Below the pieces are notes generated by a model that saw only the letters and a program-made list of their open reading frames with translations, did not search any database and had not been told where the DNA came from. Source: Coffea arabica (taxonomy: Eukaryota; Streptophyta; Magnoliopsida; Gentianales; Rubiaceae). From it: DNA of 64,000 nt. Position numbers and translations under genes: made by a program. Location of the stretch: positions 22,204,501 to 22,268,500 of the forward strand of contig NC_092323.1 of the NCBI RefSeq assembly GCF_036785885.1, read 5' to 3'. Shown one piece after another: positions 1-64,000 of the stretch (its first letter is position 1; each line of letters starts with the position of its first letter).

Positions 1-214
1 TTTTGGGTAGTTTCAAATTTAAATTTTTTTAAAATTTAGTTGATTGCTTTTTACTTGGTTGCTTCATGAAATTGATAAAGCTCTTTTCTCTTTTATTTGT
101 AATTTACTAAATTGAGTTGTCGTCTATAAGTATTTGATTTGATAGTGCAACATATTTGAGGGTGTAAATAGGATTATTTGATTTGTATAATTATATCTTG
201 TACTAGTTTATGAT

Positions 215-470
215 GATATGCATCAGGTAAACCAACTCCTTTAGTGGAGTTGCCCACCACCTTTAGTGTGGGGTTCAATCCTTGTCTCCCATCAAAAGTG
301 GTCATTTAACGTGGCTTTGCTTAAGATCCATGTGGGTGCTGTGCACCAGTATGGTCCGAAGATCCATGTGGATGCTGTGCACCAGTATGGTACGATGGTG
401 ATTTAGTTCCCGTCGATTTCCCGTGACCCTATTGGGCCACCCCCCTAGAGTGGTTTATACCTGTCAATGA
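215..470 (+). repeat. possible tRNA-derived SINE
   Basis: The segment has a box-B-like GGTTCAATCC near 272 preceded by TTTAGTGGAGTTG, which could be a decayed box A. The text resembles the RNA polymerase III head of the clearer SINE at 2840-3052. No clean tail or target duplication was found, so this is a weak call. Confidence 0.35.
323..391. repeat. 33-bp motif repeated in tandem (36-bp period)
   Basis: Two copies, 323-355 and 359-391, begin AAGATCCATGTGG and differ at one base. They lie inside the possible SINE body. Confidence 0.8.
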
Positions 471-1611
471 ATCGAGTAATATTTCGAACCTAGACCCGTA
501 CAGATGGAGTATACTCTTACTCGAAATTATATATTAATATATATTTTTTATAATTATAAATATGTATATATATATTATAACTATTAATTCATGTAAACAG
601 GTTCACATAGAATATGGATCAGAAGTCAGTATTCCATATTCGACCTATTTTTTTTTATTTGAGAAAATGGTCCGTGTTGATCCTTGAACTGGGAAGGAGT
701 TTGGGGAGGGGGGCGTAAAAAAATCAATGAATTGTGGTCCTATAGGAGTGGAAGGTACCAAAAAAAAGAAAATCAATTGGTGTATATGTTATTCACCCAA
801 GACTGTATTTCAATTATGTAACAGTATAGAAGTTTTGGCTTGCTAATCTTATAGAAGGTTTGAACTCTACCATTTTGCCCTCTCAACAAGTTGCTTTTGA
901 CCAGTTAACATGTTTATCTCCTTAATTTCTCTTTAAAAATGTGTTTTATAATAACTCATTCTAGTTTCCTTATATATATATATATATATATTAAATATCA
1001 TTGTTATAATTTTAAATATCATTGTTATAATTTTAATATATTTAGTGTATCCTTACATTAGATAAGGTAAGGAAACAAATAATTGACAAATAAAAGAAAA
1101 TTTAATCATGTTAAAAATTATATTTATTTATGATTGACTTGAAGTATTAGTCAAAAGCTAACAGCTAAACAAATAAGCATCTTTTCCTAAATTCGTTCAA
1201 CTTATCTCAAACATCCACCCTTCGCAAAACTCCGTTTTCCCAAGCCAAGTCTAATTTTTTTTTTTACAATTCTTTTATATTTTGATCCATCTTCATTCAT
1301 TATTTAGATACATACACTTATTTTAAATTTTTTATTTAGATTTTTTTTATGATTATTAATTTGCTAATTCCTCTTATTCTAAACTTGTATCTTAGAATTT
1401 TTGTATTAATTTGTATAGGGTTAATGTCTATTTATTGAATTTAGTTAATGTTTATATGATTTTGGCCCATGAGTAAATTTTCATCTTTTGCTTTATATTT
1501 GTTTTGTCTCTTATTATTACAAATGTTTAATGTTTAGTTATCGCCTATTCAACTTTGATTTCAAGTTAGTGTGTATCATTTGTTTTCATAATTTTTTTTT
1601 TTGTAATCGTT

Positions 1612-1680
1612 CTCTTCCTCCCCTCCCCTTCCCCCACACCCCCCCACCCCCCCCGAAACAAAAAAAAAAAAAAAAACAAA
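1612..1680. repeat. C-rich tract followed by A-run
   Basis: A polypyrimidine/C-rich block runs directly into a long A-run. It is low-complexity DNA; the open frame across it is an artefact of composition. Confidence 0.8.
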
Positions 1681-2839
1681 ATCCTGCATCTGTCACTGGT
1701 AGAAAGAGTTGTTGACAATGACATTGTAGTTTGTAGAACTTTAAGTAGCTAATACAGAAAAATGATGATAACTTAATGCAAGTTGAATTTGGAACTATTG
1801 GCGTTTTGTAAATATTTAATTGGTTTCACAAATATTACACTGTTGTCTTAGTATGAATATGTAATAAGCACATGAAAAATGTAAATGTACGGAACTTTAT
1901 GTTTTGAAAAGAGTTATACCCAAGTGCATGTATATTTTGTTTTAGATTTATGTCATTCGAGATTGACACATTGTTGAGACAGGGAACTCTGGATTATTAC
2001 TCTCGTATTTTTACCCTCCTAATTTATCTGAAAATATCTGACTTATATTGTACTCCTATATAACTTTGGCAGCCTTTTTCTGCCTTGTCTAGTCTTTGTT
2101 TTTTTTTTTTTTTGACAAAAAGCAAGTTCTATTAATCAATTGTTGAAAATTGTCCGGTATGAATTGATTTACATCATTGTACTAATGGCAAGTTAAACAT
2201 GCATTAAAAATAACGTATTAGATCGGTTAAATTTAGCAAATCTGAAATATTTTTAACAAATTTGAAATATATAAGAAATTTTCAAGTTATCTTTTAACAA
2301 GGTAAATCGTTGTAACTCCCTTCTGTGCATGTTGCAATCGCCAAATCTGTTAATCAATGGTTTTAAACTCCATGACAATGATGAGATTTATCCAAAAAAA
2401 CCCAAAACCTAAAAAAATTTTAAATCTGACAACTGGATCTGAAATAAATTCGAATCCAATAACAAAAGAGAAAAACAAAAAATTCTCACTAGGAACTTGT
2501 AGAAGAAACAGAAAATTCTCGTTAGAAATTCTTAGAAAAAATAGAGAAATCTTCCTAAAAAAATTTAAGAAAGGCTTTATTGAAAAACAAAATAAAGCGA
2601 AATCTATGGGTGGGAGACCATGGTGATCTCTCTCCCGAAGAAGAAGGCTTTTTGAGAAGAGGAGAAAAAGTAGAGGGTCTGCCTTGTCCAGACTCTAGAC
2701 TAGTAAATATTGTACTTGTTCAAATCTATTTTACACGTATTAATGGCAACTTGACCAATTTGAAGTCCCTATTCTTGCTGATGCATGGCCTTCAGAACTA
2801 TTAATTGCTACTGTTGAGCAGTACCTTTCTTATATTATC

Positions 2840-3052
2840 TTTTTTTTTTCGGAGACGATAAATCTAATCTATCCTACACTAAGGAGAAGGGGACGGACCT
2901 AAGGAGGCCCAGGAATAACTCGGAGGAGACTGAACCACCACCGAATCAGACGGGTGCACATCACACCTGCCTGGATTTTTTTGGAAACAAGCCACCTAAA
3001 TGTGGGATTTTGGTGGGATAGGTGGTGGCCACTGAGCCAATGGCCAGTGGTT
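2840..3052 (-). mobile_element. tRNA-derived SINE with target-site duplication
   Basis: Read on the minus strand, the element starts with a box-A-like TGGCTCAGTGG, has a box-B-like GGTTCAGTCTCC about 100 bases later, and ends in a run of A (the T-run at 2840-2849 on the plus strand). It is flanked by a 17-base direct repeat at 2823-2839 and 3053-3069 (ACCTTTCTTATATTATC versus ACCTTTCCTATATTATC, one mismatch), as expected of target-primed insertion. A polymerase III head, an A tail and a long target duplication together make a SINE. The family name is unknown to me. Confidence 0.8.
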
Positions 3053-3096
3053 ACCTTTCCTATATTATCCAGTTTTGCACATAAAGAATTGCTATT

Positions 3097-4596
3097 GGAA
3101 AAATCGTCACTTTAGTCCTTAAACTATTTTACTTATGCCAATTTCATCCCTCAATGTTATTTTAGCCTAATTTAGTCCTTCAACTTAAATTTCTTGTCCA
3201 ATTAGATCCTTTTACGGCTGCACCGCCCAATAAACTTTTTCCGACACAAAAAGCACTACTGAAACAAAGGGCAAGAATGGAAGTAGAAGTCTTGTCCTAC
3301 ATTAAAATAAAGAAATCTGAAAACTTTTCATCTAATGGGGTAAAACAAAAATTTTACACTAAATTGGGGAGAAAAATAAAATATCTGTAAAAGAAGATCC
3401 CAATTTTCATCTCCATTTATCACTAGTCAACAAGTCATCACCAACTATGTCACCAATCTTCTTTGGCAAACTTCCGAAACAAGGACGTCGTCTTTTTGAA
3501 CTCTTAAATCAATGGCCATTCTTAACTGGACAATCTGAGACTCCTCTCTAAATTTGTAAATATTTCTACAAATGAGGCACTGTAACTTTTTGTTTTAACT
3601 CTCACATATTTTCTGCCAGTATTGCTGCATTATTAATTCCAGAGGATTCATTAATTGGGAAAAAAGCCTGTGTGATTGTCGTAAAAGCAACTCATTTGTA
3701 GGATATTTTTGTGAGCAGTTTTTTGGCTCAATATGTACTCTACATTGTGATAGTTCTTTGCTCAATATGTATTCTAGATTGCATTTTGTTGAAGAGGCCC
3801 GAAAAGTGTTTGATGAAATGTTTAAGAGAATTATAGTTTCATGAACCACCATGGTTTGCTAGGTATGCAACCCCTAGACTTGCTATGGAGGCATGTAAAC
3901 TTTTTCAACCTCTATTTGATGGAAGGTAGATAGAGGACTTGAACGAATTTCTTAGAGCTTTTTATGATGATACTGGTGATGGCCCTGGAGAGAAGAGGGA
4001 AAAGCCTTAGCTCCTCTCTATTTGAGACTCGATAGGTTTGGAAAGCATTGACAATTTAATTCCATAAGTTCTGTGCCTTGAAACTTTCCGAATTTTTTGA
4101 CATCTTTGTGAGAAAAAGAACCCAAATAAAAAAGAAAAGAATGAGGAGGCGATGGAATCCAAGAAATGAAATATAGAATGAGAGAAGATGGTGATGCTTA
4201 AGGAAAGGTTGTGATTGATAATTATTAGTAGATGGTAGTAATAGTGAAAATTTTTGTTAGGAGACTAGGTATGATTTGGGTTGGGGCAAAATGCTTTGAC
4301 GTAGAAGGATAATTCAGATTCTCTTTTGACGATCTCTATTTTCTTTCCCAATTTTGTGGAAATCGTTTAATGGAAATAGTTTTGTTGGGTTCTAACTTTG
4401 GCCCTAACTTTGTAATTCCTAGATTGCCCTTAATTGGGTGGTGAATTTGTGCCTGAAAGATTTTAATTGGTGGTGCGTGGAAAGGATTTAATTGGACAAG
4501 AAATTTAAGTTAAAGGACTAAATTAAGCTAAAAAGACATTGAGGGATGAAATTGACATAAGTGAAATAGTTTAATGACTAAAATGGCGATTTTCCC
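3097..4596. mobile_element. non-autonomous MULE-type element, 1.5 kb
   Basis: The ends are inverted repeats of about 115 bases. The left end starts GGAAAAATCGTCACTTTAG and the reverse complement of the right end starts GGGAAAATCGCCATTTTAG; both continue through a CAATTTCATCCCTCAATG block. The flanks are nine-base near-duplicates, ATTGCTATT (3088-3096) and ATTACTATT (4597-4605). A nine-base target duplication with long TIRs is the Mutator-like signature. No transposase frame is visible inside; the interior could be captured host sequence but I do not recognise it. Confidence 0.8.
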
Positions 4597-4892
4597 ATTA
4601 CTATTAGAAGTGATAAATGCACACACATCACTTGTACATATTTATTTCTCTTCCGGTGAATGGGAATGTACACAGAAATAGGTGCCTATCCGGAGGAATA
4701 CTTGTTTCCTTCTCTATTGGTTTTGGTTTATATGTCATCATTAGTTGTACATATCTATGTAAAAGAGGTGCTTATTCCCTTCTCTTTTCATTTAGATTTT
4801 ATGTCCTGTTTGACCAAAATTCAACCAACAAGTCTTGTTAACGTTTTCACATCTGGTGCAGTTGCTTCTTCCCGTTCTGGGCAAAAATGTGC

Positions 4893-5131
4893 GGATAAGC
4901 CAAAGATTTCAGTCAGAAAATGTTGAACACAATCTCAAAATGTTTGAGCAGGTTATCGAAATAGCTTCGAGGAAGGGTCGTACGCCATCACAGTTAGCAT
5001 TGGCACGGGCTCATCGCCAAAGAGATGATGTCTATCCAATTCCGGGAACCACCAAGAAACAGAACCTTGAAAGTAATATCAAGGCTTTATCTGTTAAGTT
5101 AACCTCAAAGGAAATAGCTGAACTCGAGTGA
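4893..5131 (+). pseudogene. aldo-keto reductase last-exon fragment
   Basis: The translation contains [25 protein letters not shown] and [18 protein letters not shown], matching the last exon of the intact aldo-keto reductase 2.2 kb downstream (7224-7556). It stops soon after KEIAELE, well short of the full C-terminus. The acceptor is lost (GTGCGG where GTGCAG is expected). No upstream exons were found nearby. It is closer to the second fragment at 21918-22141 than to the intact gene, so both probably descend from one duplicated piece of a sister gene. Confidence 0.85.
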
Positions 5132-5322
5132 TGTTCTAGCAGGTTACCAGTAGTACTTGGCTCGAGTTGGTTTAGTGTGGAGATTTTAGTCTTTGGACGT
5201 CTGTGTTTGAGAGATTCCTGGAGTGCATGAGATATCAAAGACCGCCTAAACTCGGATCCGAGGCCTCTCTAGTTGAAGTTCCATCCTATTGCGCTCAGTT
5301 GTGTAAACTGGCACAATTTCAG

Positions 5323-5592
5323 TATAAACTAATATATTTTTAGTGTAATTGTGAATTTTATACCAATTCAGTTATAATTTATGTTTACACTGAAATTCTA
5401 TCAGTTTACAGAACTGGAGAGACCCCATTTCCCCTAAATTTCTAGATGAAGAGGCGTCTATAAACTAATATATTTTTAGTGTAATTGTGAATTTTATACC
5501 AATTCAATTATAATTCACGTTGTAAACCCGAAATTCTATCAATATGTAGAACTGGAGAGGCCCCATTTCCCCTAAATTTCTAGATGAAGAGG
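5323..5592. repeat. 136-bp tandem duplication
   Basis: Two adjacent copies (5323-5458 and 5459-5592) start TATAAACTAATATATTTTTA and end near TCTAGATGAAGAGG. They differ by scattered substitutions, and the second is slightly shorter. They lie between the aldo-keto reductase fragment and the intact gene, with no recognisable function. Confidence 0.85.
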
Positions 5593-5954
5593 TGCGAGAC
5601 AGTGTTTGTACCTTGTTCAGTCGGAATTAAAGTTTTTCATTCTGTTCTTAATCTCCTAAAATTCCAAACAAGGGGCAATTGACTGTCAGAGATAAACCAA
5701 CGTAGTTACAGTGGACAGCGGCCGTGAAATTCAAAGACGTGTATATTTTGCTTTGCACTTCTTGAGTTCAAAAGCTTTGTTATGCATTAGTAGGAATACA
5801 ACTTTGACCAGCTTACCTGTTTATTTCAACTCCTATTACCTTCTCTGGTTAAAAAGGAAAAGAAGTCTGACCAAAAATAAAAATGAAAAATGAAAAAAAA
5901 ATCAGAAACTTGTACAAATTCTCTTCTGTGTCTGCATGCATTGCATAGACTAAG

Positions 5955-6012
5955 AACCAAATACTGCCATAAATTCATGCATCGGAGGGGAACCAAATAC
6001 TGCCATAAATAG
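5955..6012 (+). promoter_or_regulatory. AKR core promoter region with 20-bp direct repeat
   Basis: AACCAAATACTGCCATAAAT occurs exactly at 5955-5974 and again at 5991-6010. The second copy ends in CATAAATAG, a TATA-like element about 45 bases before the start codon at 6054. The first copy contains the same CATAAAT. This is either a duplicated core promoter or a regulatory repeat. That it is the promoter is inferred from position. Confidence 0.5.
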
Positions 6013-6053
6013 CTGTGACTTGCTTAAGGAAGGAAGCCGAGTAAATTGCAGAA

Positions 6054-7556
6054 ATGGCAACTGCAGTGAGGAGGATCAAACTGGGCTCCCAAGGCTTTGA
6101 AGTCTCTGCACAAGGACTTGGATGCATGGGCATGTCTGCTCTCTATGGCAGTCCTAAGCCAGAGGCTGAAATGATCCCACTCATACATCATGCCATAGAT
6201 AGTGGTGTCACCCATCTTGACACTTCCGACTTCTATGGTCCTCACACCAACGAAGTTCTCATAGGCAAGGTACATAATAAATCCTTATTTTTTACTTTAG
6301 TAGCGAACCAAATGAAACTCTAAGAGCTTTTATCTATGGGGGAGATGCTTCTTAGGCGGCATGTAATGGTTTTGAGGCGTTTCTTTGAAGGCTTTGAAGG
6401 GAGGATATAGGGAGAAAGTGCAGTTAGCTACCAAGTTCGCGATAAGAGTACTAGAAGATGGAAGCATGGGTGGTATCTGTGGTGAACCAGCATATGTTAG
6501 AGCAGCATGTGAAGCTAGTCTGAGGCGTCTGGATGTTGATTACATTGATCTCTATTACGTTCATCGTATTGACACTCGTGTGCCTATAGAAGTCACGGTT
6601 AGTCTTCTTCCCTGAAATTCCAAGATGTTTCATTTCTAGTTAAACTGGTTCATTCATCGGTTGATAAAATGGATAGCATAGACAATACCATTTTCTTCCT
6701 GCTTTAAGCAATTGATATCTTTTACTCAAGTCTCCAATATTTGTTAGATGGGAGAACTGAAGAAGCTGGTTGAAGAGGGGAAAATAAGATACATAGGGCT
6801 CTCAGAGGCCTCACCTGATACCATTAGAAGGGCTCATGCAGTTCATCCAATAACAGCAGTTCAACTGGAGTGGTCTTTGTGGACACGAGATGCAGAAGAC
6901 AGTGTTATTCCCACTTGCAGGTAAGACGTTGATTTCTTTTGGCAATCATAATTAGCAGAGTGTTCTCACCATATTACTGTTTCTTGCAGGGAGCTTGGAA
7001 TTGGTATTGTTGCTTTTAGTCCCTTAGGAAGAGGATTCTTGGCGTCTGGTCGAAATTTGGTGCAGAACCTGGTGGATAATGACTACCGAAAGGTTAGTGC
7101 TTATGATAGAGCATGACTTTGACTTCCATACTAAAAGCATAACCAGAAACTTAATCAGAACAGGTAGCTTTTTCATTTTTCAAATGGAAATGTCTGGACT
7201 CACTGTTCTACATTGATAAACAGAGCCTCCCCAGATTTCAGCCAGAGAATGTTGAGAACAATCTGGAAACCTTTGAGCAGGTCAATGAAATGGCCTTGAG
7301 GAAGGGGTGTACACCATCTCAGCTAGCATTGGCATGGGTTCATCATCAAGGAGATGATGTTTGTCCGATTCCAGGAACAACCAAGTTGGAAAACCTCAAC
7401 AACAATATCAAAGCTTTAAGCGTGAAGCTAACACCAGAGGAAATGGCTGCGCTTGAGTCCATTTCTAATGCAATTAAGGGCGAAAGGAACAAGTACATGG
7501 TCCTTACATGGAGACACGCCGATACTCCACCCCTGTCCTCCTGGAAACCTATATGA
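6054..7556 (+). CDS. NADPH-dependent aldo-keto reductase (AKR13-type)
   Basis: Five exons join in frame to 343 residues: 6054-6269, 6391-6597, 6748-6920, 6990-7092 and 7224-7556, all with GT donors and AG acceptors. The protein opens [20 protein letters not shown], typical of the plant auxin-induced PCNT115/perakine-reductase group, whose members are usually near 340-350 residues. The (beta/alpha)8-barrel catalytic tetrad is present: Asp and Tyr in [15 protein letters not shown] (around residues 50-60), Lys in LATKFAI and His in [19 protein letters not shown] and PIPGTTK match the cofactor-binding part. Family members reduce aldehydes or ketones with NADPH in the cytosol; the substrate here cannot be told. 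A TATA-like box lies about 45 bases upstream. Last-exon fragments of a relative lie at 4893-5131 and 21918-22141. I see no defect. Confidence 0.93.
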
Positions 7557-9139
7557 GTGGATTTCCAGCCCTTTTACTTCTAGCAGTATTAACCTGAGAT
7601 GAGTAGTTGAATTGGTACTACTGTGGAGTGTCCTGTGTTTGGCTCTGGTTCTGGATTTTTATGTTTGAGGGGTTTATTGTATGAAATGAGTTTTCTGTTG
7701 TTCTTGTTTGACAAAATAATGGACCTGGTGAGTATATGAGAAAATTTATAGATTCTCACACAGGAGAATAGAAAAATTGTATTCTATTCGTCTCTCATAA
7801 TGAAAATGTTGTTCTCCCTTGTTCTCCCAATCTTTGGTTTTGACAATGAGGGTGTTAATAACATCATAAATTTGGGTGTGGTTTGTTGCGTTTGGAAACT
7901 CAAATCTACTAGAGTGAGAAGGTGATCTTCACTATAGGTTACCACTTAAGGCTAACGTTTGGGGTCTTTATTGAGGTAAATTAACATGGTTAAGATTCTT
8001 TAGAGATGAATTAATTACTTTTGCAATGTTTAGGTGGGTAAGTAGCAGGCTATAAATTTGAGCCCAAAATACATGTTTTTAGCAATAAATTCAATTCTCA
8101 TAATTTTTGTCGATTATTTTTTCACTGTATACCAATATAAATTAAAATATGTTTGAAACATTTCATTACGTATGTAATATTTTGATATCCTATTATATCA
8201 AAAAAATGATGTAATAATCCATATATATATATATATCATAATTAGCGAAATACAAGAAGAAAACTCTTCCCAAATTTTACAGCCTATGATCTATTTACTA
8301 AACCCAAAATTCCTTACTCCTTATAGAACCTGTTTAACTATCGTAGTGGAGCTTTTTAGCAGTGAACCCACAAGGAATGAGATTACATTCTACCTCTGGT
8401 TTCAAGTGTGAGCATGAACTGCAAAAATTCACGTATGGAGTCGATAGTGATGCAGCAAACTTTGCAGTACTTATCAACAATTTGCTTGAGTTTTCTTCTT
8501 ATATCTTTATTCCTTGGGTTCGATGCAATCTCATACGGGCCAATTTACTTGAAGAAATCATTTACATTTCTCAAATCTATTAGGATACCAACATTCAACA
8601 AATCTAAGAATATAAAGCAATATTACATCCATCACATTTCAAACCAAAATTGCTCTGAAAGTAAATCCAAAGCCAGTTTCATAGTAGACATGCATTCACT
8701 ATTAAACACATATAAACAGTCACTCTCAAGCTTCAATTGGTTCATAGAATTCATCACATCAGATTCGTTAGGCAAGCTTTCTTTAATTCCATTAATGTTA
8801 GATAAGATGACCATATCTATCATGGTAATTGAACCATACAAAGAATGATTGCAAGGGTTGAAGCAATCATCATGCGGATCCTTATCACCTTGATCGTGTT
8901 CTGGAACTATGAACACATATTTCCTTAGATTTGGCCCAAGATTGCAACTATTACAATTTTCTCATGAATCTCTATGATGGTTTACACTACAAGGCTACAT
9001 ACAAGCATCAATTGATATACAAGCCAGGTAAAAACAAGCTTAATTTTCGAGTTTCATTTAGGTAAAATAAGTAAATCCTAACCACAAGAGTGCAAGTCAT
9101 AGTTCAAACGTTAACAGACACTGGATAAGGGAGTAGAAA
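7557..9139. other. spacer with unrecognised minus-strand frames
   Basis: The first 150 bases are probably the 3' UTR of the reductase. A TA repeat lies near 8220-8236. On the minus strand 8916-8632 is open for 94 codons (contains NGIKESLPNESDVMNSMNQ), and further down frames read NPRNKDIRRKLKQIVDKYCK near 8400-8520. Composition is protein-like and the two pieces may be exons or remnants of one gene, but stops separate them and I recognise no family. Confidence 0.3.
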
Positions 9140-10014
9140 AGTGAGCTAATGCGAGTAGTATTTTGCAAGGGAGGTATCTGAGGGTATATCTGCCAATTCA
9201 TCATCAATGATATTATAAATAGGGATAGCAACGGGGGCGCCGCAGGGGGTCATTGGGGCGGGGGCGGGGGAATTTTTTCCCCTCATTTAGAAACGGGGCG
9301 GGGGTATACTCCCCTGCCCCACCCCCCACCTTGCCACCCGTTTGAAAAAATATATATATATATGTACATAATTATATATATAATGATATTATCAAATATA
9401 CTACTAATTATACATGTCTATTAATAAAAATTATTAATTAATTATACTAAATTTATGAATACATTTATGTTAAATTCCTAACTACACTTAATACAATAAC
9501 ACTTTTTTTCTAAAAAAAACACAATAATAATTTAGTGATTGTATTTGTATAAAAAGTAAAAACTTGATTACTTTGGTTATATTTGTTTCATCATATTAGA
9601 TTGTATTCAAATAGCCTTTGTTTAATTATTTTTATGAGTTTCAATTGTGAAGTTATAATGAATAATAATTTGGTGATGCGTTGATATTTTTATACTTGAT
9701 TATTTGCTCAAATTTAATTATAATAAAATTATATAATAAAATTTTTTTAACCCCACGAGTGTCCCCGCGGGGGAAGCGGGGCGGGGCGGGGGAAGCCAGG
9801 GGTGCGGGACGGAGCGGTGGCGGGGAGGGGATTAAAATGCAACGGGGCAGAGGTTGGGGGAGGTGTCTCCCGCCCTACCCCCGCCCCATTGCCACCCCTA
9901 ATCACAAATTGGGCCCAATAACCTGACAAGGGAGGTATATGATCTTTTGCAAAATTCAGGGAGGTGAGTGAGAATGCTAGAAACCTCAGGGGAGGTTTCT
10001 GAAATTATCCCTTT
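9140..10014. mobile_element. decayed TIR element carrying a nested hAT insertion
   Basis: The right end reads, in reverse complement, AGGGATAATTTCAGAAACCT followed by a GGAGGTTTCT-type hairpin motif. The same terminal motif bounds the element at 41657-43034. CAAGGGAGGTAT occurs on both sides of the insertion (near 9167 and 9926). The left terminus is not clear. A GC-rich hAT-type element (9220-9900) sits within it. Confidence 0.45.
9220..9900. mobile_element. GC-rich-ended hAT-type element, 681 bp
   Basis: The left end starts TAGGGATAGCAACGGGG; the reverse complement of the right end starts TAGGGGTGGCAATGGGG. The first and last ~130 bases are rich in GGGGCGGGG and CCCCGCCCC while the middle is AT-rich. 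Flanks are ATTATAAA (9212-9219) and ATCACAAA (9901-9908), an eight-base target duplication with two differences. TAGGG TIRs with eight-base duplications are typical of hAT. No coding capacity is seen; the open frames across the GC-rich ends are spurious. Confidence 0.75.
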
Positions 10015-10429
10015 AATAAATTGTAGAGGCATACGCCACCAGTGGACCCAACGTGTGTTGATTATTAAGCTATGTGGGATATCGAGAACAACATACGTGT
10101 TAGCAAAAACTCAAAACTTTTGGGCAATGTACTCAAATGAATTTGACAGATATTGAAATCAGATTTACATCAAGATGTATTGCAATAAAAGAAGAAGGAA
10201 ACAAATCTAGCAACAAATGAATATGGAAGCTGAACTAGTCCCACTTGCACGAGTTAGGATTACTTTTGCAATGGTGACATAATTAATGATTAAATTCAAT
10301 AAAACAATTATACTATCTGGATGTTACAAAAAGAAAAATGAAATGAATCAACATCCCAATTCACAGGGGAGGATCAGATGTGATCTCAAAGGATATGTGC
10401 ATGCTGCAAGGAGCAAAAGTCCTTTCTGG

Positions 10430-11030
10430 CTATGTTTTCAGAACCGGACCGGATATCGACTCGGCCGAGGTCAGGGGTCAGGGGTCAATGGGTTCGACCG
10501 GGGGTCGATAGGGGTTGAACCGGATGACGTCATAAATAAAAATTATTTAAAAATTAAATTATTGTATATAAAATATCCAATAACATATTGATATTAATAA
10601 AGGTATATTTATATATATTTGATGTTTCAAATATATTTAACAAGAAAATACAAAGAAATTAGAACAATCAAGTAACAATTTATATTATTTAATAAACATT
10701 AACAAGTTTAGAATTAAAATTATGGATTTAATTGAAAAATAACATCAAATTTTAGGACAATATTTATAAAGTATGAAATATTTTAGGTATATTAATAAGT
10801 TTTCACAATTTAGGAGGTCAAAACATAATATTAAAAAAGTTTGAACTTTTTTAACAAAATCTCCTGTTGGACCGGTTTTTCCGGTTCTGTACCGGTCAAA
10901 CCCGGTTTTTGACCAGAGTTGACCGAGTTTTAAATCTCCCGGTTCTGATGACCAACTCGGACCGAACACTTGGCCGGTTCTCGGTTCAACCGGTCGGACC
11001 GGCCGGTCCGGTCCGAGTTTGAAAACACAG
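10430..11030. mobile_element. hAT-type non-autonomous element, 601 bp
   Basis: The left end CTATGTTTTCAGAACCGG and the reverse complement of the right end CTGTGTTTTCAAACTCGG form the terminal inverted repeat. Flanks are a perfect eight-base duplication CTTTCTGG at 10422-10429 and 11031-11038. The ends are full of self-complementary CCGGTCCGG-type motifs and the core is AT-rich. The minus-strand open frame over 10745-11092 is a by-product of the GC-rich right end. Confidence 0.85.
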
Positions 11031-11196
11031 CTTTCTGGGCCTAAAACTGGTGAGCATTCAATGGCATGAAAATCATCTTCTCCACTTCTCATGCCATAAA
11101 GTATTGGTTCCTAACCACCAAAATTAGAGTTTTTAATGTCATTATCCTTTGATCATCTTGTCAGGGAAACCTGAACCAAGGAAAGTTTATATAAAA

Positions 11197-11859
11197 TAAG
11201 GTTTCGTTTGATAAACTGAATCTGAATTCTGAAGTCTGAATTCTGAAATCTGAATACTGAAACAATTAATTTGCTGAATTTTAAACACTGAAAAAAAATT
11301 ATGAATGTCTGAATTTTAATACTAAACATATTTATACTGTTTGATAAACATTTATAACCGAATGCCTAATAAGTTAAATTTGACAAATTTGGCCTTATAT
11401 CTTTTCATCCAAAAAAGAAATAGAACCTATGATTTAATTAGCTAAAAATGTTAGGTATAAAAATGACAATATTTATTTTTAAATCAAATTAATATAAAAG
11501 ATGAATTATATTATATGAGGAGTATGGAGAATAAGTAAAAGTCATTCAAAAAGGAGAAAAGAGAAATAGAAAATCATTAGATAGAGAATATTAGATTGTT
11601 TGATTATATAAGAATTTTGAACATAATTAATAAACAAGGGTAGATTTGATAGATAAGATAAGGTAGTTGAAGTAATTCTATTGATTCTTATCAGAATTAA
11701 GCATTCAGTTAGGATTCTTGTGCTGAAAAAAATACACACAAGTTCAACACTACTTAACAAGTTCAGCAAATGGATTTTCATTTATTAAACACTCAAAACA
11801 TCTGAATGTCTGCAAAGGTTCAGATTTAGTACTTTTTTATGTTATCAAACAGACCCTAA
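11197..11859. mobile_element. probable hAT-type MITE
   Basis: The left end TAAGGTTTCGTTTGATAA and the reverse complement of the right end TTAGGGTCTGTTTGATAA match at 14 of 18 positions. The interior begins with short repeats of TCTGAATTCTGAA and has no gene. I could not find a convincing target duplication, so the exact ends are uncertain. Confidence 0.55.
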
Positions 11860-12984
11860 GTTAGAAGTTAGAACCTCCCAACTTGTTTCCAAAATCTGCT
11901 GGGATTAACAATTGTTAAGAAATTAAATGAGCCTTCAATTCCCAGAACATTCAAAAGCAAATACTTGGGCAACTAAGTATTCAACTTTCAAGAATACACA
12001 ATAATAGTCAATTACATACCTGAGCCACCATATTTTGTCAATGAATGGGGACTTCAACTTATCAGAAAACTCCAAGTCATAAAACTGTACAAACAAGTTG
12101 TAAAATCATCAAAAATAATCACTTGGAACCAAATCATGATTAAACTAAGTACCAAAAGTAAGGGTCTGTCTATTTACTGCCATTAGGCACCAAATAAGAA
12201 GTGAGTCCAATATTATCCTTTCTCCGAAAAGACAATTTAATCCGCTAAAGTGTTGCAATTCAGGGGATCAATAGTAATTTAGAGCATTAATAATGCACTT
12301 ACTTTCCTTTTGAGTGGATTTACTTTCCTTTTGAGTATGTTTAGGACACCAAATAGAAAAAACGAAAAAAGTAATAGAGTTTTAAACCAATGCAATCTCT
12401 ATCTCTTCGTGTTGGCAATTATTAAGTAAGGAGAACATGTACCAAGTATAAAGAGAAGTAATGGCAACTACGAATCCCACCCTTTCCCTGCTAAAAAAAA
12501 TTTAAACAAAGAATATGTACTATTTATTCTTGATTTAAGTCTAAATGTCCTTGTATCGAATGGTAGTTTATTGTTGAACGAGTGAATGTGTTTCAATGGT
12601 TCATTTCTACCAGCATATTATCACTGGTTTGTCATCATAAACAAGAGAGATTGAAGATCTTATGGCCTTAACTCTCTAGTTTTAATAATTAATAACAAAT
12701 GGTGAAGTGGACTAATGTCTATAGTTGAGTACGATGAAAGAAATTTATAATAATCCATGGAAAATAAAGAATGCACGTCAATGAAGTCAAAAGAGGCAAA
12801 ATAATGATGAAAAATGAACTAGGTACTGCTTAGTCAAATTGTCAGTGCAGTTGGTTTTCATGACCGTGTTTAGTAAAAGAAAAGGTGGATACAGAAAACA
12901 TAATTCTCTTAGCAATTTCAGCTTTCGTGTCACCAATCTCTGTATATTGGAGATTGTGGACCTTTCTCCAATATACAGACTCTG
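11860..12984. other. AT-rich spacer
   Basis: I see no gene and no clear element. Short minus-strand frames near 12787-13123 belong partly to the decayed end of the SURF2 locus. Confidence 0.5.
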
Positions 12985-14958
12985 CCACATAAGGGAGAGA
13001 GAATATGCATAGAGTAGTGTAAGGAACACAGACCGACCATTTAGTAAGCTCCACCGCTTCCTGCTTATCATCTTCAGTTCCTGCATCCGGTGAAAGAAAC
13101 CAATGCAAGTTTATAATCCTCAACCACTTTCAAAAAGCAGAATGAATTATATCAATCTCAGCCAGGAAAAGATAAGTTGTCTATCAATGTAACAATCATG
13201 AACAATTTATACACTCCTCAGGAATTACTTAGCAGGCTCTTAGTGTAGAACAAGATATGGATAAGTACCTTCCCCCTCAGCATCATCATTTTCTGGCCCC
13301 AGCTCTGGATCAGAGCCCTGCCTATCACCTCCATCATCATTGTCCCACTGGTGGCATCCAGAAATCGTCTTCTTCCTCTGACTCACTGTCCTTCTCAGAA
13401 ACAATTCTTGCTTCTGAGACAACTTCAACAACAGTCTCTTCCCGAATCTTCTTCTCTTTCTTCAATCCATCATCCTTAACCTTTGATTTCTTCTCTGCCT
13501 TTTGACCATCATCCTGTTTCTCCATTGCTCCATTTGTTATACTGTGTCCAGTTTCCACTTTCTCCCTTCACAATACCAAATGAAAAAGATAAGGTTGATG
13601 TCCAAAATGGAAGCTCAAAATGAGTGTAATACACAATGACTCCACATTTTGCACAGGTAAATCCCCAGGCATTCCAATTATGAACAGCTCTCTCATGTAA
13701 CAAAAACGGAAACTAAAACAGGACAAACCTAGCACATTGTGGAAACGTTTGCCGTTAATATGCTTCCAGATATGCTCTCCTGATTTGTTGACAGTAAATC
13801 CCGTTAGAATGCAGATTTAGCTTCGAACTGCAAGAGGGAACCCAAAACTTACCAAAAATGTTTCCATATGTACCAGAATAAACCAAGCATAAAAAATACA
13901 TACTTTCAGGCTTAGACTACCCAGGGCAACCTATGCAGAGCAAGGTTGTAGGGAATTAGAGATTAAATCATTATAAGACAAGGCAAACCATATTTGCACC
14001 CCAAAAATAGTCCCTTGGGTGTCCACCTTCCTTCATGTAAGAAAATATTTGAGTGAAGCGCCAGAAGCTAATCTTGGAGTGCAAATACACTCGCCTAAGA
14101 TAAGAGTCAGAGTCGCAACAAACATTGAATTTGAGCATACATAAATGGAACCCCAAAAAAAAAAGTACTCAACAAAATAAATAAATAGATAAAACTGAGT
14201 GCTTTGACACTGCAAGTTCTGCGGAGAATCCAAACAATCGAGTTTCTCGCTAGGGAACTGCTACTTTCTTCTGCTATACAAGAGAACCCAGAAGTTAACT
14301 AAAATTACAAACGAGAATGGAATCCTTTATTTCATCTACTACTAATTGCATTATAGACGAAAGGAGACTAGTCGAGACGAGACAGCCTAAAAATTCTTCC
14401 ATGGAAACGAAATGAGCGTTAAAGTAACAAAACTACAACTCATCCAATTCACTTCGCTGCACAGGCCAGCTCTGTTCTGTTGATTCCAAATATGTTCGTT
14501 TCATACACACACTTAATCAGCTAAAACACAATCTCCACAAAACTGAACTAAGAAAACACAAGCAATCACAAAAACCAATCTTGCAAATTTGGACGCAGTT
14601 TACATACGCATGGAGATTCTACTAGCGCAATCAACGCCAAAGAAAAAACGATTGAGAGACCAAGAAGAAGGGAAAGCCAGAAACATAAGAGCCCGTGGTT
14701 AAATGAATAAATGCCGGGCTGAGGATCTTGACGGAACATATTGAGGGGAGGTTTGCTGTTGGAAAGAGCGGCGTCGATGAGGCCCAAGCGGCGGCATTGC
14801 TTGCTGTCTCTGGCATGGGCCGGCAGCTTGTGACCCGTCTCCACGCACTTGAACCGCCCACTCTCCTCCTTCAACCTCGGTGGCCCCAAAAGATATTCCC
14901 CTTCTTTGCCTGATTCCTTCTTTCCTTCTTTAACTACTTCCCCGCCTTTCTTTTCCAT
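12985..14958 (-). pseudogene. SURF2: SURF2-family gene, decayed
   Basis: Four conserved blocks lie in order on the minus strand. Exon 1 (about 14958-14716) encodes RFKCVETGHKLPAHARDS and LGLIDAALSNSKPPLNMF. Exon 2 (about 13827-13729) encodes LTGFTVNKSGEHIWKHINGK. Exon 3 (about 13564-13269) encodes EKDSESEEEDDFWMPPVG then, in another frame, DNDDGGDRQGSDPE. A last piece starts near 13080. These are the landmarks of Surfeit-locus-2 proteins, whose plant function is poorly known (nucleolar in animals). Defects: the exon-1 end departs from the family's LSRSKL junction, one extra base in exon 2 (CTAAATCTGC) creates a stop, and a short deletion in exon 3 fuses MPPVG to DNDDGG out of frame. Exon 1 and its flank are copied at 23788-24029. 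Confidence 0.8.
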
Positions 14959-15897
14959 TGCTGCTGTCACCCAAGGGCCTTGCACACAGTAGATGCTCTG
15001 TCTCACTTCATATTTCACTCTTTATCCCGTGTTTATTAGGTTGCTATTTTTTATTTATAAATATCATATTTTATTTTTGTTTGCTTCGAAACATCCGATG
15101 ACTATTTCTTTAATATCTAATAATTATTAACTGAAAATATACTAAATTTAACGAACTCAAAACATTAAAGTACATAAAAAATGAGAATTTTTTCTATGAA
15201 TTTGCTACTGTATTTTTTATTTTCAATTATATTGATAGGGTGTTAATTATTAGTAATTTTACTGTTAATTTTCCCCTTTGTCCTTATTAAATATTATTTT
15301 AAATTATTAATATATACTTATATTTGGTATTTGGACCTATCTAAAGGAAGTGGAACTGACAAATGCTAAAAAAGATATTTTATTGAGAAAAATCCTGCAC
15401 ACACTAGAGCCTCCGGTGGATATACAAGTTGGGCCCGCATGGTGCTACAAAAACTCCATTTTCGGGTGCTGATGGAGAGCTCTTATTTATTGGTAGTTGA
15501 CTTGTACGTGTAGGAGTCCTCCTACCAAGAGGAAACAAGAAAAGTGGAATTGGCAGGGGCGTTCCTCTTGTACTTGGACTCCCAATTTGCTCGCGGGACC
15601 ACTGGAGATAGCATTAGTCATTTTTGGCTTTTAAAAACAAGGACAAGCGTACAGAGGCTGGTTATCGATAGTTTTAGGATAGTTTAGTTTAGTTTTAGTT
15701 TTTCCTTCTTTTTCCTTTTGTCAGGCGCACGCCAACTGTTCGATAATATTTTTTAACAGAAAAAAAATCTTTTACTCTTGCTTTCTAGTGAAAAATGGGA
15801 TGCCTTTGCACTCAATTAATTTGCGTGAAGATTTATTTAAGCAGCGTGGCTAAGCCTTTCATCTAGTCGAAAACCAACTTGAAGGTGTGGTTCCAAA

Positions 15898-16401
15898 TAG
15901 GGGTGATATCGAGTCGAGTCGAGCTCGAGTAGTGCACTACTCGAGCTCGACTCGAGGCAAAATAACTAGGCTCGAGCTCGAGCTCGAGCTCGTCAAGCTT
16001 TTAAAATTCGAGCTCGAGCTCGAGCTCGACATCAATTTATGGAGCTCGAGCTCGAACTCGAGCTCGAGTTTAATTAAATGTAATTAATTCAAATCAAGCT
16101 CAATCGAGCTTATTCGAGCTCAATCAAGCTCAAGTAATAAAAATTAATATTTTATATATAATTTTAAATAAAGGATATTATTGACATTTCACAATAATAA
16201 AAATAAAAATATATATTATAGAAAGCTCGATAGAGCTCGTCGAGCTCTCGAGTATTATATTACCAAGCTCGAGCTCGACTCGATAGCTCTAACGAGCAGC
16301 TCGAGCTCGAGCTCGAGCTTGGTCAACCGAGCTCGAGCTCGAGCTGTTGACCAAGTAGCTCGCGAGCTCGAGCCGAGCTACTTGGTTCAGCTCCAGCTCT
16401 A
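15898..16401. mobile_element. hAT-type element built of GAGCTC/CTCGAG repeats
   Basis: The element starts TAGGGGTG and ends CAGCTCTA, flanked by the eight-base duplication GTTCCAAA (15890-15897 and 16402-16409). Both halves consist largely of alternating CTCGAGCTCGAG text, which is self-complementary at almost every scale, around an AT-rich core near 16130-16220. Open frames at 15887 and 16181 translate to runs of LELELE or SSSS and are not genes. Confidence 0.75.
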
Positions 16402-16642
16402 GTTCCAAATATCTGTGAGATCGAATTATTTTATTTATTTCTTTTATTCATTAATTTTTTGTACGTCTCCTGATTTAATTGCTTATGCTTGTTATGTTAT
16501 TTGAATGTCAATGGTCCGATATTCGAATTAACCTAATGATCTAATGCCAAATTAATTGATTGAATCCGTAATTGTTCAATCGATTAATACCAGTGGCGAC
16601 TAGCGTGTTTTGTTTCATATTAGGGAAACGTATGATCTAATT

Positions 16643-17680
16643 TATTGACCTTGGTTGATCAGTCCTTGGTTTTGATGATTAACAAACCAAAATGTAGATT
16701 TGGACTAATGTTTTTATGTGAGAAATTTGTTAGAACAGGTCATTGATCAAAAAGAGAATCGAAAAGATTTGAATCAAAGAGAAGTTAAGAAATATGAAGG
16801 TTCGGACGTAGAGGATCGGACGCTCGATAGAGGATCGGTCGTCCGACTGACGACGATACTCTTCGGACGCTCATTCATTGCTTCGGCCGTCCGACACAAA
16901 AAGAATGAACGTTGAACATTCTGACTTCTATCGGACGCAGGGTTCGGACGCAGAACAAATGGTTCGGACATCCGATAGGTGGTTCGGACGCATGGTTCGG
17001 ACGCAGAGCAAATGGTTCGGACGTCCGACAAGCCAACGGCTAGTTTCGACAGCATTTAATATTTGACCGTTGGAGAGCCTTTTGGAGTCATTTCTCACCT
17101 TCTATAAATACCCCAAAGCACAAGAAAACACAGACTTTTGGCCAACACTAAATACAAGCTTACAAGTGAGATCTTTGAGTAGAAATATTCTTTGTTGGTT
17201 GTGTAAGGGGTTGGGAAAGTTGGGTTGTGAGGTTGCTCAAGTGAAGATTACTCTCTAGGAGGAGTAAAACCTTGGTGAAGGTGAACCTATCACTTGGAGT
17301 GGTAAAACCTTGATAAAGGTTGCCTCACTTGTATAAAGTAGTTCTTAATTGAATGGGTAAGCTTTCAATTGTAGTTAGTTGAGGGTTTACTTGGAGAGTA
17401 GTAAAATTTCTTTGCTCAACCAAAGTATGTTTGGGGTGAGGAAGGAGTGAGCCTTCACTTGTACAAGTTGGTTAGCACTACCATCAATTGAAGAAACTAT
17501 TTGGTGGATTCAACTCCAAATTTGGAAGAAGCTTGGGAGTTTGATTGGTTTGAATTTCTTTTACTTTATTGTTACTCTATTTTTGTGCTTTAAAATTGCT
17601 TATATTCTTTGTCATTGTATTTACTTGACTACTTGTCTGGTTGAGTATTTTGGTTGTATTTGGTTGCATCGGGGCTTACA
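16643..17680 (+). mobile_element. copia-type solo LTR, 1038 bp
   Basis: The start TATTGACCTTGGTTGATC (an eroded TGTTGA..) and the end GGGGCTTACA resemble the LTR pair at 55-59 kb, whose copies start TGTTGATC and end GGGCCTTACA. Five-base flanks TAATT match at 16638-16642 and 17681-17685. A TATA box CTATAAATACC lies near 17102, preceded (about 16800-17030) by an array of GGTTCGGACG and CGGACGTCCGA motifs. No primer site or gag follows, so it is a solo LTR formed by LTR-LTR recombination. Confidence 0.75.
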
Positions 17681-18863
17681 TAATTTAAACAAACCCTCGT
17701 AGCGTGTTTGTTGGTTAGGGTTGGGCTTTTCTAATTATTAATGCAATCGAGTAATTAAATCCTATGGTCATACTTAGGGTTATTTCTTGGTTAGAGAAAT
17801 AGTTAACGGTCGTACCTTAACTATCGAGAAATTAAGGAAAGGCTGGTTGTTCATCGCATGATGCGTTGAACTCTAGAAGAAACGAATTATCCCCAGTCCC
17901 TGTGGATTCGACCCTGCTTACCGCTATATATAAAATTTGTATTTTTCTTGAGTAGGTAATTATTATTGCACAAGCTCGACCCCTGTCATACATAATTTTT
18001 TGAAATTGTTGTATTTATTTTTTATTATGTTAGTAATTATTTGACAGCAACATATAAAAAATAAGACAGGAAGTGAAGTAAGAAGTAGAATAGAAGACAA
18101 CAATGTCTTTTACACAATAGAATCTTTGTCTTTTCTAATTAGAGTTCAGAAGTGTCAAGCATAATGCAAGGAACTAGGGGAGGGATGGATTTTGTGGCTC
18201 CGTGTGAGAGTGTAAATACGAATACTCGAATTCAAACCATTCCACTCTCACTTAAACTAAAAGAAGAAAAGGCATAATGCAAGGAAAAGTGTGCAAACCA
18301 GGTCGTTTCAGTGTGGTAAAAGCTTTTTTCTTTTTGGAATCAATTAAATGTACAAATTTTTTTGTTTTTTATTTTTATTTTAATCTGTGCAAGTTGGAAT
18401 TTACGGAACAAGAAGTGGAACTGAAAATTTACAAAGTTTGACTTGATTGATGAAAATTTCTAATATGGTGAAGTGTTAAGAATCTTATTTCTACCTTTTA
18501 AACCAATCCATTTTTTCTTTTTTTACTGCTATTTTTCTCATTTAACCTTTTTCAACTACTTTTAAAATTGTAAAATAACATTTTTACAAGAGGTACAAAT
18601 AATATGGGTTTGTCCCTCTTCGTTTTCTTGTAATTATTCAAGATTTTGACCATGGATGAAATCTAGGGGGAAATGTTTTTTGGGCAACAAAATCTAGTGG
18701 GGAGTTATTACTAATGTTAAGCACAAAATTATTGGTTGGGAACATTTTCGCATGTTTATTTAGATTTTGAACGTAATTTAAATGTAAAACAACGAGTAAA
18801 ACTCTTTGTTCATCTACACTCATTTATTTTGATTGCAGACGTAACAAGATTTATAATATAAAA

Positions 18864-19497
18864 TAGGCTAAATTACTAGTTTTATCTATTGCCATATAAT
18901 CCTCCTAATGTTTTAAAAATGTCCATTTCACCCCCTATGGTTTCATATAAATTGAAAATTGAATTAAAATAACATATGTAATGTTGTTAGTTGAAATACC
19001 CGTAGTGTGTTAAATCAAATGACGACTAAACCACCTTATACAAAGTCATAGAGGAATCATGTGGATGAATGTACCAACCACTGAGTATAAAGTAGAATTA
19101 TATAATTTATAAAAGGGTTAAATGGATATTATAATTTCATCATAAGTATTTTTAGAGCTTGTGTGGTCTAATCACGATAACTGATTATACATTCGATTTA
19201 TTTTCCACTTTACGTAAAACTGCAGAGGGACTATGTGACTATTTTAAAACCTCAAAATTACAAAGAGTAAAATGGATATTTATGCAAACTATAGAAGGGT
19301 TAAATATATGTTATAATTTCATCACATGTACTTTTAGAGCGCGTGTGGTTTAATTGCCATAAATGATTATGCATTCCATTTATTTTTCAATTTACATAAA
19401 ATTATGAAAGAATTATGTAATTATTTTAAAACCTTAAATGAATCATCGGGCATTATGCTAAACTATAGGGAGATTATATGTAATTTACCTAACACAA
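18864..19497. mobile_element. TIR element shared by both duplication units (copy 1)
   Basis: The left end TAGGCTAAATTACTAG and the reverse complement of the right end TGTTAGGTAAATTACATATA are related inverted repeats, followed on both sides by ATAATCCTCCTAATG-like text. There is no gene inside. Its presence at the same place in unit 2 (26294-26708) shows the insertion predates the duplication. Confidence 0.55.
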
Positions 19498-19880
19498 TTC
19501 GGAAATAACTTTATCAAAATTCAAAATAAACGCTTTTTACTTCCTCAACGGCAGCGCGAAAGCTAACGGCTAACTTTATCAATAGGAAAGATAAAAAGGA
19601 AATTGACTGCAAAATAGGAAGTTACCAAATTTGGAAACAATTTGTTACATCGATCGATTAAACCCTCTTTCTTTATGGAGTAGTTTATGTTTATCCGACA
19701 ATGCGCTAAAGATGGAAAGTTCCTTGATTGCTTAGAATAGGTGCTCTGTTTTGGAAACATGATCATCCGATCCCCCAAGATCTTGTTTCCAAAACCTGAC
19801 TAGTTAGCTACCAAATAAGCAATTTTTTTGGAAAGTTTCTAAATTTGATTCTGTTTCCAAAATCACTCCCGTCTTACTCC

Positions 19881-20147
19881 TATATATCCCTGCTCTTCCA
19901 ATGCCCGGCAATCCCATTAACGTCTTCTCTCTCTCTCTCTCTCTTTCGATCATAGTGAATTAATTTCTTGCTACCACTACGAGTTTCTATTTCTAATCTG
20001 TTTGTTATTCTGTTCTTCAGCTTTCACAAGTATTTCTGTGTGTTTGTTTGAAAGACTAGCAGTAAGAGTATCAATCAATTTTTCCTTCCTGCTGTGTAGC
20101 TTCTTCTGCTACAATTTAAGCAGTTCGTCAGGAAAAGAAGTTAAAAG
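19881..20147 (+). promoter_or_regulatory. RPW8 copy 1 promoter and 5' UTR
   Basis: TATATAT at 19881-19887 follows a GTCTTACTCC context, then comes a CT microsatellite near 19926-19945 and a leader of about 240 bases up to ATG at 20148. The same arrangement at 27029-27287 differs by a few substitutions and a shorter CT run. The TATA assignment is by position and motif only. Confidence 0.5.
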
Positions 20148-20708
20148 ATGGCTGTAAATCTGATTGGAGACACTGCTTTTGGGATGGTTTTTAATGGACT
20201 GGTGGAAGCAGTTTTAGAAGCAACCACCAGAGTGACTACGTTCAGTTCCAGCCTCAACAGTTTGAAGACAACTCTTGCTCCGCTCAAGTGTTACTTCGAT
20301 CAAGTGGAGACGCTGAATGGGAAGCTGCACAGCCCTCAGAGAGAAACAGACATGTTCATCCTTCGTTTAGCAGAAGGGGAGAGTCTCGTGCGCAAATGCA
20401 CAAGAATCAAGTGGTGGAATTTGTACAAGAAGTACTCCTATTCCAAGAAAATCGCTGATTTGGAACGTTCCCTCATTCGATTCTTTCAACTGGATGTGCA
20501 AGCGGAGATGGTCAGGGACCATAAGATGCTCTTGGTCGGGGAGGCTGATCTACACGAGCAATTGAATGCTGTCAACCACAGACTTGATCGACTACTTTCT
20601 GTTGTCAAGAACGTTGTTCAAGAACCCTACTTTCAAGATCGTTGTTGCACTGTCCTGGGGTGCCAAAATTCAGAGAATCAATGCCCTAAACAAAGCGATG
20701 TTGCTTGA
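20148..20708 (+). CDS. RPW8-domain protein, stand-alone, copy 1
   Basis: A single exon of 186 codons. The N-terminal 150 residues fit the RPW8 (CC-R) domain: hydrophobic start LIGDTAFGMVFNGLVEAVLE, four amphipathic helices, the motif GESLVRKCTRIKWWN followed by KKYSYSKKIADLERSL, then FFQLDVQAEMVRD. RPW8 domains form membrane-associated four-helix bundles in broad-spectrum resistance proteins (RPW8.1/8.2) and head ADR1/NRG1 helper NLRs. No NB-ARC or LRR follows: the frame ends with a Cys-containing tail (DRCCTVLGCQNS) and the 3' flank has only DUF2828 remnants. It is therefore either an RPW8.1/8.2-like gene or the severed head of a helper NLR. The protein is identical to that of copy 2; one synonymous base differs (ACT/ACA at codon 30). 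Confidence 0.9.
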   Translation: MAVNLIGDTAFGMVFNGLVEAVLEATTRVTTFSSSLNSLKTTLAPLKCYFDQVETLNGKLHSPQRETDMFILRLAEGESLVRKCTRIKWWNLYKKYSYSKKIADLERSLIRFFQLDVQAEMVRDHKMLLVGEADLHEQLNAVNHRLDRLLSVVKNVVQEPYFQDRCCTVLGCQNSENQCPKQSDVA

Positions 20709-21184
20709 TTCTGTTCACTTTTTTTTTAATTCTTTTTGTGGAATGTGTATAGTGTAGATGTATGATATCTTCTAGTCTGTTAGGCTGTACATTGTAAAGA
20801 ATATTGTTCATCGTTCATGTAGATAAATTGTACCAATTCTTTTCCTCCAAATTAATTGTAGTGATCAATATCGGTCTTGGTCTGCAACCTTGTTTCTAAA
20901 ATGTTGAATTAATCCTCAACTGCTTGATGATTGGCTCAAATCAATGTTCAATTTTCATTGCATATTTGTTCACTCTTACAGCGTTATAGCATCAAGTGCA
21001 GGGAAATTCTTACAAAAATCGATTCAAGTATAGATCAGTTTAGGATTATGCATTATCAAGAACAAGAAAAATCTATTCATAATAAGAATGCAAGTTGCGG
21101 CAGTTCTCTTCACCCATTGCCTAAGAATCAATTTACCGAACTCCAGAGGCAATCAAATACCAAACAAGCTTTTTAGAACTCATA

Positions 21185-21562
21185 TATCCCTTCACGGCTT
21201 TGTTGTCTTGTTAAGCACCAGAGGAGCAGACACTCGAAGCAGAAGGCCATCTACAGCAGGAAGAACGTGTCGAATTATCTGCAGCAAGTTGGGATGGAGA
21301 AACAGATGGCCAAGAAAACAAAGAGTGGAGAAGAAACGTTTGAGGAGTATCTGTCCAAGGTGAAGGAAGGCAAGGACAAAATTGCTGCTGGTGCATTGCT
21401 TCCATATTAGATTATTGCGGCTTTAAATGATGGTGACGGTGGTGAAGTTGCTGAGTTTCCAGCGGCAGAGAATGGTGGAGGATTTGGCCAATAAGGGAAA
21501 ATTGACAAACTGCCTTGTAATCTGTGATGTTTTGGGTAGCATGTCGGGGACAACCTACATGG
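21185..21562 (+). pseudogene. DUF2828 gene remnant, unit 1
   Basis: Fragments in several frames match the plant DUF2828 (TROVE/von Willebrand A-like) family: the lysine-rich segment near 21240-21330, EEYLSKVKEGKDKIAAGALL near 21330-21405, then a block through GKLTNCLVICDVLGSMSG near 21490-21555. About 0.5 kb present in the unit 2 copy is missing between the first two blocks. Stops and frameshifts rule out a product. Confidence 0.75.
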
Positions 21563-21917
21563 AAAAAAGGGCAAGTAGCATTTGATGCTTAGTTTCAAAT
21601 TGAATTTAACAAAATGGCAATAAAGAGGTTTCTGAATGTTATTTTATCGAGAAGAAATGTTTCAAGAATCATTATTCAAGATACATGCCTGTGCAGATAC
21701 TGTGGTATCCAGTGAATTATGTATCAAATTCTATCACGAAACATCCGACATTCTTCTTGTTTTTCTTTTATCCACAACTGGTACATTTGTTTTTCTTCTT
21801 ATTTTTCTTTTATCTACATACTTCTTGTTTTTCGTACAACTACAACTGGTACATTAGTTTTTCTAGTGTCAAAATTCAACCAACAATTCTTGTTACTGTT
21901 CTGGTTAAAAATGTGCA

Positions 21918-22141
21918 GATAAGGCAAAGATTTTAGCCAGAAAATGTTGAACACAATCTCAAAATGTTTGAGCAGGTTATCAAAATAGCTTCGAGGAAGG
22001 GTTGTACGCCATCACAGTTAGCATTGGCACGGGTTCATTGCCAAGGAGATGATGTCTATCTCATTCCAGGAACCACCAAGAAACAGAACCTTGAAAGTAA
22101 TATCAAGGCTTTATCTGTTAAGTTAACCTCAGAGGAAATAG
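21918..22141 (+). pseudogene. aldo-keto reductase last-exon fragment, second copy
   Basis: It keeps an acceptor (TGTGCAG before 21918) and encodes [30 protein letters not shown] and [13 protein letters not shown]. An in-frame TAG replaces the Gln of RFQPEN, and the frame breaks off at EEI exactly where unit 2 starts. It is most like the fragment at 4893-5131. Confidence 0.85.
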
Positions 22142-22264
22142 ACCGAACGAGACGAGTTGAGACGAGACAGACTAAAAATTCTACCTTGGAAACAAAATGA
22201 GTGTTAAAAGTAACAAAACTACAATTCATCCAATTCACTTTGCTGCACAGATCAGCTCTGTTCT

Positions 22265-23534
22265 TTTTGTTTTCCACAAACGGTAACAGTACTTTCATAT
22301 ATTAACACTTGATAATACAAGATTTAGTTACAAAAAGGGGCGACTGCCCTCATATCTTTCTTTGCTATATCCATTAACCATACCGGGAACTCAGTGTCCC
22401 ATTCTATATCATTTACTAGCCTGATTGCATATTGAGCTAGTGTATGGTTACACACATTCCCTGCTCTATACACAAAAGAAAAGTTGCACTGTTCAAATTC
22501 TTTCTTCATCTCCTTAATATCCTCCAGGACTGTTGCAATACTAATGTCTTGAACATTGCTTGCATTGATTTGGTCCACCACGGATTTGCAATCTGATTGG
22601 ACTTTATCTTAGTCCATCTTGCATCTTTTGCCATCCTAAGCGCAACTCTTACTGCCAGAGCTTCTTCCTCAACGGCTTTTCCACTCTTCCATTCCACTAT
22701 ACCCCTTGCTTTCATTATTTTTCCAGTCCAGTTCCTCGCTATAATTCCCTTCCCTATTCTTACCATTTGAGTTGATATGGCTGCATCTGTGTTAATCTTA
22801 ACAACTCCCAGCTTTGGTGGTTCCCATCTCTCCTGTTGTTGTTGTTTTGACCTTTTCCTCATCAGTTGCATTAGCCATTTTGAACACCATCCATTCCTGT
22901 TGTTCCATTTGCACTATGTCTCTTGCTTCTGTCACTCTGTGCTCAAAGATTCTCTTGTTTATTGCCTTCCATAACTGCCACAAAATATTGATTGTGAAGT
23001 TAATTTGATCTCTTCCTTGAGCTTTTTCCTCTGACTGTACTACTGTTTCCCACCACATCCATAAATTATCTCTTATCTCTAACTGGTGCCATTTTCCATG
23101 TCATTTCTGCCATTGGACAATGGAAAAACAGGTGCTCTACTGTCTCAGTTGCCTCCCCACAGCACTCACATATTTTATCCCCTTTACCAGTTCTTTTATA
23201 GATGACCTCCTTCACTGGCAAGCAATTTTGTGGACAATTCCACATGAAGTGTTTCAGCTTCGCCTTCAAGTTCAGATTCCACAGCTTTTTCCAGACAGTG
23301 TGCTTTCTTATCTCGCAGCTGGTCTCAGCTCTCTCTTCCTCCCTCCTTATCCGCTGTGTTTATCCTGCTTAGCAATGGTATACCCAGATTTTACTGTATA
23401 TGAACCTAATTTGGAGTATTTCCAGAAAATCCTGTCTCTCCTCCTACACAGGCTCAGGGGATACTAGCTATTAGCTCTGCTTCTTTTTGATTGAACAGCT
23501 GTTGGAGCTTCTGCTGATTCCTCTTTCACTCAGG
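22265..23534 (-). mobile_element. 5'-truncated LINE (L1-type) with RNase H
   Basis: On the minus strand the order is a reverse-transcriptase zinc-binding segment (23269-23066: FMWNCPQNCLPVKEVIYKR, then ICECCGEATETVEHLFFHCP), a linker, and an RNase H domain (22871-22324). The RNase H shows VKINTDAA, the acidic EEEALAVR and, after a one-base frameshift, QSDCKSVVDQ. Flanks are a 13-base direct repeat TCAGCTCTGTTCT at 22252-22264 and 23535-23547. A short T-run at 22265 corresponds to the A tail. Endonuclease and most of the reverse transcriptase are absent, as is usual for 5' truncation. At least one stop and one frameshift make it dead. It splits the SURF2-flank copy of unit 2, so it landed after the duplication. 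Confidence 0.88.
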
Positions 23535-23787
23535 TCAGCTCTGTTCTGTTGATTCAAAACATGTTCCTTCTATACACACACTTAATCAGCTAAAACACAA
23601 TCTCCACAAAACTGAACTAAGAAAGCACAAGCAATCACAAAAACCAATCCTGCAAATTTGGACGCAGTTTACATACGCATGGCGATTCTACTAGCACAAT
23701 CAACGCCAAAGAAAAAACGATTGAGAGACCAAGAAGAAGGGAAAGCCAGAAACATAAGAGCCCGTGGTTAAATGAATAAATACCCGG

Positions 23788-24029
23788 ACTAAGGATCTTG
23801 ACGGAACGCATTGAGAGGGCGTTCGTTGTTCGACAGAGCGGCGTCGATGAGCCCAAGCGGCGGCAGTGCTTGCTGTCTCTGGCATGGGCCGGCAGCTTGT
23901 GATCCGTCTCCATGCACTTGAACCGCCAATTCGCCTCCTTGAACCTCGGTGGCCCCAAAGATTTTGCCCTTCTTTGCTTGATTCCTTCTTCCCTTCCTCT
24001 TTGATTACGTCCCCTCCCTTCTTCCCCAT
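23788..24029 (-). pseudogene. SURF2 exon 1, duplicated copy
   Basis: This is the counterpart of 14716-14958. The start (MGKKGGDVIKEEGKKESSK) is conserved, but single-base deletions shift the frame after SKEGQN and again in the LGLID region. Downstream exons are not present in unit 2, so this copy could never have made a full protein from its own unit. Confidence 0.85.
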
Positions 24030-24430
24030 TGTTGCTGTCACCCATGGGCGTCGCACATAACGGTACTCTGTCCCATTTTCTATTCCATCTTTCGTAGTTT
24101 TTATTATATTACCCTTTTTCCATCGTAAATATTATATTTTAATATTTTTATTTTCTTAATATTCATAAATATCATATTTTAATTTTTTTTAAATCTAGTA
24201 ACTATTAGATTTTAGTATTACACAAAATTTAATAACAAACTCAAAACATCAAATTACACAAAAAATGAGTCTTTCTATGAATTTTCTACTGTATATTTTG
24301 ATTTTTCAATATTGCTTTTGTGAGACTGTTGTATTTGTTTTTACTGTGTTAATAATTATTTGATAGTAAAAAAATAAAAAAGAATTAAAATATAATATTT
24401 ATAAAAAAAAACATCAATATAATAAAAAGT

Positions 24431-25430
24431 AGGATTAGTTATAAAAACTCCTCCTAAGGTTTAACAATTATGCACTTTGCCATCTAACATTATTTTTTTC
24501 TCACTTCACCCCCTAAACCGTTAGTCAACTTTGACATCGCGAAACGCAAATATCAAAAGACATTTGATATCCCTAAAGACTAATTATAGTAAATCCCCTA
24601 AGTATAGTTATTTGATACTTTATCCACTAATATCATTTTTCTCTTCATTTGTCTATTTGTCCATAAAATCATTAGTTAACTCTAATATATTGCACCACTC
24701 AACAAATTTTTTAGATGCAATAAAAATTTTAAATAAGTTTAGCAAGGTAAATAAATTTTAATAGCATCTAAGCATGGTATATTAAAAAAAGCAACTTTGA
24801 AAATTTTGAACTCCAAACCAACCATATTTCTATTTTTTAGTATTATCAACAAAAAATGTATACTTCCATATAAAAAATCTAACTATTAAAAGAAAAGCTT
24901 AGCCGAATGCACATTCCTAAAGAAAAACTAACAATATCCCAATCTTTTTAAAACTTTTAAAAATATTTTCATATTTTAATTTTTTAATAATAATTTTTGT
25001 TTGTTTTTTCCCACTATTGAATCAAATTAGCAAGATATTCTCCTCCATCTAAAACAAAGGTTCAATTGTGGAACGAATTTAACTAGGAACACATATATAA
25101 AAATTATTGTTCATTACTATTATTTTAGGAATATTGATTTTTTAGATATAAATTGTTTTGGGTGTTATCAAATATTGGAGTTCACTAATAATTTTAATAA
25201 TAAATAAAAAAATTAATAAAAAATTATGTTAAGGGATAAAGCGCAAAATAAACTATATTTTAAGGAGATTTTTTGTAGTTAACTCTTAGGGGTATAAATG
25301 TCTTTTCGACATCACTATTACACAATGTTAGAATTGACTAACGATTTAGGGAATAAAATGAGAATAAATAACGTCAGGGGACATAGTGCAAAATGGTTAT
25401 ACCTTAGGGGGAGTTTTTGTGATTAATCCT
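24431..25430. mobile_element. non-autonomous TIR element with ~200-bp TIRs, unit 2 only
   Basis: The left end AGGATTAGTTATAAAAACTC and the reverse complement of the right end AGGATTAATCACAAAAACTC continue as related inverted repeats for about 200 bases, including ACCGTTAGTCAA-type text. Flanks are AAAAAGT at 24424-24430 and 25431-25437. Unit 1 has no insertion at the matching site (near 18060), which confirms the borders. Long TIRs suggest a MULE, although only seven duplicated bases are clear. Confidence 0.75.
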
Positions 25431-26293
25431 AAAAAGTAAAACAGAGAATAAAATAAGAAGTGGATCCGTCTTTTAACCAGTAAAATCTCTATCTTCTCTA
25501 ATTAGGGCTCAGAAGTGTCAAGCAAAATGCGAGGAATGGGGGAGGATGGGTTTTGTGATTCAGGGATGAGAATATAAGTAAGAGTTCTCGAATTCAACCT
25601 CTCCCACTCCTACTTGCACTCAACCAAAAAAATGGGCATAATGAAAGGAAAAGTGTGCAAACAAGGTCGATTCAGTGCGGTAAAACCTTTTGCCTCTTTT
25701 CATTTTAGCAATTAACTAATACTTAAATGTATTAGTTTCATTTTGCCTCTTTTCATTTTAGCAACCAAAAATGGGTTTTTTTATTTTTTAAAATCTGTGC
25801 GAGTTGGAATTTACGAAACAAGAAGTGGAACGGGAAATTTACAATGTTTGACTTGATTGATGAAAATTTCTAATATGGTAAAGTGTTAAGTATCTTGGTT
25901 CTACTTTTCAGACCAATCCATTTTGCTTTTTCTTTTTGACTACTATTTTTCTCATTTAACGTTTTTTAAACTACTTTTAGAATTGTAAAATAATATTTTC
26001 ACAAGAGGTACAAATAATACGGGTTTGTCCCTCTTCGTTTTCCTGTACTTATTGAAGATTTTGACCATGGGATGAAATCTAGGGGGAAGTGTTTTTTTTT
26101 TTTTTTTTTTTTTTGCAAAAAAATCTAGTAGGCAGTTATAGCTGATATTTAGCACAAAATTATAGGCTGGGCTGTTTTTTGCATTTTTATTTAGATTTTG
26201 AACGTAGTTTAATTGTAAAACAACGATTATGACTCTTTGTTCATCTACACTCATTTATTTTGATAGCAGACGTAAAAAGATTTATAATACAAA

Positions 26294-26708
26294 ATAGGGT
26301 AAATTGCTAATGACCTCCTATAGTTTCATCTATTGTTATATAATCTTCCTAATATTTCACAAATGTCCATTTGACCCCCTATAGTTTTATGTAAACTAGC
26401 AATTTAATGGAAAATAGCGTATGTAATGTCGTAAATACTAGTAGTGTTCTTACTCATAGGGAGATTATGTGGTTAAAAAAATCACAAAGGATAAAGTGAA
26501 TATTTATGCACATCATTGGGAGATTAAATTGGTATTATAATTTATTCACATGCATTTTTTGAGCTCATGTGGTATAATTGTAGTAAATGATTATGCATTC
26601 CATAAATTTTTCACTTTACATAAAACTACAAAGGGATTCTTTTAAAAGTTTAGAATGGTCATCTGGCATTATGCAAAACTATGGGGGATTGTATGTAATT
26701 TACCCTAC
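26294..26708. mobile_element. TIR element shared by both units (copy 2)
   Basis: Equivalent of 18864-19497 with an internal deletion. Left end TAGGGTAAATTGCTAATG; right end GTAATTTACCCTACA. Confidence 0.55.
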
Positions 26709-27028
26709 ACTATTCGGAAATAACTTTATCAAAATTCAAAATAGACGCTTTTTACTTTCTCAACGGCAGCGCGAAAGCTAACGACTAAACTTTACCAAAT
26801 ATGACTGCAAAATAGGAAGTTACCAAATATGGAAACTATTTGTTTCATTGATCAAAAGATGGAAAGTTCCTTGATTGCTTAGAGTAGGTGCTCTGTTTTG
26901 GAAACAAGATCATCCGATCCGCAAGATCTTGTTTCCAAAACCTGAGTAGTTAGCTACCCAATAAGCAATTGTTTTTTGGTAAGTTTCTAAATTTGATTCT
27001 GTTTCCAAAATCACTCCCGTCTTACTCC

Positions 27029-27287
27029 TATATATCCCTGCTCTTCCAATGCCCGGCAATCCCATTAACGTCTTCTCTCTCTCTTTCGATCATAGTGAAT
27101 TAATTTCTTGCTACCACTACCAGTTTCTATTTCTAATCTGTTCGTTATTCTGTTCTTCAGCTTTCACAAGTATTTCTGTGTGTTTGTTTGAAAGACTAGC
27201 AGTAAGAGTATCAATCAATTTTTCCTTCCTTCTGTGTAGCTTCTTCTGCTACAATTTAAGCAGTTCGTCAGGAAAAGAAGTTAAAAG
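27029..27287 (+). promoter_or_regulatory. RPW8 copy 2 promoter and 5' UTR
   Basis: TATATAT at 27029-27035, a shorter CT run, and the same leader as copy 1 up to the ATG at 27288. Copy 1 and copy 2 differ by a handful of bases here. Confidence 0.5.
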
Positions 27288-27848
27288 ATGGCTGTAAATC
27301 TGATTGGAGACACTGCTTTTGGGATGGTTTTTAATGGACTGGTGGAAGCAGTTTTAGAAGCAACCACCAGAGTGACAACGTTCAGTTCCAGCCTCAACAG
27401 TTTGAAGACAACTCTTGCTCCGCTCAAGTGTTACTTCGATCAAGTGGAGACGCTGAATGGGAAGCTGCACAGCCCTCAGAGAGAAACAGACATGTTCATC
27501 CTTCGTTTAGCAGAAGGGGAGAGTCTCGTGCGCAAATGCACAAGAATCAAGTGGTGGAATTTGTACAAGAAGTACTCCTATTCCAAGAAAATCGCTGATT
27601 TGGAACGTTCCCTCATTCGATTCTTTCAACTGGATGTGCAAGCGGAGATGGTCAGGGACCATAAGATGCTCTTGGTCGGGGAGGCTGATCTACACGAGCA
27701 ATTGAATGCTGTCAACCACAGACTTGATCGACTACTTTCTGTTGTCAAGAACGTTGTTCAAGAACCCTACTTTCAAGATCGTTGTTGCACTGTCCTGGGG
27801 TGCCAAAATTCAGAGAATCAATGCCCTAAACAAAGCGATGTTGCTTGA
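27288..27848 (+). CDS. RPW8-domain protein, stand-alone, copy 2
   Basis: A single exon of 186 codons with the same protein as copy 1. The RPW8 domain spans residues 1 to about 150 (GESLVRKCTRIKWWN, KKYSYSKKIADLERSL, FFQLDVQAEMVRD), followed by a helix (LHEQLNAVNHRLDRLLSVV) and a Cys-containing tail. The family acts at membranes in basal and NLR-mediated immunity; action here is inferred. The near-identity extends about 250 bases upstream and 200 downstream and then stops, unlike the rest of the duplicated unit. It could be the N-terminal remnant of a helper NLR, as no NB-ARC follows. Both copies have intact frames and promoters, so both may be expressed. Confidence 0.9.
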   Translation: MAVNLIGDTAFGMVFNGLVEAVLEATTRVTTFSSSLNSLKTTLAPLKCYFDQVETLNGKLHSPQRETDMFILRLAEGESLVRKCTRIKWWNLYKKYSYSKKIADLERSLIRFFQLDVQAEMVRDHKMLLVGEADLHEQLNAVNHRLDRLLSVVKNVVQEPYFQDRCCTVLGCQNSENQCPKQSDVA

Positions 27849-28149
27849 TTCTGTTCACTTTTTTTTTTAATTCTTTTTGTGGAATGTGTATAGTGTAGAT
27901 GTATGATATCTTCTAGTCTGTTAGGCTGTACATTGTAAAGAATATTGTTCATCGTTCATGTAGATAAATTGTACCAATTCTTTTCCTCCAAATTAATTGT
28001 AGTGATCAACATCGGTCTTGGTCTACAACCTTGTTTCTAAAATGTCGAATTAATCCTCAATTGCGTCAAGTGTAGGGAAATTCTTACAAAAATCGATTCA
28101 AGTGGAGATCAGTTAAGGATTTTTAGCACACGGATACCCCTTCAGGGCT

Positions 28150-29060
28150 TTGTTGTCTTGTTGAGCACCAGAGGGAGCAGAGCTCGTAGCAGAAGGCCAT
28201 CTACAGCAAGAAGAACGTGTTGAATTATCTGCAGCAAGTTGAGATGGAGAAACAGATGGCCAGGAAACAAAGAGTGGAGAAGAAGATTAAGCAGGCCAAA
28301 AGGGCAGTTGAACGATACCGCCATTGAATTTTTGGGAGTTGAGCAAGATCAGCCTTGCTGCCAAGTGTTGTCCCTCACTGGATTCTTCCTTTGATAAATT
28401 GACCCTCTTATGCAAAAGCATTGCGAGAAAGGTATTCCCCTGGGAGTCCTATCCCGAATACGATGGGATTGAGGATGTACATTATGCTTTTAGCGTGAGA
28501 GATCAACTGAGGAAGCAGGTTCTGGTTCTTCTGCACAAGGCCTTGGAATTGCCCGAGGTCTGCATTGGGGCTTGCAACTGGGGCTCCATCCCTTATAACA
28601 GGGTTGCATCTGTGGCTATGAAGAATTACAACTTACAAGGAGAAGTTTCTGAAACACAACAAAGAAAGGTTTGAGGAGTATCTGTTCAAGGTGAAGGATG
28701 GCAATTGGCAAGGACAAAATTGCTGCTGGTGCATAGCTGCCATATTAGATTATTGCGGCTTTAAATGATGGCGATGGTGGTGAAGTTGCTGAGTTTGCAG
28801 CGGCAGAGAATGGTGGAGGATTTGGCCAATAAGGGAAAATTGAAAAACTGCCTTGTAATCTGTGATGTTTTGGGTAGCATGTCCAGGACAACCATGGAGG
28901 TATCTGTGGCTCTGGGGGTTTTGGTCTCTGAGCTGAGTGAAGAGCCATGCCCAAGCTTCAGAGGATTTGAGATCCAAGACGAATTTCGTGAGCTTCCAGG
29001 AGACCAATCGCTTCCAGTAGTAAAGACCACGACTGCCAATACACTAATATACAACAATTG
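28150..29060 (+). pseudogene. DUF2828 gene remnant, unit 2
   Basis: Family landmarks appear in shifting frames: a lysine-rich segment ending KQAKRAVERY (about 28260-28320), ISLAAKCCPSLDSSFDKLTLLC and RDQLRKQVLVLLHKALELPE (28324-28620), a broken EEYLFKVKDG segment, then KLKNCLVICDVLGSMSR and MEVSVALGVLVSELSEEP (28820-28950). The last matches the von Willebrand A-like part with its DxSxS metal site changed to DVLGS. Function of the family is unknown. Stops after AVERYRH and frameshifts near 28680 make this a pseudogene; it then runs into the 3' end of the SGF29 locus on the other strand. Confidence 0.85.
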
Positions 29061-29185
29061 ACTAGCTTAAATAACTCAGCTCGAGTAGCGGTAGGATGCC
29101 CAATAAATACACCAAGCAGATTTCCCCTGTTCCCTGTACTGCAATGAAAAATATAAACAAGTGTGAACCAACTTATGTTCACTGC

Positions 29186-32100
29186 AGAAGCAAAGATCCC
29201 TCTGGAAGAGCAACCACACTATGGAAGGGAACCGACCGCTGAGGCAAAGATCCGTCTTCCTCATCATCGTCAAATTCTAGTATGTACTTGCCAAACAATC
29301 ATTCGAGCATATTACTATAATCATTTCCTTGGAACAAATCGAACCAGGCCTTCCTACAGAGTATTACTGCCAAGCAATACAGGCAAAGGGAAAACAGTCT
29401 GAACTGAATTTACAAACAAGCTTGAATAACTACTAAGGAATCATCTAAACTAGTCAAAAGAAAAACATGTCGAGTTGTTAATTCTTCAAAATACTAGATG
29501 AATACCAAAGTTTGATTGAGATAGCTTCTTACTCGTCAGTTTTTCTCTGAAAACCAACAGCGGAAGCCATCAAATGCCATACAAGTTGTAGAAAGGGATG
29601 TCAACACAAGATTAATGGACAGTCATGCTGCTATTGTAAAATGCACGTAATGTACCGGAACAATTGAAACTACATATAGGCAGAATGTACCTTACGAGCT
29701 TGAACTACAGTTACTTTATAGAGGGCAGTGGTGTTTGGGTAGACAGCTAGAACATGTTTTCCTGGTGGGAAATCTTGAGCGCTAGAGGGATCATTCTGCT
29801 TGGGGAGCTTGTACTTCCTGAAAGAAGTAAAATTCAGCTCCCAATCAGTTGAATAAACAACCACAATCAGGGCTTGAAACAAGGAGACCGACGAGTAACT
29901 CGAAGTATATATGACCAAATAAAAGTATTTTAAAAGGAGATAAGACTTGCATAAACTATATTTGAAGCTTCAGAATAATCCACATAGGCAAATGTTTGAT
30001 CATTGTTTTATAGGTTTAAACCAAAAAAAGCAAGTAGCATTTGTCATTTGATGCTTAGTTTCAAATTGAATTTAACAAAATGACAATACTGAGGTTTCTG
30101 AATGTTATTTTATCAAGAAGAAATGTTTCAAAAATCATTATTCAAGATACATGCCTGTGCAGATACTGTGGTATCCAGCGAATTATGTATCGAATTCTAT
30201 CGCGAAACATCCTACATTCTTCTTGTTTTTCTTTTGTCTATCGTACAACTACAACTGGTACATTAGTTAAAAGAAAAAGGCATAATTGTTCATGAAGAAA
30301 GATCATACTAGACTATGGTTTAAGATAATAAAAAGAAAAAGAAAATTGATAGTCCTTGACTGTAGAAAAAAAGGATACAAAATAACTCGTAATTAAATAA
30401 GTGCATGCAAAAGCTTAGTAAACTAAAAGGCACAAGAGAAATTTGGATTAGATATCCTCAGATGGATAGAAATAAAAGGAACCAGGTTTTCTATCTCTGC
30501 CCGCCAACCTCCTCATCATCACCAGGTTCTTCGTCTAGGACTTCAAATCTGCACGTAGTCATCAGAAGTAAGAAAAAATGCAAATGAGATGGAGGAAGTT
30601 AATTAGATGATCTTTGCACTTAATTTTGAACTTTTGAACAACACAAGAAATGAAAACTGTGACATTTCAAGAGAGGATGGGGGTTAAGTAGATGATCTTT
30701 CTCCTTAATGATGTGTTTTGTAGGCCCCTGTGATGATGAGATAAGATAGTTCCAAGCTAGTCTCAGAAATTGACTTACACTCTACTTGCTCTGTCGAACT
30801 GTGTTACTCTAACTATAAACTACTCATCTTTATCAGCATCCTCTTGGGTAACCCTAGCTGCTACCCGGAAAACATACAAGTTTCAAAGAACTATTGAAAA
30901 GTTATTGCAAGCAAGAACAAATAACGTGTTAGGCTGCTGCCCTAAGTTACACTAGGACAAAAACAAAAGAGGTTATCATGTCAATGAAAATAATAATCAG
31001 TTCATACTCGTTCACCCTTCAAACTAGCAAGTAGCAAGAGCATCAAGGTGGTTATGCGCAGAAGGTGTCAATATTGAGACATCAGAATCAGCCTTCATAC
31101 CTTTATTTTTTCTGCTGCTCACTGCCGTCTGTAGGTAACATCAAACAAAAGTTTACTGAGAAAGAATGAACCTGCATGGATATCAAAAAAGGTTACTTCG
31201 AATGCAATCAAAGCCAAGAAAAACTACATCATCTCAAAAACAAAATACTACAAAAGATAAGATGACCAAATTGACTCTGTCAGAAATAAATGATCGATTT
31301 TCTCTCTTACTAGGTTCCATGTACTAGAAACACCATAAGAAGCATTACTTGATATTTAATGCTCATAATTCACTCATTTGGGAAATCATTTTCACTTGCA
31401 ATTACACCCTTCAATAGGTCTTTACTAAGGGGAAGATATTTTTTCTTTCATATTTCCTAGCTATAACTTTGCAAAGTTATTGACCTGGGGAGAAAATATG
31501 TTTGATGCAGTGTTTTTGGAAACTTTGAGCTTAACCAAAATCAAAGGGCAGCACAGGTCCCAGTTGCAGGCTTCTCCATTGACACCGTTAATTTCAAGTC
31601 TCTCTCTTTTCCTATTAATCTTCTTTTCAGTTTCAATCACCATTTTGTAAGCTCCAAAGAAGGTTAATTTCCCCCTCTGTATACCAAACGACCCAAAAAT
31701 GAAATTTTTATTGGTGAATGCAACAGTAAAAACTTAAGGCAGCATAAAGCCAGAGTAAGTTCTTAGATTACTTATTTACAGTCATTTATCAGCAGTATCA
31801 GACAAAAATACATATCCTTTGTCACTTCTGGGTTTCGCTGTTGCCCTGAAGGTCCAGTAGGTATCAAAGCATCAAGTTGCCCTAACAAGTAACAACTGAT
31901 TGGAGAAACTGCAACCAAACAGACAATGATCTAGGTGCTTACTTTTGCAGATCTAGAATAAACAATTCCAGAAGAATTCAACAGTTATTATGAAGTATTT
32001 TCATAGAATAATCCAGGGCATACTACTTCCTCCACCACCGAAATCGTTAACATATGAATGGAACCAAAGCTTTTGGAAATGTCTGCCTATCAACAGTGAT

Positions 32101-32265
32101 TTATGTTTGAGGGTAATTTGCAGACGCACAAGGAAGAAAAAGAGCAAGAAGTGGAAATGATGGACATACTTCATTTCACTCTCTGAAAGCTCTTTGGCTT
32201 GAGTATATAGCATCTTCAGCCTTGAGAGTGAATTATCACCAGGCTTCTCAACCACCCCTGGAGCT
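29186..32265 (-). pseudogene. SGF29: SGF29-like (SAGA tudor subunit) gene, probably decayed
   Basis: Minus-strand exons in order: SLSRLKMLYTQAKELSESEM (about 32265-32172); SPISCYLLGQLDALIPTG (about 31908-31820); a piece near 31115; VAARVTQEDADKDE (about 30880-30826); EVLDEEPGDDEEVGGQR (about 30545-30500); NDPSSAQDFPPGKHVLAVYP followed by TTALYKVTVV (about 29821-29700); and EFDDDEEDGSLPQRSVPFHS with VVALPEGSLL (about 29281-29186). SGF29 uses tandem tudor domains to bind H3K4me3 for the SAGA acetyltransferase. Defects: the conserved Trp after ADKDE is TAG, the donor after GGQR reads AT not GT, and a few residues before NDPSS are missing. Its 3' end abuts the DUF2828 remnant tail to tail. A truncated product cannot be excluded. 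Confidence 0.8.
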
Positions 32266-32275
32266 GCATGTGCAA

Positions 32276-33201
32276 GCCAAAAATTTAAGACACTTTTTGT
32301 ATATGCTTGTGCAGAATCATTAATAACAGGCGAACAAATAGAGAATTTGCAAATAATCTGCCTTTGCAAGAACATAGGTTGTTAGTTGTTCCCATAGATT
32401 GTATAATAGCGAAAATAACCACAAGTTATGTACTTCAACTACCGGGAACTAATGTCGTGCTTGTCAACTTCAACGAATTTGAGTTCAACAACTCAACAAA
32501 TATCTGCAATCTTATTAATATAGACTGGTTAAAGCAATCTCATTTTGACTCTTTCTTCCAAGAATCAGCATAATGAATCTGTGAAAAGCTTTAAGAAGCC
32601 ATGGGAGCCCTTGACATGGGAAAAAGATGCGACTTTGCATCTTTTTATTCAGCTTTCTTCTTTGGACTATGTAACTAAGTTGCCATTGAAGCAGCTTCTG
32701 TAACATACTTTAAGCCAACCTTGAATTGAGTCAATCATTGAAGTATGCCAAACCATTTTTTGTCAAACTTCCATAACATTTAAAACGGCATTACTCCCTA
32801 AAGAAACAAATTCCAATTGAACAGAAGAGATGTGTAAAATAATTGGCTCTTGTGTAAAACTGGCTCATCTGGCCCAAAAAATATAGAGCTTATAATTTGT
32901 AGATAGCTGATTGCTCTTTGAAGTGCATTCAAAATCTATTCGAGCCATGAGCCAAGTGTAGCATCATGACATAATAAGTGTACATCGTCTGGCATTGGTT
33001 GTCATATGTAAATTAACTAATTAGTGAGTTTGACACTCTAAAATGGGACAAGACACTGAATGATTTGGTAAGCTCCCTTCCTCCATTGCATTTTCTAGTG
33101 TAGATAAATTTCCCACTAAGGGAGAAGTTAGTGCAAGGCTGACACGTGTTTGACACCCAATGCAATGCATGACATATGTCTCCCAAAATTTTGAGGGATA
33201 T
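32276..33201. other. spacer upstream of the SGF29 locus
   Basis: AT-rich sequence that would include the promoter of the SGF29-like gene. No TATA box stands out and I see no other gene. Confidence 0.4.
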
Positions 33202-34289
33202 CAAATTGGATATGGGGCACAAACGGTCATCATATGACTGTTCAGGAGCGGTCCTCTCACATGCTCCAACAAGAGACTCAGCAAAAGTCACATCGCAAGG
33301 GAATAAGTAGGAGACAAAATGACCTTGTTTGAATTAGTAAGGCTAAAAAAAAAAATAATAAATGATGTGTTACTTTAACAGATTCCGTCACAAAGTGTTA
33401 GGACTCCGTTCCATAGAATCCCGCCCAAATGAACAGGAAGCAGTAAAAAAAAAAGTCCCTTGCATACCCTCCAAAATAATTGCCAATATTCATTCATCCA
33501 CAACTCTAGAAAATAGGGCAAGATAGCATATGGCAAAATAACATCGTAGAATAGGAAAGTGGTAGACCAAGGGCAAAGAAGAAAAATGGTGGAAATGCAC
33601 TGTCACTTAATAAAAAATACAATGAGGAGAAGGAAGAAATAGTGGCAAAAAGGGATAGTCTCGGAAGTGTGAAATCTAAAAAAAGTTTAGGAAAGATGAA
33701 CTGAAATTGTAAAATGGGAGATGGGGGATCCGAAGCAAAGACTAAGCAGAGACATACCCAGGTAATAATACTGCAGGCTTGTCATATAATTTGCATATTT
33801 TGACAATGATGTGGAACAATTTTACTTGTACTTATTTTAAGCACACAATTTGATTGAAACACTATAAAAAAATAAAATAGAAAGTTTGTTCGGAAAACTA
33901 TATGAATACTAGGAGTTAAATATGTTGATGGACCATATAAAAGAGGAAACTGGAAGAAAATTTTGCACAACAAGTGTTTGTGAAAAAGTAAAGGACAACT
34001 GTCCAACCAATTATTGGTAGGAATTGCTAGAAGAGAATAAACAGAAGCCATGAGTTTCCACAACAATAAGAATGGTATATTCATTATACGAACTATATGA
34101 ACTTTCCACAATAAGTGAGGAGGTTTTGGGCAAGTAAAAGAATAGGGAAATTTAAAAGTTGTATTTTTTTGGGTAAGCAAGCAAATCTTATGGTGTGTAT
34201 ACTATTACTAGGTGTTTATGGGTGATCAATTTAAGATAAACTAAGACACATAGGAAGAGAAAAAGTAAAATGGCTCGTCAAAAGTAGAT

Positions 34290-35290
34290 ATATATAGGTG
34301 AAGATGTTTAGATGAGTATGTCCTAATATCATGTTGGATAGCAAATATTTTTTTAGATGAACTAATGATAGTGGAGAAATAGTGGGATGCAATGTAAATC
34401 AGTAATTGGAACTAATTGCTTTACAATTGATTGGGATTTGTATGTGTTATGCTAAATTTACACAGTGTTCAATGTGTCTCACCTATTGTTAAAAATTGGT
34501 TACAAGATTATTACGCATGCCTATACATTTTGTTGGTTACGTATTACGTCATGTGACTAATTAGTGACATTGGAGCAATGCTTTGATGCAATTGAAAATC
34601 AATAATCCATTACCATAACAATATTAAAACAAGGTATGGAAGATTGACAACAGGAGAAAAATTTACAAAGAAAGGGGGAAGGAGATAGGGAAGTGCACAC
34701 AATATACTAGCATTAACTTACCTCATGTTTACGAGTTGGTACCTATTCGTATAGTAGCAATCTAGTTGAAATGGATTGCTTCAAAATTGATTGCAATGAA
34801 TGTAGATTCTAGGTCATGTTTATTAGTCCGAATGTACACATTGTTCAGTATACCTGACATAGTGAAAAAGAATGGTTACAATGTATTTTAGTAGCGTGCC
34901 TTTATATCATGTTGAATACCTATTGTTTTTATGTGAACAAAGAGTGACAGTGTAGCAATACTCTCATATAGTTGTAAATTAGTAATCCATTAGCATAATT
35001 ATATTTAAGCAAAATCAAGAAGATTGACAATAGAAGAGAAAAAATAAAAGCAAGGAGAGGGAAGGGAAGTGCAACACTATGAATCATTAATAGTTGTTAG
35101 TTAATATTTGTCACTTGATACTTATTTGTATAGTAGCAACCCAGTATTTGAATTTCATGAAATTAAATTTGATTAGAATGAGTATGGGTTATAGTATGTA
35201 TGTGTTAGACTGAATATTCTTGACGTTGAGTGTTCTGAATATGCTATATCATACTTAGTAGTGCATTTAGAATGTATTTGACTATAACAG
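34290..35290. repeat. three degenerate ~350-bp tandem repeats
   Basis: Recurring blocks: TCATGTTGGATA or CATGTTGAATAC, AACTAATGATAG / AACAAAGAGTGACAGTGTAG, AATAATCCATTACCATAACA / AGTAATCCATTAGCATAATT, AGATTGACAA and TATTCGTATAGTAGCAA / TATTTGTATAGTAGCAA. Spacing is about 340-360 bases. No coding potential. Confidence 0.6.
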
Positions 35291-36580
35291 CATAAGCAGC
35301 AGCATCCCATAGCAATTGAGGGAGATGTGGTTGGTGAAGCACCCCTAACAAAGTCCACCATAGGTGATTTGATTCACAATTAACCTTAGCAAGCTAGTCT
35401 GATCAAGTACTATTGATGGCAATGTGATAGATATTTATGCAGCTGAATTAAAGGCACCGAAAAGCATTTCAGAGATCCCACTACCATTATAACTAGCCCC
35501 ACATTCTGGTGGTCATGCTTATAGTGGTCAGATGGCATAAACACTAGCACAGTTGGCTTTGCGAAGCATGAAAAAGAAAGGTTAGTGTAAGTTGAGAATT
35601 TAAATATTCTATGTGATAATTAATTGCAATTACTTTCTATTTTCCATTTGTAATCAATTTGGCTTAAACTATCGCTCACTATATTAAGTACTAGCATTTA
35701 CTGCTTTGGTTTACCTGTGATCTCCTAAACAATTCAATGTTTTGTCTATTTTGCTTACCAATGTGATAAATAGAACTTTGCACTTGGGTTGGTCATGGCG
35801 ACAAAGTTTCGAAAGGAAATTGACTTTAGTAGTTTCACCTTCAATGTTGTCGATATTCCTCACCTATCACCCGATAACGTGTAATTTTCTGGCGACTTTA
35901 ATATTCATGATGAAGTACCCAAATCACTGGAGCGAAAGGTTGGCTGTGCATCATTTAGATTTATTGAAATTGCTCATATCTCATAACCTGCAAAGCTAGT
36001 TGTTTATATATTGAATACCTTTTGTGGAAAAATGAATGACTGGAGTTAAAAAATTTTGCAGGAAAACGATACCAAGTATTGGTTGCTATACACAGCTTAG
36101 CTATGTACTTCAGAGTACAATGCTAACTTCAAGGAAATCATAATGACCTTGCAGATTCCTAATAGAACGAGGCTAACTCTTACCGATGCTTGAAGTCGAA
36201 TGTACATTGAAATGACTGCTTGCAAGTTAATAAACAAATGACTATATTCAGATAGTTTTTGTTTTTGTTAAGGTCAATAGATGGAAAAAGTTTATCCATA
36301 TTTGAAAAATAATAGCATTTTTTTTTGTAAATTTGTGAATGCAATGAAAATGAATAGTGTTGTAGTTGTGTACCTCTTTGTGGCAATTATTGGAGTTATT
36401 GTCCAGCACATATGTTTGACTAATTATTGGATTTCAATTGATTCCATTAAACAAAATAAAAGTTCTTCTAATACACTAAATTAATTGGTGATATTTGAGC
36501 ACTGTGTAGTACTTTTATATGAAAACAAATTGATCATGTCAAATTTAGTGCTTGTGTGCTTACATAATAGGAAATAAAGT

Positions 36581-37783
36581 GTTCCTGATCAGTATAATGC
36601 CGTTTACACAAGTTGTACATTCTTATTAATCACTTGTACAATCTCACAACACAAGTGTCATAAATTTAGTACTACTTGAATTTTAGCAATTTAGGATTCC
36701 TAACATACCATGAAAACAAACCATTCTTGATCGGCATAATACCATCTATACAATTTGTAACTCCTTATTAATTATTTATACAATTTCACAATACAAGTGT
36801 GATAAATTTAGAATTACCTAAGTTTAGGAATTCGGGATTCCTAATGTAACACAAAATAATCTATTTTCAATCAGTATAACACCATCTACACAAGTTATAC
36901 ATCCTTATTAATTGCTTTTACAACCTTACAACACAAGCATCAAATTTAGCACTACCTGAATTCTAGCAATTTTGGATTCCTAGCACAATATGAAAATAAA
37001 TCGTTCCTGATTAGTGTAACAGTGTCTACACAGTTTGCAACTCCTTATTAATTGCTTGTGTAACCTTACAATACAAGTGTAATAAATTTAGGACTACCTA
37101 AATTTTAGCAATTTTGGGCTTCTAATGTAACACAAAATAAACGATTCCTAATTAGTATAAACACTATCTACACAAGTTGTACATCTTCACTAATTGCTCG
37201 TACAACTTCACAAGACAAGCATCATAAATTTAGCACTACCTAAATTCTAGCAATTTAGAATTCCTGACACAATACCTAACCAGTGTAACATTGTCTACAC
37301 AATTTGTAAGTTCTTATTAATAGCTTGTACAACCTCACAACACAAGTGTAATAAATTTAGAACTACCTAAATTCTAGCAATTTAGGATTCCTAAAATAAC
37401 ACAAAATGCACCTTTCTTGATCAGTATAATACTTTTACACAAGTTGTACATCCTTATTAATTATATGTACAACTTTACAATATAAGCGCCATAAATTTAG
37501 CACTACCTGAGTTCTAGCAATTTAGGATTCCTAACATAACATGAAAATAAACAGTTTCTAATCGGTGTAACATCATTTGCACAATTTGTAACTCCTTATT
37601 AACTGCTTGTACAATCTCATAACATAAGTGTGATAAATTTAGGACAACCTAAGTTCTAGCAATTTAGGATTCTTAATGTAACATGAAATAATTTGTTCGT
37701 GATCAATATAACATTGTCTACACAAGTTGTACCTCCTTAATAATTGCTTGTACAACCTCAAACTACAAGTGTGATAAATTTAG
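36581..37783. repeat. satellite array with alternating A/B monomers (higher-order repeat)
   Basis: About 8.5 monomers of ~140-145 bases. Every monomer carries CAATTTAGGATTCCTAA-like and ATAAATTTAG blocks. Monomers alternate strictly: A type has ACACAAGTTGTACATCC (near 36600, 36890, 37170, 37437, 37720) and is followed by an ATGAAAATAAAC-like joint; B type has ACACAATTTGTAACTCC (near 36748, 37030, 37297, 37580) and is followed by an ACACAAAATAA-like joint. The real unit is thus an A+B dimer of about 285 bases, repeated about 4.5 times. It lies wholly inside TIR element A. Confidence 0.85.
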
Positions 37784-40023
37784 CAGCTGCTCAGGTAGGC
37801 TCTAATCATAATAATTGTGTTTCTATTATGAAGTTATACAAATAGTAAAAACTATATTACAAGTCATTTCAAGAACATTACATCCATTCCTTGCCCTCTA
37901 TGAACAATTTGCAAATCTGATTAAGATGAATATAAATAATTTCATGTTTTGTAATTCACTTTAAACTCTAAAAATTTACACAACTGATTTGTTGGTGCCA
38001 CAAACAAAGATACATAAAAATTTATTGGTCGATGTTACAATGTTAACATTGTTCTTATGGCTAGTTGGATGTGATTTCTATTGTCTCTTGGCTGTGGTGA
38101 TAGTAATAAACCAACCTACACATTAAATGGATCACTGTCAATTAAACATAACAAAGGAGGAGGGTTGTACAAGCATAGCAATGGTACTCAAATCTTCTTC
38201 AACAAATACAATTATAGATTACTTGGACAAATAAGAGGACTGCATTGCTTGCTTTTTCGTGTAAATTTGGTGAAATTGCCAAAGAGGTCTAAACTTTTCA
38301 CAAAATGCAACAAAAATATTGTGAGTGAGAAAGGTTCATTTACAACAACTTATTAGCTATAACAAGTACCTTGAATGATTGCAAAGAAAGCTATATAGTA
38401 CCCTTGACAAGACTATATTTGTTGTAAAATTTATAGGCATTATCTTCTGTGTCAAACTCCATTCCTAATTGCGGAGTTCCACTTTTTGTCCACTTGTTGC
38501 TTTCCACAATGCCAATTCCTAAAAATCACGCATGTATGTTAGTTGAATTTATGACTACGCCAGCATACAAAACATACAACACTACACCATAACCACTAAC
38601 AATATGCACACTTTACAAAAATATGCAAATATGAACTATACCAAAGTTTCTAAAATGCAATCTAGCTCACATAGCTACATTCTTTGCGCTATACAAACTA
38701 TGTAAGGAAGAGAAAGGTGAAGGCTTAATTATATTCATACTGACAAATTAACAAATTGCAACTCACAAGGTCTATACTTCTAAAAAACACCATGTTCATA
38801 AGGTATATCATGTAAATTAGCACTAAATTATACAAAAGCAAATCCAATCCAAGATGTTGCACGAGTTTGAGACTTCTACAACTAGTAAAAAGGTGTTCAT
38901 ATCATTGCCCTCCATTTTACAATATACATACCGTAATTTTCACCTAACAAGATATACACTATGGGAAACATATTGTACACAACCACACACCATGCGTACA
39001 CTTAGTTCTTTATCGATGAGCAACAAATTACACACTCTAACAGACACCAAGTACATCACTTAGTTCTTTATATATGTCGTGCCATCCACTTAATAACTTA
39101 TGATTTACTCATAAATCATATTTGGGCAATGCATACTCTCTAACAATGCATACTCTCTAAAGCTTGATGGCAAAGTGACGAAATTTGCACATGTGCACTC
39201 ATACCAAACTAGTGTAACTATTGCATCGCTTTTTGTACAAGCGCATAAACACAATGATTGGCTATCACGTAATTGCTCATCATTTTATCATATAGTCCTC
39301 ATAAACAAACTTTACAAATGATTTCTTTCACCGATTACGATTATATATTTTTGAGCCTACAAGTAACCACAATTCAATAAATGGGTCAGTGCCATTACCT
39401 TCGTCGGACTCCGACATTGTGTTTGACCACGATGTTGTGTATGGTTTGTTTCAAATCGTTGTGCACTTTACCGAATTTACCGAAGATGGATATAGCTGTA
39501 TTTGGTCTCTTCCCTATTTCATATCACCCTCATTATGCTTGGTGGTCGAAATATTGTGTGGTACAAAGTTACTGTACCTTTCTTCTCGATGATTCCATAG
39601 TTGAAATCCACCACTAACATAAGAAAGACAAAGTGCACCTTCCTTCTTCAGTTCAAATTACCCCACACATCTCCTTCCAATAGATTCTGCCCTCCTCCCC
39701 AAAACTTAATGTATGCAAGTTTATCTTTCTACTGATTTTTTCCTTTCCTAGCTAGACAGAGAATGGTGTTTTGTTCAATATTATGGTAGGTGATTTTTCC
39801 AACGAAATCACAAATTCATTTGAAATTTTGAAATTTTGAAAAGCCAGTTTGGCTTTAACAGAGTCTGTTAGGGTAAGCAATCCCTTTTATTTTTTTTTCA
39901 TTAGCCTAACTAACTGAAACGAGGTCATTTTGACTTTGCTTATTCCTTGGCGACGTGGCTATTGCTGGACCTCTTGTTTCGTAATGTGAGAGGATCGCTC
40001 CTGAACGGTTCCTCTGATGACCA

Positions 40024-41285
40024 CATTTGGATATGGGGCACAAACGATCAACAGATGGACTGTTCAGGAGCGGTCCTCTCACATGCTCCAACAAGAGGCT
40101 CAGCAAGAGCCACGTCACAAGGGAATACGTAGAAGACAAAATGACCTCGTTTCAATTAGTAAGGCTCAAAAAAAAAATTAAACGTGTGTTACTTTAACGG
40201 TTTCCGTCACAAAGCATTAGGACTCCGTTCCATAGAATCCCGCTTAAATGAATAGGAAGTAGTCATTGAAACAAAAAAAAAAAAAGTCCCTTGCATTCCC
40301 TCCAAAATAATTGCCAATATTCATTCATCCACAGCTCTAGAAAATTGGGCAAGATAGCATATGGCAAAATAACATCGTAGAATAGGAAAGTGGCTGACCA
40401 AGGGCAAAGAAGAAAAATGGTGGAAATGCACTGTCACCTAATAGAAATTACAATGAGGAGAAGGAAGAAATAGTGGCAAAAGGGATAATCTCGGAAGTGT
40501 GAAATCTAAAAACGTTTAGGGAAGATGAACCCGAATTGTAAAATAGAAGATGGGGGATCCGAAGCAAAGACTAAGCAGAGACATACCCAGGTAATAATAC
40601 TACAAGCTTATCACATAATTTGCATATTTTGACAATGATGCGGAACAATTTTACTTGTACTTGTTTTAAGCACACAACTTGACTGAAACACTATAAAAAA
40701 AATAAAATACAAAGTTTGTTCGGGAAACTATATGAACACTAGGAGTTAAATATGTTGATGGACCATATAAAAGAGGAAAGTGGAAGAAAATTTTGCACAA
40801 CAAGTGTTTGTGAAAAAGTAAAGGACAACTGTCCAACCAATTATTGGTAGGAATTGCTAGTAGAGGATAAACAGAAGCCATGAGTTTCCACAATAATAAG
40901 ATTCTGCCCTCCTCCCCAAAACTTAATGTATGCAAGTTTATCTTTCTACTGATTTTTTCCTTTCCTAGCTAGATAGAGAATGGTGTTTTGTTCAATATTA
41001 TGGTAGGTGATTTTTGCCGGGTTTCATTTCAAAGTCACAAACCAAATCACAAATTCATTTCAAATTTTGAAATTTTGAAAAGCCAGTTTGGCTCTAACAG
41101 AGTCTGTTAGGGTAAGCAATCCCTTTTATTTTTTTTTCATTAGCCTAACTAACCGAAACGAGGTCATTTTTGCTTTGCTTATTCCTTGGCGACGTGGCTA
41201 TTGCTGGACCTCTTGTTTCAAAATGTGAGAGGACCGCTCCTGAATGGTTCCTCTGATGACCGTTTGTGCCCTATATCCAATTTTG
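40024..41285. mobile_element. long-TIR DNA element B, deletion derivative of A
   Basis: The left part (40024-40900) repeats 33205-34080 almost line by line, and the right part (40900-41285) repeats 39680-40020 but with a more complete tip ending TATATCCAATTTTG. The central 5.5 kb of element A, including the satellite, is absent. It abuts the truncated right end of A near 40020, giving the order left-TIR, right-TIR, left-TIR, right-TIR. Confidence 0.7.
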
Positions 41286-41656
41286 AGGCTGTCTGGTGGG
41301 CCCGAGATTTGATTGTGAGAAGAAGTAACTGGTTGCATGCCAGAAGTGAGAGTGGTAACATGACCCTTGCACGCTTTGCTATATATTTTTTATTATTTTT
41401 AACCTCAAATTTTAGACACACATATCTTTTATATTATACATCCAAATTAGGCATATAATATGTCGTTGAAAAGCTTATTAAACGTAATTTCAAATGAGAT
41501 TGATATTGACGTATTTTTGGATGACATATCAATGCAAAAATTTGGTTTAAAGAAGTGAATTTAACTTGTAATTTGAAAAAAAATTGTTAAAATAATTATT
41601 TTTTTCTTCTTATTTGGTTGAAGTGTATACATATTATACATTATTTATTGTACATG

Positions 41657-43034
41657 TGGATAATTTCAAAAACTTCCTCCGAGGTTTCTCGTGATATCAT
41701 TCAACTTTTTTGAGATTTTTGAATCTTACTTATCTCTTGTGTCAGCTTGACAAAATGATACAAACTCGACCTAGTAAGAATCTGTCTTAAAAAACCAAGT
41801 TGATCAGGCAGTGGAAAGATCTATTTTGACTAGGTTATGGAACAATAACTATCATATTAGATCTAAAGAGAACCCATCTCTAGAAACCTAATGGATTGAT
41901 TATTGGTTTGAAAGAGCATGATGATGTGATCGTCTTGCCTTGAACATCATAAGTATCAAAGTTAAATACTTGATACAATTCAAAAAGAAACTCAAGTTCC
42001 ATCAAGGAACTCCATAAACTAGAACAATTCACTCGAAATTTTATTACTTAGCCCTAAAAACGTTGCAAGGGGCTATATTTATAGCCTTACAAGACAAAAT
42101 CTAAACTAAATAACTCACAGTCCAATTAAGAAGCTTATTGCTGGCCAATTACAAGGAAATAATTAACAAAATGACCTAATTAACCAATGGACTTGACAAC
42201 TAATTCGATTCAACTCAACATGAGATCTTGGACCAAGTTTATTCCTAGCAAATTAATTAGAAATATTGAAAATAAACTACTAAACTACTAATAAAAACTC
42301 GAACTACTTGAAGCTTGAAACACGGCCCATAAGCAACCCATATGTAGCCTATATCTCGCATCACAAAACTAAATATTCCTATTAAAAGTCATAAATTGAC
42401 AACATTACCTTTGCTCTTAATAACTATTTATCCAAAAAGTCAAAATAGAATAAAATTTTTAAACAAAAAAATATAGATTAAAAATATAAATTGCTATCTA
42501 ATAATATTTTATATTTCTCTATTTCAAGATCGTGGTAGGATGGCAAAGAACATGGGTAAATTAAATCTAGTCAAAATCAACCATTTAGAAGGCTTTTGGT
42601 GAATAATTAACGACTTGAAAAATTTCATAGACAGTTATTAAAAAACCAAGAAATTTTTTTAGGAAATAGATTTTAATCCACGATGTAGTTTAAGTTATAC
42701 TAAAAACTAAAATAATCTCTTTCTACATGTGAATTTTTAAGGTGTGAATTTTACTTTTGTTCCAATACAACTAAAATAAATTGTTTTAGTCAATAAATTT
42801 ACACCTTATAAAAATTTAACCTTATTTTATTTTTTATTATTGCTGTAAACTTCATAAGTATGATAACATAAGGGTAGTATTGGAACAAAAGTTCTATCTT
42901 TCTTACATTTCCTCCAAAGGGGTTAAAATGTTACAAATAATGTCAATTTAGGAGAAGTAAGTTAGATTTTAGAAATCTCAAGGAAGCTGAGTGATATTAC
43001 AAGAAATCTTATGGAAGGTTTCTAATATTATCCC
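41657..43034. mobile_element. TIR element, 1.4 kb, MULE-like
   Basis: The left end reads GGATAATTTCAAAAACTTCC and the reverse complement of the right end GGGATAATATTAGAAACCTT; homology continues through TCTCGTGATATCATTCAAC / TCTTGTAATATCACTCAGC for about 85 bases. Flanking nonamers TTGTACATG (41648-41656) and TTACACATA (43035-43043) agree at six of nine places, all differences being transitions, consistent with an old nine-base target duplication. No gene is visible inside. Confidence 0.65.
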
Positions 43035-43360
43035 TTACACATAATTAAGAAGTTGTGCTCATCAATTGAAAAAATTGAATTTGCAAACATGAGAAAAAGA
43101 TGTATATCTATGCAACTATAGGCATATTTTAAGAACTGATTGATATACTTTATAGAGTTAGAATTTCAAATTTAGGCCTTTCTATTGTTGTATGTTTTTT
43201 TCTCGCTATGTAATTTTCATACTTTACTTAAAAAAGTAATAATTATTCTTAAAATTTGTGACAATGAGTAAAAATTTGATATGATATGGAGCCCCTCCCC
43301 CCTACGAAGATCTCACATGCGAAAGTTATTCAAGTTTTAAGTTGTGTCGTTCATTTGGTC

Positions 43361-44010
43361 TTGTTGAGCAAGGGCTAATTTGTTATTTATTTGCTATTTT
43401 GGTTATTTATTTTAGTTTAATAAATTCGGCCAAACTACCCTTATTTTGACCGAACATTAGATAGTATTTTTTACTTAATAAATTCGGCCAAGTTGTCCTA
43501 GTCTAGCCGAATTATTAGTCCTTAAATTTAGGGTTTAGATTGAATCCAATTCACTTTAGGATTCTAGTTTCAGTGAATCTAATTCACTTTAGTTCTTCTA
43601 ATTTTGTATGGCTATATATAGCCCAAGTAAGAGACCTTCAAAATCAGTTTTTGATTCAATAAAATTGTGAGTTTTTACTTTTCTCTTTCCAAGAGAGCTT
43701 CTTTGAATATTTGAGAATCTGAGACCTTCAAAAGCAGTTTTTGATTCAATAAAATTGTGAGTTTTTACTTTTCTCTTTCCAAGAGAGCTTCTTTGAATAT
43801 TTGAGAATCTTTCTCAAGTTATTCAAGTAAACTTATCAATCAAGTAACTCCTTGGTCGTGGCGTTCCTCTACCTATAATTTGGTTCACTAATTCATTAAA
43901 TAGTGGGTTGAGATAGTATCAATATTGTTCGCTACTTTGGGGATTAGATTGGGTCAAATTTCCACTGCTAGACCGTCGGTGTTTGTTGTCTAGATCGTGT
44001 CCAAGTGCAG
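43361..44010 (+). mobile_element. possible solo LTR or promoter-bearing repeat
   Basis: It contains GGCTATATATAGCCC (a self-complementary TATA region near 43607), a 90-base tandem duplication just after it, and a downstream region ending near CAAGTGCAGATCACA. The layout resembles a small LTR (U3-TATA-R-U5), but no matching partner, primer site or target duplication was found. Confidence 0.3.
43631..43810. repeat. 90-bp perfect-length tandem duplication
   Basis: Copies 43631-43720 and 43721-43810 begin GAGACCTTCAAAA and differ at a single base (ATCAG versus AGCAG). They lie immediately downstream of a TATA-like element, so a transcript starting there would carry a duplicated leader. Confidence 0.9.
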
Positions 44011-44498
44011 ATCACATCAAAATTAAACATTGTAAATCACTATCAAAATGAGTAAAAATGTGACAAAATTAAATATTTTGTGGTAGAATGGCCGCAGAGT
44101 TGGTAGACAAGTCAAAGAACCAGTTACTAGGGTTACTAGGGATGTTACGCTTGAAAATCACTCACAATCCCACCTAAGACGAGGAAAGTCAACGAAGTGA
44201 TGGAAACTAACAATTGCCTTTAGGAACCTCTTGATATAGGAGGGAGATGTTCCACTTTTCTTATCTTCTTTCATTTATATTTTGTACAATTAAGCATTTT
44301 TAGGTGGATATAAATAAGTATACACCATATAATTTAGTAAACTGCACCACTACATTGGAGGAGAATATTGACTTCACCTAAAGTAGCCATTTAGTACAAG
44401 TTCAAAATGTTTGACACCCTCTTTATAATGTCCCATATCAGAAGCCAAGAGCAGAAATGATATAAGTATAACATTGGACCTATGGATTATTATATAAT

Positions 44499-44719
44499 GG
44501 AAAAATGGCCAATTTAGTCCCTATACTTTTTTTTACTGTCAATTTAGCCCTTACATAATTTTTTTGGCCAATTTAATCCCTATACTTATTTATTGGTTCC
44601 AATTGAGGATCTCCGCGGCAGCGCCACCTTGTAATTGCAATCAAACGTCTAATTGAGCACTTAAGCATGGGCATTTCTGGTACTTCACTGTTGGGGCTCT
44701 TTTTCAGAAGTAAAAATCA
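44499..44719 (+). repeat. MULE left terminal inverted repeat
   Basis: It pairs with 50397-50617. Inner landmarks shared in inverse are CTCCGCGG, TCTAATTGAGCACTTAAGC, TACTTCACTGTTGGGGCT and TTTTCAGAAGTAAAAATCA. It would supply the promoter and 5' end of the transposase transcript, whose ATG lies about 205 bases further in. Confidence 0.9.
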
Positions 44720-44924
44720 AAACCAAAAATTTACCAGCACACTTTTTATCACCATTGAGAAAAACCCAAACCTGAAACCTCAACTCTTTCTTGCAAAAAC
44801 TGACTGAAATCGACTGAAATGGTGATGAATAAGGAAATGTAGTGGCATAGGAAGTCGAAGGATGGAGGTAGCAAGTGACGAAAGGCGCGAAAGAAGAAAT
44901 TTTGAGAAAGAGGGGTCAACAAAA

Positions 44925-47900
44925 ATGGGTAAGTTGAGCCACTTAAATTTGTTTGATTTGTTATGTTAATAGCTTAATGAAGTTCGGTGTGGGTTTGTCT
45001 TGCCCTAAACAGCAAGTATTGTAGTTTAATAGCAAGATCAATTGAAATGTGGTTGGAAAAAGGGCTCTATTTTTTGTTTTTCCTTTTTTTTTTTTCTGAA
45101 AATGGGTTCATGTGGTCCATGGCTGTAAATTTAATTCATTATGTTAATAGCTTAATGAAGTTCGGTGTGGGTTTGTGTTGTTGTGTATAGCAAGTATTGT
45201 ACTTTAATAGCAAGATCGATTGAAATGTGGTTGGAAAAAGGGCTCTGTTTTTAGTTTTTCCTTTTTTTTTTTTGAAAAGGGGTTCATGTGGTCCATGCCT
45301 ATAAATTTAATTTGTCATGTTGCTTTCATGTCTCTCAAAAGGCAGACAATGACTGTAAATTACAAATTATGGTAGTAATTTTTTTATTTGTTTGGAAAAA
45401 AAATAGGTGATGACTCGGATATATTCACTCTGTATATCTACTCTGGTGGGGCATACATTGAAGAACCAGAACCAAAATATGTGGGGGGTACCATGGAGCA
45501 TTTTGATAGGGTTTAAGCCCCCAAGATTAACGTAGCTTCTGTGTTAAGCTTTGGTCATTTACTTGGATGTGATGAAAAGGCCAGCTACAGATATAGAATC
45601 CTTACCATAGATGGGAGACTGAGAGTTAGACAAATAGACAGTGAACAGGACGTCATGGACATGGCTGCTATAGGTAAACAAATTGGAAAAGTTGAACTTT
45701 ACATTGTCCAAGAGTTTCATATTAGATCCATGGAACCTAGCAAGAACAGGGCAGTTTTCCAGAGAGACAGTGAGAATGAAAAAAAAGATCTACTGTATGT
45801 GGACATCACATATGATGAATTCTTTGGGAATGAAGAACTTACAGAACTTACAGTTGATGTGACTAAAGTAGATTGGGGGGAAATAAAAAAGGGTAAACAG
45901 AGAGGTGCTAATGTGATTGAAAAATATGAAGGTGCAGATAATAAAATTGAACCAGAATTAGAGGAAACGGATGGTGGTGAAAGCTTTCATGATAGTGACT
46001 ATGATTTTAAGGAAGACGAAGATGACATAATATACAAGAATTGTGCAACTACTGCTGATATCAAAATTGATGGTCAGAGGAGTGTAGATGATGCTAGTTA
46101 TGGAGGGGAAAAAGCCACTGGTGAAGAGAAGAAAGGATCAGAGCAGCCACAAAAAGCCAAAGCAAAAGCAAAAGGAAAAGGAAGTCTTGTTGCTGACCAT
46201 GACTGTGATATTTATAATGGTGACCAAATTCCTGTCCAAGAGGAATCTGATTCCATCAACACGGAGAAGTTTAATAGTTGCTCTAGTAGCTCGGATGAAA
46301 ATACCTCAAGAAAGAAGCCGAAATATGCAAGGTTCAAGCCAGATATTGATATGAAGGACCCCAAATTATATGTTGGTTTACTATTTGACACTAAGAAGAT
46401 GTTTAAAAGAGCTATTGAATATTATTCTGTGCAGTGGGGCAAAGGGCATGGCTGGCAAAAGAATGATAAGAACAAGATCAGAGCAAAATGCAAGAAAGAG
46501 AAATGCAACTGGTTTGTTTATGCTACAAAAGAACCAGATTGCGATGCATTCGTGATAAGAGCGATGGGGCAACAAAATCAATGTGGTAGAACTTTCTATC
46601 ACAAACATGCAAATTTTGGTTTTTTGGCTAGGCATTACATGGAGTTCCTGCGGATGAATAGAAAGGTTACGATTGGTGCATTTAAGGACAAGGTGCATGA
46701 AGAACTGAATGTGAACATCACAAAAAGATTAGGCTTATACGACCTTTGGGAAAGCCAAAATTCTGATCCAAGGAAAATATAAGCAAAAATACACAAGAAT
46801 TTGGGACTATTGTGAGGAATTGTTGAGCTCAAATCCTGGTTCCACAGTGCATGTAGTGACGGAGGCTAATGAATTTAGTGGAAAAGAGAGATTCAGAAGA
46901 CTATACATTTGTTTTGCAGCCTTGAAAAAAGGTTTTAAAGAAGGTTGTCGGCCTATACTTGGTGTGGATGGGTGCCATCTAAGAGGACCACATCCTGGAG
47001 TGCTTTTGACAGCTGTAGGGATAGATGCTAATGATTGCATCTATCCTGTTGCATATGTAGTGGTTGAGACCGAGAACAAGAGTTCTTGGACATGGTTCAT
47101 TGAATTCTTAAAGTTTGATCTCACAATCCAGGACCAAAAACAATGTACATTTATCAGTGATAGGCAAAATGTATGGCTAAGTAATTAAGAAATTTTTTTG
47201 TTGGAAAACTACTTTATAATGACTAATTAGTGAATTTTTTTGTAATTTTATCTAACAGGCTTTGGATTCCCCCATCCAAGATATTCTTCCTGGAGTGGAG
47301 CATGACACTGTGTTAGGCATTTACACAACAATTTCAAAAAGGTCCATCCCGGAGAAACACTCAAGTGTATGTTTTGGGCTTGTGCAAGATCCTCATATGT
47401 GAATAAATTTGAAGCTGAAATGGATATGTTAAGGCAGTATGATGAGAAAGCACACAAATGGCTAGTGGATAACACATCACCATACCATTGGTCCAGATCA
47501 CATTTTAGGATCACGGTGAAATGTGATATTTTTCTCAATAATCTGTGTAAGAGCTTTAATTCTGTTATATTAGATGCAAGAGAAAAGCCCATCCTTAGTA
47601 TGCTTGAAAACATTAGGATATACCTAATGAAAAGACTTAGGAAAAAAAGGGAATGGATGAGAAAAAGAAGTGATATTATTTGTCCAAAAGTTAAAAAAAA
47701 AAAATTGAAAAGGCAAAGGATGATGCTAGATCAAATATTGCCAGATGGTCTGATGATGACAGATTTGAGGTGACACATATGTATGGGGCCAAGTTTGTTG
47801 TTGACTTAAAGGCGAAGACATATACATGTAGAAAATGGGAACTCACTGGTTTACCGTACTCTCATGCTATAGGCTGCATTGCTTTGACCGGAGTCGAGCC

Positions 47901-48758
47901 TAAAAGTCTAGTAGTGCATCCATATTACTCAAGGTATGCATATCTAAAGGCTTACGAGCCAGCTATTGGTCCAATTAATGGACCTAATAACTAGAAAAGG
48001 TGTAAGAGGGCCCCTATGTATGCACCTAAGAAACTAAAACTTCTCGGTAGGCCTAAGAAGGCAAGGAGGAGAGAGCCGGATGAGCCACGAAGTGATTCCA
48101 AAGGGTGCACAAGACTGTCTAGAAAGGGTATTACACGTATGACTTGCTCTCTTTGTCATCAAAAGGGCCACACTAAAAGAAGATGTCACCTTAGCATGGA
48201 AGGAGTGGACAACAATCAAAGAATACCACCTGTGAATAGTAATAGGTGTGGAAAATGCAAGGAACTTAGACACAATGCAAGAACTTGTCCATTGGATGCC
48301 AAGGGAAAAGACGGAACTCATGATGAAACTGGTATGACTAAACTCCTATTTTCTTTCATGTTGCACTATTTTAGTTAGCAGCTACTAATCTGTTTTAGTT
48401 GTTGCTGCTTCTTCTATGGATGGGAATACTAGCTTACCACGTGATAATGAGACATTTCAAGACTCTCTTACATTGCAAAGAGCTAAAACATATATTGTGC
48501 TTTTAAGTTTTTTAACAACTACTGTAATTGTTGTTGGCTGTTTACTGTTTGATGAACACATCTGAAATTTGTCATGTTTTTATAATGCAAGTTGATCAAG
48601 TGCCTGAAGAAATTGATGTTCAACCTACTGCTCCAACTGAAAGCTCTCAGAGGCTCAAAAGGACCATGTGTTTTTTTTTTGTCATGCCTCGGGCTAGACC
48701 AAAAGAACTTGCACTTGCTGCCAAGCACAAGCATGGAGAAACAAGATGGCTACTGTGA
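44925..48758 (+). pseudogene. mudrA: MULE transposase (mudrA type), disrupted
   Basis: Exon 1 is just ATGG (44925-44928). Exon 2 (from 45407) opens DDSDIFTLYIYSGGAYIEEP and a PB1-like N-terminal domain, followed by an acidic linker, the plant MuDR DNA-binding region (FKRAIEYYSVQWGKGHGWQK, near 46400), the MULE catalytic core (GCRPILGVDGCHLRG, near 46950; second Asp in FISDRQ near 47155), an intron (about 47165-47259), a SWIM zinc finger (YTCRKWELTGLPYSHAIGC, near 47820) and two CCHC knuckles (CSLCHQKGHTKRRC and CGKCKELRHNARTC, 48140-48290). Later exons reach about 48758. Breaks: TAA at 45514, frameshift near 46755, one missing base after GVEH (near 47300), frameshift in an A-run near 47695, and TAG for an expected Trp at 47992. 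No active transposase can be made as read. Confidence 0.92.
44961..45310. repeat. 178-bp tandem duplication inside transposase intron 1
   Basis: Copies start at 44961 and 45139 with TTATGTTAATAGCTTAATGA and contain TTGAAATGTGGTTGGAAAAA. They differ by a few substitutions and indels. The duplication lengthens the first intron between the 4-base exon 1 and exon 2. Confidence 0.85.
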
Positions 48759-49721
48759 AAAGGAGAAAACAAAGGGTAACTTTTTTGGGGCCACAAAATC
48801 GTATATAAATTATTGATTTTAATTTACTCTTAGAGGTTCTCACTACGTATAAATTTGCAATCTCATAGGATACTCGATGAGCTGGATGATTAGTGAAAAT
48901 GAATGCAACTAGATGATGACGTTGCTGATAAAGTTGTTTTTGAATTGACTGTTTTTGGGCTGATAAAGCTGGCTGATGAAGTTGCTAGATGAATGCAGCT
49001 ACATATGAAGCTGATGAAGTTGCTAGATTAAGTTTGTTGTTTTTTTTCTTGTCCTTTTTGGTAGTAACAACTGCAATTTGATGTCCAGACCTTTATATCA
49101 TGGGCTTCACTTGCTTTTGTAATGAATCCTGTCACTTATTGTTTTTTGCTGCTAAGACTTCTAATCTAATGAATTCTGGATTATGGAAGTTTTCCTACGT
49201 GCTGTGATTGAGTTCTGGATCAATATGGTAGATTTCCTAGGAACTGGATGCTACTTGGAGATGGCATCATATAGTTGCTGGGGGAAACTTTTAGTTGAGA
49301 GCTTTGAATTGACCAGAAACTTTTAGTTGAGAGCTCTAAATTGAAAATTTCAGATGTGTGTTTGCGTATTTAACTTGGGCTGGAGTAAAAGACTCGATTG
49401 GACATGGTAAACATGGCTTAAAAAGAAGTTAGGGGATTTTACCAACAATCTAATGAGCAATTCTTCCACTCCAACCAACAATGACCAAATAATAACATAT
49501 ATACATCACCAAAAACTCACTGAAGACTGAAGAAAGTTGCTTTCCTTGATATTCAACATTGAATTTGTAAACATACAACCGGGAACTCAAAACTATTACA
49601 AATCCATAACAATCCATATCCAAAACTATTACATGAAACCTCTGCAATTACTTCATTCAAAGAGGGCAGCATTACATGGTCAAAAACAACTGAAGCTTGA
49701 ACTTTCATATGATGTCCAGAA

Positions 49722-50311
49722 CTACTGCAACATCTTCAATTCACTGAAGCTACCATTTTGCCTTTGAGTGCCCCCGAGTATAGCAACAACTAAAACGCAG
49801 CAACAAGTACAAGCCAAGAACAATATTTTCACTTTTGCCTTCAATTTGCTGATTTCAATCTTCAGTGAAACATTCTCCCTCTCGGTACTTCTCAGTTCCC
49901 TCAAAATTGCAGCCAGGGTATTCTTCATTTTTTGGGGTATGGGTGGATCATACCACAAAAAAAAAATTGCAAGCACCACGTTTCTGCATTCACAACATTT
50001 CATATTCAAAATTCAAGCAATAATTCAACAGAACCTAACATTTAGCACATGCACAAAATTACCCCATAATTTCTGCAACCATGAAATCTTCTTGCTGGGT
50101 TTGCCTCCGTCCATGCTGTCACAATTCTGCATTGTTCACGGCAGTGGCATTGCACGATTTTGTCTCCATTGTAATATTCATCATTTCCTTCATAAATCGG
50201 GCTTTCATGGTCTGCTCCAGGAAACCCGACACCGAAGCTCTTTAGGACTCCATCACTACTTCGTGAGCTTGAGCTTGAGGAAGCTTTGTCCCAATTCCTA
50301 CTTGGATGCAT
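49722..50311 (-). pseudogene. second MULE gene: GRF zinc finger, coiled coil, membrane segment
   Basis: Exon 1 (50311-50063) encodes MHPSRNWDKASSSSSSRSSD, then a GRF-type finger CHCREQCRIVTAWTEANPAR with RFHGCRNYG. A GT..AG intron follows (50062-49984). Exon 2 (49983-49722) begins KRGACNFF, giving the last Cys of the finger, and continues after a frameshift with LWYDPPIP, a coiled coil (ILRELRSTERENVSLKIEIS) and a hydrophobic C-terminal helix (LFLACTCCCVLVVAILGG). The finger is complete only if the run of ten T (49957-49966) had nine; as read, the frame shifts between NFF and LWYDP. GRF fingers bind single-stranded nucleic acid in known proteins (TOP3A, APE2, NEIL3); the role here is unknown. 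The start lies 86 bases inside the right TIR, so the TIR probably drives it. Either a frameshifted gene or a homopolymer sequencing error. Confidence 0.82.
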
Positions 50312-50396
50312 TTCGCTGCAGTGATTTCGTCCAGAGCTACCGAGCAGATCAGATCTCCAATAACCGTAGGATTACAAATCAATTTGTATGTATGTA

Positions 50397-50617
50397 TGAT
50401 TTTTACTTCTGAAAAGAAGCCCCAACAGTGAAGTACCAGAAATGCCCACGCTTAAGTGCTCAATTAGACGTTTGATCGTAATTACAAGGTAGCACCACCG
50501 CGGAGATCCTCAATTGGAACCGATAAATAAGTATAGGGATTAAATTGGCCAAAAAAATTATGTAAGGACTAAATTGACAGTAAAAAAAAGTATAGAGACT
50601 AAATTGGCCATTTTCCC
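50397..50617 (-). repeat. MULE right terminal inverted repeat
   Basis: Inverse partner of 44499-44719, ending TTTTCCC at 50617 directly before the target duplication TTATATAAT. Likely promoter for the GRF-finger gene. Confidence 0.9.
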
Positions 50618-50869
50618 TTATATAATTTGGGTTATCTATTTTGAACCTATGGTTGCACCTCAAAATTTACTTAGGCCAGTCTGTAAACCTGGGGCATTAC
50701 ACCCTTGTTTATACATGTAATTGACAATTGACCTTTTCACTACAAATATATTATGAAGTTAAATTAATTACTCATGTAAAAGAGCATCTTGTGAGTTAAG
50801 TTAATTACTCATGTAAAAGAGTACCTTGTTGTAATTCACAATTATCTTAGCTTCTTTCTTTCAGTTGTA

Positions 50870-53570
50870 CCATTTAGTTTCCTTTAGTAGATATGAATAT
50901 TAGCATGCCATACAATCTATAAAGTACACCACTATGTTAAAAAAGAGCACCAAGTTGATATGATAGAGAATTGTTTTAACTTATTATAATTTCCTCTTAG
51001 TCATAGATGTACACATTTAAGATATTTAATATACTTTAGAACACATAGGGTGTGCCTCAAAACATAGAGTGACTTTTTTCCACCTAAAACTGAATATTGA
51101 AAGATTTCAAAAGAGTAGATATGAGGAGTAGGTAAAGGATTAATATCCTAAGATCCATCGGAGAAAGACAAATGTCCAAATTTTATAGTTGGACAATTGT
51201 CCTAACTTATTTTGGTTCCTTTTTGGGTCATGGCATACGAATTTTAGAAACGTGGTGTACATTTCCATAGAGATGTTGTATCCAATATCCTATTATAAGA
51301 AAATAACTTTTTCTACTACAAAAGAAATTTGAAAACATCTCAAGAAATAATATGAATAGAGAACCGAGTCCAATAAGGTCCCTCTAAAAAAGCAGAAGGT
51401 CAAACTTACCTTAGGTAGGGAGTTATTCTAACATACTTTTAGTTTTCTCTTAGGCATAGATGTATATATTTTAGAAATTTGGTACAATTTTGCACACATA
51501 AGGTATCTTTGTATAAGAAGAGTTATATATTTTCTAAAAAAAAATGAATGCCAAATAAATTTAAAATAGTAGATATCTAGAGTAGAGTATAGGGCCTAAT
51601 CTCGTAAGGTTCCTCTACAAAATAGGAAAGTTCAAATTATTTATGAAATCTCTTGAGGTGTTTTTAAATCTTTTTTGTAGCACAAAATTTTTTTTTCTTA
51701 TAACGGAGTATTAGGTACACTATATATATAGAAATGTACACCATATTTCTGAAACTTATATACCATGTCCCAAGAAGGAACCAAAATAAGTTATGGCAAT
51801 TTTCAAATTGTGAAATTTGGACATTTGTCTTTCATAGAAATATCTTAGGAAATTACTCCCTTACCTACTCCTCATATCTACTCTTTTGAAGACTTTTGGC
51901 ATTCATATTTAAGAGAAAAAAATGTCATTTTCTTACACCAATGTTTGATGTTACACCCCATGTGAGCCAAAGTATACCAAATCTATCAATTGTGTGCTTG
52001 CATGCTTAGGAAGAAACTAAAAATAAGTTATAATGACTCCTTATCTACATAAGTTTGACTTTTAATTTTTCGAGAGGGCTGTAGTAAGATTAGCTCTCTA
52101 CTTACACTATATATCAAATCTATAGAAGTGTTTTCGAATCTCTTTTGTAGTATAAAAAGTTATTCTCTTACAATAGGTTCTAAGTATATTCATTGTATGG
52201 TAATATACACCATATTATTTAAACCTGTAAGTCATGACACAATATGGAACCAAAGTAAGTGAGTGAGATTGTCCAACTATGTAATTTAATCTTTCCTCCA
52301 TCTTAGAGGAGGCTTAGGAGATTAGTCACTAATCTATACTACATATATGCTATCCTAAAGTTGTTTGACATTTATTTTCTAGGAAAAAGATGTCAATCTT
52401 CTTATACCAAGGCACCGTATGCTAAATTATACCAAATCTTTTTAAATATATACATCTAATCCTAAGAGAGAACTAAAAGTAATTTGGAATGACTCGCTAT
52501 TGAGGTAAGTTTGACATTCGACATTCCCAAAGGGACCTTATTGGGTTTGGACCCTTACTCATATTATTTATCCAACTTCTTGAGGTGTTTCCAAATCTCT
52601 TTCGTAGCACAAAAGGTTCCTTTGTTGTAATAAGGTATTGGATATACCATCTACATAGCAAATGCACAGCACATATGCTACCCGAGATGGAAACAAAGTA
52701 AATTAGAGTGATTGTCCTACTATAAAATTTGGACATTTGTCTTTCTTAGAGGGACCCTAGAAGATTAGTCTCTTACATACTCTTTATATCTACTCTTTCG
52801 AAATATTTTGACATTCATTTTTAAGAGAAAAAAACACGACTCTTCTTATACCAAGGTTTAGTGTATCCTCTATATGTGTCAAAATATTCCAAATCTCTAG
52901 ATTGCATATGTATAGGAATAAAAGAAAACTAAAAGTAAGTTACAACGACTCCTAGTCTAGGTTGATTTTTTGAGAGGACCTTAATGGAGTTGGTTCTCTA
53001 CTTACACTATGTGTCAACTTTCTTGAAATATTTTTAAATATCTTTTGTAGCACGAAAAGGTTATTTTGTTACAATAGACTCTTGTATACCTTCTGTAGGG
53101 CAATGGACACTATATTTCTTAAACTCTTAAGTCATGGCCCAAAAAGGAAGCAAAACAAAGTTAGGGAGGTTGTCCAATAGTATAATTTGAACTTTCCTAT
53201 TTCGTAGAGGAAGTTTAGGAGACTAGTCCCTCCTTTCTTTACATATCTACTATCTTAAAGTTATTTGACATTCTTTTTTTTGGGAAAATATGTTGCTCTT
53301 CTTATACAAAGGTATCATATATGTGCTACATTGTACTAAATTTCTTAAATGTATATATCTATGCCTAAGGGAAAACTAAAAGTAAGTTGGAATGACTCCA
53401 TACCTAAGGAAAATTTGGCCTCGACTTTCCAAGAGAGACTTTATTGGGCTTAGTTCTCTATTCATATTATTTATGAAATCTCTTGATGTGTTTTCAAACC
53501 CTTTTGTAGCACAAAAACTTACTTTCTTTTAATAGAATATTTCTCCTATTACCTAAAATTCTTTTTTTTT
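50870..53570. repeat. degenerate ~450-bp satellite array with internal inversion
   Basis: Recurring blocks are TTTGACATTCATTTT, CTTCTTATACCAAGG, CTAAAAGTAAGTTGGAATGACTC, GAGGTGTTTCCAAATCTCTT and TTTGTAGCACAAAA. Equivalent points fall near 51890, 52364, 52803 and 53251, a period of about 440-475. From about 50870 to 51600 the blocks run in reverse complement (for example TCAAACTTACC, AAACATCTCAAG); after about 51640 they run forward. Divergence between monomers is high. An outlying piece lies at 59700-60240. No gene inside. Confidence 0.75.
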
Positions 53571-53949
53571 TGTTAGATATTTTTGTAAGTCTAGTGGAGG
53601 TGGTGAAAAGAAGTGTAGCCTGTTTTGGTTTTTGTTTTGCTATTTAAAGAACTTAGTTTTGGACGAAAGTTCTTTAGTTCATGGGTTCAGTTAGCTTTAC
53701 CATGTACTTGTTTCTCATGTAGAGACTAAATTTGTGGTTAAGGAGTAACAACATGATTTTGTACAAGTCTAAATTATGAGCAATTATACTTAATTACTTC
53801 AATATAATCCATTTGCCAACTTGAATTTTTACTTTTTCTAGTTGCAGATTGACCACTTATATCTATTACATGGAATTGTTATAAAATGTGAAGCTGTTAC
53901 ATTGGGAAACTAGGAATAGGTAATTTATATATTTAACATAAATTAAATA

Positions 53950-54850
53950 ATAAAAAGTCTATTGTAGGTTGGAATCGAAAATCATGCCCATTTATGGCTG
54001 GTAGTTTTTTGATATAATGTATGAAAGCCATAAACAATTGATAGTTTATGGGATATAAATGGATAACTTAAATTCTAAATGGGTAATAAATGGGTCTTGC
54101 CCATTCAACCCATTCAAACATATCAGTTTTGCCTATAAAGAAACACTATAAACAACTAGTTACTATATAAGATAAAAGAAGAAGAAATTACCAGTTGTTT
54201 ATGGCTTTTCTCTATTTTATCAAGAACTTCGCTTCTTTGCTACTCTTATTAGAAACTTTGGTGCCTTTGCTATGTATAGGCTTGCAAAATGGCATTAATC
54301 TCTATTTCTTTCCCAGCCTTTTTCTATTATAAGCCAACATCATTCTATATATATTTTTTAATTTTTAGCATCTAAAAAATGGATACAAAATATATGGGTA
54401 TTATTGACAATTCATCACCTCTAATTGTGATATATGGTTCCAAAAAAAGTATCAAGAAAATGCAAGTTATATTAGCAATTCCAATAGCTGGTTGGTTTCG
54501 GATAAAATAGAGGAAAGTCATAAACAGTTGGTAGTTTTGTGTGTGTATGTATGTGTGTGTTTTTTTTTAATTTGTAGAGAAACTACTAACTCTTTATAGC
54601 TTTTCTTTTATCTTGCCTACTTCTTCATAGTTGCTGTATAAGATAAAGGAAGAAGAAACAACCAATTGTTTATGGCTTTCTTCTATTTTATCAAGAATGT
54701 TGTGCCTTTTTTTTTTCATTTTTACATAACTAAATTTTAATATTTGCATGGCTCTAAGAAAGATCTATTTGTACTGCTGGAAGTTACTATACACGATAAA
54801 GGGAGAAGAAACTAGCAAAGTGTTTATGGCTTTAAATGAACTTATTTAAA
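53950..54850. repeat. dispersed direct and inverted ~50-bp motif
   Basis: The motif GATAAAAGAAGAAGAAA..CAGTTGTTTATGGCTTTTC..TATTTTATC occurs forward near 54165-54220, 54635-54695 and 54795-54835, and in reverse near 54505-54535 (GGATAAAATAGAGGAAAGTC); a looser copy is near 54020-54055. Because the motif begins and ends with GATAAAA and TATTTTATC it can fold on itself. I do not recognise it. Confidence 0.55.
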
Positions 54851-55031
54851 TAATCGTCTCCATTTTTCCAATGAAAAATAGTAGAAACATACTTATTTAT
54901 ATAGTTATGTACTCTCAACTGCTTATGGTAATCTTTACTTTCTACTTCAATCATTTAAAATAAAGTTTAAATGAAAATTTTAGGAATTGAAAGTACATTT
55001 GGCTATCATAATTTGTATTTTTAGAAATATC

Positions 55032-56015
55032 TGTAAGGCCCGAAGACAACCTAAGAAGGGGAAATTAGATTGATTATAAAACTAATCAAGTTATGGGCAC
55101 TTTTTGTTCAATATGAAATTTTTCCTCTTTTCTAAGTGATCACACAATGAACCAATCAATGAATGAACAAAATCACTTGAGAGAAGTAGAAGATATAAGC
55201 AATTTAAAGATCACAAGATAACAATAAGTAAAGAAGAAGAAAGGGATTACAAACCAATTGACTACCAAGCTCCTCTTGAGCTTGTAGATCAATTCAAACA
55301 AGTTTTTTCAAGTTGATGAAATACAACCAATCTTGTGTACAAAGGAAGATTCACTTCCTACTTGCCCCAAACTCCATTCGGTCAAATTAGGAAGTTTTAC
55401 TATCCCTCAGGACAACCCTCATAGAGTTACACTATTGAAGTATTCACTCACAAATAAAAAATTTACAATGAATTTCACACCACCAAAACTACAAATTTTC
55501 TTTGGAAAGTATTTTCTTTCTGAAGCTACTCTATATCTTTTATATCTTTAGTGTGCAAAAGTTGTTTGAAATTTCTGACCATACTCTATTTATATGAGAC
55601 CAAAAAAGTGTTTCATTGATATTTTCAACGGATAGAAAATAGTTGAAAAGTCAACTAGCCATTGGGAGTATCGGACGTCCGGTACTACCGTTGCTTGCAT
55701 CCGATAATAGATAGAGAGTTTGAAGGATTCTATCGGACGTTCGGTACTTCCGTCCGATAGTAGACAAAGAGTTTGAATGATTCTATCAGACGTCCGGTAC
55801 TTCCGATGCTTGCATCCGATACCATACAGAGAGTTTCTATCAGACGTCCGGTATTGTCTTTGTGAGCGTCCGACAGTTTCGTCTTTCTTTTCCTTCTTTC
55901 AAATGCTCTTATTCTTTGAATCAAATTGCTTCAAGACTGAAAGGATTTCTTAGAAAATATATAAGTACTATCCATTTGTTTTGTAAACATCAAAAGACAG
56001 GGATCAAGATCAACA
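55032..56015 (-). mobile_element. copia LTR (3' LTR of minus-strand element)
   Basis: Read on the minus strand it starts TGTTGATCTTGATCCC and ends GGGCCTTACA. A TATA box (TATAAATAGAG on minus, near 55590) follows a tandem array of CGGACGTCC-containing repeats (about 55660-55880). Directly outside its start is AAAAAGGGAAAAAA, a polypurine tract, which identifies this as the 3' LTR of the element whose gag lies at 57012-58372. Its closest relative is the inverted copy at 58373-59428. Confidence 0.85.
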
Positions 56016-56429
56016 TTTTTTCCCTTTTTGATCATGACAAAACAATGGATGGAAAGAAAGAAAATGAGCAGAACCCCCTTTACTCATAGCATCCAAAACC
56101 ATTAAGTACCATCATATAATATCATCAAATGAACTCCCCCTTCCTTATAGCATCCCAAACCAGCATCAAATAAACTCCCCCTTACTCATCGTATCCCAAA
56201 CCAGTATCTATTTTGTAATTTCTCTCTCTTTTTGTCATCATAAAAGTACAGAGTAATTGCCAAAAAAAAAATAACAGTAGTGGCAACCATCATCAGCCAA
56301 TAACAGAAGAATAACATCAAAAGATACTAAAAATAACAATGAACATCAATGAGACCAACATTCATTAATCATTCAAAAACCATCAAAAGAAACTTAGTTC
56401 AGAACATCAGAAATATGAAAAGCATTACA

Positions 56430-56725
56430 AAATACTTGTAGCAATCATACCTCTATATATTTTCTCATCAATTTTTGTACCTTCTTGGATTTGAACCACT
56501 TGAAATCCAAGAAAGAAATTGAACTCTCCCATCATACTCATCTCAAACTCATTTATCATTAAGTGAAAAAATCTTTGCACAAACACTCATTAGTAGCATC
56601 AAAGATAATATCATCCACATATATTTGTACAAATAGAAGATCATTTGAACGTTGTTTAGTGAAAAGAGTGATATCCACAATGCCCCTTTTAAAATCATTC
56701 TCAATTAAAAAACTATCCACTTTTT
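56430..56725 (-). pseudogene. copia reverse transcriptase fragment
   Basis: The minus strand reads FKRGIVDITLFTKQRSNDLL, then the catalytic box YVDDIIF, then NEFEMSMMGEFNFFLGFQV. Protease, integrase and the front of the reverse transcriptase are missing between gag and this fragment. A further CCHC-like piece (NFYCQKGHMKSDCYVRKN) sits near 56790-56860. Confidence 0.88.
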
Positions 56726-57011
56726 AAAACCATTCTCAATCAAGAGATTTAACTTTTTGAGAGTTAGTATCATATCTAACTATACACATGTATTTTATGT
56801 ATCTTTTCATGTTTTTTCTCACATAACAATCACTTTTCATATGACCTTTTTGACAATAAAAATTACACATAACTAAAAAGTTATTTGCATAAACAGGTTT
56901 AATAAATCTTACTTGTCTTCTCCTATAGACAACAAAATCATTTGCACCAGAATTTAATTTCTTCTCATGAGTGCCAAGATGAGTTTTTGATTCATTCTCT
57001 TGAAAACAATC

Positions 57012-58372
57012 TTATTTTTTATGTTGGAGCAACTCATTTAAATTATCCATTTTTCTTTTCAAATCCCCTTGCTCCTTTTTGAACATTTCACAAAGTCTTA
57101 TTTTTCTATCAAACTCATTTTGTAGATCAATCTCACCCTTTTTCAAGCAATCATTTTTAGTATTCAGTTTTTTATTTTCTTGAAAAAGACGTGCATTATT
57201 TTGAAGAAAAAAACTAATTTTGTGTTTTAATTCCTTGTTTCTAGCATAAGATTCTTTCAAACTATCATGCAATTTTTTAATGAACAATTCAAAATCATCA
57301 TCAGTTTCATCATCACTTTCAAATTGAGGGTTAGAAGTTGTTACCTCATTATCTCTAATGGCCATAAAAATCAATTGAGCAGATTCTTCTTTCTCTTCAA
57401 TTTCACCATCGGAGTTGCACTCATTCCATGTGAATTGAAAGTTGTTGAATCTTGATTTTCTTCCTTCTTTCTTCTTCTTCATTGGACACTCACTCATGTA
57501 GTGTCCAAATTGACCGCATTCATAGCATTTGTCATCTTATTTTTTGTTGGCCTCATGCTTTCCTTTGTTTCTTGCATTATTGAATTTATTGGAATCTGAA
57601 TTGTTAGTCCTCTTCTGAATCTCCTTTTATTGAGAATTCTCTTGAAATTTTTTGTAATGAGAGCAAGATCATTGTCATCAACATCCAAATCTTCTCCGCC
57701 CAAGGAAGTCTAGTCATCTTCATCTTGAGATGTTTTTAGAGCAATACTCCTTTTTACCTTTGTGTCTTTTTCTTCCTGTACCTGGTCTTAAGTTTCAACT
57801 CATAAGATGTTAGAGAGTTTATAAGAGATTCAAAAGGCATAAAATTTAAATTTTTAGCCTCTTCAATAGTAGTCACCTTACTCTCTCAATCCTTGAATAA
57901 AGCATTCAAGATTTTTCTATTTTTCTCTCCTAAGCAGTATTCCTTTTTTAGAATCTCTAAATTCTTAATAAAATCATTAAATCTACAATACTTTTTATCA
58001 ATATTTTCTTGAGATTCCATCTTAAACGATTCATATTTAGTAACTAAGATAGATTTCTTTTGTTCTCTAATATTCTCACTACCTTTATGAATTTCTCTCA
58101 GTTTGTCCCAAATTTCTTTAGTTGACTTACAACCCTTGACTCTAATATATTCATTTGAGTCTAAAGTACTATATAACACATTCATAACTTTTGCATTTAA
58201 GGTGAGATGCTTTCTATTCTCTACAGTCAATTTATTTCTTATTTTTGGTATAGATTTATGAGTGTTTTCATCTACTATAGAGGCATCATATGTACCTTTA
58301 CTAATAATAAACCACAATTCAATATCAATCGATTGCAAGATGATAATCATTCTTTCCTTCCAACTCACGTAA
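57012..58372 (-). pseudogene. copia gag (UBN2-type) with zinc knuckle
   Basis: The minus strand starts within DQHYVSWKERM at the very edge of the right LTR, continues with a gag/UBN2 domain (KGCKSTKEIWDKLREIHKGS, near 58120), an acidic linker, the CCHC knuckle CYECGQFGHYMSEC (about 57530-57485) and a coiled coil to 57012. Stops and frameshifts near 57885, 57710 and 57500 break it into three frames. The first codons of gag, the primer site and the 5' LTR in the proper orientation are missing. Confidence 0.88.
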
Positions 58373-59428
58373 TGTTGATCTTGATTCCTGTCTTTTGATA
58401 TTTACAAAACAAATGGATAGTACTAATATCTTTTCTAAAAAATCCTTTCAGCCTTGAAGCAATTTAATTTAAAGAACAAGAGCATTTGAAAGAAGAAAAA
58501 GAAAGACGAAACTGTCGGACATTCATAAAGACAATACCGGACGTCCGATAGAAACTCTTTGTCTGCTATCGGACGCAAGCATTGGAAGTACCGAACGTTC
58601 GATAGAATTGAGATAATTTTTCAAAATCTCTGTCTGCTATCGGATGCAAGCATCGGAAGTACTGGACGTCCAATAAAATCATTCAAACTCTTTATCTGCT
58701 ATCGGACGCAAGTACCGGACGTCTGATAGAATCCTTCAAATTCTCTATCTGCTATCGGATGCAAGCAATGGTAGTACCGGATGTCCAATACTCCTAACGA
58801 CTAGTTAACTTTTTAGCTATTTTCTATCCTTTGGAAGCATTAATGAATCACTTTCTTGATCTCATATAAATAGAGTATGATCAAAAACTTCAAACAATTT
58901 TTGCACATTGAAAATACAAAAGATATAGAGTAGTTTTAGTGAAAAAATACTCTCTAAAGAAGATTTGTAGTCTTGGTGGTGTGAAATTCATTGTAAACTT
59001 TTCATTTGTGAGTGACTACGTCAATAGTGTAGCTCTGTAAAGGTTGTCCTGAGGGATAGTAAAACTTCCTAATTTGATTGAGTGGAGTTTGGGGTAAGGA
59101 GAAAGTGAGCATTCCTTTATACATAAGATTAATTGTATTTCATCAATTTAAAAAAACTTGTTTGAATTAATCTACAAGTTTAAGAGGAGCTTGGTAGTCA
59201 ATTGATTTGCAATCACTTTCTTCTTATTTACTTATTGTTATCTTGTGATCTTTAAATTGCTTATATCTTCTATTTCTCTCAAGTGATTTTGTTTATTCAT
59301 TGATTGGTTCATTGTGTGATCATTTATAAAAGAGGATAAATTTCATATTGAACAAAAAGTGCCCATAATTTGATTAGCTTTATAATCAATCTAATTTTTT
59401 CCTTCTTAGATTGTTTTCGGGCCTTACA
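58373..59428 (+). mobile_element. copia LTR in opposite orientation, 1056 bp
   Basis: It starts TGTTGATCTTGATTCC at 58373 and ends GGGCCTTACA at 59428, followed at once by the primer-binding site ATTGGTATCAGAATGAGG. Plus orientation is confirmed by the TATA box CATATAAATAGAG (near 58864) preceded by CGGACGTCC-type repeats (58510-58790). It belongs to the same family as 55032-56015 but points the other way, so it cannot be the 5' LTR of the gag beside it. It is the head of a second, truncated element. Confidence 0.85.
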
Positions 59429-59700
59429 ATTGGTATCAGAATGAGGTCGCGGGTTCAAATCTCCCTAACTGTTGTTAGGGGAGGGATTGTTGGCCTAATC
59501 AGCAACATCTTTCAGATCCCGACTCGAAGGGACTAACCGCCCAACCGTGGAATCCAGGGGTGCAATCCCTCATGCTGGCCGAGCGTGGTACGGTACTTTG
59601 CGCTGCCATTGTGGTTAATGAAATAAAATTGCGCCTTCGCTAACAGCTATAGCTTTTGGTGCAATGGTAAGTGCTTGATCCTGACAATATCACATTTACC
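59429..59700 (+). mobile_element. copia primer site running into SINE-like text
   Basis: ATTGGTATCAGA at 59429-59440 matches the initiator-Met tRNA primer site of plant copia elements. It is followed by GAGGTCGCGGGTTCAAATCT, a box-B-type motif, then about 180 bases of tRNA-SINE-like body, then TTTTGGTGCAATGGTAAGTG near 59655, which looks like the box A half. The two halves are in the reverse of the usual order. The element's gag is absent. Confidence 0.45.
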
Positions 59701-60240
59701 TGTATATGGGTAAATGTGTTTCAATAATATACATCATATTATTTAAACTCGTAAGCCATGAACCAAGATAGAATCAAAGCAAGTGAGATTGTCCAACTGT
59801 GTAATTTGAACTTTCTTCTATCTTATAGGAATCTTAGGAGATTAGTTCCTAGTCTACTCTATATAAATGCTTTTCTAAAGTTGTTTGACATTCATTTTCT
59901 AGGAAAAATATATCAATCTTCTTATTCCAAGATACCATATACTAAATTATACCAAATCTTTCTAAATGTCTACATTTACCTTTAACAGAAAACTAAATGT
60001 AGGTTGAAATGACTCTCTATCTAGGTAAGTTTGACTTTTGACTTTTCAAGAGGGATCTTATGGGGTTCGGTCCCTTACTTATGTTGTTTATCCAATTTCT
60101 TGAGGTGTTTCCAAATCTCTTTCGTTGCACAAAAAGTTAATTTTTTGTAATAAGGGTATTGGGTACACAATCTCCATGGCAAACATCTATAGCATTTCTG
60201 AAACTCATATGCCACCCGAGAAGAAACCAAGCAATTGTGT
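59700..60240 (+). repeat. outlying piece of the ~450-bp satellite
   Basis: It shares ATTATTTAAACTCGTAAGCC, GTGAGATTGTCCAACT, AAGTTGTTTGACATTCATTTTC and GAGGTGTTTCCAAATCTCTTT with 52200-52690. The satellite therefore continues on the far side of the copia cluster, which split the array. Confidence 0.7.
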
Positions 60241-60357
60241 TTCGTCATAGAAGACTAACTTTTTACTCATTTTGATAGTGATTTACAATGTTAAACCTAT
60301 TTGTCATGTATTTACTCATTCTTTCACAAAATTTGAGAATAACTATTACTTTTTTTG

Positions 60358-61650
60358 TGACGCCTCCACCTCTCCCTAGGGAAAAGCTTAGGGTATCAGC
60401 GGAAAGCCTGCCAAACTCTCGTCAGGACTCATGCACTCGTCCAAGTTTAATATAGAGCCAAAAACATCCAATGACTTAAATAAAAGTATTTCGAAAATAC
60501 AAGTCACAACTTCTAAAGTTAACAATTATAATTACAATCCACCAACCAACAGTAACAAAATTGCACTTTAAGGGCTACTACCAAAAATACTAGTTTCCAC
60601 CGAATCACTAGTCTAGCTTCTCCAATCCACCTCCATAGCTTGTTAAGAAAAATAAATTTAATGGGATGAACGAATGCTCAGTGAGGCCAAGAAAACAGAC
60701 AAGCAAACACGTAACACCAATAAATCAAATAGCGTGTTTAATAGCAACTTTAAACATGACATTTCATTCAAGTGCACAAGTAGGAATTTAACACACAAGG
60801 AGGATACAGGATCTCTCAGGAGATATTTTCACGTCTCGATCAATTTGAGCTATCTAGGGTTGACCCTTCGTCAACTCAAATAGTAACACGACCGTAGTGC
60901 TCCACTTATTTCCTCTATCTAACTTACACACACTCGGATTTGAAACCAAACATATAAGAGGTGGCGATACTATTCGAGTATGGTAAGCGAGATCTCAAAA
61001 GATCAAACTATTATTTTCCAAGGTTCAACAAGCTTCTCGACCAAGCCTTTACCGGCTCGATTTATAAAGTTAGCCGATGGGTTGAGGTATCCCCACACGT
61101 GTATTTGGTCGACGAGGCAACGCTCCAATCAACTTTGAATCGATCATAGCACTAAATCGGGGTGAACGGTACCTTCCACCTATATAAGGCGTGATATTTC
61201 TAATCGCCCAGTGCTCACGACTTAAAACATGTTCATGTATAAATGCAAGTCACATATATTCATTTAACAAGTATCATGTAATTAAGAGAGAGAGGACGAG
61301 AGCGATAAAGTACACTCTCGCCTCGGCAAATTCATGTATCATATATCACTTATACAAATGTCAATTTAAACATATTAACATCGAACATGCACTTGACACT
61401 CACCAAAAGTCAAGGCAAAACAAGAGCAAAGCGAGAGTAAGATGAGCTATTCGGCGTCCTCGCGACTACCAGAGACATGCACAATCATGATTATCTAGGT
61501 GCTCAACCAAGATTATAAAGAAAAATATTTTCTTACTACCCACTCTCAAGGTCACAAGTCAAGTCGAGTTAAAAGAACTTTTCTCGTTAATATGTTGGAA
61601 TAATGCTCAAAGAGAAGTCGAAAGTCGTTTTTGATTCAAGTCGTGGTAAG
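60358..61650 (-). mobile_element. probable LTR-retrotransposon remnant
   Basis: The plus-strand start TGTGACGCCTCCACCTCTCC and the following text (GGAAAGCCTGCCAAACTCTC; ATGCTCAGTGAGGCCAAG) resemble the 3' end of gypsy (chromovirus-type) LTRs read from the minus strand. No genes are seen. The gypsy element at 61651 appears to interrupt it. Weak family assignment. Confidence 0.35.
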
Positions 61651-62381
61651 TGTAGACAAAGAAAATTTATTAATTTATTTAGTCAAGATTTATTTAAATT
61701 AAATCGATCTTGATTAAATTAAATTAAATTATACAAGTCCATTATGTTTTGGACTGGCAAATTGGGCCAATATTATATGGGCTATTAAATCAAATTAAAT
61801 TCATAGTGTCCATTTAAGTTAGAGTGAATTGATTGCTTTATTAATTCACCATGGACCATTTGGGTTGGCCCACTAGTTAAGCCCAAATTAAATGGGTTTC
61901 TTGAGTTATAAGTTATCCAAAATGCAGGAAGATATCTGGAGGGTTTTCTTGAAGACCTAGCATACATATTTTGGCTATAAATAGAGGTCTTCTCTCAAGG
62001 CAAAGAGATATAGAAAAATCCCTAACATTCGGAGAAACTCTGTCAAATTCCCTCAAGAGCTTTCTTCCTCAAATCCAAATCCAAATCAAGTCAAACAAAT
62101 CCTCCTGCTATCGGTGTTGAAGACTCGAAGTTCCGAGTGTTTGACGCCATCATCAAATCAATCGTTTTCTACGCCGAAATTGTAGGAAACACCCTTTCGA
62201 TTGGAGAACAAGTCTTTTTGGCCCTTCAATTGAAGCTATTCGAAGAAAAGAATCAGAGGATTAATTTCTTTGATTCAAGAATTTTCAGAGATTGTAACCC
62301 GCTTATTATTTGATTTAATAAATTTGATATTTGTGCAAGTTTTCTTGTCTTTTATTTTAGGCAACAAAATTTGTGCTCACA
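61651..62381 (+). mobile_element. 5' LTR of a Ty3/gypsy retrotransposon
   Basis: It runs from TGTAGACAAAG to GTGCTCACA. A TATA box GGCTATAAATAGAGG sits near 61973. The start is inferred from the TG..CA rule and context, since the 3' LTR is outside the window. The element continues to the window edge. Confidence 0.65.
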
Positions 62382-62387
62382 AATTTC

Positions 62388-62407
62388 TGGCACGTCCAGT
62401 GGGACCA
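62388..62407 (+). promoter_or_regulatory. gypsy primer-binding site
   Basis: TGGCACGTCCAGTGGGACCA begins six bases after the LTR and has the TGG start of a tRNA 3'-end complement. The exact tRNA was not determined. Confidence 0.55.
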
Positions 62408-62458
62408 TCTCTGCCTCTCATCTCTTTTCTTCCAACAACTTACCAGTTTCAAAATTCG

Positions 62459-64000
62459 ATGGAGTTCAAGAAGGTGAACTTTTCTCTTGAAGGCTTAGTT
62501 GCTGATGTCTCAACCACTCAAGGGACGCAGTATACTGCACCTCTGACAAGGAGTAAGGCCAAGAAGTTAGCAGAAAGGGCTAAGGCGAACGTTTTGACTG
62601 AAGAAACAAATCTCAAGATGCTTCCCAACAAGGAAGGAACCCATGATGAATCCATTAATAACCCAAGTGATTCTGCTGCCTCTATGGTGATGCCCGTCAT
62701 GATGACCAATACCACAACTGTGGAAGACCAAATCTCGAATCTAGCCAAAATTGTCGAAGGGCTAGTAGTGCATGCGCAAAGTCAAGATGCCAAGATAGTC
62801 AAATTAATGGATATGCTGGAAAATATAGGCGAAAATAGCCTTAATATGTCCAAACAGAAATTCAAAGTGCAAGATGAAGGAGACTCATCATCAAGGGAGA
62901 AGGAGAAAGAGGATGCGAAGTCACAAGCCGCGAAGAAATTTTCAATTTCCCCTGATGGCACCATTCATGTTGATAATCTGAAGGAATTTATCGAAGGCAC
63001 AATCAAGGACAAGATTGGTGGAAGTGCCAAGTTATATAGCGGTTATACCAAACCTTACACCGCTAGAGTGGAAGGTTTGAAGATGCCTGTAGGATATCAA
63101 CCTCCAAAATTTCAACAATTTGATGGTAAGGGCAACCCTAAGCAACATATTGCACACTTCGTGGAAACTTGCAACAATACGGGCACTGATGGTGACTTGC
63201 TCGTTAAGCAGTTTGTTCGCTCGTTGAAGGGAAATACCTTTGATTGGTATACAGATCTAGAGTTTGGAACTATTGACAGTTGGGAGCAGTTAGAGCATGA
63301 ATTTCTTAGTCGCTTCTATAGCACAAAGAGAACTGTCAGTATGACTGAACTCTCTAATACACGTCAATGGAAGAATGAACCTGTCATTGATTTTATCGAC
63401 CGTTGGAGGAATCTAAGCTTAAATTGCAAAGATCGAATTTCTGAATCTTCCGCGATCGAGATGTGTATTCAAGGTATGCACTGGGGACTTAGATATATCT
63501 TACAAGGTGTACAACCAGAAATATTTGACGAATTGTCCATAAAAGCCCACAAATTGGAAATTAATCTTGATGGACAAGAACCGCCAGTCCCTGACCCTCA
63601 CAAGGCTAAAGAGAAACAAGAAGCGAGGAAAGGGGGTAAGCCACCATTCAAAAATGAAAAGAAGGAGGCTATGGCTACAAGTATAACACCTTTTAAGGTC
63701 GTTTCCAAAACGGCCAGGAGAGAAGACAGGAAGAGCAATGCACATCAAGAGCAAGGAAAGAGGAAGCCGACTCTCAAGGAGATGCAAGACAAAGAGTACC
63801 CTTTCCTTGATTCTGATGTCCCTGGTATGTTTGACGATCTGTTAAATATAAACTTGATCACGATTCCTGAGATGAAGCGACCTGATGAGGTCAGGAACAC
63901 TGACGATCCAAACTACTGTAAGTATCACCGATTGGTTGGGCATCCCATTCAAAAATGCTTTGTCTTCAAAGACAAAGTAATGGAGTTGGCGAGACAAGGA
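62459..64000 (+). CDS. Ty3/gypsy gag (open at window edge)
   Basis: Open for 514 codons from ATG at 62459 to the last base with no stop seen. The N-terminal third is charged and probably disordered. A retrotransposon-gag (PF03732-type) domain covers about residues 220-350 with FDWYTDLEFGTIDSWEQLEH and FLSRFYSTKRTVSM. A lysine-rich stretch follows, then YCKYHRLVGHPIQKCF near residue 486, a zinc-binding-like motif found in this type of plant gag. The start follows the primer site by about 50 bases and is the first ATG. The intact frame suggests a relatively young element; pol would lie beyond the window. Confidence 0.9.
   Translation, partial: MEFKKVNFSLEGLVADVSTTQGTQYTAPLTRSKAKKLAERAKANVLTEETNLKMLPNKEGTHDESINNPSDSAASMVMPVMMTNTTTVEDQISNLAKIVEGLVVHAQSQDAKIVKLMDMLENIGENSLNMSKQKFKVQDEGDSSSREKEKEDAKSQAAKKFSISPDGTIHVDNLKEFIEGTIKDKIGGSAKLYSGYTKPYTARVEGLKMPVGYQPPKFQQFDGKGNPKQHIAHFVETCNNTGTDGDLLVKQFVRSLKGNTFDWYTDLEFGTIDSWEQLEHEFLSRFYSTKRTVSMTELSNTRQWKNEPVIDFIDRWRNLSLNCKDRISESSAIEMCIQGMHWGLRYILQGVQPEIFDELSIKAHKLEINLDGQEPPVPDPHKAKEKQEARKGGKPPFKNEKKEAMATSITPFKVVSKTARREDRKSNAHQEQGKRKPTLKEMQDKEYPFLDSDVPGMFDDLLNINLITIPEMKRPDEVRNTDDPNYCKYHRLVGHPIQKCFVFKDKVMELARQG

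Follow-up and report, generated by a model that had tools for sequence, protein, structure and literature searches.

The window, which is the entire stretch of Coffea arabica DNA analysed (64,000 nucleotides), includes a MULE in which a transposase gene and a second gene, predicted to encode a GRF finger protein, converge between long terminal inverted repeats (TIRs) (Table 1). The limits given for this element in an earlier sequence-only reading (6119 bp, a 9/9 target duplication and TIRs of ~221 bp) are borne out, with TTATATAAT on both flanks of 44499-50617. The element has the features of the MULE class: (i) transposase domains and (ii) long TIRs with an 8-11-bp target duplication (here 221 bp and 9/9). 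As in two-gene MuDR-type elements, the second gene is convergent to the transposase and retained across copies; its start (50311) lies 85 bases inward of the right TIR. The window element is a dead copy, a decayed family member in which both genes are broken. Outside the DBD_Tnp_Mut and MULE domains, what remains of the transposase is scattered across other frames and contains stops. A Pack-MULE, i.e., a non-autonomous element with a host fragment in place of the transposase, is rejected, as transposase sequence is present in the window copy and in all six full-length siblings fetched. Upstream of the transposase coding part is a direct duplication of ~194 bp (44952-45145 and 45130-45321, 89% identical), with matching blocks in the siblings. 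Just outside the MULE, at 50984-53541, is a dense array of mutually inverted repeats with arms of 31-285 bp.

Table 1. Positions in the window of the MULE, its ends and its two genes.
Feature	Position	Strand	Basis or remark
MULE element	44499..50617	.	6119 bp; TIR comparison and flanks
Left target-site duplication, TTATATAAT	44490..44498	.	identical to 50618-50626
Right target-site duplication, TTATATAAT	50618..50626	.	matches left copy 9/9
Left TIR, 221 bp	44499..44719	+	94% complementary to 50397-50617
Right TIR, 221 nt	50397..50617	-	adjoins GRF gene start
Decayed MULE transposase	45403..48375	+	Pfam scan and ORF reading; several frame changes, stops
DBD_Tnp_Mut domain	in 45517-46779	+	Pfam E 4.8e-9
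MULE domain	in 46733-47185	+	Pfam E 3.8e-10; other frame than DBD_Tnp_Mut
Two motifs, which we take to be zinc-knuckle-like	in 47995-48375	+	by eye; no Pfam match above cut-off
GRF gene, two exons	50311-49722	-	convergent to transposase
GRF gene exon 1	50063..50311	-	83 codons; Ser-rich N-terminus and first part of finger
GRF gene intron	49984..50062	-	GT..AG, phase 0, 79 nt
GRF gene exon 2	49722..49983	-	finger end, coiled coil, C-terminal hydrophobic helix, ELKML tail, stop

The sequence-only reading had described the second gene as encoding, in two exons, a protein with a GRF finger, a coiled coil and a hydrophobic helix. This layout stands, by Pfam and by the relatives of the protein; the intact protein does not, as the reading joined two frames. 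Exon 2 of the window copy changes frame at the T-run 49957-49966, such that GACNFF is in the spliced frame and WYDPP...KMLQ is in another frame past the run, leaving no intact ORF. The intron proposed at 50062-49984 is supported by P0001, a Coffea eugenioides predicted protein that is the closest relative (65% identical over the full length, ELKMLQ tail included, and hence over the junction as far as the final residue), and by six siblings that have a GT..AG intron of 76-80 nt at the matching site. In all five unspliced exon-1 ORFs extending as far as the junction, RNYG or KNYG is directly followed by V (GTN); thus, they have the intron donor at the same place. A chance ORF is rejected, as the annotated P0001 matches the gene along its whole length.

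The spliced minus-strand product (with X at the frame break) matches Pfam Zn_ribbon_GRF (PF06839) at E 3.3e-6 and 27.5 bits (cut-off 25.9), and P0001 is just under this cut-off at 24.8 bits. In the Pfam scan of the second gene, the GRF finger is the sole match above cut-off, HALZ is weak and below cut-off, and no PMD (plant mobile domain) is found. The C-terminal hydrophobic stretch peaks at 2.78 (Kyte-Doolittle, 19-residue average). The predicted structure of P0001 (mean pLDDT 74.8, pTM 0.42) begins with a disordered N-terminal part, followed by a beta-ribbon finger and a single long helix (residues 96-164) that runs into the hydrophobic stretch. The top three Foldseek matches of this model are NEIL3, NEIL3 and the APE2 GRF, all weak (E 0.25-0.92, none at E <= 0.001), and the sequence profile of the wider GRF family matches NEIL3 at E 1.4e-8. 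Among the GRF relatives with solved structures, DNA repair enzymes predominate; one is an rRNA methyltransferase (ZCCHC4). A widened protein search returns 28 proteins at E <= 10, including those of Coffea arabica, Cinchona, Hevea, Cuscuta, Taraxacum and Paspalum, with Tanacetum relatives at E 0.16-5.2 only; a Ser-rich start followed by GRF finger, coiled coil and hydrophobic end recurs, by eye, in several of the relatives. Nothing was found for the GRF gene in the viral and prokaryote contigs searched. The order of finger, coiled coil and C-terminal membrane helix suggests a tail-anchored dimer whose predicted nucleic-acid-binding finger would face the nucleus or cytosol. One Coffea arabica predicted protein, P0014, has an unrelated N-terminal part joined to a GRF exon-1 fragment and is perhaps a chimeric gene model.

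Sibling elements that share the TIRs were sought in the window's own genome (1,197,963,845 bases, 131 contigs), in which the right TIR has at least 41 matches listed (40 scored of 636 candidates). Among the matches listed, the TIRs pair by coordinates into eight long elements besides that of the window and five short ones; one long pair spans 26.8 kb, perhaps as a nested element, and one spans 9.8 kb. Six of the eight long pairs (L031-L036) and one of the five short (L037) were fetched. The sequence-only reading had proposed asking whether related copies hold the gene, and all six full-length siblings (6271-6475 bp) carry it at the same end and antisense to the transposase, with 92-96% nucleotide identity to that of the window; the other two long pairs, on C13 and C20, each have a GRF match inside them by coordinates. 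Four of the seven copies (L031, L032, L033 and L035) keep the GRF gene open; in L034 a stop interrupts it, and in L036, as in the window copy, its frame is broken. Some other copies of the transposase are open for about 600 codons (e.g., C9:49772971 and C15:42320714). Target duplications are 9/9 in L032, L034, L035, L036 and L037 and 8/9 in L033; the flanks of L031 match at 5/9 in the 9-bp comparison but have the 8-bp TTAGAAAA at both ends. L037 is a short derivative of 1459 bp that is without the GRF gene and the transposase, yet has its 9/9 duplication; thus, the GRF gene is not needed in cis.

Additional GRF copies were noted beside these siblings. At L040 (C9:3203000-3210600), a TIR-like end adjoins the P0001 gene, whose exon 1 matches at 100%; this locus and the window element have 919 bp in common at 72.7%, and the 7.6 kb retrieved contain no transposase. 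At least 11 genomic copies of this exon 1 reach the same score, and one of them, C6:6211152, has a convergent transposase match ~4 kb away. Two same-score GRF exon-1 copies, C4:64001588 and C4:64004093, face each other 2.5 kb apart and may mark a single element that carries a GRF gene at either end.

The GRF gene belongs to the element and occurs with the transposase in one orientation across a whole MULE clade of the genome. Using the window sequences as queries, the best 150 of 647 GRF exon-1 candidates and the best 150 of 1751 MULE-domain candidates were compared by position. Within these best-150 lists, 76 GRF-transposase pairs lie within 10 kb (0.38 expected at random), taking in 74/150 transposase and 76/150 GRF matches, and all 76 are convergent, which upholds the convergent second gene of the sequence-only reading. 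Among the best 150, a GRF partner within 10 kb is found for 12 of 15 transposase matches at >=85% identity and 59 of 76 at 65-85%, and is rarer at low identity (2/5 at 55-65% and 1/54 below 55%). Similarly, the GRF copies at >=88% among the matches listed all have a transposase (11/11), ten within 10 kb and the C13 copy inside the same TIR pair. At >=65% identity, 71 of the 91 transposase matches listed have a GRF partner. Counting against a strict association are the other 20, which are without a listed GRF within 10 kb (one is the C13 element, with its GRF inside the same TIR pair at a distance of ~24 kb), and the 74 of 150 GRF matches that are without a listed transposase within 10 kb; these partnerless matches may be decayed, lost or outside the best-150 lists. 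Transposase identity is correlated with the rank of the GRF partner (Spearman 0.80, n = 73 of 74 linked matches, the points being phylogenetically non-independent), as expected if the transposase and GRF gene descend together.

Selection on the GRF gene was estimated by pooling the seven copies of the window family, a set of similar copies whose pairs are non-independent; 83 exon-1 codons were compared, after the two additional ones in L035 had been dropped, together with the final 77 of exon 2. The low dN/dS among copies that the sequence-only reading proposed to look for is found for exon 2 (0.23, 0.10-0.46) and for both exons pooled (0.44, 0.21-0.81), the latter signal being carried by exon 2. 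It is not found for exon 1, where neutrality is not rejected (0.88, 0.38-2.50), which counts against the accessory-gene reading given below, as exon 1 holds most of the finger. By these estimates, the coiled-coil/membrane exon is under purifying selection. Identity of the DNA alone is uninformative, as the intron (similarity 0.965) is as similar as the exons (0.957 and 0.952).

A second, more distant group of GRF genes is also found with MULE transposases. The Pfam GRF model matches at least 149 places in the genome (150 scored of 763 candidates) and none in 14 control genomes (0/14). Of these loci, 20 were fetched as one per score/length group, a non-random choice, and in nine (L010, L011, L013, L014, L022, L023, L025, L026 and L027) a transposase lies near the GRF gene. 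The transposase pieces are about 27-49% identical to that of the window, with weak matches in L010 (best E 8.7e-5) and L013 (5e-6); six 10-kb window pieces, two overlapping, formed the control for this matching. In the nine loci, every one of the 36 matched transposase stretches follows the GRF gene downstream, on the opposite strand. The remaining loci of the 20 either have no transposase match or, like L017, are host genes. The GRF genes of this group can each be read as a single intronless frame, and a hydrophobic helix (2.3-2.8) is at or near the C-terminal end in 11 of the 20 loci, including eight of the nine with a transposase; in L014 the open frame continues for 25 residues beyond the helix. 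Both genes lie between TIRs with a 9/9 duplication in L010 (by script) and L027 (by eye; 8 bp by script). L015 and L024 are GRF-only elements of 1.8-2.3 kb with 9/9 by eye (script: 8 bp for L015, none for L024), while the script search for a target duplication returned none for L014 and a run of A for L009. In family F1, dN/dS is 0.13-0.41 in 10/10 pairs (L002 and L010 are the same place, such that pairs with L002 repeat those with L010); in the other family it is 0.33-0.79, a range that counts against the accessory-gene reading given below. When 78 of the 149 GRF-model loci are compared to the listed transposase matches of window type, no pair is found within 10 kb; thus, the distant GRF group goes with other transposases.

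A third GRF type of many copies (L018-L021) has a MASSSS... start and an exon 1 of 54-64 residues; a GT donor lies four residues beyond the third Cys in L019, L020 and L021 and is absent in L018. No exon 2 was found for this type by pattern, and no MULE transposase was found within the 10 kb fetched.

The GRF gene of the window family is likely an ancient capture of a host gene, taken as genomic DNA with its intron. L017 (C14:9437400-9447399) is an APE2-like host gene (best PDB match 5u6z, E 3.8e-21) with a phase-0 intron in its GRF finger, four residues after the third Cys, exactly as in the MULE gene, and this shared position points to the capture of host DNA long ago. An intron that is old in all plant GRF genes would give the same shared position. 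It is a tentative but tenable view that the two groups gained their GRF genes independently and not from a common two-gene ancestor: the GRF profiles of the groups match across the finger only (37 columns, E 3.6e-5), and the gene of the second group is a single open frame. Against independent gain, the arrangement, size range and layout are alike in both groups.

Second genes on the antisense strand of MULEs are already known, and include mudrB and the PMD genes (in sections of PMC6446971) and the ORFR of Abermu (in sections of PMC9168764). A GRF second gene of a MULE was not found in titles, abstract openings and text passages, a search to which most subscription literature and Repbase are external; the word GRF is absent from PMC9168764 and from the main text of PMC6446971. 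The coffee element resembles maize MuDR (mudrA, mudrB) in its long TIRs, 9-bp target duplication, MuDR-type transposase and opposite-strand second gene, but differs in that the second protein has a GRF finger and membrane helix. Abermu type II elements, as passages of PMC9168764 present them, similarly have an antisense second ORF (ORFR) between the transposase and 3' TIR; by contrast, ORFR is described there as unlike MURB and as without detectable similarity between distant species. The MUDR, MUDRAVI2 and MDR clades have a second gene that is antisense in most or some members, per portions of PMC6446971, but theirs has a PMD domain, of which the coffee GRF gene has no match. The APE2/NEIL3 GRF proteins share the finger sequence, and the coffee APE2-like gene the intron site; they are repair enzymes, whereas the MULE protein is small, membrane-tailed and encoded in a transposon.

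On present sequence evidence, the GRF gene is a conserved accessory gene and not a one-off capture. The sequence-only reading had asked which of these applied, and the siblings (6/6) and convergent pairs (76/76) speak for an element gene, with an old host origin likely from the APE2-like intron. A host gene captured once by the window copy is rejected on these same counts, and retains practically no probability. It is also quite improbable that the gene is a passenger, i.e., an old host capture that rides along with no function for the element. The intron position shared with the APE2-like gene, the exon 1 dN/dS near 1 in the window family and the capture of host genes known in some MULEs (in part of PMC9168764) are consistent with a passenger, but one orientation is kept across the clade in every listed pair, exon 2 is under apparent selection, and a second MULE group has a GRF gene in the same arrangement.

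The reading we consider probable is that of a two-gene MuDR-type MULE in which the convergent, conserved GRF gene is the element's accessory gene, encoding a helper of tail-anchored layout. The GRF protein would act in trans and be expressed from the right TIR; its finger would bind single-stranded nucleic acid, the coiled coil would pair subunits and the C-terminal helix would fix the finger to the nuclear envelope or the ER. Anchored there, the finger might handle single-stranded transposon ends or target gaps, as a helper like mudrB, or shield element transcripts. By analogy, help in transposition is our first choice of role and protection against silencing the second. A gene dedicated to defence against silencing, whose membrane-anchored product would shield element transcripts or small RNAs, is the less likely form of accessory gene. 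Plant small-RNA work occurs at membranes, which the tail-anchored layout would fit, and selection is detected on the coiled-coil/membrane exon. An anti-silencing role is ascribed to vanC of an Arabidopsis MULE in a section of PMC6446971, the proposed likeness to VANC being one of role. The repair enzymes that prevail among the solved GRF relatives, with a single rRNA methyltransferase, argue against a shield of this kind. For help in transposition, mudrB is reported as needed for insertion in one passage of PMC9168764 and is called of unknown function in one of PMC6446971; counting against a required role, mobility is also apparent for Abermu elements that have no antisense ORF (PMC9168764, in part).

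The role of MULE second genes is thus posed as an open question in the sections cited, for mudrB (PMC6446971) and ORFR (PMC9168764). In the coffee case, the second gene has a recognisable, predicted nucleic-acid-binding finger and a membrane tail and can be counted across a clade, which makes the question testable. Beside mudrB/PMD and VANB/VANC, a third dedicated class of plant MULE accessory gene can be put forward with some reserve: a tail-anchored GRF protein, derived from a host gene with its intron, that would tether single-stranded transposon DNA or RNA to the nuclear/ER membrane, would be present in two or more distant MULE groups and could be behind much of the GRF expansion of the genome. 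In turn, plant genes that carry the annotation of a GRF-type domain protein may belong to transposons.

Elsewhere in the window, a 1500-bp element at 3097-4596 has ends that are 74% and 72% identical to the MULE left TIR over 106 bp and an 8/9 target duplication (ATTGCTATT/ATTACTATT). Two ORFs ~7 kb apart (20148-20708 and 27288-27848) encode 186 residues each with the same translation, which suggests a recent duplication.
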